This document shows, piece after piece, positions 1 through 43,039 of a DNA stretch of 43,039 nt (positions are counted from its first letter, which is position 1; every line of letters starts with the position of its first letter). The DNA comes from Gammaproteobacteria bacterium (GTDB lineage Bacteria > Pseudomonadota > Gammaproteobacteria > GRL18). The position numbers and the translations under genes were made by a program. Below the pieces are notes generated by a model. It was given only the letters and a program-made list of their open reading frames with translations. It did not search any database and had not been told where the DNA came from. The stretch is taken from assembly GCA_026196615.1 (NCBI GenBank), contig JAPHSW010000012.1, positions 1-43,039 on the forward strand. The letters are read 5' to 3'.

Positions 1-481
1 AAATCAATTGCGACTGGTTGAAGGACGTTTTGGTAGGATATTATCAAGTGATTCAGCGACTTATGAGCTAAAGCTACCGCAAAGCGGTTTTGTTCAACAA
101 TTAAATATACGGAAACACGAATATTGGATAAGCACGATTTCGTATTTCTCTTTCCTATACTATCAGATACTATTGATTTTAAAGGATATATTTAATATAG
201 CATAGTAAAAAACAAGAATCAGTGTTTTTCTTGATAGACTGAATTTTTATCTCTGCTTTTTGAAATTGGAATCTTGAACTAGGTAGTCTCACTAATTGCA
301 GCATATAGTAAAAATTTAGATTGAGTTTATGTGAAGTAAAAATTACTGATTTTTTAGAAAAGAGGTAAGCTGTATTATATAAATAAATTAATGGTTTAAG
401 ATAAAACAAACAATTTGTATTAAGTGAAAATTAGCCCATGCTTACTACCAGAAATTTGCATTTCGTGATATTTAATAAATT
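1..481. other. Window-edge region without a convincing gene
   Basis: Two plus-strand frames are open at the left edge. One runs to a stop near 205 and the other to a TAA at 69-71, so either could be the tail of a gene cut by the window edge. I recognise neither product, and after about 120 the longer frame turns into low-complexity AT-rich sequence. A minus-strand frame at 179-409 is Lys/Ile/Tyr-rich with no family resemblance. A 7-bp inverted repeat (451-457 with 477-483) overlaps the stop codon of the minus-strand gene ending at 482. Nothing else stands out. Confidence 0.3.
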
Positions 482-3055
482 TCAACCTTGACGCTCATGA
501 AGTAAATTTTTTAACTGATTTAGCATCATATCCTGTATCTTATGAAGCTCCATTAACTTTGACTGAGGCTCAATCTTTTGTCTTTGTAAATTGCACAGTT
601 CTTCACCTAATTGATGAATTTTTTCATGTAGAGGTAAAATTGATTGGTAACTTTTTAAACCACCATAACGTTCTTTACCTTTCCCTTTAAACCACTGACC
701 AAACCGACATTCATTAGTTGACAACGGAGGTAACATTACACTTTTACTATCATTATAGTCTTCTATGGCTCGAACCCATGCACGATGCTCAATACCGGCA
801 TAGAGCAATGTGTAATCATCTTTGTTAATTTCCTGTACTTGCTTCCAACGTAGATCGGGTTGCCAGCTTGCTACCCATTCAGGAAATTCATCAGCAGGCA
901 TGGGACGAGCAATACCAAAACCTTGAGCAAACTCACAGCCCAATTGCAACAATAATTCACCATGTTCAACCGTTTCTACACCTTCAGCAATAACTTCACG
1001 TTGAAATGCTGAAGATAAGCCAAGTATACCTTCCAGAATAGCAAGATCTTCTGGATCATTTAACATATCACGAACAAAGGAACGGTCAATTTTCAAAGTA
1101 GAAGCAGGTAAACGCTTTAAATAAGTCAATGAAGAATACCCAGTTCCAAAATCATCTAATGCAAACTTCACTCCTATTTTCTTGCACTCATCAATAATAT
1201 TAGAAACATAAGTAATGTCTGCTAATGCACTAGTTTCTAGTATCTCTAATTCTAAAAAATGACTTTCCACACCAGAGTGTTGCTGTAGATTTGAATTTAA
1301 TTTTGAAATAAAGTCAGACTGCTGTACTTGCAATGCAGAGATATTAACACTGATTGATTTTTTTAAACCGATTTCATGCCATGCTTCTAATTGAGTTAAT
1401 GCATTCGAGATCACCCAATCACCAAGCTCAATTAAAAGAGAATTATTTTCAATGACAGGTAGAAATTCAACGGGTGATAATAAACCAAGTTCAGGGTGTT
1501 GCCACCGTATCAAAACTTCAGCTCCAATAATATCCCCGGTACGCATATTTACTTTTGGTTGGTAATACAAAACAAATTCTTTATTCTCAAACGCTTGTCG
1601 AATACGTTCAAGACTTTCATGATGTCCTCGAATGTTAGTATCTTGTACTGTATCAAATATATGAAATTGATTTTTTCCACTTAACTTGGCTTGATACATG
1701 GCCTGATCTGCTTGCCTTAAAAGTTGGTCAGCATCAATTGTTTCTTTTTGAGGAAAAAAAGTGACTCCTAAACTGGCTGATACTTGCAATTCAATCTTAT
1801 CAATATGCACTGGCTTTGAAGCAATCGAAAGTAGGCGTTCCAAAAACTGAACATAATCATTTTTATCTGAAAGTTCACTTAATACAGCAACAAATTCATC
1901 ACCACCTATACGCGCAAATGTATCTTTATCTCGAAGTGTATTATTCAATCGTTTAGCCAAAATAACCAATAGTTGATCACCTATATCATGACCATAATTG
2001 TCATTAATATCTTTAAAGCCATCCAGATCAAGATAGACCACAGCAAGTAGTTGAGAATGACACTGCACATGACTCATGGAGTGCTGTAATCTTTTGGATA
2101 AAAGCACCCGATTTGGAAGGTTTGTCAATGCATCAAAATGTGCAATGTATTCCAACTGCTGTTGATACTCTTTTTTTCGAGTAACATCTTCCTTAATGGC
2201 TAAATAATTAACAATTTTTCCTTTCGAATCAACAACAGGAGCTATATGCGCATGCTCCCAATATAATTCACCATTTTTTCGACGATTCTGGATATCACCT
2301 TCCCAGGCTTTTTTGGAAGAAATTGCACTCCATAATTCAACATATGTCTTTTTTGAGGTTTCTCCAGACTGTAAAATTTTGGGGTTTTGTCCAATAACTT
2401 CTTTTGCATGATACCCTGTAATTTTTTCAAATGCTGGGTTTATATAGGTTATTTTAGCATTTGAATCGGTTATAACTATTGATAAAGGACTCTGTTCTAC
2501 AGCTTGAGAGAGTATTCGTATTTGTTCTTTAGATTGTGTTATCTCTGTGTTCTTCTGGGATGCTTCATAAACTGAAGTGATACTTAATTGAATAGTATCT
2601 CGGAAACGCTTCATCAACTTCCGATACTTGTTAGAATGTTTATTTTTCTTGGAATCTAAGATACAGAGTGTCCCAAATATTTCTCCTGTTGGCCATGTAA
2701 GTGGCAGGCCATAATAAGAAATCATTCCAAGTTCAATATCAGGATTATGCTCCCATAATGGATCATTCAAAGCATCTGGAACCAATAATTCCTGATGTGT
2801 GTCCATTACAGTTTCACAATATAAACCAGTATCCAGGGTTGCCCTCTCTCCTGATTTATATACATTTTTTTTATTATTACTTTTAACAAAAACTTCGATT
2901 TCATGTGGGTGAACACGCATGATTAATGCGGCGGGAACATTAATAATTTCAGCAATAAGGTCAGTGGTTTCCTGCCAGTTATTCATTACTTCAACTGGTA
3001 TAGATAGGTGTTCAATAATAGAGTATTTGGAAACCATTCTAGCTTGATTACTCAA
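482..3055 (-). CDS. GAF-PAS-GGDEF-EAL-CZB cyclic-di-GMP signalling protein
   Basis: Soluble 857-residue cyclic-di-GMP enzyme; no membrane segment is seen. Domains in order: GAF (about 20-160), PAS (about 185-305, with ITDSNAKITYINPAFEKITGY), GGDEF (intact GGDEF near residue 384, so cyclase activity is plausible), EAL (about 490-740) and a C-terminal CZB zinc-binding domain (about 755-857). The EAL signature reads EVL, but the other catalytic-site motifs are present: SVNIS, LEILE, DDFGTG, LKIDRSF, AEGVET and AQGF. Phosphodiesterase activity is therefore likely. The CZB part has the expected His (EHRAW), Cys (ECRFGQWF) and paired His (LHEKIH). CZB domains bind zinc tightly and control the cyclase DgcZ of E. 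coli; fused after GGDEF-EAL it probably gates one or both activities. It lies 230 bp upstream, in gene order, of an HD-GYP gene on the same strand. Domain calls are secure; which activity dominates is inference. Confidence 0.93.
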   Translation of the reverse strand: MSNQARMVSKYSIIEHLSIPVEVMNNWQETTDLIAEIINVPAALIMRVHPHEIEVFVKSNNKKNVYKSGERATLDTGLYCETVMDTHQELLVPDALNDPLWEHNPDIELGMISYYGLPLTWPTGEIFGTLCILDSKKNKHSNKYRKLMKRFRDTIQLSITSVYEASQKNTEITQSKEQIRILSQAVEQSPLSIVITDSNAKITYINPAFEKITGYHAKEVIGQNPKILQSGETSKKTYVELWSAISSKKAWEGDIQNRRKNGELYWEHAHIAPVVDSKGKIVNYLAIKEDVTRKKEYQQQLEYIAHFDALTNLPNRVLLSKRLQHSMSHVQCHSQLLAVVYLDLDGFKDINDNYGHDIGDQLLVILAKRLNNTLRDKDTFARIGGDEFVAVLSELSDKNDYVQFLERLLSIASKPVHIDKIELQVSASLGVTFFPQKETIDADQLLRQADQAMYQAKLSGKNQFHIFDTVQDTNIRGHHESLERIRQAFENKEFVLYYQPKVNMRTGDIIGAEVLIRWQHPELGLLSPVEFLPVIENNSLLIELGDWVISNALTQLEAWHEIGLKKSISVNISALQVQQSDFISKLNSNLQQHSGVESHFLELEILETSALADITYVSNIIDECKKIGVKFALDDFGTGYSSLTYLKRLPASTLKIDRSFVRDMLNDPEDLAILEGILGLSSAFQREVIAEGVETVEHGELLLQLGCEFAQGFGIARPMPADEFPEWVASWQPDLRWKQVQEINKDDYTLLYAGIEHRAWVRAIEDYNDSKSVMLPPLSTNECRFGQWFKGKGKERYGGLKSYQSILPLHEKIHQLGEELCNLQRQKIEPQSKLMELHKIQDMMLNQLKNLLHERQG

Positions 3056-3111
3056 TTGTTAATTCTCAGGGTCTGAAAGTTCTCATACTACATAGTAACT
3101 TTCCCTGTAAG

Positions 3112-3125
3112 CCGATTTATATCGG
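3112..3125. repeat. Small inverted repeat upstream of the GGDEF-EAL-CZB gene
   Basis: CCGAT at 3112-3116 and ATCGG at 3121-3125 are separated by TTAT, about 55 bp upstream of the minus-strand gene starting at 3055. It could be a short operator or a weak hairpin in the leader. I tested it as a FliA -10 element on the minus strand; the matching -35 is absent. Confidence 0.25.
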
Positions 3126-3287
3126 ACTAGAATAGCATAAAGAAGAATCTCTATAGATAAATTATAGGAGAGTTTATGGCATAATTCAAACTGAAAACCT
3201 GAGGATAAAAACAACCAATATATAATAAATTGGTATTATAGTGCTGGAATAGTATAGAGACTGATTTCTAATGACATAACGCTTTTT

Positions 3288-4547
3288 TTACAATGAAGAA
3301 AAACCTTTTTGAATCACCCCGCTATTATAAAACTTCATAATATCAATACCATAATCTATCGGTCTCACGGTACGTTTTATAGTATACATTTCACCGCCAA
3401 CATCCTCTTCTCTTTTGGACAAGTCGATTAGCTTTTCTTTTTTAGGTTTTTTGTCCGCACCTAACAGTAAAATAATTTTAGGGCGCAATTTTTCATCCTG
3501 ATTCACTTCCACAACAATGGCGATTTCATCATTCGTTAATTGCACAGTACTGCCTGGTGGATAGACACTCAGACACTCAATAAATTTCAGAACTAACGCA
3601 TAATCAAGATGTTTACCACTCATTTTAGTCATAATATCAATAGCTTCTAAATGACTACAACCTTTACGATAGACTCGGTCACTGGTCAGTGCATCATACA
3701 TATCAGTAATCGCAACAATTCGAGTCGCGCGAGTTAATTTGTCTTGACCAATTCCTCTAGGATAGCCTTTTCCATCCACTCTCTCATGATGAGAATAGGC
3801 TACATTAATAACCGACAAAGGTACTCGACCTTTAGATTTTTTCAAAATTTTCAGACCAAGAACGGTATGGTACTTCATGATCTTAATTTCTTTGCCTTCT
3901 AATTTCCCAGGCTTATTCAGGATTTTATTAGGAATTAACATTTTGCCCATATCATGTAGCATCCCACATAGACCAAGGTCTTTAAGCTCTTTTTCAGATA
4001 AACCAATATGACGTCCCAAAGCCACTGAGAGGACGCAGACATTCATACTGTGTTGAGAGGTATATTCATCACGATTTTTTAATTGTGTTAGCCACATCAG
4101 CGCATCAGGCGTTTTTATTACACTATGTACCACATGATCAACAGCTTCTTTGGCTTCTTCTATATCAAGATTTTGATTCACATCAACACTTTTTAAAAAG
4201 CCTTGAATCAAGCGTGATGTTTTACTAAAAATTCTATCAGCACGAGAAATTTCTTGAATAAAAGTACGGATCTTTTTAGGAGGAGCAGGATAAACGATTT
4301 CTTTACGTTTTTCTTCTTGTAAAAATTGGACTTCTTTTTCTATGACACGAGTCGTATCAATATAAACAAAATTACAGACTTCCTGTACCTGAGCAATATG
4401 TTTGTCTGTTGTCAGAAAAAAGCCTTGAAATAAAAATGGAGATTCTAACCATGGGCGATCTAATTCAGTAACATACATACCCAGTACCAGTTGTTCAACT
4501 GATATTTTGTGTTTTATTAATTGGGTATCAAGTGTTGTTTTCTTCAT
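3288..4547 (-). CDS. HD-GYP domain cyclic-di-GMP phosphodiesterase with DUF3391 N-terminus
   Basis: Cytoplasmic 419-residue protein that should hydrolyse cyclic-di-GMP to GMP. The N-terminal 100 residues (LVLGMYVTELDRPWLESPFLF and onward) match the DUF3391 module usually found before HD-GYP domains. The HD-GYP domain (about 155-340) has HSMNVC, the HD pair in LHDMGKM near residue 199, the HH of SHHERVDGKGYP with an intact GYP, and ITDMYDALTSDR. All metal-ligand positions that can be judged are present. It follows lolD by 81 bp on the same strand, so it may be the last gene of that operon or have its own promoter. No clear Shine-Dalgarno precedes the ATG. It could also be annotated as a response-regulator-like phosphodiesterase, but there is no receiver domain. 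Confidence 0.92.
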   Translation of the reverse strand: MKKTTLDTQLIKHKISVEQLVLGMYVTELDRPWLESPFLFQGFFLTTDKHIAQVQEVCNFVYIDTTRVIEKEVQFLQEEKRKEIVYPAPPKKIRTFIQEISRADRIFSKTSRLIQGFLKSVDVNQNLDIEEAKEAVDHVVHSVIKTPDALMWLTQLKNRDEYTSQHSMNVCVLSVALGRHIGLSEKELKDLGLCGMLHDMGKMLIPNKILNKPGKLEGKEIKIMKYHTVLGLKILKKSKGRVPLSVINVAYSHHERVDGKGYPRGIGQDKLTRATRIVAITDMYDALTSDRVYRKGCSHLEAIDIMTKMSGKHLDYALVLKFIECLSVYPPGSTVQLTNDEIAIVVEVNQDEKLRPKIILLLGADKKPKKEKLIDLSKREEDVGGEMYTIKRTVRPIDYGIDIMKFYNSGVIQKGFSSL

Positions 4548-4628
4548 CTGTAATTTCGTCAGATTATATAACTAAAACAAGTCAGATCAGTGTTCCTTCA
4601 GATACTCACTTACAAAGTATCAATATGG

Positions 4629-5339
4629 TTACATTGTAATATGGGATAAATTTCCATCTGATAGCATGAGCACATTATCCATACGCGAAGCCAACTTTTC
4701 ATCATGAGTTACAAGCACCAGACTGATGTTCATTTCTTCATTCAATTTTATCAGTAACTCATAAACTTGTTTTGCAGTCGTATTATCTAAATTACCGGTC
4801 GGTTCATCAGCTAGCAAACACTTTGGATTGGTCACTAAAGCTCTGGCAATAGCTGCACGTTGTCTTTCACCACCGGATAACTCTCCGGGTTTATGTTTTA
4901 AGCGATGACTCAATCCCACCTGCTCTAACAAATGAGATGCTTTTTCTTTTGCCTGAGCGCTACTATCTCCACGAATTAACAAAGGCATCGCCACATTTTC
5001 CAATGCAGTAAATTCTTGTAATAAATGATGAAACTGATAAACAAAGCCTAGCGTCTTATTGCGTAAAATTCCAAGTTTTTTTGCATTTAATTGGCTCACA
5101 TCACAGCCATTAACCAATAATTTACCTGACTTTATCTTATCCAGTCCCCCCATCATGTATAACAAGGTACTTTTTCCAGAACCAGAGGCACCAACAATGG
5201 CAAGACGCTCCCCAGTTTTAACCTGCAAATTCACGTTCTGGAAAATATCAACCCGACTGGTGCCATCATCAAAATACTGACTCAAATTTTGGCAATCAAT
5301 AATAATATTACTGTTCTCTTTATTCATGGAATTATTCAT
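4629..5339 (-). CDS. lolD: Lipoprotein-releasing ABC transporter ATPase LolD
   Basis: ATPase of the inner-membrane Lol complex that extracts mature lipoproteins and hands them to the periplasmic chaperone LolA. In its 236 residues are the Walker A motif GASGSGKST (residues 50-58), a Q-loop region FVYQFHHLLQEFTALENV typical of LolD, the ABC signature LSGGERQRAA and the Walker B LLADEPTGNLD. The ATG overlaps the end of the upstream permease gene by 8 bp, which implies translational coupling. Length and motifs match the family. The general MacB/LolD family is broad, but the neighbouring LolC/E-type permease settles the assignment. Confidence 0.93.
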   Translation of the reverse strand: MNNSMNKENSNIIIDCQNLSQYFDDGTSRVDIFQNVNLQVKTGERLAIVGASGSGKSTLLYMMGGLDKIKSGKLLVNGCDVSQLNAKKLGILRNKTLGFVYQFHHLLQEFTALENVAMPLLIRGDSSAQAKEKASHLLEQVGLSHRLKHKPGELSGGERQRAAIARALVTNPKCLLADEPTGNLDNTTAKQVYELLIKLNEEMNISLVLVTHDEKLASRMDNVLMLSDGNLSHITM

Positions 5340-6579
5340 ATCGAAGTGCCTCAGCAGGTTGAACTCGCGAAGCTCGCCAGGCGGGATAAATGGTTGCCAT
5401 AACGGTCAGTGAAAATGAAATAGTTGCTGTCGTTATCACATCAGACCACTTCATTTCAGAAGGCAAATCACTAATTAAATAAACTTCAGGTGCTAAAAAT
5501 TTTATTCCCAAAACACTTTCTAAAGCAGGCACTATGGTTTCTATATTTTGAGCGGTCAATATTCCTGTCACAACCCCCAGGAGTGTTCCAACCAATCCAA
5601 TCAACATCCCCTGAGAAATAAAAATACGCATAATCATACTTGGACTGGCTCCAAGAGTTCTCAATATGGCAATATCAGCTTGTTTATCATTAACCACAAT
5701 AACCAGAGTCGAAACAATATTAAATGCTGCAACGGCAATGATCAAAGAAAGAATAATCAGCATCATGGTTTTTTCAATATTAATAGCTCGAAATAAATTA
5801 GCATGATGCTGAGTCCAGTCGATAACACGATGATAGCCAGGAATTTTCCCTTCTATTTCTCGACTGATACGAGGGGCATCGTACAAATCATCCAGCTTCA
5901 AACGAATACCAGTTACCAGACCTTTCATTTTAAATAATGTTTGTGCATCTCGAATGTGTATAAGTGCCATATTGGCATCATATTGGTTATGCCCCATTTC
6001 AAAAATTCCAACCACAGTAAAACGCTTGAGTCTCGGCATAATACCCGCAGGAGTCACATTTGCTGAAGGTGTTACCATAGTGACTTTTGAGCCAACCACA
6101 GCACCAATCGAGCGAGCCAGATAACGTCCAAGAATGATGCCATATTTTTTTTCATTCAGTGCTTCATAACTGCCACGATACATATTCTTTGAAACTTCTG
6201 AAACACTTTTTTCTTCTTCTGGAACAACACCACGAATCAATGCGCCATGAACATTTGAGTCATTGGTTAACATGCCTTCTTTAAGGATGTAAGGTGCAGC
6301 ACCTTCGACATGGGGTTGTTGTTCAACCAATTTATCAAGAGATTGCCATTCCTTCATTTTACCGCTCATACTACTAATTGTTGCATGAGAAGCCATCCCT
6401 AAAACACGATCTCTTATCTCCGATTGAAATCCATTCATAACTGATAAAACAGTAATAAGAGCCCAAACACCAACTGCAATGCCCATAAATGAGCTGAGAG
6501 TTATAAAAGAAATGAATTGGTTTCGACGCTTTGCACGAGTGTAACGAAAGCCAAGAAAGAGTGATAATGGTTTAAACAT
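5332..6579 (-). CDS. lolC: Lipoprotein-releasing ABC transporter permease (LolC/LolE family, possibly LolF-type)
   Basis: Inner-membrane permease partner of LolD. The start is placed at the ATG giving MFKPLSLFLGFRYTRAKRRN, 14 codons inside the longest frame, because LolC/E proteins begin this way and an AGGAA lies upstream. That gives 415 residues, the usual length. One membrane segment lies near residues 25-50, followed by a large periplasmic domain (including the EMGHNQYDANMALIHI hook-like stretch). Three further segments lie after residue 260 (MMLIILSLIIAVAAFNIVSTLVIVV and onward), and a conserved C-terminus ends in YPAWRASRVQPAEALRYE. No second permease lies after lolD, unlike the lolCDE order of E. 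coli. Either the partner is elsewhere or this is a single homodimeric LolF-like subunit. Confidence 0.88.
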   Translation of the reverse strand: MFKPLSLFLGFRYTRAKRRNQFISFITLSSFMGIAVGVWALITVLSVMNGFQSEIRDRVLGMASHATISSMSGKMKEWQSLDKLVEQQPHVEGAAPYILKEGMLTNDSNVHGALIRGVVPEEEKSVSEVSKNMYRGSYEALNEKKYGIILGRYLARSIGAVVGSKVTMVTPSANVTPAGIMPRLKRFTVVGIFEMGHNQYDANMALIHIRDAQTLFKMKGLVTGIRLKLDDLYDAPRISREIEGKIPGYHRVIDWTQHHANLFRAINIEKTMMLIILSLIIAVAAFNIVSTLVIVVNDKQADIAILRTLGASPSMIMRIFISQGMLIGLVGTLLGVVTGILTAQNIETIVPALESVLGIKFLAPEVYLISDLPSEMKWSDVITTATISFSLTVMATIYPAWRASRVQPAEALRYE

Positions 6580-6629
6580 ATGTGTTAAAAGTGTTCCTGT
6601 TAAAGCACTGTAAAAAAACAAAAATTTAA

Positions 6630-7433
6630 TTAATTGTCTACGACTGATAATTTTCTTGTTAGATTAATTCCATCTGGAATCCATTTATTAGAAAGTGTTT
6701 TACCAGAAAAAGTGACACCATAAGCCAGAACTTCAACACCATTTTCTTGTACCTGAGCAAGTGTTTCAGCATATACAGGATCGATTTCTTTGGCTGCACG
6801 AACTGTTTTTATATCATCTCGTTGAACACAAAAAAGGATCACACCACGATGCCCTTGCTTCACCATGTGTTCCAATTCACGCAAGTGTTTTGTACCTCTT
6901 GCAGTGACAGCATCTGGAAATGCTGCAATACCTGATTCAAAGCTGGCTGTTACATTTTTTACTTCAATATAACATTTTTGACCATCATTTTGGGTTAATA
7001 ATAGATCGATGCGACTTTTTTCTTGACCATATGGTACTTCTGTCTCAATTTGCTCGTAATCACCGGGTTGATCACATAGTTCAGAAATTGAACCATTTTC
7101 AATTGCTTCTTTAACCAGTTTATTGGCCAATAGAGTATTAATTCCAATAAGATTTGTTACTTCAGAATTTGAATTTTGAGACGAGGCATCATTCGTTGAT
7201 GAAAGCTCCCAACTATACAGATATTTGCGCTTGGGATTTCGGCTATTACTGATCCAGACAGTACTGCCAGGAATAGCACAGCCTGTCATAGACCCCGTGT
7301 TTGCAGTATGAATCGTTATGAATTTTGTTTTTTTTCCTTGAACTTCTATTTCTGTCTCTAACTCAATGTCTGCCAAAAAGCGTTTATATCGTTTAATTAA
7401 GCGGGCTTTGATTAATGGTTCAGCATATTTCAT
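6630..7433 (-). CDS. sfsA: SfsA family protein (sugar fermentation stimulation protein A)
   Basis: SfsA was named for stimulating maltose metabolism in E. coli; it has a nuclease-like fold and its exact role is unsettled. The sequence shows the family landmarks: LIKRYKRFLADIE at the start, HTANTGSMTGCAIPGSTVW, SRNPKRKYLYSWEL, the SRIDLLL and CYIEVKNVT region with the acidic/Lys residues of the nuclease-like site, FPDAVTARGTKHLREL and VEVLAYGV. At 267 residues it is about 30 longer than E. coli SfsA. The extra length is an Asn/Ser-rich insert near residues 95-110 and a C-terminal extension. It sits 45 bp after the aminotransferase gene and 50 bp before the permease gene, consistent with one transcript. 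Confidence 0.9.
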   Translation of the reverse strand: MKYAEPLIKARLIKRYKRFLADIELETEIEVQGKKTKFITIHTANTGSMTGCAIPGSTVWISNSRNPKRKYLYSWELSSTNDASSQNSNSEVTNLIGINTLLANKLVKEAIENGSISELCDQPGDYEQIETEVPYGQEKSRIDLLLTQNDGQKCYIEVKNVTASFESGIAAFPDAVTARGTKHLRELEHMVKQGHRGVILFCVQRDDIKTVRAAKEIDPVYAETLAQVQENGVEVLAYGVTFSGKTLSNKWIPDGINLTRKLSVVDN

Positions 7434-7478
7434 TTATTCAATTTTAAGATAACCGTCAGAGTCTATGAGAGAAAGGCA

Positions 7479-8693
7479 TTAAACATTTGAGCTTTGCAAA
7501 AAAACACTCAAGCGTTGTACTGCCTGTTCCAGAGAATTAATTTCTCTGGTATAAGCAAAACGAATATAGCGCTCAGGATGATTATGACCAAAATCAATAC
7601 CTGGAGTAACAGCAACACCTGTAGCAGCTAAAATTTCATGTGCCAGAGTCATACTATCATCAGTAAAAGCGCTACAATCACAATAAAGATAAAATGCACC
7701 TTGTGGTTTAACGGGTATTTTGAAACCCAGTTCTAGTAACTTAGGATAAAGATAATCTCTACGTTGCTGAAAAATCTGTCGCCTTTGTTCCAATATTTCA
7801 ATGGTTTCAGGTAAAAACGCAGCCAGTGCTGCTTCTTGAGCAGTGGTTGGAGCCGCCAGAAATAAATTTTGAGCTAGATGATCACAAGCTTGCACCAAAT
7901 GTTCAGGTACAATACACCAGCCTAAACGCCAGCCCGTCATTTGAAAATATTTAGAAAAGCTGTTGATAATTATGACATGTTCATTCTGCTCTCCTGAATT
8001 ATCCTCTTTCTGGCAAGAAGACAATGCACAAGTGGGTTCAATGTCATAAACCAGACCTTGATAAATTTCATCAACAATCAGATAGGCATTTTTATCTTTA
8101 ACCAGTTGGATGATTTTCTTCATTTCATCTTCTGGAACGATAGTGCCTGTTGGGTTGGCTGGGGATGCAATGAGTACTGCTTTGGTATTCTGTTGCCAGT
8201 TTTGTTCAATAATGTCAGCGGTTAACTGATAAGATGTTGATTCATCGACACCAATTGCCTGTATTTCACCATCCACAAAGCGTATAAAATTTCGATTACA
8301 GGGATAGCCTGGATCAGCCAACATAACAGCATCACCTGAACCAATCAACGCCCCAATGATGAGCAACAAAGCACCAGAGGCTCCCGTGGTAATAACAACA
8401 TTTGATGCAGCCACGTTCAAAGAATATTGAGTCTGATAAAAATCCGCAACCGCATGCCTTAGAGACATCAGACCAAGACTGGGAGTGTAATGAATATCGC
8501 CTCGTTTTAAGGCTTCAATACCAGCATCAATAATAGGTTGTGGTGTATTAAAATCCGGTTCACCCACTTCCAGGTGAATGATATCCTCACCCTGCTGTTC
8601 CAGTGCCTTGGCTTTACCCAATAAATCCATCACATGAAATGGTTCAATCTTTTCCATGCGTTTTGCCAGTGGTGTTTGTTGCTTCACCGACAT
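7479..8693 (-). CDS. Pyridoxal phosphate-dependent class I/II aminotransferase
   Basis: A fold-type I aminotransferase of 404 residues. The PLP-binding lysine is Lys248 in NSFSKYFQMTGWRLGW. The domain also shows HLEVGEPDFNTP near the N-terminus, the ASPANPTGT loop, IVDEIYQG (PLP-ring Asp) and the substrate-carboxylate Arg in RYIRFAYT near the end. This pattern fits the aspartate/alanine aminotransferase-like branch; the substrate cannot be set from sequence alone. The ATG overlaps the stop of the upstream phosphatase gene by one base (TAATG), a classic coupled start. Aminotransferases of this branch often lie beside sfsA and dksA in gammaproteobacteria, so this is probably a housekeeping enzyme. 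Confidence 0.88.
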   Translation of the reverse strand: MSVKQQTPLAKRMEKIEPFHVMDLLGKAKALEQQGEDIIHLEVGEPDFNTPQPIIDAGIEALKRGDIHYTPSLGLMSLRHAVADFYQTQYSLNVAASNVVITTGASGALLLIIGALIGSGDAVMLADPGYPCNRNFIRFVDGEIQAIGVDESTSYQLTADIIEQNWQQNTKAVLIASPANPTGTIVPEDEMKKIIQLVKDKNAYLIVDEIYQGLVYDIEPTCALSSCQKEDNSGEQNEHVIIINSFSKYFQMTGWRLGWCIVPEHLVQACDHLAQNLFLAAPTTAQEAALAAFLPETIEILEQRRQIFQQRRDYLYPKLLELGFKIPVKPQGAFYLYCDCSAFTDDSMTLAHEILAATGVAVTPGIDFGHNHPERYIRFAYTREINSLEQAVQRLSVFLQSSNV

Positions 8694-9466
8694 TATGCCT
8701 GAAGTAATTTTTGTGCACTTTGCAAATTAAAGTAAGATTCATCGCAATGGCCTTGAATAACTTCCATCGCTTGATCAGGCTCACCAAAATCACTTAAGAC
8801 CAATTCTGCATCAGTAAAATCATGATCGCTGGTGTAATCATTAATAGTTACAATTGTTTTCAAATCTGCACCACGAGATGATAATAAACCATTGTAAGAA
8901 TCTTCAAATGCCAGACATTGTTCTGCCTTAAGATTCATTTTTTCAATGGCGTAAAGGTAGATATCCGGAGCAGGTTTTTTAGCTGGAACAATATCACCAG
9001 CAGCGATGACTTCAAACCAGTCTACAGATTCAGCACCCAACGTATGGGTTAATAATGCTGTCACATTGGCTGGAGTTGTTGTTGTGGCAATCGCCATGCG
9101 CAAACCAGCATCTCTTGCTTCCTGAAAAAGGCGTACAACCCCCGTACGAAGTGGTACTGCGCCATCTGCCATTAACTGTGTATAAAATTTTGTTTTAGAA
9201 GCATGTAAACCTGCCACAAAGTCATCAAAATTATCTGGCTTAGAAAAAGCATGTCCACGCTCATCAGGATAAAAGTCATTTAAATAATAACGGATACGCT
9301 CCTTTCCACCAGTCACTGCTAATAGTTGACCATAAAGCTCAACACTCCAATGCCAGTCTAATCCCGCTTCTTCAAATGCCATATTGAAAGCAACTAAGTG
9401 CCCATCTCGTTCTGTATCAGCCAATGTGCCATCAACATCAAATATAAGTGCTTCTAATTGACTCAT
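8693..9466 (-). CDS. HAD-superfamily phosphatase, CbbY-like
   Basis: Haloacid dehalogenase phosphatase of 257 residues. Motif I is LIFDVDGTLADTERDGH with nucleophile Asp10 and acid/base Asp12. The cap domain begins with HLVAFNMAFEEAGLDWHW and contains the YGQLLAVTGGKERIRYYL signature typical of CbbY proteins. Motif II is AIATTTTPANV, the motif III lysine is in PAKKPAPDIY, and motif IV is AFEDSYNGLLSS. CbbY of phototrophs dephosphorylates xylulose-1,5-bisphosphate, an inhibitor of Rubisco. No Rubisco gene is in the window, so the physiological substrate here is open. It is probably the first gene of the minus-strand operon that continues through the aminotransferase, sfsA and the lol genes. 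Confidence 0.87.
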   Translation of the reverse strand: MSQLEALIFDVDGTLADTERDGHLVAFNMAFEEAGLDWHWSVELYGQLLAVTGGKERIRYYLNDFYPDERGHAFSKPDNFDDFVAGLHASKTKFYTQLMADGAVPLRTGVVRLFQEARDAGLRMAIATTTTPANVTALLTHTLGAESVDWFEVIAAGDIVPAKKPAPDIYLYAIEKMNLKAEQCLAFEDSYNGLLSSRGADLKTIVTINDYTSDHDFTDAELVLSDFGEPDQAMEVIQGHCDESYFNLQSAQKLLQA

Positions 9467-9674
9467 AAATTATCTCTACTCTTTGTTAAAATATATCATT
9501 ACAATACTGTTGAATCTTAAATTAATCACACATTATATGGTTATTCATGAGTAAGAACTCAAGTCATTTCTATTTTTATATTAAGAAAATAAAGTGCTTA
9601 AAATCCAGATTAATTGTAAATAATCACAATTTAGGCCTAAAATAGTAAAATTAGAAAAAAATTAAAGCTAATAT

Positions 9675-9703
9675 TTGCCATTAGTCTTTTATTTTGGTAT
9701 ATA
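9675..9703 (+). promoter_or_regulatory. Sigma-70 promoter of dksA
   Basis: A -35 TTGCCA at 9675-9680 and a -10 TATATA at 9698-9703 are separated by exactly 17 bp. Transcription would start near 9710, leaving a leader of about 47 nt before the dksA ATG. Both hexamers are close to consensus (TTGACA, TATAAT), which in an AT-rich genome is helpful but not proof. Confidence 0.5.
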
Positions 9704-9756
9704 TTCACATCTTTTTTAACTTTCTACTTTTTAAAAAGTAGGCTGGAGCCCAATCG

Positions 9757-10194
9757 ATGCCAACAGAAAAAAGCACACAAACAGAAAGTGCTATTGATGC
9801 CTTTGAACCTTATCAGGAAAAAAAAGGTGAAGAGTATATGAACGAAAACCAGCAAGCTCATTTTAAAGCTATATTGCTTGCCTGGAAAAAAGAATTAATG
9901 GAAGAGGTCGATAAGACCGTTTCGCACATGAAAGATGATGCGACCAACTTCCCTGATCCAAGTGATCGTGCCTCTCAGGAGGAAGAGTTTGCACTGGAAC
10001 TTAGAACTCGTGATCGTGAACGTAAGCTTATCAAGAAAATTGATGAGTCTATGGAAGCAATGGATGCACAAGAGTATGGCTTTTGTGAAACATGTGGTGT
10101 TGAAATCGGCATTCGCCGTCTTGAAGCACGCCCTACAGCCACTCAGTGTATTGACTGTAAAGAACTAGACGAAAGAAAAGAAAAAATTGGTTAA
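9757..10194 (+). CDS. dksA: RNA polymerase-binding transcription factor DksA
   Basis: DksA enters the secondary channel of RNA polymerase and works with ppGpp in the stringent response. The 145-residue protein lines up with E. coli DksA along its length: EPYQEKKGEEYMNE, the coiled-coil HFKAILLAWKKEL, the tip DPSDRASQEEEF carrying the functional Asp and Ala residues, then RDRERKLIKKI. The zinc finger has all four cysteines (CETCGVEIGIRRLEARPTA, then CIDC). The ATG at 9757 is preceded by GGAG nine bases upstream. A later in-frame ATG (MNENQQAH) would remove the conserved EPYQEKKGEEY and is less likely. It lies near gluQRS and sfsA as in E. coli. Confidence 0.97.
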   Translation: MPTEKSTQTESAIDAFEPYQEKKGEEYMNENQQAHFKAILLAWKKELMEEVDKTVSHMKDDATNFPDPSDRASQEEEFALELRTRDRERKLIKKIDESMEAMDAQEYGFCETCGVEIGIRRLEARPTATQCIDCKELDERKEKIG

Positions 10195-10205
10195 TATCTT
10201 AACCA
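10188..10205. terminator. Weak hairpin over the dksA stop codon
   Basis: TGGTTAA at 10188-10194 pairs with TTAACCA at 10199-10205 around a TATC loop, starting inside the stop codon region of dksA. The following sequence has only a short T run, so this is a weak terminator candidate or an mRNA-stabilising hairpin. Confidence 0.3.
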
Positions 10206-10307
10206 TAAGCTCCTATTTTCTGTGACTCTTTTTAATCATTAAGATTTTTGCTTAGTATTGATTATGAAGTGGTCGCAGTTATAGTTGCGGTATTAAAGTT
10301 ATTTCCA

Positions 10308-10637
10308 TTAGGCAAGAACTCGTCTACCCCTTCTATCTTCAGCAACTTTTTGCTGACTCTGTCTTCTATCTTCTTGAACTTTTAGTTTATTTTCAGAAGC
10401 AAAAGCAAGCAAAAATTCATAGGACTCTGGAGAATTTACTTCTAGATCCTTATCAACAATTAAGCAATTGACACCATTAATAATGCATGGATGAGCACTT
10501 TTACAATATTGTAATCGCTGATCGTCTCCGAAACTGGCCAGTGTTGTGGCTAAACGTTCACACCAATCACTGGGTCTGAACTTATTGCCATCTTCTTTGA
10601 TACCTTCTATGATTATCCGTTCAGAACTTGCTGACAT
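10308..10637 (-). CDS. DUF3579 family protein
   Basis: A 109-residue cytoplasmic protein of the uncharacterised DUF3579 family, found mostly in beta- and gammaproteobacteria. Recognition rests on the N-terminal GIKEDGNKFRPSDWCERLA stretch, the central YCKSAHPCIINGVNCLIVDKDLE and the following SYEFLLAFAS. The C-terminus is basic and disordered-looking (RRQSQQKVAEDRRGRRVLA). No function is established for the family. It faces dksA tail to tail and has its back to gluQRS, from which it is divergent, so the 104-bp gap between them probably holds both promoters. Confidence 0.8.
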   Translation of the reverse strand: MSASSERIIIEGIKEDGNKFRPSDWCERLATTLASFGDDQRLQYCKSAHPCIINGVNCLIVDKDLEVNSPESYEFLLAFASENKLKVQEDRRQSQQKVAEDRRGRRVLA

Positions 10638-10741
10638 TGATAATCCCCCTATCTAAAGTCATATAAATTTTTATAATTATGTCGATTACTATCTGTAACC
10701 GTTGTAGTAACTATAGACACATACATTGAAAAAAACCAATT

Positions 10742-11662
10742 TTGATAAAAACTAATTTTAAAAGAAAAAAGTATCGTGGGCGTTTTGCCCCATCACCTTC
10801 AGGAGAGCTTCATTTTGGCTCATTACTGGCAGCAATGGCCAGTTATACTGATGCACGGCATAACAAAGGTGATTGGTTATTACGCATTGACGATATCGAT
10901 CAAGCTCGTGTCATCAATAATTCTGATAAGCACATATTATCAACACTGGAACATTGTGGCTTTGAATGGGATGAGTCCATCACATATCAAAGCCAATATT
11001 TAGAACATTATCAGGAAGCATTAGAAAGATTAAATCAAACAGAGCTCACTTATCCTTGTACCTGTTCTCGGAAACAAATAAAAGAAATGTCCGAAAACAT
11101 GGATATTAAAAATGGGATTTATCCCGGCACTTGTCGTAATAAAAACAAACATAACATCCCCAAAAACACATATGCTATTCGGCTCAAAGTTCCAGTAGAA
11201 CAATTCTCATTTAATGATCACATACAGGGTGATTACAGTCAGAATCTGGCACAAGATGTTGGTGACTTTGTTGTTTATCGACGGGACAATGTATTTTCTT
11301 ATCAACTCAGCGTGGTCGTCGATGACTTTCAAAGCAAAATTAGCCATATTGTTCGAGGTTACGATTTATTGGATTCAACACCTAAACAAATGTATCTGCA
11401 ACAGTTATTAGATTATCCCAAACCACAATACGCCCATATTCCTTTAGCTGTGACTCAAGATAATCTAAAACTCAGTAAACTCAGCCATGCAAAAAAAGTG
11501 ACTGGTAACTTAGAAACATTAGTCCTAGCTGCACAATTTTTAGGACAAAAAGTGCCCGATTCAAAAGATTTTGATAATAAAGATGACTTTTGGCAATACC
11601 TTGTCACTTATTGGGATATAAACAAGGTTCCAAGGATGGAAAAACAAATAATTATGGTTTAA
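10742..11662 (+). CDS. gluQRS: Glutamyl-queuosine tRNA(Asp) synthetase (GluQ-RS)
   Basis: Attaches glutamate to the queuosine base at position 34 of tRNA(Asp). It is a truncated glutamyl-tRNA synthetase lacking the anticodon-binding domain. The sequence shows the HIGH-like FAPSPSGELHFGSLLAAMASY, the LRIDDIDQAR motif, a zinc site built from YPCTCSRKQ and YPGTCRNK, HIVRGYDLLDSTPKQMYLQ and the KMSKS counterpart LKLSKLSHA. At 306 residues it is full length for the family. The only plausible start is TTG at 10742: an in-frame TGA lies at 10727-10729 and no ATG occurs before the HIGH motif. The rare start and weak ribosome site suggest low expression. Linkage to dksA is as in E. coli. Confidence 0.94.
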   Translation: MIKTNFKRKKYRGRFAPSPSGELHFGSLLAAMASYTDARHNKGDWLLRIDDIDQARVINNSDKHILSTLEHCGFEWDESITYQSQYLEHYQEALERLNQTELTYPCTCSRKQIKEMSENMDIKNGIYPGTCRNKNKHNIPKNTYAIRLKVPVEQFSFNDHIQGDYSQNLAQDVGDFVVYRRDNVFSYQLSVVVDDFQSKISHIVRGYDLLDSTPKQMYLQQLLDYPKPQYAHIPLAVTQDNLKLSKLSHAKKVTGNLETLVLAAQFLGQKVPDSKDFDNKDDFWQYLVTYWDINKVPRMEKQIIMV

Positions 11663-11735
11663 TCTAGCCAATTATTTTTAAACATCATAGAATGCTCTTT
11701 TATCAGACATTTTTTTGTACTTTTTGGAGACATGG

Positions 11736-12188
11736 GTGACCGAAGCTGCAACTCAACTATTACATCCGTTCATGGAAAAATACCATGGACGTTTGGTCGG
11801 CGTTTTACGCTGGGAACACTTAGAAGAGTTATGGGAAATCATCCACGCAGGTAAAACAGATGATTGGTTTATTTATCATATTGGCGAACCACCGCCTGTG
11901 ATTGCCTGTCAATCAGATAAATTTCAACATTTTATAGAAGAAATAGATAAATTATTAAAACAAGACCATGAACATGATTATTGCGGTATTGTTTATGTAG
12001 ATAATAAAACAACCCCTTCTTTTATAAAAATATATGATCCAAGTAACTTAGGGCACGCCTGTGGTTCCAATGGTGCGCCCCCTCCTCTTCCAGGTTGGAT
12101 TTTAAGTAAAATCCAACCCATTGATTTAGAGGTTGCCATTGCACCACCAGGAATTAGAAGACGTTGGTGGCAAAAAATATTTGATTAG
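11736..12188 (+). CDS. Conserved hypothetical protein
   Basis: A 150-residue soluble protein that I cannot assign to a named family. Features are an N-terminal helix followed by RLVGVLRWEHLEELW, an aromatic DDWFIYHIGEPPP, an acidic DHEHDYCGIVYVDN, a KIYDPSNLGHACGSNGAPPPLPG segment and a C-terminal IAPPGIRRRWWQKIF. The small Gly/Pro-rich loop after GHACGSN could be a turn near an active site, but that is speculation. GTG at 11736 is chosen as start because GGAG lies 6-7 bases upstream; a TTG at 11715 lacks a ribosome site. It lies between gluQRS and acs on the same strand. Confidence 0.7.
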   Translation: MTEAATQLLHPFMEKYHGRLVGVLRWEHLEELWEIIHAGKTDDWFIYHIGEPPPVIACQSDKFQHFIEEIDKLLKQDHEHDYCGIVYVDNKTTPSFIKIYDPSNLGHACGSNGAPPPLPGWILSKIQPIDLEVAIAPPGIRRRWWQKIFD

Positions 12189-12288
12189 ACGCTTATTAAT
12201 TTATGCAGTATTCGTTAACACGTTTTTAGATTTCAGACTTTTTATTAGTACATTTTAAATCACTCACGTTTTTGAAGGAAAGCGCATT

Positions 12289-14241
12289 ATGTCAGATGAT
12301 AAAGTATACCCAATTCCACAAGCAGTAGCAGACGAAGCTTATATTACTGAAGAGAAATATAACGCTATGTATCAACAATCCATCGATGATCCTGATACGT
12401 TTTGGGGTAACACGGCCAAAGAGTTTCTCAGCTTTTCTAAAGATTGGGATACAGTTTGTGACTGTTCCTATGGCGATGAGTCTGATGAAAATGTCAGCAT
12501 AAAATGGTTCACAGGTGCTAAATTAAATGTCACCTATAACTGTATTGATCGTCATTTAGCAACACGCGCCAATCAAACAGCTATTATTTGGGAAAGTGAT
12601 GATCCCAATGTGTCTAAAAACATCAGTTATCAGGAATTGTCTGATGAAGTCAATCGCTTTGCAAATGTCTTAAAAGCTCGCGGAGTAAAAAAAGGCGATA
12701 GAGTTTGTATCTACATGCCAATGATTCCAGAAGCCGCTTATTCAATGTTGGCTTGTGCCCGTATTGGCGCAATTCATTCAGTTGTCTTTGGTGGATTTTC
12801 ACCTGAAGCCGTAAAAGATCGTATTTTAGACTCAGACTGTCAAGTCGTCATTACCGCTAACGAAGGTCAGCGTGGTGGCAAATCAGTTCCTCTTAAGAAA
12901 AATGTCGATCAGGCCGTTGCTCAATGCCCTAATGTCCATACAGTTTTAGTTATTCAACACACTCAAGGGGATGTTGCCTGGAATGATGTTCACGATGTCT
13001 GGTATCACGATGTAGCCGCCACTGTGGACACAAACTGTGAACCAGAAGAAATGGATGCAGAAGATCCTTTGTTTATTCTTTACACTTCTGGCTCCACTGG
13101 TAAGCCCAAAGGCGTATTACATACCACTGCTGGCTACCTCCTTTATGCCGCCACCACGCATAAATATACATTTGATTATAAAGAAGGTGATATCTACTGG
13201 TGTACGGCAGATGTAGGCTGGATTACAGGCCACAGCTATATCATTTACGGACCATTGGCTAATGGCGCTACAACATTAATGTTTGAAGGTATTCCAAGTT
13301 ACCCAGATGCATCTCGTTTCTGGCAAGTTGTTGATAAACATAAAGTGAACACCTTCTATACGGCACCAACAGCAATTAGAGCTTTGATGGCTGAGGGTGA
13401 TGATCCAGTCAATAAAACAGATAGAAGCAGTCTGAAACTACTCGGTTCTGTAGGTGAGCCCATCAACCCAGAAGCCTGGGAATGGTATTACAACGTTGTA
13501 GGTAATGCTAACTGCCCTATCGTGGATACCTGGTGGCAAACTGAAACCGGTGGCTTTATGATCACGCCACTACCTGGAGCCACACCATTAAAACCAGGTT
13601 CAGCATCACGTCCTTTCTTTGGTGTTAAACCTAACCTTATGGACCCTGATGGCAGCATTATGTCAGGCGAAGCATCAGGTGCATTGGTTATTAGTGCCAG
13701 TTGGCCTGGTCAGATGCGGACGATTTATGGTGATCATAAACGTTTTGTTGAAACTTATTTTAGAACCTATCCAGGTCATTACTTCACCAGTGATGGTTGT
13801 CGTCGTGATGCCGATGGTTACTATTGGATCACTGGTCGTGTTGATGATGTACTGAATGTTTCAGGGCATCGTCTTGGAACTGCCGAAATTGAAAGTGCTT
13901 TAGTCTTACATCATGATGTCGCAGAAGCAGCTATTGTAGGTTATCCTCATGATATCAAGGGTCAGGGTATTTATGCTTATATCACTCTGAATAAAGGAGT
14001 AGAAGCTTCAGACGAGCTTAAAGTGGAGTTGGTTAAACAAGTTCGTAAAGAAATTGGCCCTATTGCCACTTTAGATTTCATTCAGTGGGCTCCTGGTCTT
14101 CCAAAAACTCGCTCAGGTAAAATTATGCGCCGTATTTTACGTAAAATTGCCAGTAATGAGCTTGAGAATATGGGTGATACCAGTACTCTTGCTGATCCAG
14201 GTGTCGTTGATCAATTAATTGATAACCGCGAGAATAAGTAA
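12289..14241 (+). CDS. acs: Acetyl-CoA synthetase
   Basis: Converts acetate, ATP and CoA to acetyl-CoA through an acetyl-adenylate, allowing acetate scavenging. The 650-residue length matches Acs (652 in E. coli). Seen motifs: P-loop-like [15 protein letters not shown], the acetate pocket region [28 protein letters not shown], the hinge region [22 protein letters not shown], and the C-terminal [16 protein letters not shown]. In that last motif Lys611 is the catalytic lysine that is switched off by acetylation in characterised Acs. GAAGGA precedes the ATG at proper distance. Downstream is an 11-bp perfect inverted repeat that may end the transcript. Confidence 0.96.
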
Positions 14242-14250
14242 GTTTCACTA

Positions 14251-14296
14251 ATACCTTATGGTCGATTACTAGCAAATAGTTTTGCCCATAAGGTAT
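14251..14296. terminator. Inverted repeat after acs, possible terminator
   Basis: ATACCTTATGG at 14251-14261 is perfectly complementary to CCATAAGGTAT at 14286-14296, with a 24-nt loop, starting 10 bp after the acs stop. The trailing sequence is CCTACTTTATTT, so the T run is interrupted. It may be a terminator or an mRNA 3'-end stabiliser. Confidence 0.45.
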
Positions 14297-14393
14297 CCTA
14301 CTTTATTTATCATATCGATATTTTCGGCCTGGAGTTTGCATACATTTTAATTAAAAATAAAGATTAAAATGCCATGTTATAGGTAATGTTTTA

Positions 14394-14735
14394 ATGGAAG
14401 ATATCAATAAACTCTCAACAGTTAAGCTAGATATTTTGGTCGCAGAAGCGATAGGAATTGATGTTTTTTATCCTGATAATCATAATAAGCTTAGCTATTT
14501 CCCCCGTTCAAATATGCCACCAAGAGAATGGGCTCCCAGTCGATTTTGGTCACAAGGTGGACCACTAATTGAACAATATAAAATTGATTTAAATTGGGGG
14601 TGGGAAGAAATGAGTGAGTGGACAGCATCAGTTGAACCTAATATCAATGTGCAGGGCAACACGGTATTGGAAGCCGCTATGCGTGCATTAGTTTGCTTAA
14701 AACTACCCAATTATATTCAACATAATAATATTTAA
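14394..14735 (+). CDS. DUF2591 / NinX-like phage-type protein
   Basis: A 113-residue protein. The pattern INKLSTVKLDILVAEAIG near the start, the central PLIEQYKIDLNW, the W.A block (EWTASVEPN) and a C-terminal VLEAAMRALVCLKLP follow the layout of DUF2591 proteins, the family of the phage lambda ninX product. The function is unknown. These genes usually lie in prophages, but no phage neighbours are visible here, so it looks like an isolated remnant or a domesticated gene. It follows acs by 150 bp, beyond the acs hairpin. The family call rests on remembered pattern only. Confidence 0.55.
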   Translation: MEDINKLSTVKLDILVAEAIGIDVFYPDNHNKLSYFPRSNMPPREWAPSRFWSQGGPLIEQYKIDLNWGWEEMSEWTASVEPNINVQGNTVLEAAMRALVCLKLPNYIQHNNI

Positions 14736-14800
14736 ATAATAATTTAAAGTCTTATTTTAGCCATACAATCTCCTCAATATTTTACTGACCACCTTATTTT

Positions 14801-15364
14801 TTAGAGCAACTCCTGATGTCTAAAACAATCTATTGTATGGTCATTAACCATCCCAACAGCTTGCATATAGGCATAACAAATCGTACTACCAATAAACTTA
14901 AACCCCTTTTTCTTTAATTCTTTACTCATCTGGTCAGATTCCTTCGTGCTAACAGGGATATCAGATAAAGCTTTCCAATGATTAATTTTTGGCTGCCCAT
15001 CAACAAATTGCCAGATATAATCAGAAAAAGAAGAATTTTTGGCTTGAAGTTCCAGAAATAAACGGGCATTGGTTATTGTTGAATTGACTTTTAATTTATT
15101 ACGAATAATACCTGGGTCATCTAATAGCTGTGAAATTTTTTGCTCATTATATTGAGCAATTTTATTTGCATCAAAGCCATCAAACACTTTTTGATAATGT
15201 GCTCTTTTTTTTAAAACAGTAATCCAACTCAATCCAGCCTGAGCTCCTTCAAGGATCAACATTTCAAATAGGTGTCTATCACTATAGTTCGGCACTCCCC
15301 ATTCAGTATCATGATATTGCTGGTATAACTCATCTTCACCACACCATTCACAGCGATGTTTCAT
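14801..15364 (-). CDS. tag: DNA-3-methyladenine glycosylase I
   Basis: Removes 3-methyladenine from alkylated DNA as the first step of base excision repair. The 187-residue protein has the family start RCEWCGEDELYQQYHDTEWG, followed by LFEMLILEGAQAGLSWITVLKKR. The zinc ligands are the early Cys (RCEWC), the His of YHDTEWG and the late HTIDCFRH pair. The C-terminal part KKKGFKFIGSTICYAYMQAVGMVNDH is diagnostic of Tag. It is convergent with the DUF2591-like gene and divergent from the hybrid kinase gene. Confidence 0.95.
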   Translation of the reverse strand: MKHRCEWCGEDELYQQYHDTEWGVPNYSDRHLFEMLILEGAQAGLSWITVLKKRAHYQKVFDGFDANKIAQYNEQKISQLLDDPGIIRNKLKVNSTITNARLFLELQAKNSSFSDYIWQFVDGQPKINHWKALSDIPVSTKESDQMSKELKKKGFKFIGSTICYAYMQAVGMVNDHTIDCFRHQELL

Positions 15365-15504
15365 CCTTCTTCCTTAATTTTATCAAACATTATAATCTCT
15401 TATATTCTTGTGATAAGTTCTCTCTTATACTATCTTTAAGAAAGAAAACATCATGATCAAATTCAGCATATCCACATTGAACAAAGACTAATACTCTATA
15501 CAAC

Positions 15505-18500
15505 ATGAATTTTAATCTGTGGCTTAATCGCATTAGCGTGCGTAACAAACTTTTGTTATTTCTCTCCATACCAATAATAACACTGCTATTTTTTATTTAT
15601 AATTCTTTTCAAAAAGAACAGAAAATACTACAAGCTCAACAACATCTCAGCAAACACACCGCCATTGCCTTTTCACTATCTCATGTTATTACTGAATTAC
15701 AAAAAGAGCGAGGATTAACAGAAGCAATAAACAATAAAACAATTGAAAACACAAATAATTTGTCACAATTAACAGCCCAATGGAAGCAATCAAATAAAGT
15801 AATTACCACCTTTAAAGAAAATTTAGCCAAACACACTCAAGACAGAAATCTTGAAGCAAAACATATGGTTCATATTAATAAACTTGAAAGCTTCTTGTCT
15901 CGCCGAATGAAAATACATCAATCAATACTGGAAAGTGACAATAACACATACTATTTTGATGATTATTCAGAAGCCATTAGTCAGGGAATAACGGTTATAA
16001 ACATCATTAATCGATTAACAACAAACATTCAACTGGCTCACTTAAATTCTACTTATGTTTCATTAATTGAACTTCAGGAACAAAGTGCTAAGGAACGTGG
16101 ATTACTTCATGGAGTTTTTGCAAGACAGAAAATTACAACTGATGAATTTCGTACATTGAGTACACTTGTTTCAAATCAAGAAATTTACTTAAAAGATTTT
16201 TATAACGAAGCATCTTCAAAATACATTCAAATATTGGATAAAAAACGACAGCATCCCTCTCTTAAAAAAGTTCAATCTGTTAGCCAGGACGTTCTAAACA
16301 GAATATCTCGTCAAGAATTACTCAATGAATTACAACAAATCATCGGCTATGGTGGACTCATCCACTTATTTAAAAACTATGTCATTCGTGGTGATACAAA
16401 ATATGTGAAACGATTTGAAAAAAATTTCAAAAAAATGGAACAACTGATCCAGACATTCCCATTCCAAGAAGATACAACAGAGCATGAAAAGCGATTATTC
16501 AAGCGAATTGTCTCTACTTTTGATATGTATAATCATATGATCACAATTGTTAGTCACCGAAAAAAAACGGGGCAAAACATTGCTGATATTGATAAAACAG
16601 TGCAAGTAAATGATGACATGGCTTTAGAAGCAATTATACAACTACGTTCAAGACTCACTTATTATGATGTGTCTGATTGGTGGGAAATTGCCTCTTTTAA
16701 AGTCAACCAGTTTTATGAAACCAGTCTTCTTCTGGAAAAAGAAATCAACCAACAGATACAGCTTATAACAGACAAGGCCACCAATAGCATTCAATATTAT
16801 TTCACTCTAGCACTTGCCACCATTTTCACAACAATACTATTTGCTTACCTTCTGCTTAAACGTCTAGTAAAGGATATCAAAGCCATTGCACTTACAATGG
16901 AAGAGATGCAGATGGATAATAAAAATAATCAACTATTGCCCGTAGATGGTGATGATGAAATTAGTAAAATGTCTCATGCTTTCAATCAAATGATTCTGGA
17001 ACGAGTTAAGTTTGAAAATCAACTACAATCTGCATTGGAAAATGCTCAAGCTGGAATGATCGCAAAATCTCAATTCCTCTCCACCATGAGTCATGAAATT
17101 CGCACACCACTAAATGGTGTTTTGGGTATGAGCGAACTTTTATCTCAATCATCACTCAATAAAGAACAACGTGAATACATAGAAATCATTATGAATTCTG
17201 GTCGATTATTATTAACCATTATTAATGATATTCTGGATTTTTCAAAACTCGAAGCAAATAGTGTTGAGCTTGAACAAATCAGTTTTAATTTAGAAAAAAC
17301 AGGATTTGACACTTTACAATTATTATCTGCTGCCGCTGCTGAAAAAAACATCGAATTAATATTTAATTATCCTTTGGATATTCCTTCATATTACATTGCT
17401 GATCCATCACGTATTAGGCAAATACTATTGAACCTCATCAATAATGCCATTAAATTTACATCATCTGGTTATGTGCTTTTAGAGTTCAAAGGTCTGGAAT
17501 TAGAGAAAGATCTATATCGACTAACAATCTCTGTTAAAGATACTGGTATCGGGATTTCAGATGAATACAAAGACCGCTTGTTTGAATCATTTACCCAGGC
17601 AGAACAATCAACAACACGTCAATTTGGAGGAACCGGACTAGGATTATCCATTAGCCAACGATTGGTTGAGCTAATGGGTGGAAGAATAGAAGTTATTTCT
17701 AAACAGGATGAAGGAAGTGAGTTTTACTTTTCACTGACACTCCCTGTTTCTGATGCCTTACCAGAAAACCTGGATACTGACTTATCAGACATTAGAGCAC
17801 TTGTTGTCGATGATAATTCTGTCAACCTAACCATTATTGAAAAAATGCTTCAATATTATAATATTGAGTGTGTTTTATTAAGTAAACCAGAACAAGCCAT
17901 CTCTTTATTACATGAGTCAAAAAAATCAGGGCAACTTTTTGATGTGGTTTTACTGGATCATCATATGCCCATCATGAATGGTTTTGAACTTGCCACAATC
18001 ATTAAAGAAACACCCGATTTTGATACAGTAAAATTACTATTACTCACATCAGGAGGAATGAAAGGTGATGCAGAAAAAGCTCATAAAATTGGCTTTTCTG
18101 CTTACCACACAAAACCATTGCGTTCGGATATATTAATTCAGTCACTCATCAATGTTTTAGCCCGTAAAAAAGAAGAAAGATTACTGACTAACTTTAATAT
18201 TGAGGAAGCAATTGATAAAAAAAACCTCAGTGAAAAACCATTATTTACAGGCCATATTCTTTTAACTGAAGATAATCTAGTGAATCAAAAAGTGGCTTTA
18301 GCCGTATTTAAAAAATTAAAACTGAAAGTTGATATTGCGAATGATGGTTTGGAAGCCATTGAAAAGTACAAAAATTTTAAATATGACTTAATTTTCATGG
18401 ATTGTCTGATGCCCAATATGGATGGATTTGAAGCTACACGCTCAATAAGAAAAATGGAACAATCAAATGAGCATATCCCTATCATTGCTTTGACTGCCAA

Positions 18501-18612
18501 TGCTCTTGTAGAGGATGAGGAAAAATGTCACGCCTCTGGTATGGATGATTTTGTATCCAAACCATTTAAAATGATTGATATTAGTAATGTTCTGAAACGT
18601 TGGTTAAAATAA
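15505..18612 (+). CDS. Hybrid sensor histidine kinase with NIT sensor, HAMP and two receivers
   Basis: Membrane-bound sensor kinase of 1035 residues. A first membrane segment (about 17-37, LLLFLSIPIITLLFFIYNSF) is followed by a periplasmic NIT-type sensor, all helical, containing ELQKERGL and the second AKERGLLHGVFA block. This family is named for nitrate/nitrite sensing. The second membrane segment is near 430-450, then a HAMP domain. The HisKA domain has the phosphorylated His530 in STMSHEIRTPLNG. The ATPase domain has NLINNAIKF, DTGIGI and QFGGTGLGLSIS. Two receiver domains follow, with phospho-Asp818 (LLDHHMP) and Asp966 (MDCLMPNMDG). No HPt domain is attached, so a separate phosphotransfer protein is expected outside the window. 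The real ligand is not proven to be nitrate. It lies 130 bp before the YjfB-like motility gene. Confidence 0.93.
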   Translation: MNFNLWLNRISVRNKLLLFLSIPIITLLFFIYNSFQKEQKILQAQQHLSKHTAIAFSLSHVITELQKERGLTEAINNKTIENTNNLSQLTAQWKQSNKVITTFKENLAKHTQDRNLEAKHMVHINKLESFLSRRMKIHQSILESDNNTYYFDDYSEAISQGITVINIINRLTTNIQLAHLNSTYVSLIELQEQSAKERGLLHGVFARQKITTDEFRTLSTLVSNQEIYLKDFYNEASSKYIQILDKKRQHPSLKKVQSVSQDVLNRISRQELLNELQQIIGYGGLIHLFKNYVIRGDTKYVKRFEKNFKKMEQLIQTFPFQEDTTEHEKRLFKRIVSTFDMYNHMITIVSHRKKTGQNIADIDKTVQVNDDMALEAIIQLRSRLTYYDVSDWWEIASFKVNQFYETSLLLEKEINQQIQLITDKATNSIQYYFTLALATIFTTILFAYLLLKRLVKDIKAIALTMEEMQMDNKNNQLLPVDGDDEISKMSHAFNQMILERVKFENQLQSALENAQAGMIAKSQFLSTMSHEIRTPLNGVLGMSELLSQSSLNKEQREYIEIIMNSGRLLLTIINDILDFSKLEANSVELEQISFNLEKTGFDTLQLLSAAAAEKNIELIFNYPLDIPSYYIADPSRIRQILLNLINNAIKFTSSGYVLLEFKGLELEKDLYRLTISVKDTGIGISDEYKDRLFESFTQAEQSTTRQFGGTGLGLSISQRLVELMGGRIEVISKQDEGSEFYFSLTLPVSDALPENLDTDLSDIRALVVDDNSVNLTIIEKMLQYYNIECVLLSKPEQAISLLHESKKSGQLFDVVLLDHHMPIMNGFELATIIKETPDFDTVKLLLLTSGGMKGDAEKAHKIGFSAYHTKPLRSDILIQSLINVLARKKEERLLTNFNIEEAIDKKNLSEKPLFTGHILLTEDNLVNQKVALAVFKKLKLKVDIANDGLEAIEKYKNFKYDLIFMDCLMPNMDGFEATRSIRKMEQSNEHIPIIALTANALVEDEEKCHASGMDDFVSKPFKMIDISNVLKRWLK

Positions 18613-18668
18613 ATACTGATTTCCAATTTGATCAATTCCAATATCAATCAATATTTATCCGATTTACC

Positions 18669-18695
18669 TAAAGTTCTCACTTAAGTGGACGCTAA
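18669..18695 (+). promoter_or_regulatory. FliA (sigma-28) promoter for the YjfB-like gene
   Basis: TAAAGTTC at 18669-18676 matches the FliA -35 consensus TAAAGTTT at 7 of 8 positions. After exactly 11 bp, GACGCTAA at 18688-18695 matches the -10 GCCGATAA at 6 of 8. Transcription should start near 18702, about 40 nt before the ATG at 18742. The spacer contains a perfect 10-bp palindrome CACTTAAGTG (18678-18687) that could be incidental or an operator. Confidence 0.65.
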
Positions 18696-18741
18696 AGGTT
18701 TAACTAAAAATTTAAGATAGAAGTTATGAGGAGTTATTCCA

Positions 18742-18930
18742 ATGAGTGGTATGGATATTTCTGGAGTACAAACAACAGCTATTGCTTCGAATGTTGGACA
18801 AAATGATGCGGCAGGTATTGCTGTATTAAAAAAAGCGATGGATATTCAGAAAGAGTCTGCCTTACAACTGATTGAATCTATCCCTGCGCCATCCGGTAAC
18901 ATTGGGAATAATATTAATGTAAAGGTCTAA
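18742..18930 (+). CDS. YjfB family putative motility protein
   Basis: A 62-residue protein matching the small YjfB family (putative motility protein). The family hallmark seen here is GIAVLKKAMDIQKESALQLIESI, an amphipathic helix, with a short N-terminal MDISGVQTTA. It has no signal peptide or membrane segment. GAGGAG precedes the ATG. The strong FliA-type promoter upstream agrees with a late flagellar or motility role, and the gene follows a large sensory kinase. The biochemical role of YjfB proteins is not known. The C-terminal part (PAPSGNIGNNINVKV) is glycine/asparagine-rich and probably flexible. Confidence 0.8.
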   Translation: MSGMDISGVQTTAIASNVGQNDAAGIAVLKKAMDIQKESALQLIESIPAPSGNIGNNINVKV

Positions 18931-18981
18931 AATTTTTAGCATAATAAAACGCCTTTAGCCCTTTCAAAACTTTTAAATAGA

Positions 18982-18998
18982 AGCAAACTCCCTTTGCT
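18982..18998. repeat. Short hairpin between convergent genes
   Basis: AGCAAA at 18982-18987 pairs with TTTGCT at 18993-18998 around CTCCC. It lies between the convergent YjfB-like and SulP genes. No long T run follows on the plus strand; on the minus strand TCTATTTAAAAG follows. It is a weak terminator candidate. Confidence 0.25.
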
Positions 18999-19030
18999 CC
19001 TACTCAAACATTAGTCTTAACGAGACCGAT

Positions 19031-20587
19031 TTAGCCTAATTTGTCATCTGCAACAAAATATTTTGGATCTTCAATTACATTTACTTCGCACAGCTCTCCC
19101 GCTTTGGATAACAACGTTCTACACTCAGGACTCATGTGCCTTAAATGCAAACGTTTATTGGCACTGAGGTAACGTTCAGCCAGAGTATCAATTGCTTCAA
19201 TCGCTGAATGATCTGATACTCGAGAATTTTTAAATTCAACCACGACATCATCAGGATCATTTTTAGGATCAAATAAATCCTGGAAATTTTGTACTGAACC
19301 AAAAAATAGTGGGCCATGTAGTTCATAAACCTTTGACTCATCGTTATCACGCGTAATAACCACCGTAATATGTTTTGCATGATTCCATGCGAATACAAGT
19401 GCCGCAATAATAACACCAATAAAAACAGCAATGGCTAAATTATCGGTAATTACTGTAATAGCAGAGACTGAAATTAGAATAAAAGCATCTGATTTTGGAA
19501 TTTTTCCTAAAATACGAAAGCTTGACCATTCAAAAGTACCAATAACGACCATAAACATCACACCAACCAAAGCAGCAAGTGGAATTTTAGAAATGAGTTC
19601 TGAAGCAAACATAATAAAGCTGAGCAGAAATAATGCAGCAGCAATGCCAGATATGCGTCCGCGACCACCCGAGTTAACATTAATCATGGACTGACCAATC
19701 ATGGCACAACCACCCATACTACCAAAGAAACCACTAGTAATATTGGCAAGTCCCTGTCCCACACATTCTTTATTTCCACGACCACGAGTTTCAGTCATTT
19801 CATCAATCACGGTGAGTGTCAAAAGAGACTCCGTTAGTCCAATGGCAGCAAAAGCCAGAGAATATGGAAAAATGATCATCAGAGTATCAATAATTTCTGA
19901 CATTGAAGAAAAAGGAATCATCGGAATATGAAACTCAGGAAAGCCACCGGCAATTGAAGCTATATCCCCAACAGTACGAGCAGGCAAACCCAGAGCAATT
20001 GCCAGTATTGAAACAACCAGAATACCAGCAAGCGGTGCTGGAATGGCTTTAGTGTATTTAGGTAAAAAATGAATAATAACCATTGTCAGCGCAATCAAAC
20101 CTAACATCGTCCATAAAAGACTGCCTTCCATCCAAATCATTGCATCTGTATCTTGAGGATCAGGTATCTTAAATTGACCAATTTGTGCCAGAAAAATAAC
20201 AATAGCCAGACCATTAACAAAGCCCAACATAACAGGGTGTGGAACCAAGCGAATAAACTTTCCTAAATGTAAAGCTCCAAATAATATTTGGATAATCCCC
20301 ATCAAAACAACCGCTGCAAACAGGTATTCAACCCCATGAATAACGACCAACCCGGTCATGATCACAGCCAAGGCCCCTGTTGCTCCAGAAATCATACCTG
20401 GACGTCCGCCAAAAACAGCCGTGATTAAACCCACAATAAAAGCAGCATATAAGCCAACCAGAGGATCGACCTGTGCAACAAAAGCAAAAGCAATCGCTTC
20501 TGGTACTAGAGCCAACGCAACAGTTAGGCCAGAGAGAATTTCAGTTTTAACATTACAAGGTTGCTCTTTAGGGCAAAGGTCAATCAT
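19031..20587 (-). CDS. SulP family inorganic anion transporter with STAS domain
   Basis: Inner-membrane transporter of 518 residues for an inorganic anion such as sulfate or bicarbonate. The transmembrane part (about 15-410) begins with ILSGLTVALALVPEAIAFAFVA and continues with DPLVGLYAAFIVGLITAVFGGRPGMISGATGA, the classic SulP half-repeat. A second landmark is GQGLANITSGFFGSMGGCAMIGQSMINVNSGGRGR. The C-terminal cytoplasmic STAS domain (about 430-505) contains VVVEFKNSRVSDHSAIEAIDTL. The closest remembered relatives are bacterial SulP transporters resembling the cyanobacterial bicarbonate carrier BicA, but the substrate cannot be read from sequence. The gene stands alone: a 332-bp region separates it from the M20 gene upstream. 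Confidence 0.92.
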   Translation of the reverse strand: MIDLCPKEQPCNVKTEILSGLTVALALVPEAIAFAFVAQVDPLVGLYAAFIVGLITAVFGGRPGMISGATGALAVIMTGLVVIHGVEYLFAAVVLMGIIQILFGALHLGKFIRLVPHPVMLGFVNGLAIVIFLAQIGQFKIPDPQDTDAMIWMEGSLLWTMLGLIALTMVIIHFLPKYTKAIPAPLAGILVVSILAIALGLPARTVGDIASIAGGFPEFHIPMIPFSSMSEIIDTLMIIFPYSLAFAAIGLTESLLTLTVIDEMTETRGRGNKECVGQGLANITSGFFGSMGGCAMIGQSMINVNSGGRGRISGIAAALFLLSFIMFASELISKIPLAALVGVMFMVVIGTFEWSSFRILGKIPKSDAFILISVSAITVITDNLAIAVFIGVIIAALVFAWNHAKHITVVITRDNDESKVYELHGPLFFGSVQNFQDLFDPKNDPDDVVVEFKNSRVSDHSAIEAIDTLAERYLSANKRLHLRHMSPECRTLLSKAGELCEVNVIEDPKYFVADDKLG

Positions 20588-20919
20588 AGAAGGTCCAGGG
20601 AAAATAAAAAAAACAGTAAGTCCCCACCACTTATTTTCAGTAAGTTTGAGGATGCAGTTACAGCGAATAAATAATTAGTGCATTGATATAAGCAAGAAGA
20701 AATTACACAAAATGCTAAAAAACGGAGCTGTATTATATACAAATTAATGTTTTTTTTCTAGTGCCATCTTTCCAAAGTAACTCAATTTACTCAAACCTAT
20801 AAAACTGATGGAATAAGTCAATCAACAAACCTGATTTCGGCCATTTTGCTTTATACAACGTAAAAATCCGAAACCAGAGGAGCTTTGAACAGAGCAATCA
20901 AACTGCGCTTACAGTAATA
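20588..20919. other. Intergenic region between SulP and M20 genes
   Basis: No gene is supported here; an antisense frame extending over the sulP start is a shadow. One possible hairpin lies at 20831-20840 (CTGATTTCGG) and 20868-20877 (CCGAAACCAG). In minus-strand RNA it forms a 10-bp stem with one G-U pair, about 43 nt beyond the M20 stop codon, and could end or stabilise that transcript. The promoter of the SulP gene should lie in the AT-rich part from about 20600 to 20760, but no clear -35/-10 pair was found. Confidence 0.4.
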
Positions 20920-22092
20920 TTATCTTAATTGCATCTGAACCATTTTTACCCAATAGCTGGCACCAATTGTCAAAATATCATCATTAAAATCATAATAGGG
21001 ATTATGCAAAGAGGCACTCTCTCCATTTCCGATAGAGACATAACATCCTTTTGACTCATTCAATAAAAAAGAAAAATCTTCTGAGCCCATACTGGGCGGA
21101 TTATCACGGATAATCTTGCTGCTCCCAACAACTTCCATAGCAGCCAAAACAGCATTTTCTGTTTCAATATTACTGTTTATCGTTGATGGATAACGTTTTT
21201 GATAATCAATCTCAACGGTTGCACCATAGGCATCACAAATAGACTGAACCATCTGCTGTAATTGAGTAATGATTTTATCTTGAACCTTATGATTAAAGGT
21301 TCGAACTGTACCCGATAATTTTGCTGTTTCAGGTATCACATTATAACTATCACCTGCATGTACTCGTGTTATGGAAACAACAACAGCATCCTGAGGATTG
21401 CATTGGCGAGAACTGATATTTTGTATTGCCGTGATCACCTGACCTGCAATCACTATGGGATCGATTGTATTTTGTGGTGCAGCAGCATGGCCACCCTTAC
21501 CACTAATACAGATATCAAAAACATCATAAGCAGCCATCACAGGACCACTTCGAATAGCGAATTGGCCAACACCTAACCCAGGCCAGTTATGCATACCATA
21601 AATTGCATCGATGGGGTACTTTTCAAAGAGCCCCTCTTCCACCAGGACTCGTCCTCCGCCTTCATTTTCTTCTGCAGGCTGAAAAATAAAATAAACCGTG
21701 CCATTGAAATCCAGATTCTGGGACAAATAATGTGCAGCACCCAGTAACATCGTTGTGTGACCATCATGACCACAGGCATGCATCATCCCTGAGTGAGTTG
21801 AACAATAAGTCGCTTCTGTTTTTTCAACAATAGGCAAAGCATCTAAATCAGCTCGTAAAGCAATTGATTTATGAGCAGTGTTTGCTTGATCGGTTAGTTT
21901 ACCTGTTATGGAGCCAATAACACCTGTACCAGCCATTCTCGGGTGCAGTGTTACCCCAAAGGAAGCCAGCTTCTGCTCCACAAACTGTGCTGTTTTTTCT
22001 TCTCCGAAGGCAATTTCGGGTATCGAATGTAACTCATGACGCCATTTTTTTAGTTCTTCTTTATTTTTAACTATTTCATCTATCAGGGGCAT
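20920..22092 (-). CDS. M20 family metallo-amidohydrolase (hippurate hydrolase/aminoacylase type)
   Basis: Zinc- or manganese-dependent hydrolase of N-acyl amino acids, 390 residues. Metal-site motifs are visible: LRADLDALP, MHACGHDGHTTMLLGAA, FQPAEENEGGGRVLVEEGLF (catalytic Glu pair), YGMHNWPGLGVG, and MGSEDFSFLL near the C-terminus. The dimerisation (lid) domain lies in between (about 180-290) with ISGKGGHAAAPQNTIDPI. This is the amidohydrolase branch that includes hippuricase, N-acetyl-amino acid deacetylases and IAA-amino acid hydrolases; the actual substrate is not clear. The start is 3 bp after the stop of a small membrane protein gene, so the two are probably co-transcribed. Confidence 0.9.
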   Translation of the reverse strand: MPLIDEIVKNKEELKKWRHELHSIPEIAFGEEKTAQFVEQKLASFGVTLHPRMAGTGVIGSITGKLTDQANTAHKSIALRADLDALPIVEKTEATYCSTHSGMMHACGHDGHTTMLLGAAHYLSQNLDFNGTVYFIFQPAEENEGGGRVLVEEGLFEKYPIDAIYGMHNWPGLGVGQFAIRSGPVMAAYDVFDICISGKGGHAAAPQNTIDPIVIAGQVITAIQNISSRQCNPQDAVVVSITRVHAGDSYNVIPETAKLSGTVRTFNHKVQDKIITQLQQMVQSICDAYGATVEIDYQKRYPSTINSNIETENAVLAAMEVVGSSKIIRDNPPSMGSEDFSFLLNESKGCYVSIGNGESASLHNPYYDFNDDILTIGASYWVKMVQMQLR

Positions 22093-22095
22093 AAA

Positions 22096-22467
22096 TTACG
22101 ACTCATCATTTAAACTGGACATCCGGGATAAGCCCCAAATACCGATAGTGGTTCCAAATAAGAACAAGACCCATAAAATCATTGGCTCAGAACTTTTCAT
22201 AATCATCAATTTATCCATAAAAATAGACACAGCGGCAATAATTCCTAATAAAATCTGAAACCCAGAAGCAAATTGAATGGTGCGCCGTTGCAATTCAATG
22301 GTTGATATTTTATCCATCAAGCCAAAACAAGCCAGGAAACCAATAAAGTAAATCATCCAAAATGGGATACTGGAACCGTTGATGATCAAACCAAAACTAA
22401 TCAACAAGAGTGAAATCCCACTGGCTATTGCCAGTAGCAATAAAAATAAGGCAAAAAGATAAAACAC
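22096..22467 (-). CDS. Small four-helix membrane protein, unknown function
   Basis: A 123-residue, strongly hydrophobic protein with four predicted membrane helices: about 2-30 (FYLFALFLLLLAIASGISLL), 35-52, 66-85 and 94-112. A short charged loop (DKISTIELQRRT) lies between helices 2 and 3, and a polar tail (SRMSSLNDES) ends the protein. I do not recognise a family. It is upstream of and nearly adjacent to the M20 amidohydrolase gene on the same strand, which suggests one transcript, but no functional link is evident. Confidence 0.6.
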   Translation of the reverse strand: MFYLFALFLLLLAIASGISLLLISFGLIINGSSIPFWMIYFIGFLACFGLMDKISTIELQRRTIQFASGFQILLGIIAAVSIFMDKLMIMKSSEPMILWVLFLFGTTIGIWGLSRMSSLNDES

Positions 22468-22544
22468 AAAACCTCCTCAAAGCTCTTATTTTCATAACAA
22501 GATGTGAATAAGAGAAATAATAAAGCTAAATAATCGGACGAACA

Positions 22545-23012
22545 TTAATCAACGGAATAAGTATTATTTCTATTTTGTTTGACTTTAAGATCAATTAAAA
22601 TTTTTACCTTAGCAACACTGTCTTTATCCAGATCAGCAAGATCAATTGCCAATAATTGAACAGCCTGTTTATCATCATGGATAGATAATGCTATTTTTTG
22701 GTTTTGCTGGTATTCAACCTTCTGTATATCAGACCACTTAATTTTTTCATTAAATTGCTTAATATTAAACAAAATAATACCATCTTTATTTAGAACGACT
22801 TTATAAACATAAAAGTTAATTCCTCCAACCAGAAAAATAAAACTGACGGTAAATAACACACCCGGCATAAAACTGTGTTTATGTCGTTTTTTCAGTTGAT
22901 TACGCCATCTTTTACTGACAAAAAAAAGCAACAAGCCTGACAAAAGCAATAAAAACATCCAAATAGGTGAATATTTAATAATAAATTGATCAGGCAGTAT
23001 CAGAAGTTCCAT
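22545..23012 (-). CDS. Membrane-anchored protein with PH-like C-terminal domain
   Basis: A 155-residue protein with two membrane helices (about 16-34, SPIWMFLLLLSGLLLFFVS, and 50-70, FTVSFIFLVGGINFYVY). A cytoplasmic domain follows of the pattern strand-turn-strand: NKDGIILFNIKQFNEKIKWSDIQKVEYQQNQ. The KWSDIQKVEY block resembles bacterial pleckstrin-homology-like membrane proteins, where this layout is common. The function is unknown. It is divergent from the gene at 23223 and 77 bp upstream of the four-helix membrane protein gene. Confidence 0.55.
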   Translation of the reverse strand: MELLILPDQFIIKYSPIWMFLLLLSGLLLFFVSKRWRNQLKKRHKHSFMPGVLFTVSFIFLVGGINFYVYKVVLNKDGIILFNIKQFNEKIKWSDIQKVEYQQNQKIALSIHDDKQAVQLLAIDLADLDKDSVAKVKILIDLKVKQNRNNTYSVD

Positions 23013-23222
23013 TTTCTCAATGCTTTGTCTTTATGCTTCACTTGAAGAGATTATTTTTATATTGTTTTAAGCGTCATAATAATACCATACATAGAGCAAA
23101 ATTTATCAACAACGATTAGCCTCAATACAATAAGAATTAACTGAAAGTAAATTCTTATTAAGTCTATTTATCACCTGATTTTTAAGCTAAAATTCATTGA
23201 AATTAAATATTGGACGCCAAAA

Positions 23223-23648
23223 ATGCTCGATTTTATTTTTTTCCACGAAACTCCAGTTCAAAAATTTCAACAGTTCCTTGATACTGAAAAAATTCCTTAT
23301 GAAAATGATACTGAATTTCAGGCATCTGTTGAAGAAACAGGATTTACCATTAGTATCAGTGATGAGTATGAGCTGGATATCATAGAAAAAGTAGAAAACT
23401 ATTACGATGCAATGATGGATTTAAATGCTGAACTCATTTCTTCCGAAGAAGAGGATAATGAGGGTGAAATTGAAAATGCGGGTATCAGTGTTAATTTGGC
23501 CGATGGCAGCACAGTTCTAGCCGATGTTGATCCAAATCTAATTTATAAATTATCCGAAGCACTTAGCCCAAATGAAATTTTAGAACTTATAAATGCCATC
23601 GCCAGTGCCGTTGAAAATCCTGACAGCCGACCTTTGTGTAAAAGATAA
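23223..23648 (+). CDS. Conserved hypothetical acidic protein
   Basis: A 141-residue, very acidic cytoplasmic protein. An N-terminal part starts FIFFHETPVQKFQQFLD and looks like a small alpha/beta fold. A middle Glu/Asp-rich linker (SSEEEDNEGEIENAG) follows, and then a conserved C-terminal module ISVNLADGSTVLADVDPNLIYKLSEALSPNEILELINAIASAVENPDSRPLCK. That last module is familiar from uncharacterised gammaproteobacterial proteins but has no known role. GGA lies about nine bases before the ATG. The neighbour on the other side is a convergent GAF protein gene. Confidence 0.65.
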   Translation: MLDFIFFHETPVQKFQQFLDTEKIPYENDTEFQASVEETGFTISISDEYELDIIEKVENYYDAMMDLNAELISSEEEDNEGEIENAGISVNLADGSTVLADVDPNLIYKLSEALSPNEILELINAIASAVENPDSRPLCKR

Positions 23649-23694
23649 ATACTATCTTCGAAATTTAGTCAAAGACTATCATCAAAAAAGTCTT

Positions 23695-24294
23695 TTAAGA
23701 TGACTTGATTGATTTAAAAAGGGCTTGTTGTTTGTCTATTAAAATTTTAGAGGACAGCGTAAAAGCCGTTTGTAACACAAACAAGTCAACTAGCTCTTTG
23801 TCATTATCATTAAAGACACGAATATTACCATCACTGTCTTTGGCATTTATTAACTGAATCACACCAATGATTTTTTTCTCAAAATCAAAAATCGGGACCG
23901 TTAATACGGAGTGAGTCCGATAACCTGTGTTTTTATCAAACGCTCGGGTTCCAGAAAAGTTATATGAGTCTTCGTCATAAATATCGTCAATCAGAATACT
24001 TTTTTCCAGCAAAACACAATTCACAACGACCATTGAAGCATTTGCTACGCCATCTTCATGAATAGGAATACTTGGGAAGTCAATCTCAGGTGCCATTTTA
24101 TTAATTTCTAAAGAATGGTTAAGCACTACTTCAAATTTCAACAATTGATTCTCAAAAATTGAATACAGAGTCCCTGCATCCGCATGAGTCAAATCCATTG
24201 CACCCTCAACCACAATGGCCAATTGAGTTTGCAAATCCGTTTCTCTGGAGAGTTTAGTTGAGATTTGATTAAAAATTGCTGTACTCTTAGACAT
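23695..24294 (-). CDS. GAF domain protein
   Basis: Single-domain GAF sensor of 199 residues. The start is placed at the ATG giving MSKSTAIFNQISTKLSRETD, since GAF proteins of this kind begin with such a helix. A TTG 21 codons earlier would add an unnatural aromatic leader. The GAF core (about 20-180) shows LTHADAGTLYSI, HSVLTVPIFDFEKKIIGVIQLINAKD and a closing helix region NDKELVDLFVLQTAFTLSSKILI. There is no attached output domain, so it probably acts on a partner protein or binds a small ligand such as a cyclic nucleotide. The promoter should be in the 222-bp divergent gap shared with hsp20. Confidence 0.8.
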   Translation of the reverse strand: MSKSTAIFNQISTKLSRETDLQTQLAIVVEGAMDLTHADAGTLYSIFENQLLKFEVVLNHSLEINKMAPEIDFPSIPIHEDGVANASMVVVNCVLLEKSILIDDIYDEDSYNFSGTRAFDKNTGYRTHSVLTVPIFDFEKKIIGVIQLINAKDSDGNIRVFNDNDKELVDLFVLQTAFTLSSKILIDKQQALFKSIKSS

Positions 24295-24516
24295 TTTCTC
24301 ATTCCATTCTTGATAATCTAATAGATGTCCCCAAATAATAGTGTAACAGATGCTCAATGAGGTCCGTTACAAAAAATTGATCGGATTGCAAAGTCGGTCA
24401 CTTAATTCTGGACAATATCTAACTAAAAATGATGTCAGAAGCTATTTCTGCATACATTGAAATAAAGATAATAGTCTATTTTTTTAAAAATATTGCTTAA
24501 TTGAAAGGATATTATT

Positions 24517-24990
24517 ATGAACACATTTGATTTTTCACCACTTTTTCGCTCAGCAGTTGGGTTTGATCACCTTTATTCAAAACTTGATCATGCAACACGT
24601 ACAGCACAGAGCCAACCCAGCTATCCCCCATACAATATAGAGCTCATCGATGAAGACAGTTATAGAATCACGATGGCACTCGCTGGATTTGATGAGTCAG
24701 ATCTCAACATCCAAACTGAAAATAATGTTTTAACCATCACTGGAGAGCAAGCTGCTCAGGAAGATGAGCGTCAGTTTTTACATCGTGGCATTGCAGCACG
24801 AAATTTTGAACATCGCTTTCAATTAGCCGAGCATGTCAAAGTCACTGGTGCTAATTTAATTAACGGCCTTTTAAATATTGAGTTGGTAAGAGAAATTCCA
24901 GAAGCAATGAAAGCACATACCATTTCAATTTCAACGTCTGCTAATAGTAGCAAGAATAAACTAAAAGATGCCTCGGTTAAAGCCGCATAA
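24517..24990 (+). CDS. Small heat-shock protein Hsp20 (IbpA/IbpB type)
   Basis: ATP-independent chaperone of 157 residues that holds unfolding proteins. The N-terminus FDFSPLFRSAVGFDHLYSKLD is typical of IbpA/IbpB. The alpha-crystallin domain (about 38-125) has PPYNIELIDEDSYRITMALAGF, LTITGE and the conserved IAARNFEHRFQLAEHVKVTGANLINGLLNIELVREIPE. The C-terminal tail lacks the usual I-x-I motif in a perfect form (HTISISTS). GAAAGGA precedes the ATG. I looked for a sigma-32 promoter and an RNA thermometer in the leader and found neither convincingly. A strong terminator follows. Confidence 0.93.
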   Translation: MNTFDFSPLFRSAVGFDHLYSKLDHATRTAQSQPSYPPYNIELIDEDSYRITMALAGFDESDLNIQTENNVLTITGEQAAQEDERQFLHRGIAARNFEHRFQLAEHVKVTGANLINGLLNIELVREIPEAMKAHTISISTSANSSKNKLKDASVKAA

Positions 24991-25010
24991 ATATTCACTG
25001 AAAAAGTAAT

Positions 25011-25039
25011 AAAAAAGGGAGTCTATGCTCCCTTTTTTT
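25011..25039 (+). terminator. Rho-independent terminator after hsp20
   Basis: AAAAAAGGGAG at 25011-25021 pairs with CTCCCTTTTTT starting at 25028 around the loop TCTATG, and the right arm runs on as a T tract to 25039. It is a textbook intrinsic terminator, 20 bp after the stop, and the flanking A tract makes it potentially bidirectional. Confidence 0.9.
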
Positions 25040-25140
25040 ATGCCTGTTGCTTAAAGTATAAAGATAAAATACTCCTCCTCAATTTATAGTATTTTTTTAT
25101 TATGAGATTCATTTTGACAATTAAATAAAATCAAACTAAA

Positions 25141-25165
25141 ATAACCAACCATAACACTTGGTTAT
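25141..25165 (+). promoter_or_regulatory. Leader hairpin upstream of rubredoxin
   Basis: ATAACCAA at 25141-25148 pairs with TTGGTTAT at 25158-25165 (9-nt loop). It is followed directly by TAATTTTTT and then the GGAG ribosome site at 25175-25178. A hairpin plus T run this close to the start could attenuate or influence translation; it could also simply be chance in AT-rich DNA. Confidence 0.35.
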
Positions 25166-25184
25166 TAATTTTTTGGAGTTTTTT

Positions 25185-25349
25185 ATGAGAACATGGCGCT
25201 GTAAAATTTGTAATTTTATTTATGATGAAAAAGAAGGTCTCCCAGAGGAAGGCATTGCCCCAGGAACAGCCTGGGAAGACATTCCAGAAGACTGGTTATG
25301 CCCTGACTGTTCAAAAGGAAAAAATGAATTCGAAATGGAACTCATTTAA
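25185..25349 (+). CDS. Rubredoxin
   Basis: Small one-iron electron carrier of 54 residues. The iron is held by four cysteines in CKICNFIYDEKEG and CPDCSKG, with the conserved aromatic and Gly residues between them (GIAPGTAWEDIPEDWLCP). The ATG at 25185 has GGAG seven bases upstream; an in-frame upstream start would add nine unnatural residues. Rubredoxins in gammaproteobacteria feed electrons to alkane hydroxylases, oxygen or nitric oxide reductases. None of these partners is adjacent, so the specific redox partner is unknown. Confidence 0.95.
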   Translation: MRTWRCKICNFIYDEKEGLPEEGIAPGTAWEDIPEDWLCPDCSKGKNEFEMELI

Positions 25350-25371
25350 TTTCTTAAATAACAATATAATT

Positions 25372-25404
25372 CATAAAACCATCACAAAACTGTATGGTTT
25401 TATG
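25372..25404. terminator. Inverted repeat after rubredoxin
   Basis: CATAAAACCAT at 25372-25382 is perfectly complementary to ATGGTTTTATG at 25394-25404 with an 11-nt loop, 22 bp after the rubredoxin stop. Only ACTTTT follows, so it is a modest terminator or a 3'-end stabilising hairpin. Confidence 0.5.
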
Positions 25405-25707
25405 GACTTTTATGCAATCAATCAGCAAATCAAGAACACTTTTCACCATATTCAAAAAGATAAATAAACTTTCAATCCCCTTTTTTGAAACTCCATTCAG
25501 TTATCACAGCCTAATTCCATTTAATACTATAATTTTCATAGCTCATACAAATAAACTGGCCCCCTCTTATTTGTACTTGATATAAATCATGATTTATCAA
25601 GATGACAATAGATTCTTTACTTTAGAAATGTATTAATTAACCGATAACAATATTAATAACAAACTTAAAGTTTTACTTTTTAATACTGAATTTCATTAAG
25701 GTATTAG

Positions 25708-25721
25708 CGTGCAGATGCACG
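25708..25721. promoter_or_regulatory. GC-rich palindrome before the chemoreceptor gene
   Basis: CGTGCA-GA-TGCACG is a perfect 6+2+6 palindrome ending 18 bp before the ATG at 25740 and just ahead of the AAAGGAAG ribosome site. Its GC content contrasts with the AT-rich surroundings. The two-base centre is too tight for an ideal hairpin, so a dimeric protein binding site is the more natural reading. Confidence 0.35.
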
Positions 25722-25739
25722 AAACCTAAAGGAAGAATA

Positions 25740-27494
25740 ATGCTTAAGAACCTTTCAATTTCTCAAAAAAGTTTTTTAATTTCTATTATTACAATCATTA
25801 GCTTTGTCTGGCTTGGTTTCACCACTTACCAGTCAATGCAGGAAATAAAAGATAACTATTATTCCAGCTATAACATTGCTCAACAAAAATCAGCTCTAGA
25901 CGGCATTATTATTAGTGGATTACTATTTAATAGTTCTTCAGGTGTTGTTTTTATGAATAATAGTGATAAAGCTAAAAAGACCATGCAATCCGCAGTCACT
26001 AAATTGAATTCAAGCATTGGAGAGTTAAAAGAACTTAATAATGAACTCTATAAACAAATTCATACTGAATATTCTGCTTTTAAAGATGTTGCTGTTAATC
26101 TCACCCAAAAAGTACAAAACCAATCACTCACCAAAGAAGACATGAAAAAACGCCTGACATTTTGGCGTAACCTCAAATTTAAAACACAATCTATAACTCA
26201 ATCTGTAAAAGAGCTGAGTGATACAACCAATCAGGCTTATGAAGAATTACTCCAGGAAAGCATTTCTTTATTTGTCATAAAAGGTGGGTTGCTTACATTG
26301 ATTATTGTCTCTCTTGTCACTTTTATAATGAGAAACATTGTTAAATGCATTATGAGATTAGGCGATCAGGTTAAAGATATTTTATCCAAAGGTGATGTCA
26401 ATGCCAGAATAAACATTGCTCAAAGTGATGAAATTGGTAGCATTGAAAATGCCATAAACCTTTTACTGGATAATGCTTCTGAAGCAACGAATAAGGCCAT
26501 ACAGCATTCTCAAGATTCAGAAAAACATCTAGCCGATATGATAACTGAGCAAGAACAAAATCAATTAATTTCGTCTTTAATTGACTTATCCATCAATAAT
26601 TCAAATAACAATATTCGAATTGTTCAAGAAGGTTTAGCTTCCAATAAAGACTATCTTGAAGAAATCAATAATTTAAACAATCAAGCAGATGAAAACATTG
26701 ATGAGATGACCAAACAAAGTCATGAAGTTTCATCTACAATTAGCAACATTAAAAAATTAGCCAGCAAATCCGAAGCTAATTCTCAAAACTTGTATCAACA
26801 AATGGAAGAAATTGACAGTGTTGTTACCCTCATCAAAAATATTTCTGAGCAAACGAATTTATTAGCATTGAATGCTGCAATTGAAGCTGCCAGAGCAGGA
26901 GAACATGGCCGCGGCTTTGCAGTTGTGGCAGATGAAGTCCGACAACTTTCTGCTAACACCCAAAAAGCAACACAGGATATTGAACAAAGTATCGGACAAC
27001 TTAAATTAAATGCAGAGGAAATGGTGAGCGACAGCCACAATATCAATGAAACCTCTGATAACTCCATTAAGATCCTTGAAGCATTTCAAACAAGTTTTGT
27101 TGCTTTAAAGGAACGCATAGAAATCATTGGCAAAGACACCCTCAACGCAACACAGCAAATTTACCTGAATTCAGCAAAGCTGGATCATGTTAAATTCAAA
27201 CAAGTAGGTTATAAAGCCGTCATATTAAAGGATGTTGATAGTGAAGTAGCAGATCATACTCATTGCCAATTTGGAAAATGGTATGCCTCTGAAGGTCAAT
27301 CATTCTTTGGTCATAATGAACACTATAAGAGTCTTCAAAAACCCCATGCTTTAGTACACAGTAGTATCATAAATGTCATTGAATTAGCTAAAAATAATCA
27401 ACTGATGAACGATACTCAAGAAGTTATTGAACGATTTAAACAAGCTGAAGAAGCCAGTATTGAGATGTTTGAATTGATGGACCAATTAAACTAA
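25740..27494 (+). CDS. Methyl-accepting chemotaxis protein with C-terminal CZB domain
   Basis: Transmembrane chemoreceptor of 584 residues. Membrane segments lie near 11-28 ([18 protein letters not shown]) and 180-198. A helical periplasmic sensor domain of about 145 residues lies between them. HAMP follows (about 200-250), then the coiled-coil signalling domain with the hairpin tip [35 protein letters not shown]. The C-terminal CZB zinc-binding domain (about 478-575) has His in LDHVKFKQ, Cys in [12 protein letters not shown] and the His pair in KPHALVH. CZB-tailed receptors are reported to respond to zinc status and hypochlorous acid. No classical pentapeptide for CheR/CheB is present at the end. 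Neighbouring genes are unrelated, so it is a stand-alone receptor gene. Confidence 0.94.
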
Positions 27495-27537
27495 TAGTAC
27501 TGAACATTAATACTAGTGACAATGTTGAAAGTATGAG

Positions 27538-27786
27538 CTATGACTCAATCCATTCAACCAGATAAAAAATTTTGAATCCTTCTGATGATTTGGCAGGCCC
27601 TATCACTTCAGCAGCAAATAATTTTTTATCATGATCTTGTTCAGCAATTGCTTCTTCTTTAGAAGCATAGACGGTCACCGTGGTTGATGGAAAACGATCT
27701 CGCCTTCTTTTAGGGGAATAAATCACGGCAAAATGACGATTAGCAGCATTGGCACCAGGGTGTGGATCGAGAGAGTATCCTTGCAT
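27538..27786 (-). CDS. Small conserved hypothetical protein
   Basis: An 82-residue soluble protein: GYSLDPHPGANAANRHFAVI, a basic YSPKRRRDRFPSTTVTVYASKEEAIAEQD, and a closing KIFYLVEWIES. It resembles small uncharacterised gammaproteobacterial proteins with a mixed beta/alpha fold, but I cannot name a family. AAAGG precedes the ATG at good distance, which supports that it is real. It is convergent with the chemoreceptor gene. Confidence 0.55.
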   Translation of the reverse strand: MQGYSLDPHPGANAANRHFAVIYSPKRRRDRFPSTTVTVYASKEEAIAEQDHDKKLFAAEVIGPAKSSEGFKIFYLVEWIES

Positions 27787-28093
27787 AACAACCTTTAATT
27801 AATTCTAATTACTTTAGATTATACAGGATTAAATGGGGTAAAAGTTAATCGCTTAGCTCATAACGGTTTAAAAAAAGCTAAACACTAATCCTTGGTTCTT
27901 CAAGGAATACTCAATAAATTTATTCATTTCCACTCATTGATATGCACTAAATAATGTTAAAAAATTAAATTTATAACTAAAAATGAATTGTTTTTTAATG
28001 TACAATTATCAAAATCTATTATTTTCATCAAATATAATATCTGAATGAAGCAATGAAATTTAATTTACAAGCAACTTATCTGGAGCAAAATAA
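27787..28093. other. Divergent intergenic region
   Basis: No gene is seen. It must contain the promoters of the minus-strand gene at 27538-27786 and the plus-strand gene at 28094. The sequence is AT-rich with a short hairpin (CCTTG/CAAGG near 27890-27906). No clear promoter pair could be picked out. Confidence 0.35.
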
Positions 28094-28459
28094 ATGTCAA
28101 TCAGGCTTGAATACATTGTGTGCAATAAAAATGGTGACGAATTGAATCGATTCGATGTAAAAGCAGATGCAGAGGCTTATGATTCGGTCATTTGTGCCGC
28201 AGAAGACATCAGCTTACTGTTAGAGCCTTTACAGAAAAAACTCTCTTTAAATGAAGATCAAATTTATGGTATTTCTGAGCATCTAGCATTTCAGTCTGAT
28301 GCAGTTAAGTTGGCTTTAAAACAAATCAAAAAATCAAAAGCACCAGTCAATTTGAACAAAAAAGAGGAAGTAGAGCCTGAAATAAAAACAGAAGAACTTT
28401 CGGAAAAAAAAGCAGTGACTAAAAAAGCGGTCACAAAAAAATCAGCTAAGAAAAAATAG
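28094..28459 (+). CDS. Hypothetical protein with lysine-rich repeat tail
   Basis: A 121-residue protein in two parts. Residues 1-85 look folded (RLEYIVCNKNGDELNRFDVKADAEAYDSVICAAEDISLLLEPL and onward). Residues 86-121 form a low-complexity tail alternating acidic (EEVEPEIKTEELSEKK) and Lys/Ala/Thr repeats (KKAVTKKAVTKKSAKKK), like the basic tails of bacterial histone-like proteins. The tail suggests nucleic-acid or polyanion binding; the body is not recognised. TGGAG lies ten bases before the ATG. A convergent 12-bp hairpin ends it. Confidence 0.6.
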   Translation: MSIRLEYIVCNKNGDELNRFDVKADAEAYDSVICAAEDISLLLEPLQKKLSLNEDQIYGISEHLAFQSDAVKLALKQIKKSKAPVNLNKKEEVEPEIKTEELSEKKAVTKKAVTKKSAKKK

Positions 28460-28462
28460 CAC

Positions 28463-28495
28463 CATAAATAGAAACTTAAACTCTTTCTATTTATG
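28463..28495. terminator. Bidirectional hairpin between convergent genes
   Basis: CATAAATAGAAA at 28463-28474 is perfectly complementary to TTTCTATTTATG at 28484-28495 with a 9-nt loop. It sits between two convergent genes, 4 bp after the stop of the upstream one, and ATTATTTTTAAAA follows. This is a likely shared terminator. Confidence 0.6.
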
Positions 28496-28516
28496 AAATT
28501 ATTTTTAAAATTAAAA

Positions 28517-28855
28517 CTAGTGACCTAAGTAATGATCAATAAAGATTGCGATTTTTTTATGCACCAGATCTTCAAATTCAACAAAGTTTTGATTGAAAAT
28601 ATCTAAAAATTTTGCTGCTTGCTCTGAAGTGAGGTTTTTCTCACTTATTTGATATTGCATTTCAGGCAGAGATTTATCGTCTCTTGGAACAAAAACCCAA
28701 TGTACGAAACCTGAATTAAATGATTTAAACTCTGTTTGTGCTAATTGACAAAAATCATCAATATGTGAACTCCCCTGAGGCCCCAGACAGCCCGGCTCAA
28801 GTCTAAAAATTACCGTCAATTTCTTATCTTGAGGTAATGGTAAATTATCTTTCAT
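28517..28855 (-). CDS. Conserved hypothetical protein
   Basis: A 112-residue soluble protein: KKLTVIFRLEPGCLGPQGSSHIDDFCQLAQTEF, then FVHWVFVPRDDKSLPEMQYQI, then a C-terminal helix region LDIFNQNFVEFEDLVHKKIAIFIDHYLGH. The RLEPGCLGPQG and IDDFC region, with two Cys and a Gly/Pro turn, is likely the conserved core. I recall similar proteins in gammaproteobacteria without known function. It is divergent from the pseudouridine synthase gene and convergent with the lysine-tail gene. Confidence 0.6.
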   Translation of the reverse strand: MKDNLPLPQDKKLTVIFRLEPGCLGPQGSSHIDDFCQLAQTEFKSFNSGFVHWVFVPRDDKSLPEMQYQISEKNLTSEQAAKFLDIFNQNFVEFEDLVHKKIAIFIDHYLGH

Positions 28856-29067
28856 AAATCAATTCTTTATATTAATAGTCACAGAAAGTCATCAAACTAT
28901 CTGGATAAACACTTACAACTCTAAATAAAACAATTGTACACTTATATTTTCAGAAAGAGCAAATACATCTATAATTAATAAAATGCTTAATAATACTCTA
29001 GTTGTCATATAAGATTATTACAATAAAACAGAAATTATATTTCATCCAATATTAATGACAGGTGTCA

Positions 29068-29943
29068 ATGACCGTATCAACCCCCAATGCCCAAAACGAT
29101 AGATTTGAAAAACACCTGAATGTTTCAAGTGAAACAATGACTGCTATTGATATACTAGCTGAGTCTACCGATTTTTCCAGACAAAAAATTAAACAAATTA
29201 TGCAACAAGGTGCCGTCTGGCTCACACAAGGTAAATCAACCCGTAGAATTCGTCGCGCCAGTAAAAAACTCAGTATTGGACAAAAACTTCATCTCTATTA
29301 TGATGCACATATTTTGTCCCAATCTGATTTTGACGCACAACTAATTGCTGATGAAAATGATTATAGTATTTGGTTCAAACCTTCAGGAATGCTCTCCCAA
29401 GGTAGCAAATTTGGTGATCACAGCGCAATCTATCGCTGGGCTGAAACACACTTACAGCCTCAGAGAAATGCCTTTTTAGTGCATCGTCTGGACAGAGCCA
29501 CCAGTGGATTAATTATTATCGCCCACAGCAAAAAAGCCGCTACCGCTTTATCCAATATGTTCAGCGACCGCTCAATTGATAAATATTACAAAGCACTGGT
29601 ACATGATGTTCCTGAGGCTCCTCAAACTTTAAATGAACCCATTGAAAACAAGAAAGCCATCACTAAAATCCTGCAGGTAGACAAAATTATCAATGAGACT
29701 AACAATAAGAGTACCCACTATAGCCTGCTTGATATTCAAATATTAACCGGAAAGAAACATCAAATTCGTCAACATTTAGCTAATATAAAACATCCAATTG
29801 TCGGTGACAGACTTTATGGCAACGGTAAAAATGATAGTATAGATCTCTGTCTGACAGCCTATAAGATGACGTTTATTTCACCTTTTGATCAACAAAAAAA
29901 ACACTATGAACTGGGCAGTGACTATTACCCAAAATTAAAGTAG
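29068..29943 (+). CDS. RluA family pseudouridine synthase
   Basis: Converts a specific uridine in rRNA or tRNA to pseudouridine. The protein has 291 residues. The catalytic Asp142 lies in the signature HRLDRATSGLIIIAHSKKAA. Other family blocks are NDYSIWFKPSGMLSQG, IDKYYKALVHD, KKHQIRQHLANIKHPIVGDRLYG and a C-terminal LTAYKMTFISPF. An S4-like N-terminal part (about 25-75, SRQKIKQIMQQGAVWL) resembles the RNA-binding segment. ATG at 29068 with AGG five bases upstream is preferred over a GTG two codons earlier. The exact target (RluA, RluC, RluD or TruC type) cannot be decided from the motifs. Confidence 0.9.
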   Translation: MTVSTPNAQNDRFEKHLNVSSETMTAIDILAESTDFSRQKIKQIMQQGAVWLTQGKSTRRIRRASKKLSIGQKLHLYYDAHILSQSDFDAQLIADENDYSIWFKPSGMLSQGSKFGDHSAIYRWAETHLQPQRNAFLVHRLDRATSGLIIIAHSKKAATALSNMFSDRSIDKYYKALVHDVPEAPQTLNEPIENKKAITKILQVDKIINETNNKSTHYSLLDIQILTGKKHQIRQHLANIKHPIVGDRLYGNGKNDSIDLCLTAYKMTFISPFDQQKKHYELGSDYYPKLK

Positions 29944-29975
29944 ATAAAGCAAAAGCTTACCAATAGAGTAGAAAA

Positions 29976-31346
29976 ATGAAAAAAGTAAACGAAAGACTCA
30001 CACCCGAAGGAAAAATGGATGTTTTATCCAAGTGGGAAGTTAATATCCTTCTAAACGCCAGTAAAGAAAAATTCGCCTATGAATTTAGGGCTTGTTCATT
30101 GGCAGTATTAAATACAGGCAGCACCGAGGATAGCGCTAAAGTTGTCCTGGAAAAATATCCTGATTTTAAAATTGAAGTCATTCAACAAGAGAGAGGCATT
30201 AAATTACAGGTTTGTAATGCCCCTGAACAAGCTTTTGTCGATGGAGAAATGATCACGGGTATAAAAGAACACCTCTTTTCTGTCTTACGTGATATTGTTT
30301 TTGTTGGTAATGAAATTGAAACCAATCCTCGTTTTGATTTGAGCAACTCCAAAGACATTACCAATGCCATTTTTCATATTTTACGTAATGCAAAAGTGTT
30401 ACAACCTGAGGTTCTCCCTAATATTACTGTCTGTTGGGGCGGTCACTCAATTAATCCTGTAGAGTATAAATACACTAAAGATGTAGGTTATCAGCTGGGG
30501 TTAAGACATTTAAACGTCTGTACAGGTTGTGGGCCAGGTGCAATGAAAGGCCCAATGAAAGGAGCCAATATTGCCCATGCCAAACAACGTATCACGAATG
30601 GACGATATATCGGAATTACTGAACCAGGGATTATTGCCGCTGAATCACCAAATCCTATCGTCAATGAACTGGTTATATTACCCGATATTGAAAAACGACT
30701 CGAAGCATTTGTTCGCATGGGTCATGGTGTTATTGTTTTCCCTGGTGGCCCAGGAACGGCTGAAGAAATACTTTATTTGTTGGGTATTTTACTGCATCCT
30801 AAAAATAAAGAGTTACCCTTCCCTCTCATTTTAACAGGCCCAAAAAGCAGTGAAGATTACTTCAAAAAAATTCATCATTTCATAGAAAAAACACTTGGTT
30901 TTGAGGCTCAACAAAAATATAAAATAATTATTGATGACACAGCCTTAGTTGCACGTGAAATGAAATCAATGATTGAAGAGGTATCCAATTTCAGACGAAA
31001 AACCAGTGATGCCTATTACTACAACTGGATCATGCATATTGATAATGAATTTCAAAAACCTTTTGAACCTACCCATGAAAACATGAGTAATTTAGAACTT
31101 CACAAAGATCAGGATACTCATCTTTTAGCAGCCAATTTACGCCGGGCTTTTTCGGGTATTGTTGCAGGTAACGTCAAAGAGGAAGGGATTCTTTCAATTG
31201 AAAAATATGGTAAGTTTGAAATCAATGGCGATGAAGAAATTCTTTCACCATTGGATGATCTTCTTAGCTCATTTGTTGAGCAAAAAAGAATGAAATTACC
31301 TGGCAGTGAGTATATTCCTTGTTACACAATAAAAAAATCAGACTAG
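29976..31346 (+). CDS. ppnN: Pyrimidine/purine nucleotide 5'-monophosphate nucleosidase PpnN (YgdH, LOG family)
   Basis: Cleaves the N-glycosidic bond of nucleoside monophosphates; in E. coli PpnN is stimulated by (p)ppGpp. The 456-residue length matches E. coli PpnN (454). An N-terminal DUF4478-type domain is followed by the LOG Rossmann domain, with CWGGHSINPVEYKYTKDVGYQLG, CTGCGPGAMKGPMKGANIAHAKQR and the catalytic-site motif VFPGGPGTAEEILYLLG. The C-terminal extension carries MHIDNEFQKPFEPTHENM. With DksA it is a second stringent-response-related protein in the window, though not adjacent to it. Confidence 0.95.
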   Translation: MKKVNERLTPEGKMDVLSKWEVNILLNASKEKFAYEFRACSLAVLNTGSTEDSAKVVLEKYPDFKIEVIQQERGIKLQVCNAPEQAFVDGEMITGIKEHLFSVLRDIVFVGNEIETNPRFDLSNSKDITNAIFHILRNAKVLQPEVLPNITVCWGGHSINPVEYKYTKDVGYQLGLRHLNVCTGCGPGAMKGPMKGANIAHAKQRITNGRYIGITEPGIIAAESPNPIVNELVILPDIEKRLEAFVRMGHGVIVFPGGPGTAEEILYLLGILLHPKNKELPFPLILTGPKSSEDYFKKIHHFIEKTLGFEAQQKYKIIIDDTALVAREMKSMIEEVSNFRRKTSDAYYYNWIMHIDNEFQKPFEPTHENMSNLELHKDQDTHLLAANLRRAFSGIVAGNVKEEGILSIEKYGKFEINGDEEILSPLDDLLSSFVEQKRMKLPGSEYIPCYTIKKSD

Positions 31347-31366
31347 ATTCAGCCTACACATAATAT

Positions 31367-31756
31367 CTATATTAATGCTCTAACCTGTTCTTCTGTAACA
31401 GGGTGGGCAAGGACATGGTCAATATCATAATGTTCTTGCAGCTTACTGACAAATTCAAACTCTTTCTTACTGACTATTACAATAATTTTTGGATGATAAT
31501 CAGGGTATTTTTGTAATGTAATTAAAAGAGAATCCAGATTACTAATATGATTACTACTATAATTGGTACCAAAAGCATAAAAGAATTCAGCAACAATCAC
31601 GTCAGGTTTGTTCTTTTTAAGCGCATTCATCGCCTTTCTAATAGAAGGTAATTGTAATTCCTCATACCCCATTTCCTCATATAAATTTGACAGTTTCGGA
31701 TGGGTAGGTGATTCAATTACGGAAAAAACAATTGGCTTTGACAAACGACGTTCCAC
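31367..31756 (-). CDS. Receiver-like protein lacking the phospho-aspartate
   Basis: A 129-residue single-domain protein whose pattern fits a CheY-like fold: beta strand KPIVFSVIE, then PDVIVAEFF at the third strand, KIIVIVSK at the fourth and HVLAHPVTEEQVRALI at the end. Aligned to a receiver (PDLVLLD... and KP), the phospho-Asp is replaced by Glu (AEF) and the conserved Lys by His (AHP). That would make it a non-phosphorylated pseudo-receiver. An insert FGTNYSSNHISNLDSL sits after strand 3. The GTG start at 31756 has no good ribosome site. It lies 11 bp downstream of the small basic gene, whose hairpin may control it. Fold is inference from pattern. Confidence 0.6.
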   Translation of the reverse strand: MERRLSKPIVFSVIESPTHPKLSNLYEEMGYEELQLPSIRKAMNALKKNKPDVIVAEFFYAFGTNYSSNHISNLDSLLITLQKYPDYHPKIIVIVSKKEFEFVSKLQEHYDIDHVLAHPVTEEQVRALI

Positions 31757-31767
31757 TATGTTCAGGT

Positions 31768-32037
31768 TTAAAAATGAGCAGTTAAAATTTTGTTAAAGAC
31801 TGGTATTCTCAAAATCGTATTGAAAAAAGTAACAATAATAAAACTTTGAGAATACCAGTCCCTGGCACCTTTAACCTTCTCTGCTCGACGCTTGGCCTTA
31901 TGCGATTTATCATGAACATGAGACTTATTCATCAGAGGATGGTTAAACAACGGATTCCTCGGGACTATAGCTTGAGGAATAAGGGGTTGAGGAACGGGTG
32001 CTCCCCTATTACGCGCTTTACGCTTTCTTTTTGACAT
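31768..32037 (-). CDS. Small basic protein with a hairpin in its 3' coding region
   Basis: An 89-codon frame. Residues 1-57 are very basic (MSKRKRKARNRGAPVPQPL, then NHPLMNKSHVHDKSHKAKRRAEKVKG) and look like a nucleic-acid or ribosome-binding protein. From Asp60 to Val80 the frame runs through a perfect 16-bp inverted repeat, and the last 30 residues (IIVTFFNTILRIPVFNKIL) look like read-through of a noncoding hairpin. The E. coli rescue factor ArfA has a comparable gene plan, with a hairpin in the 3' coding region, but the ArfA KGKGSY motif is not visible here. It may be a different small basic protein with a 3' element inserted in its tail. No function is assigned. Confidence 0.5.
   Translation of the reverse strand: MSKRKRKARNRGAPVPQPLIPQAIVPRNPLFNHPLMNKSHVHDKSHKAKRRAEKVKGARDWYSQSFIIVTFFNTILRIPVFNKILTAHF
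31798..31860. repeat. Perfect 16-bp inverted repeat inside the small basic ORF
   Basis: GACTGGTATTCTCAAA at 31798-31813 and TTTGAGAATACCAGTC at 31845-31860 are perfectly complementary with a 31-nt AT-rich loop. On the minus strand it starts after codon 59 of the small basic ORF and lies about 42 nt before the next gene's start. It may be a terminator, an RNase III site or the ends of a tiny repeat element. No target-site duplication is evident. Confidence 0.75.
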
Positions 32038-32385
32038 TTTTAAATACCTTTATAAAAAATATGTTATTACTTGCTTATAATCAAGCATAGCTATTCTAAC
32101 GCAATTTTAAATGTAATACACAATCAAAAAATAATTGTCATCTTAGGCTTACGTATAATCAGGCTGGATATCAATCTCAATGTATATGGAGTTACATTGA
32201 AGTTGATTGAAAGAGATAGTATTTACAGAATTTTTAATTTTAATTTATTCATTTTATAAATAAATACCATTTATAAATAGAATTTCTAAATCATTCCAAC
32301 ATAATATATCCTATTTAAAAATTTAAAAAAAACATTTTAAATTTTTAAGACTTAACTTCCCTTAATCAACTTAGGAGTCATTATT
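32038..32385. other. AT-rich intergenic region
   Basis: No gene longer than 62 codons with any plausible composition is seen. The region contains ATTTATAAAT-type near-repeats around 32255-32275 and presumably the promoters of the basic ORF (minus) and the 59-residue protein (plus). No -35/-10 pair stands out because of the extreme AT content. Confidence 0.35.
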
Positions 32386-32565
32386 ATGTCCGCTCAAAGA
32401 ATGTTATTTTTTACTGTTGCAATATTAATCACACTTGGAATTTATTTTACAGGCTGGGAGACAGTTCATTGGACACTGTACTTACCAGTTGTCATGCTAA
32501 TTTTTGCAGGAATTTCTGGAATTTGTCCAGGACTACTTCTGTATAAAAAAGTGGGTTTTAAATAA
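32386..32565 (+). CDS. 59-residue two-helix membrane protein (DUF2892-like)
   Basis: A short gene with a good ribosome site (GGAG ten bases before ATG at 32386). The product MSAQRMLFFTVAILITLGIY continues with a Trp-rich linker (GWETVHWT), a second helix LPVVMLIFAGISG and a closing ICPGLLLYKKVGFK. The two-helix plan with a Gly-x-Cys-Pro at the end of helix 2 is the layout of DUF2892/YgaP-type membrane segments. Those are often linked to rhodanese or sulfur-related genes, although none is adjacent. The TAA is at 32563-32565. Confidence 0.6.
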   Translation: MSAQRMLFFTVAILITLGIYFTGWETVHWTLYLPVVMLIFAGISGICPGLLLYKKVGFK

Positions 32566-32897
32566 AGTCAAGCAAATATTAAGAGCAATAATATTTGTCT
32601 AAAGTTACTTTTATTCCTGCCCTACTCCACAAATACTTATCAGAAATATTACTTATTAAATTTTTTAATAAGTAATATTCATAAATACAATTTATTAAAA
32701 ACTCCAATTTATTTTATTATAACTATCAATACAAACATAAAAGAGACATGTTTTGCATAAAAACAAAACTTAAAGCAAGCTTTATATATTTTTATCTCAT
32801 CTCAAGAAGCCTAATAATATTGTGACTGGAATAAAAGTTCATTACTAACATAAATCAATTATTAGATCCATTATTACTTTCAAGATAAAAAATAAAA
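32566..32897. other. AT-rich intergenic region with a long palindrome
   Basis: No gene is supported. The main feature is the perfect palindrome at 32645-32679, described separately. The rest, up to the FkbM gene at 32898, is AT-rich without a clear promoter pair or a ribosome site better than a run of A residues. Confidence 0.4.
32645..32679. repeat. 35-nt AT-rich near-perfect palindrome
   Basis: Arms 32645-32660 and 32664-32679 are perfectly complementary over 16 bp with a TTT centre; only one C:G pair is present. It may form a hairpin terminator after the 59-residue gene (80 bp from its stop), or a cruciform or recombination site. The symmetry far exceeds other AT-rich stretches in the window. 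Confidence 0.75.
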
Positions 32898-34013
32898 ATG
32901 TTGAATTTTAGAAAAAGTTATTTTACCAAAGAAATAGAACATATTATTTCTTGCTTAGAATTAGAAATTGAAAACGGACATAAATTTTTTAACAAACCAC
33001 AGCCTGTACGCTTATTTGGTGCGGGATCTTTTGGTATTCGTGTATGTAAGTTTCTTCTAGAAAATGGATTTGAGGTTGTAGGTTTTTTAGATAATAATCC
33101 TAACAAGCAAGGCTTTAAATGTTTTGATAATATTTTAACTAGCTTACCAGACAAGTCAATCATTAATGATACACCAATTATTATTGCAAGCACATGGAGC
33201 TATTTTATTCGAAAGCAACTTAAACAATTAGGATGTAATCAATACTATGATGCATCTGTTTATATGAACAGTACAGTCTCAAGTCATTTTTCTTTAGTAA
33301 GTCCATTGACAAAATATGACAAAGCGGAATTATTAGAATTAAGTCGTATTTTATTTGATAAAAATTCATGTAAAATATTAAAATCAGTATTAAACCTTCG
33401 CTTGCCGAAAAATGAGAGTGAAATTATAATAAGCCCTTATTCTGATTATAATCATCCATTAGTTAAACCTAAGAATGGGGCTACAATTATAGATTGCGGT
33501 AGTTATAATGGTGATACTTATTTATTTTTTGATAAAATTTCTTCAGGTACTTTAAAAATTCATTTATTTGAGCCTGATAAAAATAATTTTATTGAACTGA
33601 AAAAAAATATAAAAAAAGGTAAGTCACAAGCAATATTAAATAATTCTTGTGTATGGGATAAAAATGAAGAGTTAAATTTTTCATCATCTAAACTTGTCAG
33701 TGATCAGTCCTGTCATGTTTCAAATAAAGGTGATATTAAAATTGGAGCTATTAGTTTAGATAATTATTGTAATAAGCATCAAATAGTTCCAAGTTATATA
33801 AAAATGGATATTGAAGGTGCTGAATTTAAGGCTTTAAAAGGTGCTAAAGAAATATTGTGTAATCATCAACCTTGCTTAGCCATAAGTGTTTATCATTATT
33901 ATAAGGATTTATGGCAATTACCTATGTATTTAAAAAAAATTAACCCATCTTATCAGTTTTTTTTAGGCCACCACAGAGATCATTGGTCAGAAACCGTATT
34001 ATATGCAATATGA
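32898..34013 (+). CDS. FkbM family methyltransferase with N-terminal Rossmann-like domain
   Basis: A 371-residue SAM-dependent methyltransferase. Residues 1-130 form a nucleotide-binding-like fold (RLFGAGSFGIRVCKFLLENGFEVVGFLDNNPNKQG) of the kind fused to sugar- or polysaccharide-modifying enzymes. Residues 190-371 are the FkbM domain with SAM motif I TIIDCGSYNGDTYLFF, motif II IHLFEPDKNNF, ISLDNYC, and the FkbM signature YIKMDIEGAEFKALKGAKEIL. Such proteins methylate O-antigen, capsule or glycolipid sugars. Its base composition is visibly more AT-rich than the flanking housekeeping genes and no glycan cluster surrounds it, so horizontal acquisition is likely. The start ATG lacks a good ribosome site. 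Confidence 0.88.
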   Translation: MLNFRKSYFTKEIEHIISCLELEIENGHKFFNKPQPVRLFGAGSFGIRVCKFLLENGFEVVGFLDNNPNKQGFKCFDNILTSLPDKSIINDTPIIIASTWSYFIRKQLKQLGCNQYYDASVYMNSTVSSHFSLVSPLTKYDKAELLELSRILFDKNSCKILKSVLNLRLPKNESEIIISPYSDYNHPLVKPKNGATIIDCGSYNGDTYLFFDKISSGTLKIHLFEPDKNNFIELKKNIKKGKSQAILNNSCVWDKNEELNFSSSKLVSDQSCHVSNKGDIKIGAISLDNYCNKHQIVPSYIKMDIEGAEFKALKGAKEILCNHQPCLAISVYHYYKDLWQLPMYLKKINPSYQFFLGHHRDHWSETVLYAI

Positions 34014-34040
34014 TACTAATTTTAGATGAAAAATATGAAA

Positions 34041-36554
34041 TCAAATTTTTCGTTGTTTCACTTTAGGAAATCTGATAATTTTATTGGCACTGATTCGATT
34101 CATATCCAAATCAGGATTATATTGGCGTAATAACCAAAAAGGAATTTTGTAGGTTCTCTTGGTCAAACGCCAAACCGAGTCTCCTCTGTTCAATCGATAC
34201 TTATCAACACCAATAATTTGATTTTGTTCAAAAAATTCTTCCTGTAAGGTTTTATGATAAAGCACTCTTTGTGCTTCAAACTCCCGAGGAGTCACTTTTT
34301 TAAAATTTAATTTTAATTGTTTTCCAACCACTACATGCTTACCGTATTTCATTTTATTCAGACGCCTTAAATCTCTCGCCCTAATTTGCAACCACTCAGC
34401 ATAATGACCTAATGTTTCTGCAGCCTGTATTTCAATTGAATTATTATCATTAACTGAATAATCACTTGGATCAGCCAATAATTCACTGACACTTTCTTCT
34501 TTAATACCATTACCATTAAAAATGGTATCAGAATCAGTTGGAGATTCAGTTTTAGGAGCCGATAATGAATTATCCACTGCTGCTATAACCACCTCTGTAT
34601 CTAAAGAAGTTTCTTCCATAATAAGCAAATCTTTATCTGGTTCTGGTAAGGCTGTAATTTGCTCTTTATTAACTACAACAATATCTTTTGTTACCACAGG
34701 AGTCGATGATTTAATTTCTTTCTCAACTAAAGCCGTTCTAATAAGTGTAGGTTCCTCATCCTTTATCGTTATTGGTTGAGTTTCTCCTAAATCAAACGCC
34801 TCTACTATCACTTGATTTTTTTCAGTAGGTTTCCCTTCAAGCTGAGCCAGTTGCACCTGTTTTTGTTTTGAAATGTCTTCAGGTTTTATCAGAACTAATT
34901 TTTGCCCCGGATAAATTTTATTCTTATTTCGCAAATTATTTAATTTAAGTAATTGGCGCAAACTAATGGAATTTTTTCGAGCAATACGATCAAGACTATC
35001 TCCTTTTTTAACGATATAAATACCATCTTCAGGAATAGCAATGGGTTCAAACTTGGGTGGATTTTTTTCTTTAACTTTTTCTTTCTTTTTAATGGCAAGT
35101 TGTATTTGTTTATCAGTTTTCTGAGGCAAAACTAAAACTTGTCCAATTCTTATAACATGTTTATTACGCATATTATTACTAGCAATTAAATCACTCATTT
35201 TAATGCCATAACGTGCGGCAATAATGGATAGGGTCTGCCCTTTTGTAACACGGTGATATCGATCTGCTTTCTGATTTTTAAATCGTTTATCCGCATCAAT
35301 ATTGACCAGCTGACTTATTAATTCAGCGACATTATTAGTTAATGAGCGATCAAGACGTAATTCATATGTCTTGGGAATATATTTGTTGCCATTCCAAATT
35401 GCAGGTCTTAAAGCAGGATTAGCAGCCATTAAATCAGCTCGTTCAATACTTAGAGTCTCAATAATAGTTTCGATACTGATATAGTCAGATAGTGAAACAA
35501 ATTCCATATTAACAGGTGGGGCCAATTTAATATTTTTAAAATATTTTTCAGGCTGATTAGAAACTTCCAATGCCGCTAAAAAAGAAGGATAGAAATTACG
35601 TGAAGCAAAGCCAAAGCTTCGACTCTTATATTTTCTTAGAATTGTAACAATGTCCGTCGTGCCCACTTTCTTTGATGCCCGTCGCATTCCCGCAGCACCA
35701 TGATTATACGCAGTCAATGCCAATGGCCAGGTGCCAGTCACTGCGTAATTATTTTTTAATAGTCGTGCTGCTGCTAAAGTTGCAATAAAGGGATCTAAAC
35801 GTTCATCAATGACATGATCAACACGCATATAACGACGACCAGTAGAACGTGTAAACTGCCACATACCAGCAGCTCCTACTTTAGAATATGCTTTGTAATT
35901 GAAAGAAGACTCAACATGAGGCAAGGCTGCGATTTCTAAAGGCAGATCCATTTCCTTTAAAATGCTAATGATATAGGGCTTCCAACGCCCGGAACGGATC
36001 ACCCCCTCCTTAAACTTATTCGCCTGACCTAATTGAAAACGTATCTGTTTTTTTGCTTTCAGTAGTTCTTTATAAGTCACTTGCTCAGGCCATAGAGACA
36101 AGACTCTTTTTTCTTCTTTGCTCAAACGAGCACTTCTATTTTTTTTATCTGTATTTACCCGAAGAACTTTAGCCAGTTTATCCAGTATTTTTATATATTT
36201 GTTCTTGAGCTTTTTGGTATAACGTGAACGAGCTTTATAGCCTAAATTGGGGGGCAGTTTAATTTTTTCATAAATAACCGATAAATCAGCATTATCATGA
36301 ATATAACCTTCTGAGGTAGAAATTTTTGTGTAGACTTGCTTCCAGAATTGAACATCCTTTTCTATTGCCTGAGGCTTTGGAAAAAGTTTATTCTGCCAGA
36401 CTCCTTTTTGAGGTAGAGGAGTATCTTTCACCAGAGAAAATGACGCTAAAGAATAAGTGCAAAGAAGAGTACATACCAGCAACAAAGCAAGCCACTTTCT
36501 ACTTCTTATCACAACACTTTTTACTACAACACTATCAGTACCAGGTTGTTTCAT
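34041..36554 (-). CDS. MltD-like membrane-bound lytic transglycosylase with LysM repeats
   Basis: Cleaves peptidoglycan glycan strands to 1,6-anhydromuropeptides. The protein has 837 residues. A signal peptide/anchor is present (WLALLLVCTLLCTYSLASF, about 21-39). The SLT domain (about 200-310) has the catalytic Glu215 in LPHVESSF, then AAGMWQFTRSTG and TAYNHGAAGMRRA. Two canonical LysM repeats follow (YHRVTKGQTLSIIAARYG and YIVKKGDSLDRIARKNS), and two divergent LysM-like segments lie near the C-terminus (EWLQIRARDLRRLN and RLNRGDSVWRLTKRT). A long Thr/Ser/Asp-rich linker lies between the second and third. At this length it is larger than E. coli MltD (452 residues). Convergent with the FkbM gene with only 27 bp between. 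Confidence 0.92.
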   Translation of the reverse strand: MKQPGTDSVVVKSVVIRSRKWLALLLVCTLLCTYSLASFSLVKDTPLPQKGVWQNKLFPKPQAIEKDVQFWKQVYTKISTSEGYIHDNADLSVIYEKIKLPPNLGYKARSRYTKKLKNKYIKILDKLAKVLRVNTDKKNRSARLSKEEKRVLSLWPEQVTYKELLKAKKQIRFQLGQANKFKEGVIRSGRWKPYIISILKEMDLPLEIAALPHVESSFNYKAYSKVGAAGMWQFTRSTGRRYMRVDHVIDERLDPFIATLAAARLLKNNYAVTGTWPLALTAYNHGAAGMRRASKKVGTTDIVTILRKYKSRSFGFASRNFYPSFLAALEVSNQPEKYFKNIKLAPPVNMEFVSLSDYISIETIIETLSIERADLMAANPALRPAIWNGNKYIPKTYELRLDRSLTNNVAELISQLVNIDADKRFKNQKADRYHRVTKGQTLSIIAARYGIKMSDLIASNNMRNKHVIRIGQVLVLPQKTDKQIQLAIKKKEKVKEKNPPKFEPIAIPEDGIYIVKKGDSLDRIARKNSISLRQLLKLNNLRNKNKIYPGQKLVLIKPEDISKQKQVQLAQLEGKPTEKNQVIVEAFDLGETQPITIKDEEPTLIRTALVEKEIKSSTPVVTKDIVVVNKEQITALPEPDKDLLIMEETSLDTEVVIAAVDNSLSAPKTESPTDSDTIFNGNGIKEESVSELLADPSDYSVNDNNSIEIQAAETLGHYAEWLQIRARDLRRLNKMKYGKHVVVGKQLKLNFKKVTPREFEAQRVLYHKTLQEEFFEQNQIIGVDKYRLNRGDSVWRLTKRTYKIPFWLLRQYNPDLDMNRISANKIIRFPKVKQRKI

Positions 36555-36630
36555 TGTCGTGTATGTCCATATTGGGTTTATCAGGGTACTCCTTAATCAC
36601 GCCCTGAGGTTATTATATAAGTCTAAATAA

Positions 36631-37176
36631 TTACCACATTAAATCATCAGGTATTTCATATTCTGCATAAAAATCATCCTCTTCTTCGACATTTGGAGAA
36701 GGCTCATTACGTAAAATGATATAAGTTTCATCACGTTGATTTATTTTATCGGCAACAGGAGCGGGAACGATTTCATACTGCCCATCCAGTTTTACAATAG
36801 CCAACTTGCCCTGTGAAATATTATCATGTGTATCCTGAGTAACATAAATCCGTTTAATATTCTTATTATCTTCAAAGTTGTAGGCCAGGTCATCTCCATT
36901 ACCCTTGCTGATTTTATTTACATGAATTAGTTGTTTAATCTGAGCAATAATGGCTTTTTTCTGTGCTTTTTCATCTCTCTGACGGTTTAATTCTCTATCT
37001 TGAGCCGCTTTTTCTTGAATTGATTTTTCAGCCAATAGTTTTGCTTCATCAACAATAGCCTGATTATTACTACGCTGATGTTTCATTTTTTTATGTTTAG
37101 CATTTTTGGCTTTGTTTGCCTTATTTTTATCAATTAGTCCAGCCTTAAGTAACTGGTCTTGAAGTGCATTTCCCAC
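36631..37176 (-). CDS. DUF2058 family protein (YaiL type)
   Basis: A 181-residue, highly charged helical protein: NALQDQLLKAGLIDKNKANKAK, a basic Lys-rich segment, a long coiled coil (AEKSIQEKAAQDRELNRQRDEKAQKKAIIAQI) and a beta domain with YNFEDNKNIKRIYV and GQYEIVPAPVADKI. It ends in an acidic tail EEEDDFYAEYEIPDDLMW. The start is set at GTG 37176 because GAGG lies at good distance and the family begins right there (M-G-N-ALQDQLLKAGL). The ATG 11 codons upstream lacks a ribosome site. YaiL/DUF2058 has been linked to the nucleoid or RNA, but its role is not settled. Confidence 0.85.
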   Translation of the reverse strand: MGNALQDQLLKAGLIDKNKANKAKNAKHKKMKHQRSNNQAIVDEAKLLAEKSIQEKAAQDRELNRQRDEKAQKKAIIAQIKQLIHVNKISKGNGDDLAYNFEDNKNIKRIYVTQDTHDNISQGKLAIVKLDGQYEIVPAPVADKINQRDETYIILRNEPSPNVEEEDDFYAEYEIPDDLMW

Positions 37177-37247
37177 AACCTTATCCTCAAAATATTCTAC
37201 ATAATTCATGTATTACAAAAAAGTATCTTACCATAAAGCAATTATTT

Positions 37248-37275
37248 CTATTTATTACCCTAAGATAATAAATAG
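37248..37275. terminator. Hairpin between the solute-binding protein gene and DUF2058 gene
   Basis: CTATTTATTA at 37248-37257 pairs perfectly with TAATAAATAG at 37266-37275 around an 8-nt loop, 29 bp after the solute-binding gene stop on the minus strand. The continuing sequence (AAATAATTGCTTT) has a weak T content. Likely transcript end. Confidence 0.45.
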
Positions 37276-37303
37276 TGAAATACTAAGGAATACATTAAAA
37301 ATT

Positions 37304-38098
37304 CTATTGATCCTTTCGTTGCTCAGCCCAGTCTTTTTTAATACTTGCATGATCTTCAGAAGTCAGACTTTGCACAACTTTATCCATAAGACTTGTAAGT
37401 AAAGAGTTATTTTTCCTGGTTCCCATACTTAATTCATCCTGATATCCAGAGTTTCCCATGATCGTCAAATTATCAAGATTGAGTTCTTGTGTCAGGGCAA
37501 AAGAAAGAAATAAAGGCCCGAGAGTAGCATCAACTTCATTCTCTGCAACTTTTTTTAAAGCAACTTCCATATTTTCCAAGTAAATTATTTTTATTTCAGG
37601 ATAATCCTGACGCAACTTAGAATCATAAACATACCCCTTAACCATACCTAAAGTTTTTCCATTAAGATCAATAAGATGGCTTATATTTTTATTATTTTCA
37701 TTTAATACTAAAACGGCTGGAGACTTAAGATAAGGTTGAGTAAAATTTAAATATTTATCACGCTCTACTGTTTGATTCAATGCTGAAACAATATCACAAA
37801 ACCCTTCACTATAAAGTGTTTGAGTCTCTTCCCAGTTTTTACTGCTGATGACTCTGAAGCGGACATTTAATCTGGACTGAAACAGTGACATATAATTTGC
37901 AACCAAACCAATGTGGTTACCCTGCTCATCCAGCTTTTCATAAGGCAACCAGTCAGGATCGACACACATATTAATCACTGGGTGTTCATTCAAATATTTC
38001 TGCTCATCAGTATTAAGCACTAGTTCTGTTGAATAAGCACTAAAAGCCCAGAATCCCAGGAATAGTGATAATAATTTAACAGGGAGTTTTTTTAACAT
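37304..38098 (-). CDS. Periplasmic solute-binding protein (SBP family 3)
   Basis: A 264-residue secreted protein with a signal peptide (about 1-23, LLSLFLGFWAFSAYS) and a family-3 binding fold of the kind used by amino-acid ABC importers and by sensor kinases. Fold landmarks are INMCVDPDWLPYEKLDEQGNHIG, CDIVSALNQTVERDKYLNFTQPYLKS, DLNGKTLGMVKG and NEVDATLGPLFLSFALTQ. The N-terminal YLNEHPVINMCVDPDWLPYE is the form seen in the BvgS/EvgS-type sensor periplasmic domains. There is no adjacent ABC permease, ATPase or kinase, so it may be an orphan ligand-binding protein. The ligand is unknown. Confidence 0.85.
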   Translation of the reverse strand: MLKKLPVKLLSLFLGFWAFSAYSTELVLNTDEQKYLNEHPVINMCVDPDWLPYEKLDEQGNHIGLVANYMSLFQSRLNVRFRVISSKNWEETQTLYSEGFCDIVSALNQTVERDKYLNFTQPYLKSPAVLVLNENNKNISHLIDLNGKTLGMVKGYVYDSKLRQDYPEIKIIYLENMEVALKKVAENEVDATLGPLFLSFALTQELNLDNLTIMGNSGYQDELSMGTRKNNSLLTSLMDKVVQSLTSEDHASIKKDWAEQRKDQ

Positions 38099-38171
38099 TA
38101 GACGTATGACCTTATGAAAATTAAGAATGGAATAATTAGATAAGGATAAAGCTTGGAAGATAAAATTTTAT

Positions 38172-38210
38172 CTTCTCTCCTATATTCATTGAAAAAATGA
38201 AGGAGAGAAG
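38172..38210 (-). terminator. Terminator-like hairpin after the OmpA-domain gene
   Basis: CTTCTCTCCT at 38172-38181 pairs with AGGAGAGAAG at 38201-38210. An inner TCATT/AATGA pair (38186-38190 with 38196-38200) extends the stem past a small bulge. It starts about 20 bp after the stop on the minus strand; the tail GATAAAATTTTATC is T-poor, so it may be Rho-aided. Confidence 0.65.
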
Positions 38211-38229
38211 CAAAATGGATTGGTATCAA

Positions 38230-38856
38230 TTATTGAGTGGCTTTTCCATCAAGAATAATGACAACACGACGATTGATTGCACGTCCTTCTTTTGTGTCAT
38301 TTGATGCTTTAGGTTCACTTTCACCTTTACCCATTGTGTCAATTTGAGAATCGACAATATTAGTATGTTGCTCTAGGTATTCAGCAACCGCTTTTGCACG
38401 TCTCTCAGAAAGTCCCTGGTTGTAAGCTTCAGGACCTGTGCTATCAGTATGACCCACAACGCTCACATTCGAAGTTAATTCACCACGACCTTTATATTTT
38501 GAAATACGCTCATCAAGAACTGCTTTTGCATCATCTGATAAAGCAGCACTATCAAAATCAAACAGCATTGCCGCACGAATGTTTATTTCTTCGGCAATTG
38601 TTGTTGTCACAGTCGCTGCAGTAGGAGCTATAACCATTTCTTGCTCAACGACAACCATTGACTTTTCATAACCACACTCTTCTAATTTTTCAGTGGTATC
38701 TTCAAAGCGTGAACGCCAGCATTCGCCAAAACTATTCTTGTAGACTTCACCATAAGGATTACCAACATAGCTTTCAACAAATCCATCACCAGCAAAAGCG
38801 ATTGGTTGAAATAATACCGATGAGAATGCTGCGGCCAATATTAACTGTTTTTTCAT
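38230..38856 (-). CDS. OmpA-domain outer-membrane/periplasmic protein
   Basis: A 208-residue protein with a signal peptide (about 1-22, LILAAAFSSVLFQPIAFA). A short region holds a Cys pair spaced as in some OmpA-type proteins (ECWRSRF and EECGYEK). The C-terminal OmpA peptidoglycan-binding domain (about 95-205) has NIRAAMLFDFDSAALSDDAKAVLD, VVGHTDSTGPEAYNQGLSERRAKAVAEYL and RAINRRVVIIL; the Asp and Arg that hold diaminopimelate are present. There is no beta-barrel, so it is a periplasmic peptidoglycan-binding protein rather than a porin-like OmpA. AGGAAAA lies just before the ATG. Two copies of a 15-bp repeat lie upstream. Confidence 0.9.
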   Translation of the reverse strand: MKKQLILAAAFSSVLFQPIAFAGDGFVESYVGNPYGEVYKNSFGECWRSRFEDTTEKLEECGYEKSMVVVEQEMVIAPTAATVTTTIAEEINIRAAMLFDFDSAALSDDAKAVLDERISKYKGRGELTSNVSVVGHTDSTGPEAYNQGLSERRAKAVAEYLEQHTNIVDSQIDTMGKGESEPKASNDTKEGRAINRRVVIILDGKATQ

Positions 38857-38895
38857 TATTTTTCCTAATTTTATAAATATAATTAATGATTATAC

Positions 38896-38946
38896 ACTAA
38901 TGTAATGATAGCACATAAAATTCAAGCTTTTACTAATGTGACGATA
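38896..38946. repeat. Pair of 15-bp direct repeats upstream of the OmpA-domain gene
   Basis: ACTAATGTAATGATA at 38896-38910 and ACTAATGTGACGATA at 38932-38946 match at 13 of 15 positions, with starts 36 bp apart. They lie within 90 bp upstream of the OmpA-domain gene start on the minus strand and could be operator sites. Chance similarity in AT-rich DNA is possible. Confidence 0.3.
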
Positions 38947-38971
38947 TTACAAAGCTATGAACCATTAGTAA
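38930..38971. terminator. Inverted repeat after the SYLF gene
   Basis: TTACTAATG at 38930-38938 is complementary to CATTAGTAA at 38963-38971, with a 24-nt loop, 9 bp below the SYLF stop on the minus strand. No T run follows; the left arm overlaps one copy of the direct repeat. It is a weak terminator candidate. Confidence 0.35.
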
Positions 38972-38980
38972 TTATCTGTT

Positions 38981-39511
38981 TTATTTTGCTTTATAAGTAA
39001 ATTTTTGACCACCAACACTGGCAGCAGCCATCAAGCCACCTTTATAGTCTGTGAAAATTGCAACACCATCATTATAGTTTGTTTGTGTTGCAATACCTGA
39101 TTTTACAGCAACGGCTGAAGCCTGTGCTCCTAAAGCATAACTACCTTTAATAAAAGCCTCATAATCAGACTCTTTCTCAAAAAAGATAATCTCACTATAA
39201 GCTTCAGCACCTGCTTGCCATCCCACACTGACCTGGGTCATTTTTGTTGTCCCAGTTATGACACCTTGTTTATAAACAACTCCTTCTCCATGGGCACCTC
39301 CAACTACAAATCCAGCCTTACCAATAGTTGGAAAAACAGCATAGCCATAAGCCTGCTTAAAGAAGTTATCCATTGACTTATCTTTATTGGCAAAATGAGC
39401 TAATGTTTCATTGGCTTTCACCTCAGCATTCGCATCCCATGCCCATACATTTTGGCTCGCAAAAAATATGAGTAATAAGCTAGAAAACAATATATTGTGT
39501 ACTAATTTCAA
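38981..39511 (-). CDS. SYLF/YSC84-domain periplasmic lipid-binding protein
   Basis: A 176-residue exported protein of the SYLF (YSC84) family, which binds lipids; in bacteria it is an envelope protein of unsettled role. A signal peptide (about 1-24, ILFSSLLLIFFASQNVWA) is followed by the SYLF core: YGYAVFPTIGKAGFVVGGAHGEGVVYKQG, TQVSVGWQAGAEAYSEIIFF and GVAIFTDYKGGLMAAASVGGQKF. The start codon is TTG at 39511, with AGGA eight bases upstream; no ATG is available nearby. It lies between the glycine-zipper and OmpA-domain genes on the same strand, but each seems to have its own hairpin or promoter. Confidence 0.88.
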   Translation of the reverse strand: MKLVHNILFSSLLLIFFASQNVWAWDANAEVKANETLAHFANKDKSMDNFFKQAYGYAVFPTIGKAGFVVGGAHGEGVVYKQGVITGTTKMTQVSVGWQAGAEAYSEIIFFEKESDYEAFIKGSYALGAQASAVAVKSGIATQTNYNDGVAIFTDYKGGLMAAASVGGQKFTYKAK

Positions 39512-39553
39512 ATTGATATTCCTTTATTCATATCACATAGGTTGATAAACAAA

Positions 39554-40030
39554 TTACTTAACAGTATACCCTTTTCCTTCTAAACAAGCTGAATAGGCAC
39601 GATCATAATTATTCCGATTATTAGCATATTTACTTGCTTCTTGCTGTTTCCATTGTTCTGTATTTTGCGCCGTAGTATTATTCGCTGAACGCTGTCTAGC
39701 ACCTCCAATTAAAGCGCCAGCAGCACCTGCATTTCTGGCAGATTTGGAACTATCACCAATAATGGCTCCCAAAGCCGCACCACCTAAAGCGCCTCTGACT
39801 GCTCCACCTGACTTTTTCTCTTGAGAAGGTGGTGGTGTAGATGTGGTTGGTGTTTTCATTGGATCAAATCCAGATTGCTCTTTAGCCCAGCCATAACAGG
39901 CAAATTTATCCTGTTCCATAGTTTCATTACTTTGGCCTTTAGCTGGAAATATCATAAAATCTGCCAACGCAACGTTCATCGCACTCAATAAAACAACGCC
40001 TGTAACACCCAATATATGTAAAGTTCTCAT
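39554..40030 (-). CDS. Glycine-zipper protein, envelope associated
   Basis: A 158-residue exported protein. A signal peptide (about 1-24, LGVTGVVLLSAMNVALA) is followed by a polar region with FACYGWAKEQSGFDP. The glycine zipper GGAVRGALGGAALGAIIGDSSKSARNAGAAGALIGG lies at about 74-110, and Gln/Asn-rich segments follow before a final ACLEGKGYTVK. The paired Cys (FACYGW and SACLEG) may form a disulfide. Glycine zippers like this associate with membranes. The family is a common uncharacterised type in gammaproteobacteria. It lies 42 bp upstream of the SYLF gene, so the two may be co-transcribed. Confidence 0.8.
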   Translation of the reverse strand: MRTLHILGVTGVVLLSAMNVALADFMIFPAKGQSNETMEQDKFACYGWAKEQSGFDPMKTPTTSTPPPSQEKKSGGAVRGALGGAALGAIIGDSSKSARNAGAAGALIGGARQRSANNTTAQNTEQWKQQEASKYANNRNNYDRAYSACLEGKGYTVK

Positions 40031-40412
40031 TTTATATTCCTTATATTTTACAAATTGATAAATAATTATATTCTATGTTTTATTAACAGTTTATGAACAT
40101 AGTGACATTTATTAGTATTTAAAAAGACAAAAGTATATCAAGAATTACATCGGAGTTCTGCCTAAAAAAAGCTCATAATTCATTTTATACCATTTGCCAT
40201 AGTATTTTTTCTGACAAATGAATTTGTACTAAACGACAAAATTGCTACAGGAATCGTAGCTAGTGACAATAAATAGTTTCACTTGGTCATTTGTTTCCCA
40301 CTTTGTGTAAGTTTTACCTTACATTGATATAAGTTATAATTTGACAACAAATATATTATGGTTCAGAATTTTATAAACGGACATCAAAAAACCGCAAAAA
40401 TAATAATAAATT
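40031..40412. other. Divergent intergenic region before the AraC-type gene
   Basis: No gene is seen. It should hold the promoters of the glycine-zipper gene (minus) and the regulator gene (plus). Two symmetric elements are visible: ACAAAT-GA-ATTTGT at 40214-40227 and GCTAC/GTAGC at 40244-40248 and 40256-40260. Either could be an operator, perhaps for autoregulation. Confidence 0.4.
40214..40227. promoter_or_regulatory. Palindrome in the divergent region
   Basis: ACAAAT at 40214-40219, two bases, ATTTGT at 40222-40227: a perfect 6+2+6 palindrome about 185 bp upstream of the AraC-type gene start and about the same distance from the glycine-zipper start. It is a candidate binding site only; AraC-type proteins usually bind direct rather than inverted repeats. 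Confidence 0.25.
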
Positions 40413-41438
40413 ATGACCTTACAAATATTAAACCTATATAACATGGATATAGCAACTTTTACTCCAATACTTAATCAAGAATTTAACAGTTTTGAAGAGT
40501 TAGCATATCTTACTCAAAAGTGGAATATTGACTTTCGCCAACTTAATAACGAAAGTTTTAAGTCGAGAATATTTCAAGCAAAAACAAATAATATGTTGAT
40601 CTCAAATGCCCGTTTGGGTTGTCATACTGAGCAACGAGGTAGCACTCCTTTTGGTATGCGGACATTTGCTGTCCTTGATATTGATTGTCCTGATTTTTAC
40701 TGGTTTGGCCACACAGTTACAAAAAATGATTTACTCATATTCCCAAGTCACGGAGAAATTGCTTGTTTCACACCAACAGGATTTGGTGTCTCAACTATTA
40801 GTCTTTCCAATGATTTATTAGGTGAATTTTTTGAGCATAATAATTTTTCTGATTTTGAAAAAATTATTGGTAAAGATGAAATTGTACTGACGACATCTCC
40901 AGACCATCTTAATCAACTGCGCTTCGCACTCAATAAAATACAAAAAAAATTATTAATTCATAACCAACCTTCAGTATATAAAGAACAATCATTTAATTCA
41001 TTTACAATAAGTAATGACATTCAGAATCAAATCTTACTCTCACTTTTAAATATACTTATAGGCTCCGCAAATAAACCCCAAAAATTCCATTCAAATAGTC
41101 ATCAAAAATCAATAAAAACTTTAGAAACACTGATTGATTATATCGACCTTAATATTAATGAATCACTAAAAGTCAGTGAGCTTTGTTCAATAGCTAAAAT
41201 TTCAGAACGAACATTACAATATATTTTTAAACGAGAGATAGGTATGACGCCCAAGGCCTATTTGAAGGGTCAAAAATTATATCAGGTTCATAAAACACTG
41301 TGGTCTGCAACGCCATCCACTGTAGAAATAAGGGATATAGCCAATCAGTTTGGTTTTTGGCATATGGGACAATTCGCAACTGACTATTTTAAACTCTTTG
41401 GTGAGTTACCTTCTGCAACTCTCAAACATTCTTTATAA
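40413..41438 (+). CDS. AraC-family transcriptional regulator
   Basis: A 341-residue DNA-binding regulator. The N-terminal 200 residues are a variable sensing domain (ISNARLGCHTEQRGSTPFGMRTFAVLD and GEIACFTPTGFGVSTISLSNDLLGEF) with no recognised ligand motif. The C-terminal helix-turn-helix pair (about 245-335) has LKVSELCSIAKISERTLQYIFKREIGMTPKAYLKGQKL and a second helix pair ending VEIRDIANQFGFWHMGQFATDYFKLFGELP. This is the family's most conserved part and contains the second-helix GFWHMGQFATDYF core. The start ATG lacks a ribosome site; a second ATG ten codons in is possible. It may control the lipoprotein or cytochrome genes downstream, but that is inferred from position only. Confidence 0.9.
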   Translation: MTLQILNLYNMDIATFTPILNQEFNSFEELAYLTQKWNIDFRQLNNESFKSRIFQAKTNNMLISNARLGCHTEQRGSTPFGMRTFAVLDIDCPDFYWFGHTVTKNDLLIFPSHGEIACFTPTGFGVSTISLSNDLLGEFFEHNNFSDFEKIIGKDEIVLTTSPDHLNQLRFALNKIQKKLLIHNQPSVYKEQSFNSFTISNDIQNQILLSLLNILIGSANKPQKFHSNSHQKSIKTLETLIDYIDLNINESLKVSELCSIAKISERTLQYIFKREIGMTPKAYLKGQKLYQVHKTLWSATPSTVEIRDIANQFGFWHMGQFATDYFKLFGELPSATLKHSL

Positions 41439-41607
41439 ATCAACCTAACTCATTCAAATCTAAAACATCGAAAATCCGCAAAATAAATCTGACTCTATCT
41501 ATTTTTTATAAACAAGTAAATGTTGGATTGCCATACTTGAATCATTTTGTTAATGTATTTAACTAAGAAATGATAACATTACAATTAAACATTTTACGGA
41601 GTATAAA

Positions 41608-42282
41608 ATGAAAAAAATTCTTGCCAGCTTACTCGTATCCAGTGCACTTTTGTCGGGATGTGCCAATAATACCATCTCTTCAGAAAAGTATTCTGGTTTC
41701 TTACATGACTATTCGATATTGAAAAAAACACCTGATGACAAAGATAGTCTTGCTTCTGTAACACCAGGTGTTGACTGGTCTAAATATCATAGTGTTTGGA
41801 TTGATGAAGTACAGATAATTACACCTAATGCTGATGCAAAAACCGATGGCAAACTTCTTTTGGCTATTGCAAATAAACTTCAAGATTTAATTAAGCAAGA
41901 AGTAGGTAAAGAGTTTTCAGTTGTTGAACAAGCTGGCGAAGGCACTGTTCGTGTTCAAGCGGCTATTACCAGTGTTTTTACAAGTTATGATGATTTAAAA
42001 GGCTATCAATACATTCCTATTGCTGCCGCGGTGACAGGTGCAGCAAGAGCCTCTGGTGCAGAATCAAAAAGTGTTCGAGTAATGGCTGAGGGAAAACTTC
42101 TAGACTCTGTCGATGGACAACTGCTTGCACAAGTTGTTGATATGAAAGCGGGAGGAAAAAAACAGGATGAAAATTCAGCAATACTATTAGCGGATGTGCA
42201 ACCAATTTTAGAAATGTGGGCAGCACGCCTAGCCGATCGTTTATCAGGTTTAAGAGATAAAGCAAAAGCAAAAGCCCTATAA
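41608..42282 (+). CDS. DUF3313 family lipoprotein
   Basis: A 224-residue lipoprotein. The lipobox LLSGC puts the acylated cysteine at residue 18. The mature part has the DUF3313 pattern SGFLHDYSILK, VTPGVDWSKYHSVWIDEVQIITP, ANKLQDLIKQEV, VRVQAAITSVFTSYDDLKGYQYIPIAAAV and a closing MWAARLADRLSGLRDKAKAKAL. The family is uncharacterised and widespread in proteobacterial envelopes. The residue after the acylated Cys is Ala, so it is expected to go to the outer membrane. GGAG lies 8 bases before the ATG. A strong hairpin follows. Confidence 0.88.
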   Translation: MKKILASLLVSSALLSGCANNTISSEKYSGFLHDYSILKKTPDDKDSLASVTPGVDWSKYHSVWIDEVQIITPNADAKTDGKLLLAIANKLQDLIKQEVGKEFSVVEQAGEGTVRVQAAITSVFTSYDDLKGYQYIPIAAAVTGAARASGAESKSVRVMAEGKLLDSVDGQLLAQVVDMKAGGKKQDENSAILLADVQPILEMWAARLADRLSGLRDKAKAKAL

Positions 42283-42296
42283 AACTTACCTAAATT

Positions 42297-42345
42297 AATC
42301 TTAATTCATAAGTTAAATAAACACTCCAACTTATGGATTAAGGTT
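42297..42345 (+). terminator. Rho-independent terminator after the DUF3313 gene
   Basis: An 18-bp stem (42297-42314 with 42328-42345, two G-U pairs) and a 13-nt loop start 15 bp after the stop codon. It is followed by CATCTTTTTTATG. The length of stem and T run make this one of the clearest intrinsic terminators in the window. Confidence 0.8.
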
Positions 42346-42404
42346 CATCTTTTTTATGGGATATCTATTGTCCCCTTTTCTTAATTTTCCTTCTTGACTA
42401 TATT

Positions 42405-43039
42405 ATGAAATCTTTATTTATAATTTTTACTTTACTTTTTACTATCAATTCTTTTGCATTAGAAAAATCAAAAAATTATGAATACGTTGGCTATCAAGCA
42501 TGCATCGAATGCCATAAAAAAGAAGTTCAGCAATGGCAAACTTCACATCATAAGCAAGCCATGCAACATGCTTCATTAGAAACAGTTCTGGGAAATTTTA
42601 ATCAGGAAAAATTTGAAAATTATGTCTTAGTGACCACATTTTTCAAAAAGGGTGAACAATTTTGGGTGAATACTGATGGTCCGGATGGTAAGCTACATGA
42701 TTATGAAATCAAATATACTTTTGGTGTCTATCCATTGCAACAATATTTAATTGAATTCCCCGGTGGTCGATTACAAGCACTGGATATCGCATGGGATGCA
42801 CGCTCTAAAGATCAAGGTGGACAACGCTGGTATCACCTTCATCCTGATGAAAAAATAGAATCCGATGATATTTTGCATTGGACAGGTCCCAATATGAATT
42901 GGAATTACATGTGTGCATATTGTCATTCCACAAACTTAGAAAAGAATTACAAAAGTGAAACAAGTACTTATAAAACCAGCTGGTCTGAAATTAATGTTTC
43001 TTGCGAAGCTTGCCATGGTCCTGCTCAACAACATTTAGA
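42405..43039 (+). CDS. Multihaem cytochrome c, truncated by the window edge
   Basis: The first 211 codons of an exported cytochrome. A signal peptide (about 1-19, SLFIIFTLLFTINSFA) is followed by three CxxCH haem sites: CIECH (residues 33-37), CAYCH and CEACH. The intervening sequence YTFGVYPLQQYLIEFPGGRLQALDIAWDARSKDQGGQRWYHLHPDE and HWTGPNMNWNYMCAYCHST matches the tetratricopeptide-linked multihaem cytochrome c family, in which TPR repeats usually follow the haem domain. These are periplasmic proteins of unknown electron partners. No ribosome site better than ATTAT is seen. The gene begins 60 bp after the terminator of the DUF3313 gene, so it is probably a separate transcript; the 3' end lies outside. 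Confidence 0.9.
   Translation, partial: MKSLFIIFTLLFTINSFALEKSKNYEYVGYQACIECHKKEVQQWQTSHHKQAMQHASLETVLGNFNQEKFENYVLVTTFFKKGEQFWVNTDGPDGKLHDYEIKYTFGVYPLQQYLIEFPGGRLQALDIAWDARSKDQGGQRWYHLHPDEKIESDDILHWTGPNMNWNYMCAYCHSTNLEKNYKSETSTYKTSWSEINVSCEACHGPAQQHL

Follow-up and report, generated by a model that had tools for sequence, protein, structure and literature searches.

A stem-loop in the 3' coding region of the mRNA for the ribosome rescue factor ArfA is described as the place where RNase III cuts or where the transcript ends prematurely, and the ArfA product is described as tagged by tmRNA; the full-length protein is described as unstable by virtue of its hydrophobic tail (PMC3989581). For BrfA, a terminator within the gene has been reported (PMC6881298). 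ArfT, presented as one of a broader family (PMC6514570), has 40 residues and a KKGGSTNKK stretch; its gene is reported to lack both a terminator and an RNase III site ahead of the stop codon (PMC6299226). Rescue and repair are paired in the PrfH-RtcB2 module, where RtcB is encoded beside the rescue protein (PMC9223846, PMC1586002). A review considers that additional small rescue factors may exist but that sequence similarity would hardly reveal them, so that genetic screens are needed (PMC8012679).

We analyzed a window of 43,039 nucleotides of gammaproteobacterial DNA (contig JAPHSW010000012.1), in which a small basic open reading frame (ORF) carries a long hairpin in its 3' coding region. 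The best reading is that this ORF represents an undescribed family of non-stop-encoded rescue factors, convergent with ArfA and BrfA and often coupled to RNA repair. Like ArfA (PF03889; E. coli YhdL), it encodes a small basic protein, about 50 to 60 residues long when truncated, with a 3'-coding stem-loop, a hydrophobic readthrough tail, and an expected control by trans-translation. Unlike ArfA, the family has no KGKGSY, no profile match, and no detectable homology to it, and many relatives of the small gene are linked to RtcB, which six ArfA loci are not (flanks of at most 1.5 kb). BrfA of Bacillus subtilis is, by its description, likewise a small protein with a basic C-terminal part and a coding region interrupted before the stop codon; a few distant members of the family resemble it in that the interruption is a terminator. 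It differs in taxonomic range, and in the close branch of the family a long stem that lacks a clear T-run takes the terminator's place. ArfT of Francisella, also by description, is a small gammaproteobacterial protein whose KKGGSTNKK recalls the KKGGxHxKS of many members, but its length and the reported lack of an interrupting signal set it apart. This likeness is a lead, as is the broader family reported for ArfT. With the PrfH-RtcB2 module, the family shares a candidate rescue protein encoded next to an RtcB ligase. PrfH, however, is a class I release-factor homologue with a GGQ motif, and neither an RF-1 domain match nor a GGQ was present in the small ORF. The three RtcB proteins tested here fell below the cut-off of the PrfH-linked subfamily.

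The small ORF and its hairpin

The features of the locus are listed in Table 1. The original prediction of some 59 basic codons running into a perfect 16-bp hairpin was exact: 16 perfect pairs follow each other in a row, and the stem starts from the Arg59 codon. The underlying inverted repeat (31798-31821 and 31837-31860) lies within the 3' coding part of the ORF, and the stem extends to 22 uninterrupted pairs when G-U and adjoining bases are counted, being entered at codons Arg59-Asp60-Trp61. Residues 1 to 61 have a net charge of +14, and the GRAVY of tail residues 62 to 89 is +0.91.

Table 1. Features around the small ORF in the window, and positions of the gene of about 315 residues in related loci
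Feature	Position	Strand	Remarks
Small basic ORF	31768-32037	minus	89 codons, ATG start
Likely Shine-Dalgarno sequence (AAAGG)	32047-32051	minus	nine bases 5' of the small-ORF ATG
Conserved basic core, residues 1-61	31855-32037	minus	expected portion of the truncated product
Hydrophobic readthrough tail, residues 62-89, with stop codon	31768-31854	minus	expected from uncut mRNA only
22-pair RNA hairpin in the 3' coding region	31795-31863	minus	5' arm 31863-31842, 3' arm 31816-31795; proposed RNase III-type cleavage site
Receiver-like gene, downstream	31367-31744	minus	TTG start at 31744; GTG start at 31756 possible
Gene of about 315 residues	L174:1319-2266, L146:5051-6004, L149:6162-7136, L172:6154-7137		
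Gene of about 315 residues	L173:4977-5924, L180:7395-8342, L183:5026-5958		

The 90-nt stretch containing the hairpin folds with an energy of -30.5 kcal/mol, whereas 200 dinucleotide shuffles averaged -11.1 (z = -7.0). The controls were the 90-nt 3' ends of 125 further ORFs (100 amino acids or longer) from the same loci in six frames, some of them surely spurious, with three frames that read through the family core excluded. Their mean z was -0.39, and z was below -4 in only 2 of the 125, one of which overlaps the hairpin of a family locus (L023) itself.

For the small ORF, neither Pfam nor NCBIfam gave a match above cut-off, and the solved structures of the PDB contained no relative; ten further members likewise remained below cut-off in Pfam, as did ten in NCBIfam. 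AlphaFold returned a low-confidence helix continuing through the tail (pLDDT 64), which is too uncertain for use. We attributed a weak PADLOC match to a 4TM effector (E 0.0045) to chance. A known RNA element was rejected, the whole window having no Rfam match at the gathering threshold, and a plasmid or phage gene was rejected as well, since neither the window protein nor a relative's protein gave a match.

Conservation, covariation, and the wider family

Protein homologues were found in 11 of 57 genomes, the window's own included, which belong to two genera of one family; the search used a single query sequence, and absences within the family may therefore be missed homologues. One scan of a further sequence collection returned nine loci, identical to nine of the 11. 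A long hairpin was present at the same codons in all 11 members. This is in good agreement with the original prediction, which had expected homologues to keep a hairpin at that place and had named homologues ending without one as the finding to speak against it; none of the 11 ends in this way.

In the alignment of the 11 stems, 94.2% of the cells were paired, and two-sided changes occurred in 8 of the 22 pairs, a count matched by none of 500 shuffles. For every stem measure, at most 1 of 500 shuffles did as well, and sliding the arms against each other lowered pairing to 40 to 54%; the rows were cut by hand around the hairpin and hence lean towards that structure. Two members (L010 and L012) have Gly-Glu in place of the Asp60-Trp61 codons, so that the tryptophan at the end of the core is a glutamate there, and their 3' arm is altered to match, by substitutions only.

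The core had a pN/pS of 0.194 over 33 codons in all 11 members and of 0.189 in a set of nine that omits L010 and L012. In the same nine, synonymous change was 0.244 in the 5' arm of the hairpin versus 0.660 in the core. The core is thus under purifying selection at the protein level, and the 5' arm is doubly constrained. The tail shows little conservation and is, for the most part, hydrophobic in the window's family.

Profiles built from successively wider alignments matched 12, 23, and 28 of 369 genomes of the class (E 0.001, 0.01, and 0.001, respectively), and family matches were found in 14 of 99 genomes of the order of genome G370. In the 18 close-branch rows, the core motif R-N-x-L-x-x-H-P-x-x-x-K-x-x-x-H-x-K-x-x-K-A-x-R shows no or almost no variation; the window protein reads KSHVH at the site that is KGGxH in most of the wider family. 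In the close branch, the hairpin is positioned around the last core residue, mostly a tryptophan, and z was below -4 in 21 of 24 members (11 from the window's own family, nine near G370, and four others), that is, in 10 of the 13 outside the window's family. The three weak folds were those of L039 (z -1.5), an RtcB-operon member without a strong hairpin, and of L065 (-1.9) and L068 (-2.9), both of which are still able to form a hairpin there. These statistics omit L062, which encodes the same protein as L061, and L070, which has a shortened core; L055, L056, and L058, which match weakly and are broken by an internal stop, were dropped altogether, and L132 was retained though its frame has 28 residues.

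The nine stems of the G370 group were paired to 98.3%, with two-sided changes in 4 of 20 pairs. Since 23 of 500 shuffles reached this count, the set is weaker when taken alone; its covariation score was reached by 1 of 500. Its rows, too, were cut by hand around the hairpin and share that lean. One additional loop base in L061 puts the 3' arm into another reading frame, with pairing kept. Similarly, a stop codon falls inside the hairpin in L065 and L067 of this group, and also in L025, and pairing is preserved. Pairing that persists through a shifted frame or an internal stop indicates that it is the RNA structure, and not the tail it encodes, that is under selection.

Distant-branch members carry motifs such as RNPVARSPLLRKGGxH. 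Under a strict rule, an intrinsic terminator lies inside the ORF in 4 of the 23 distant members that could be located (L046, L047, L053, and L126), a set that leaves out L029, L131, and L133, which were not placed by motif. The terminator of L044 lies past the stop codon, and the other 18 have none by this rule. Among 395 control ORFs, an in-ORF terminator occurred within the last 120 nt in none and across or after the stop in four; the span searched was up to 252 nt before the stop in the family against 120 nt in the controls, and the signal of L053 sits just beyond 120 nt. By eye, stems followed by T-rich DNA are also seen in L042, L043, L050, L057, and L071, which were not counted, and close-branch hairpins show no clear T-run on inspection.

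Neighboring genes and the linkage to RtcB

Of the 28 class genomes with a match, 12 encode RtcB within 6 kb and on the same strand, at full length in 11 and with at least 253 residues in one cut contig. Two further genomes (G058 and G212) have only the gene of 315 residues that elsewhere adjoins rtcB, and two (G075 and G219) have a short RtcB-like piece directly upstream. No RtcB-type neighbor was found in the remaining 12 of the 28, some of whose contigs are short. In the order of G370, RtcB adjoins 13 of 14 matches, G370 being counted in both sets. RtcB was found at none of 36 control loci (ArfA or release-factor genes), the flanks of which were shorter, about 1.5 kb a side or less. Pfam confirmed RtcB in all four proteins tested.

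The window gene and its ten family relatives had no RtcB within their 1.5-kb flanks, and the window genome encodes its RtcB on a different contig, in the vicinity of PcfJ-like, Band 7, and HTH genes. In the window's genus, RtcB was present in 5 of 6 carriers of the small gene versus 1 of 10 non-carriers (Fisher p 0.008), a comparison confounded by kinship and by the size and completeness of the genomes. The five carriers of genus g3, as well as G013, had no RtcB match in the genome.

Several side observations were made at these loci. The conserved gene of about 315 residues found in RtcB operons often adjoins the small gene (Table 1). The one member tested had no Pfam, NCBIfam, or PADLOC match; its AlphaFold model has a pLDDT of 80.5, and the best PDB folds, acetyltransferases, were non-significant (best E 0.067). 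RtcB-like pieces directly 5' of the small gene at L151:6143-6298 and L153:5760-5879 (52 and 40 residues aligned, respectively) are possibly remnants of a lost rtcB. In genome G277, there are two family matches (L150 and L164), only one of which RtcB adjoins. In the window genome, L166:3810-8213 (contig C130) holds RtcB together with PcfJ-like and Band 7 genes; the small gene was not detected at this site. The region L006:408-815, which lies upstream of the small gene, encodes a stand-alone archaeal-type threonyl-tRNA editing domain (PF08915, E 1.3e-36) and is followed by a DUF2058 gene; ORFs similar to that of L006 precede the small gene in the other four genus-g3 loci.

The window genome has tmRNA and SmpB. 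It also encodes three proteins with an RF-1 domain: two of full length, which are presumably RF1 and RF2, and a short one of ArfB size, these three names being given from frame size and the RF-1 domain only. As an ArfB-sized gene coexists in the genome, another factor may not be needed.

Proposed function and alternative readings

The family shares with ArfA and BrfA a basic core, a structure at a fixed codon, a tail, and, in some members, a terminator. We therefore propose that the small ORF is an undescribed alternative ribosome rescue factor, made from non-stop mRNA and probably release-factor dependent, and we put the probability of this at roughly 0.6. At the level of sequence, the proposal is based on the selected core, the covarying hairpin at a fixed codon, the in-ORF terminators of some members, the genes for tmRNA, SmpB, and release factors, and the RtcB link. 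The three weak hairpins of the close branch, the 19 of 23 distant members without a strict in-ORF terminator, and the position of the window gene, which is not beside RtcB, count against it, as do the missing sequence relation to ArfA, the KSHVH of the window protein, the variable last residue of the core, the coexisting ArfB-sized gene, and the low-confidence helix predicted through the tail.

As we picture it, the mRNA would form the long hairpin across the codons downstream of the basic core, and RNase III, or the in-ORF terminator in some distant relatives, would leave an mRNA without a stop codon. For the close branch, we favor RNase III over termination because a clear T-run is missing. 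The ribosome would stall near residues 60 to 66, and the peptide would be tagged and destroyed for as long as tmRNA-SmpB works. Once trans-translation is overloaded, the truncated basic peptide would survive, bind in the empty mRNA channel, and help a recruited release factor to free the chain. Uncut mRNA would instead add the hydrophobic tail, which probably destabilizes the protein.

More tentatively, at somewhat less than even odds, the factor may be a separate invention in many gammaproteobacterial families, in many of which it would work with the RtcB operon. RtcB would reseal cleaved mRNA, tRNA, or rRNA, the peptide would clear stalled ribosomes, and it would be on only when trans-translation is swamped.

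The basic core and the hairpin at a fixed codon form a signature, by which this candidate family was found from sequence alone. If the reading is true, some Gammaproteobacteria without a detected ArfA have another backup, and gene order ties ribosome rescue to RNA repair by RtcB, so that what bacterial RtcB operons protect becomes directly testable. In the open-access literature searched, as far as the texts were available, there was no recognized description of the motif or of a non-stop-encoded, RtcB-linked protein. The kind of factor, a non-stop-encoded rescue protein, is known; the family and its RtcB link appear to be new.

The very basic protein, the conserved hairpin, and the RtcB linkage would also suit autogenous control, in which the protein binds its own 3' hairpin, thereby tuning mRNA stability, and serves RtcB-type repair as an RNA-binding partner instead of rescuing ribosomes. 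We consider this unlikely. The hairpin sequence varies among groups, whereas its position relative to the core end is fixed, and a few relatives have an in-ORF terminator instead, so that truncation fits better than binding.

The original prediction had added that the hairpin could control the receiver-like gene; by processing, attenuation, or protection, it would then act on that gene, with the small ORF as a leader. Indeed, this gene lies directly downstream in 11 of 11 family loci, but its likeness to a receiver is weak, the Response_reg match (E = 0.08) being far below cut-off. In other families, however, the downstream genes differ or run oppositely, and the hairpin is still found at the same codon of the ORF. 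Since the hairpin stays with the ORF when the neighbor changes, control of the neighbor is disfavored, and the protein-level selection on the core also speaks against a mere leader; we regard this explanation as quite unlikely.

That the protein is a strongly diverged member of the true ArfA family is very unlikely. Size, charge, and layout are similar, and [DN]PLF and KKG-like stretches look ArfA-like by eye. The ArfA profile (PF03889), however, matched in none of the 57 genomes, the window's included, ArfA was absent among the Pfam matches of the small ORF up to E = 1, and hhalign gave a probability of 0.4% against an ArfA side of six rows only. A KGKGSY-type motif did not occur in the family alignments, so that profile and motif tests agree with the earlier statement that the protein is not ArfA by motif. 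As a positive control, ArfA was detected in 6 of 369 class genomes, all six genes showing KGKGSY or KGKASY and carrying a stem of the hairpin or terminator type, which lies within the ORF in five of them and spans the stop codon in the sixth. The ArfA-like layout that had been pointed out is thus borne out, and this feature, a hairpin or terminator inside the ORF, is present and conserved in the small-ORF family. The failed motif and profile tests accordingly lower the probability that the protein is ArfA, not that it works like ArfA.

Although mobile elements often yield long perfect inverted repeats, a local mobile or repeat insertion fused by chance to a short ORF is of negligible probability, since a genome search at E 0.001 found the 401-nt hairpin region only once, so that it is not a repeat element, and the hairpin sits at the same position, with covariation, in 11 of 11 family members.

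On the plus strand of the window, positions 32386-32565 hold a hydrophobic ORF of 59 residues with an AGGAG upstream and a weak likeness to the YgaP transmembrane domain (E 0.019, below cut-off).
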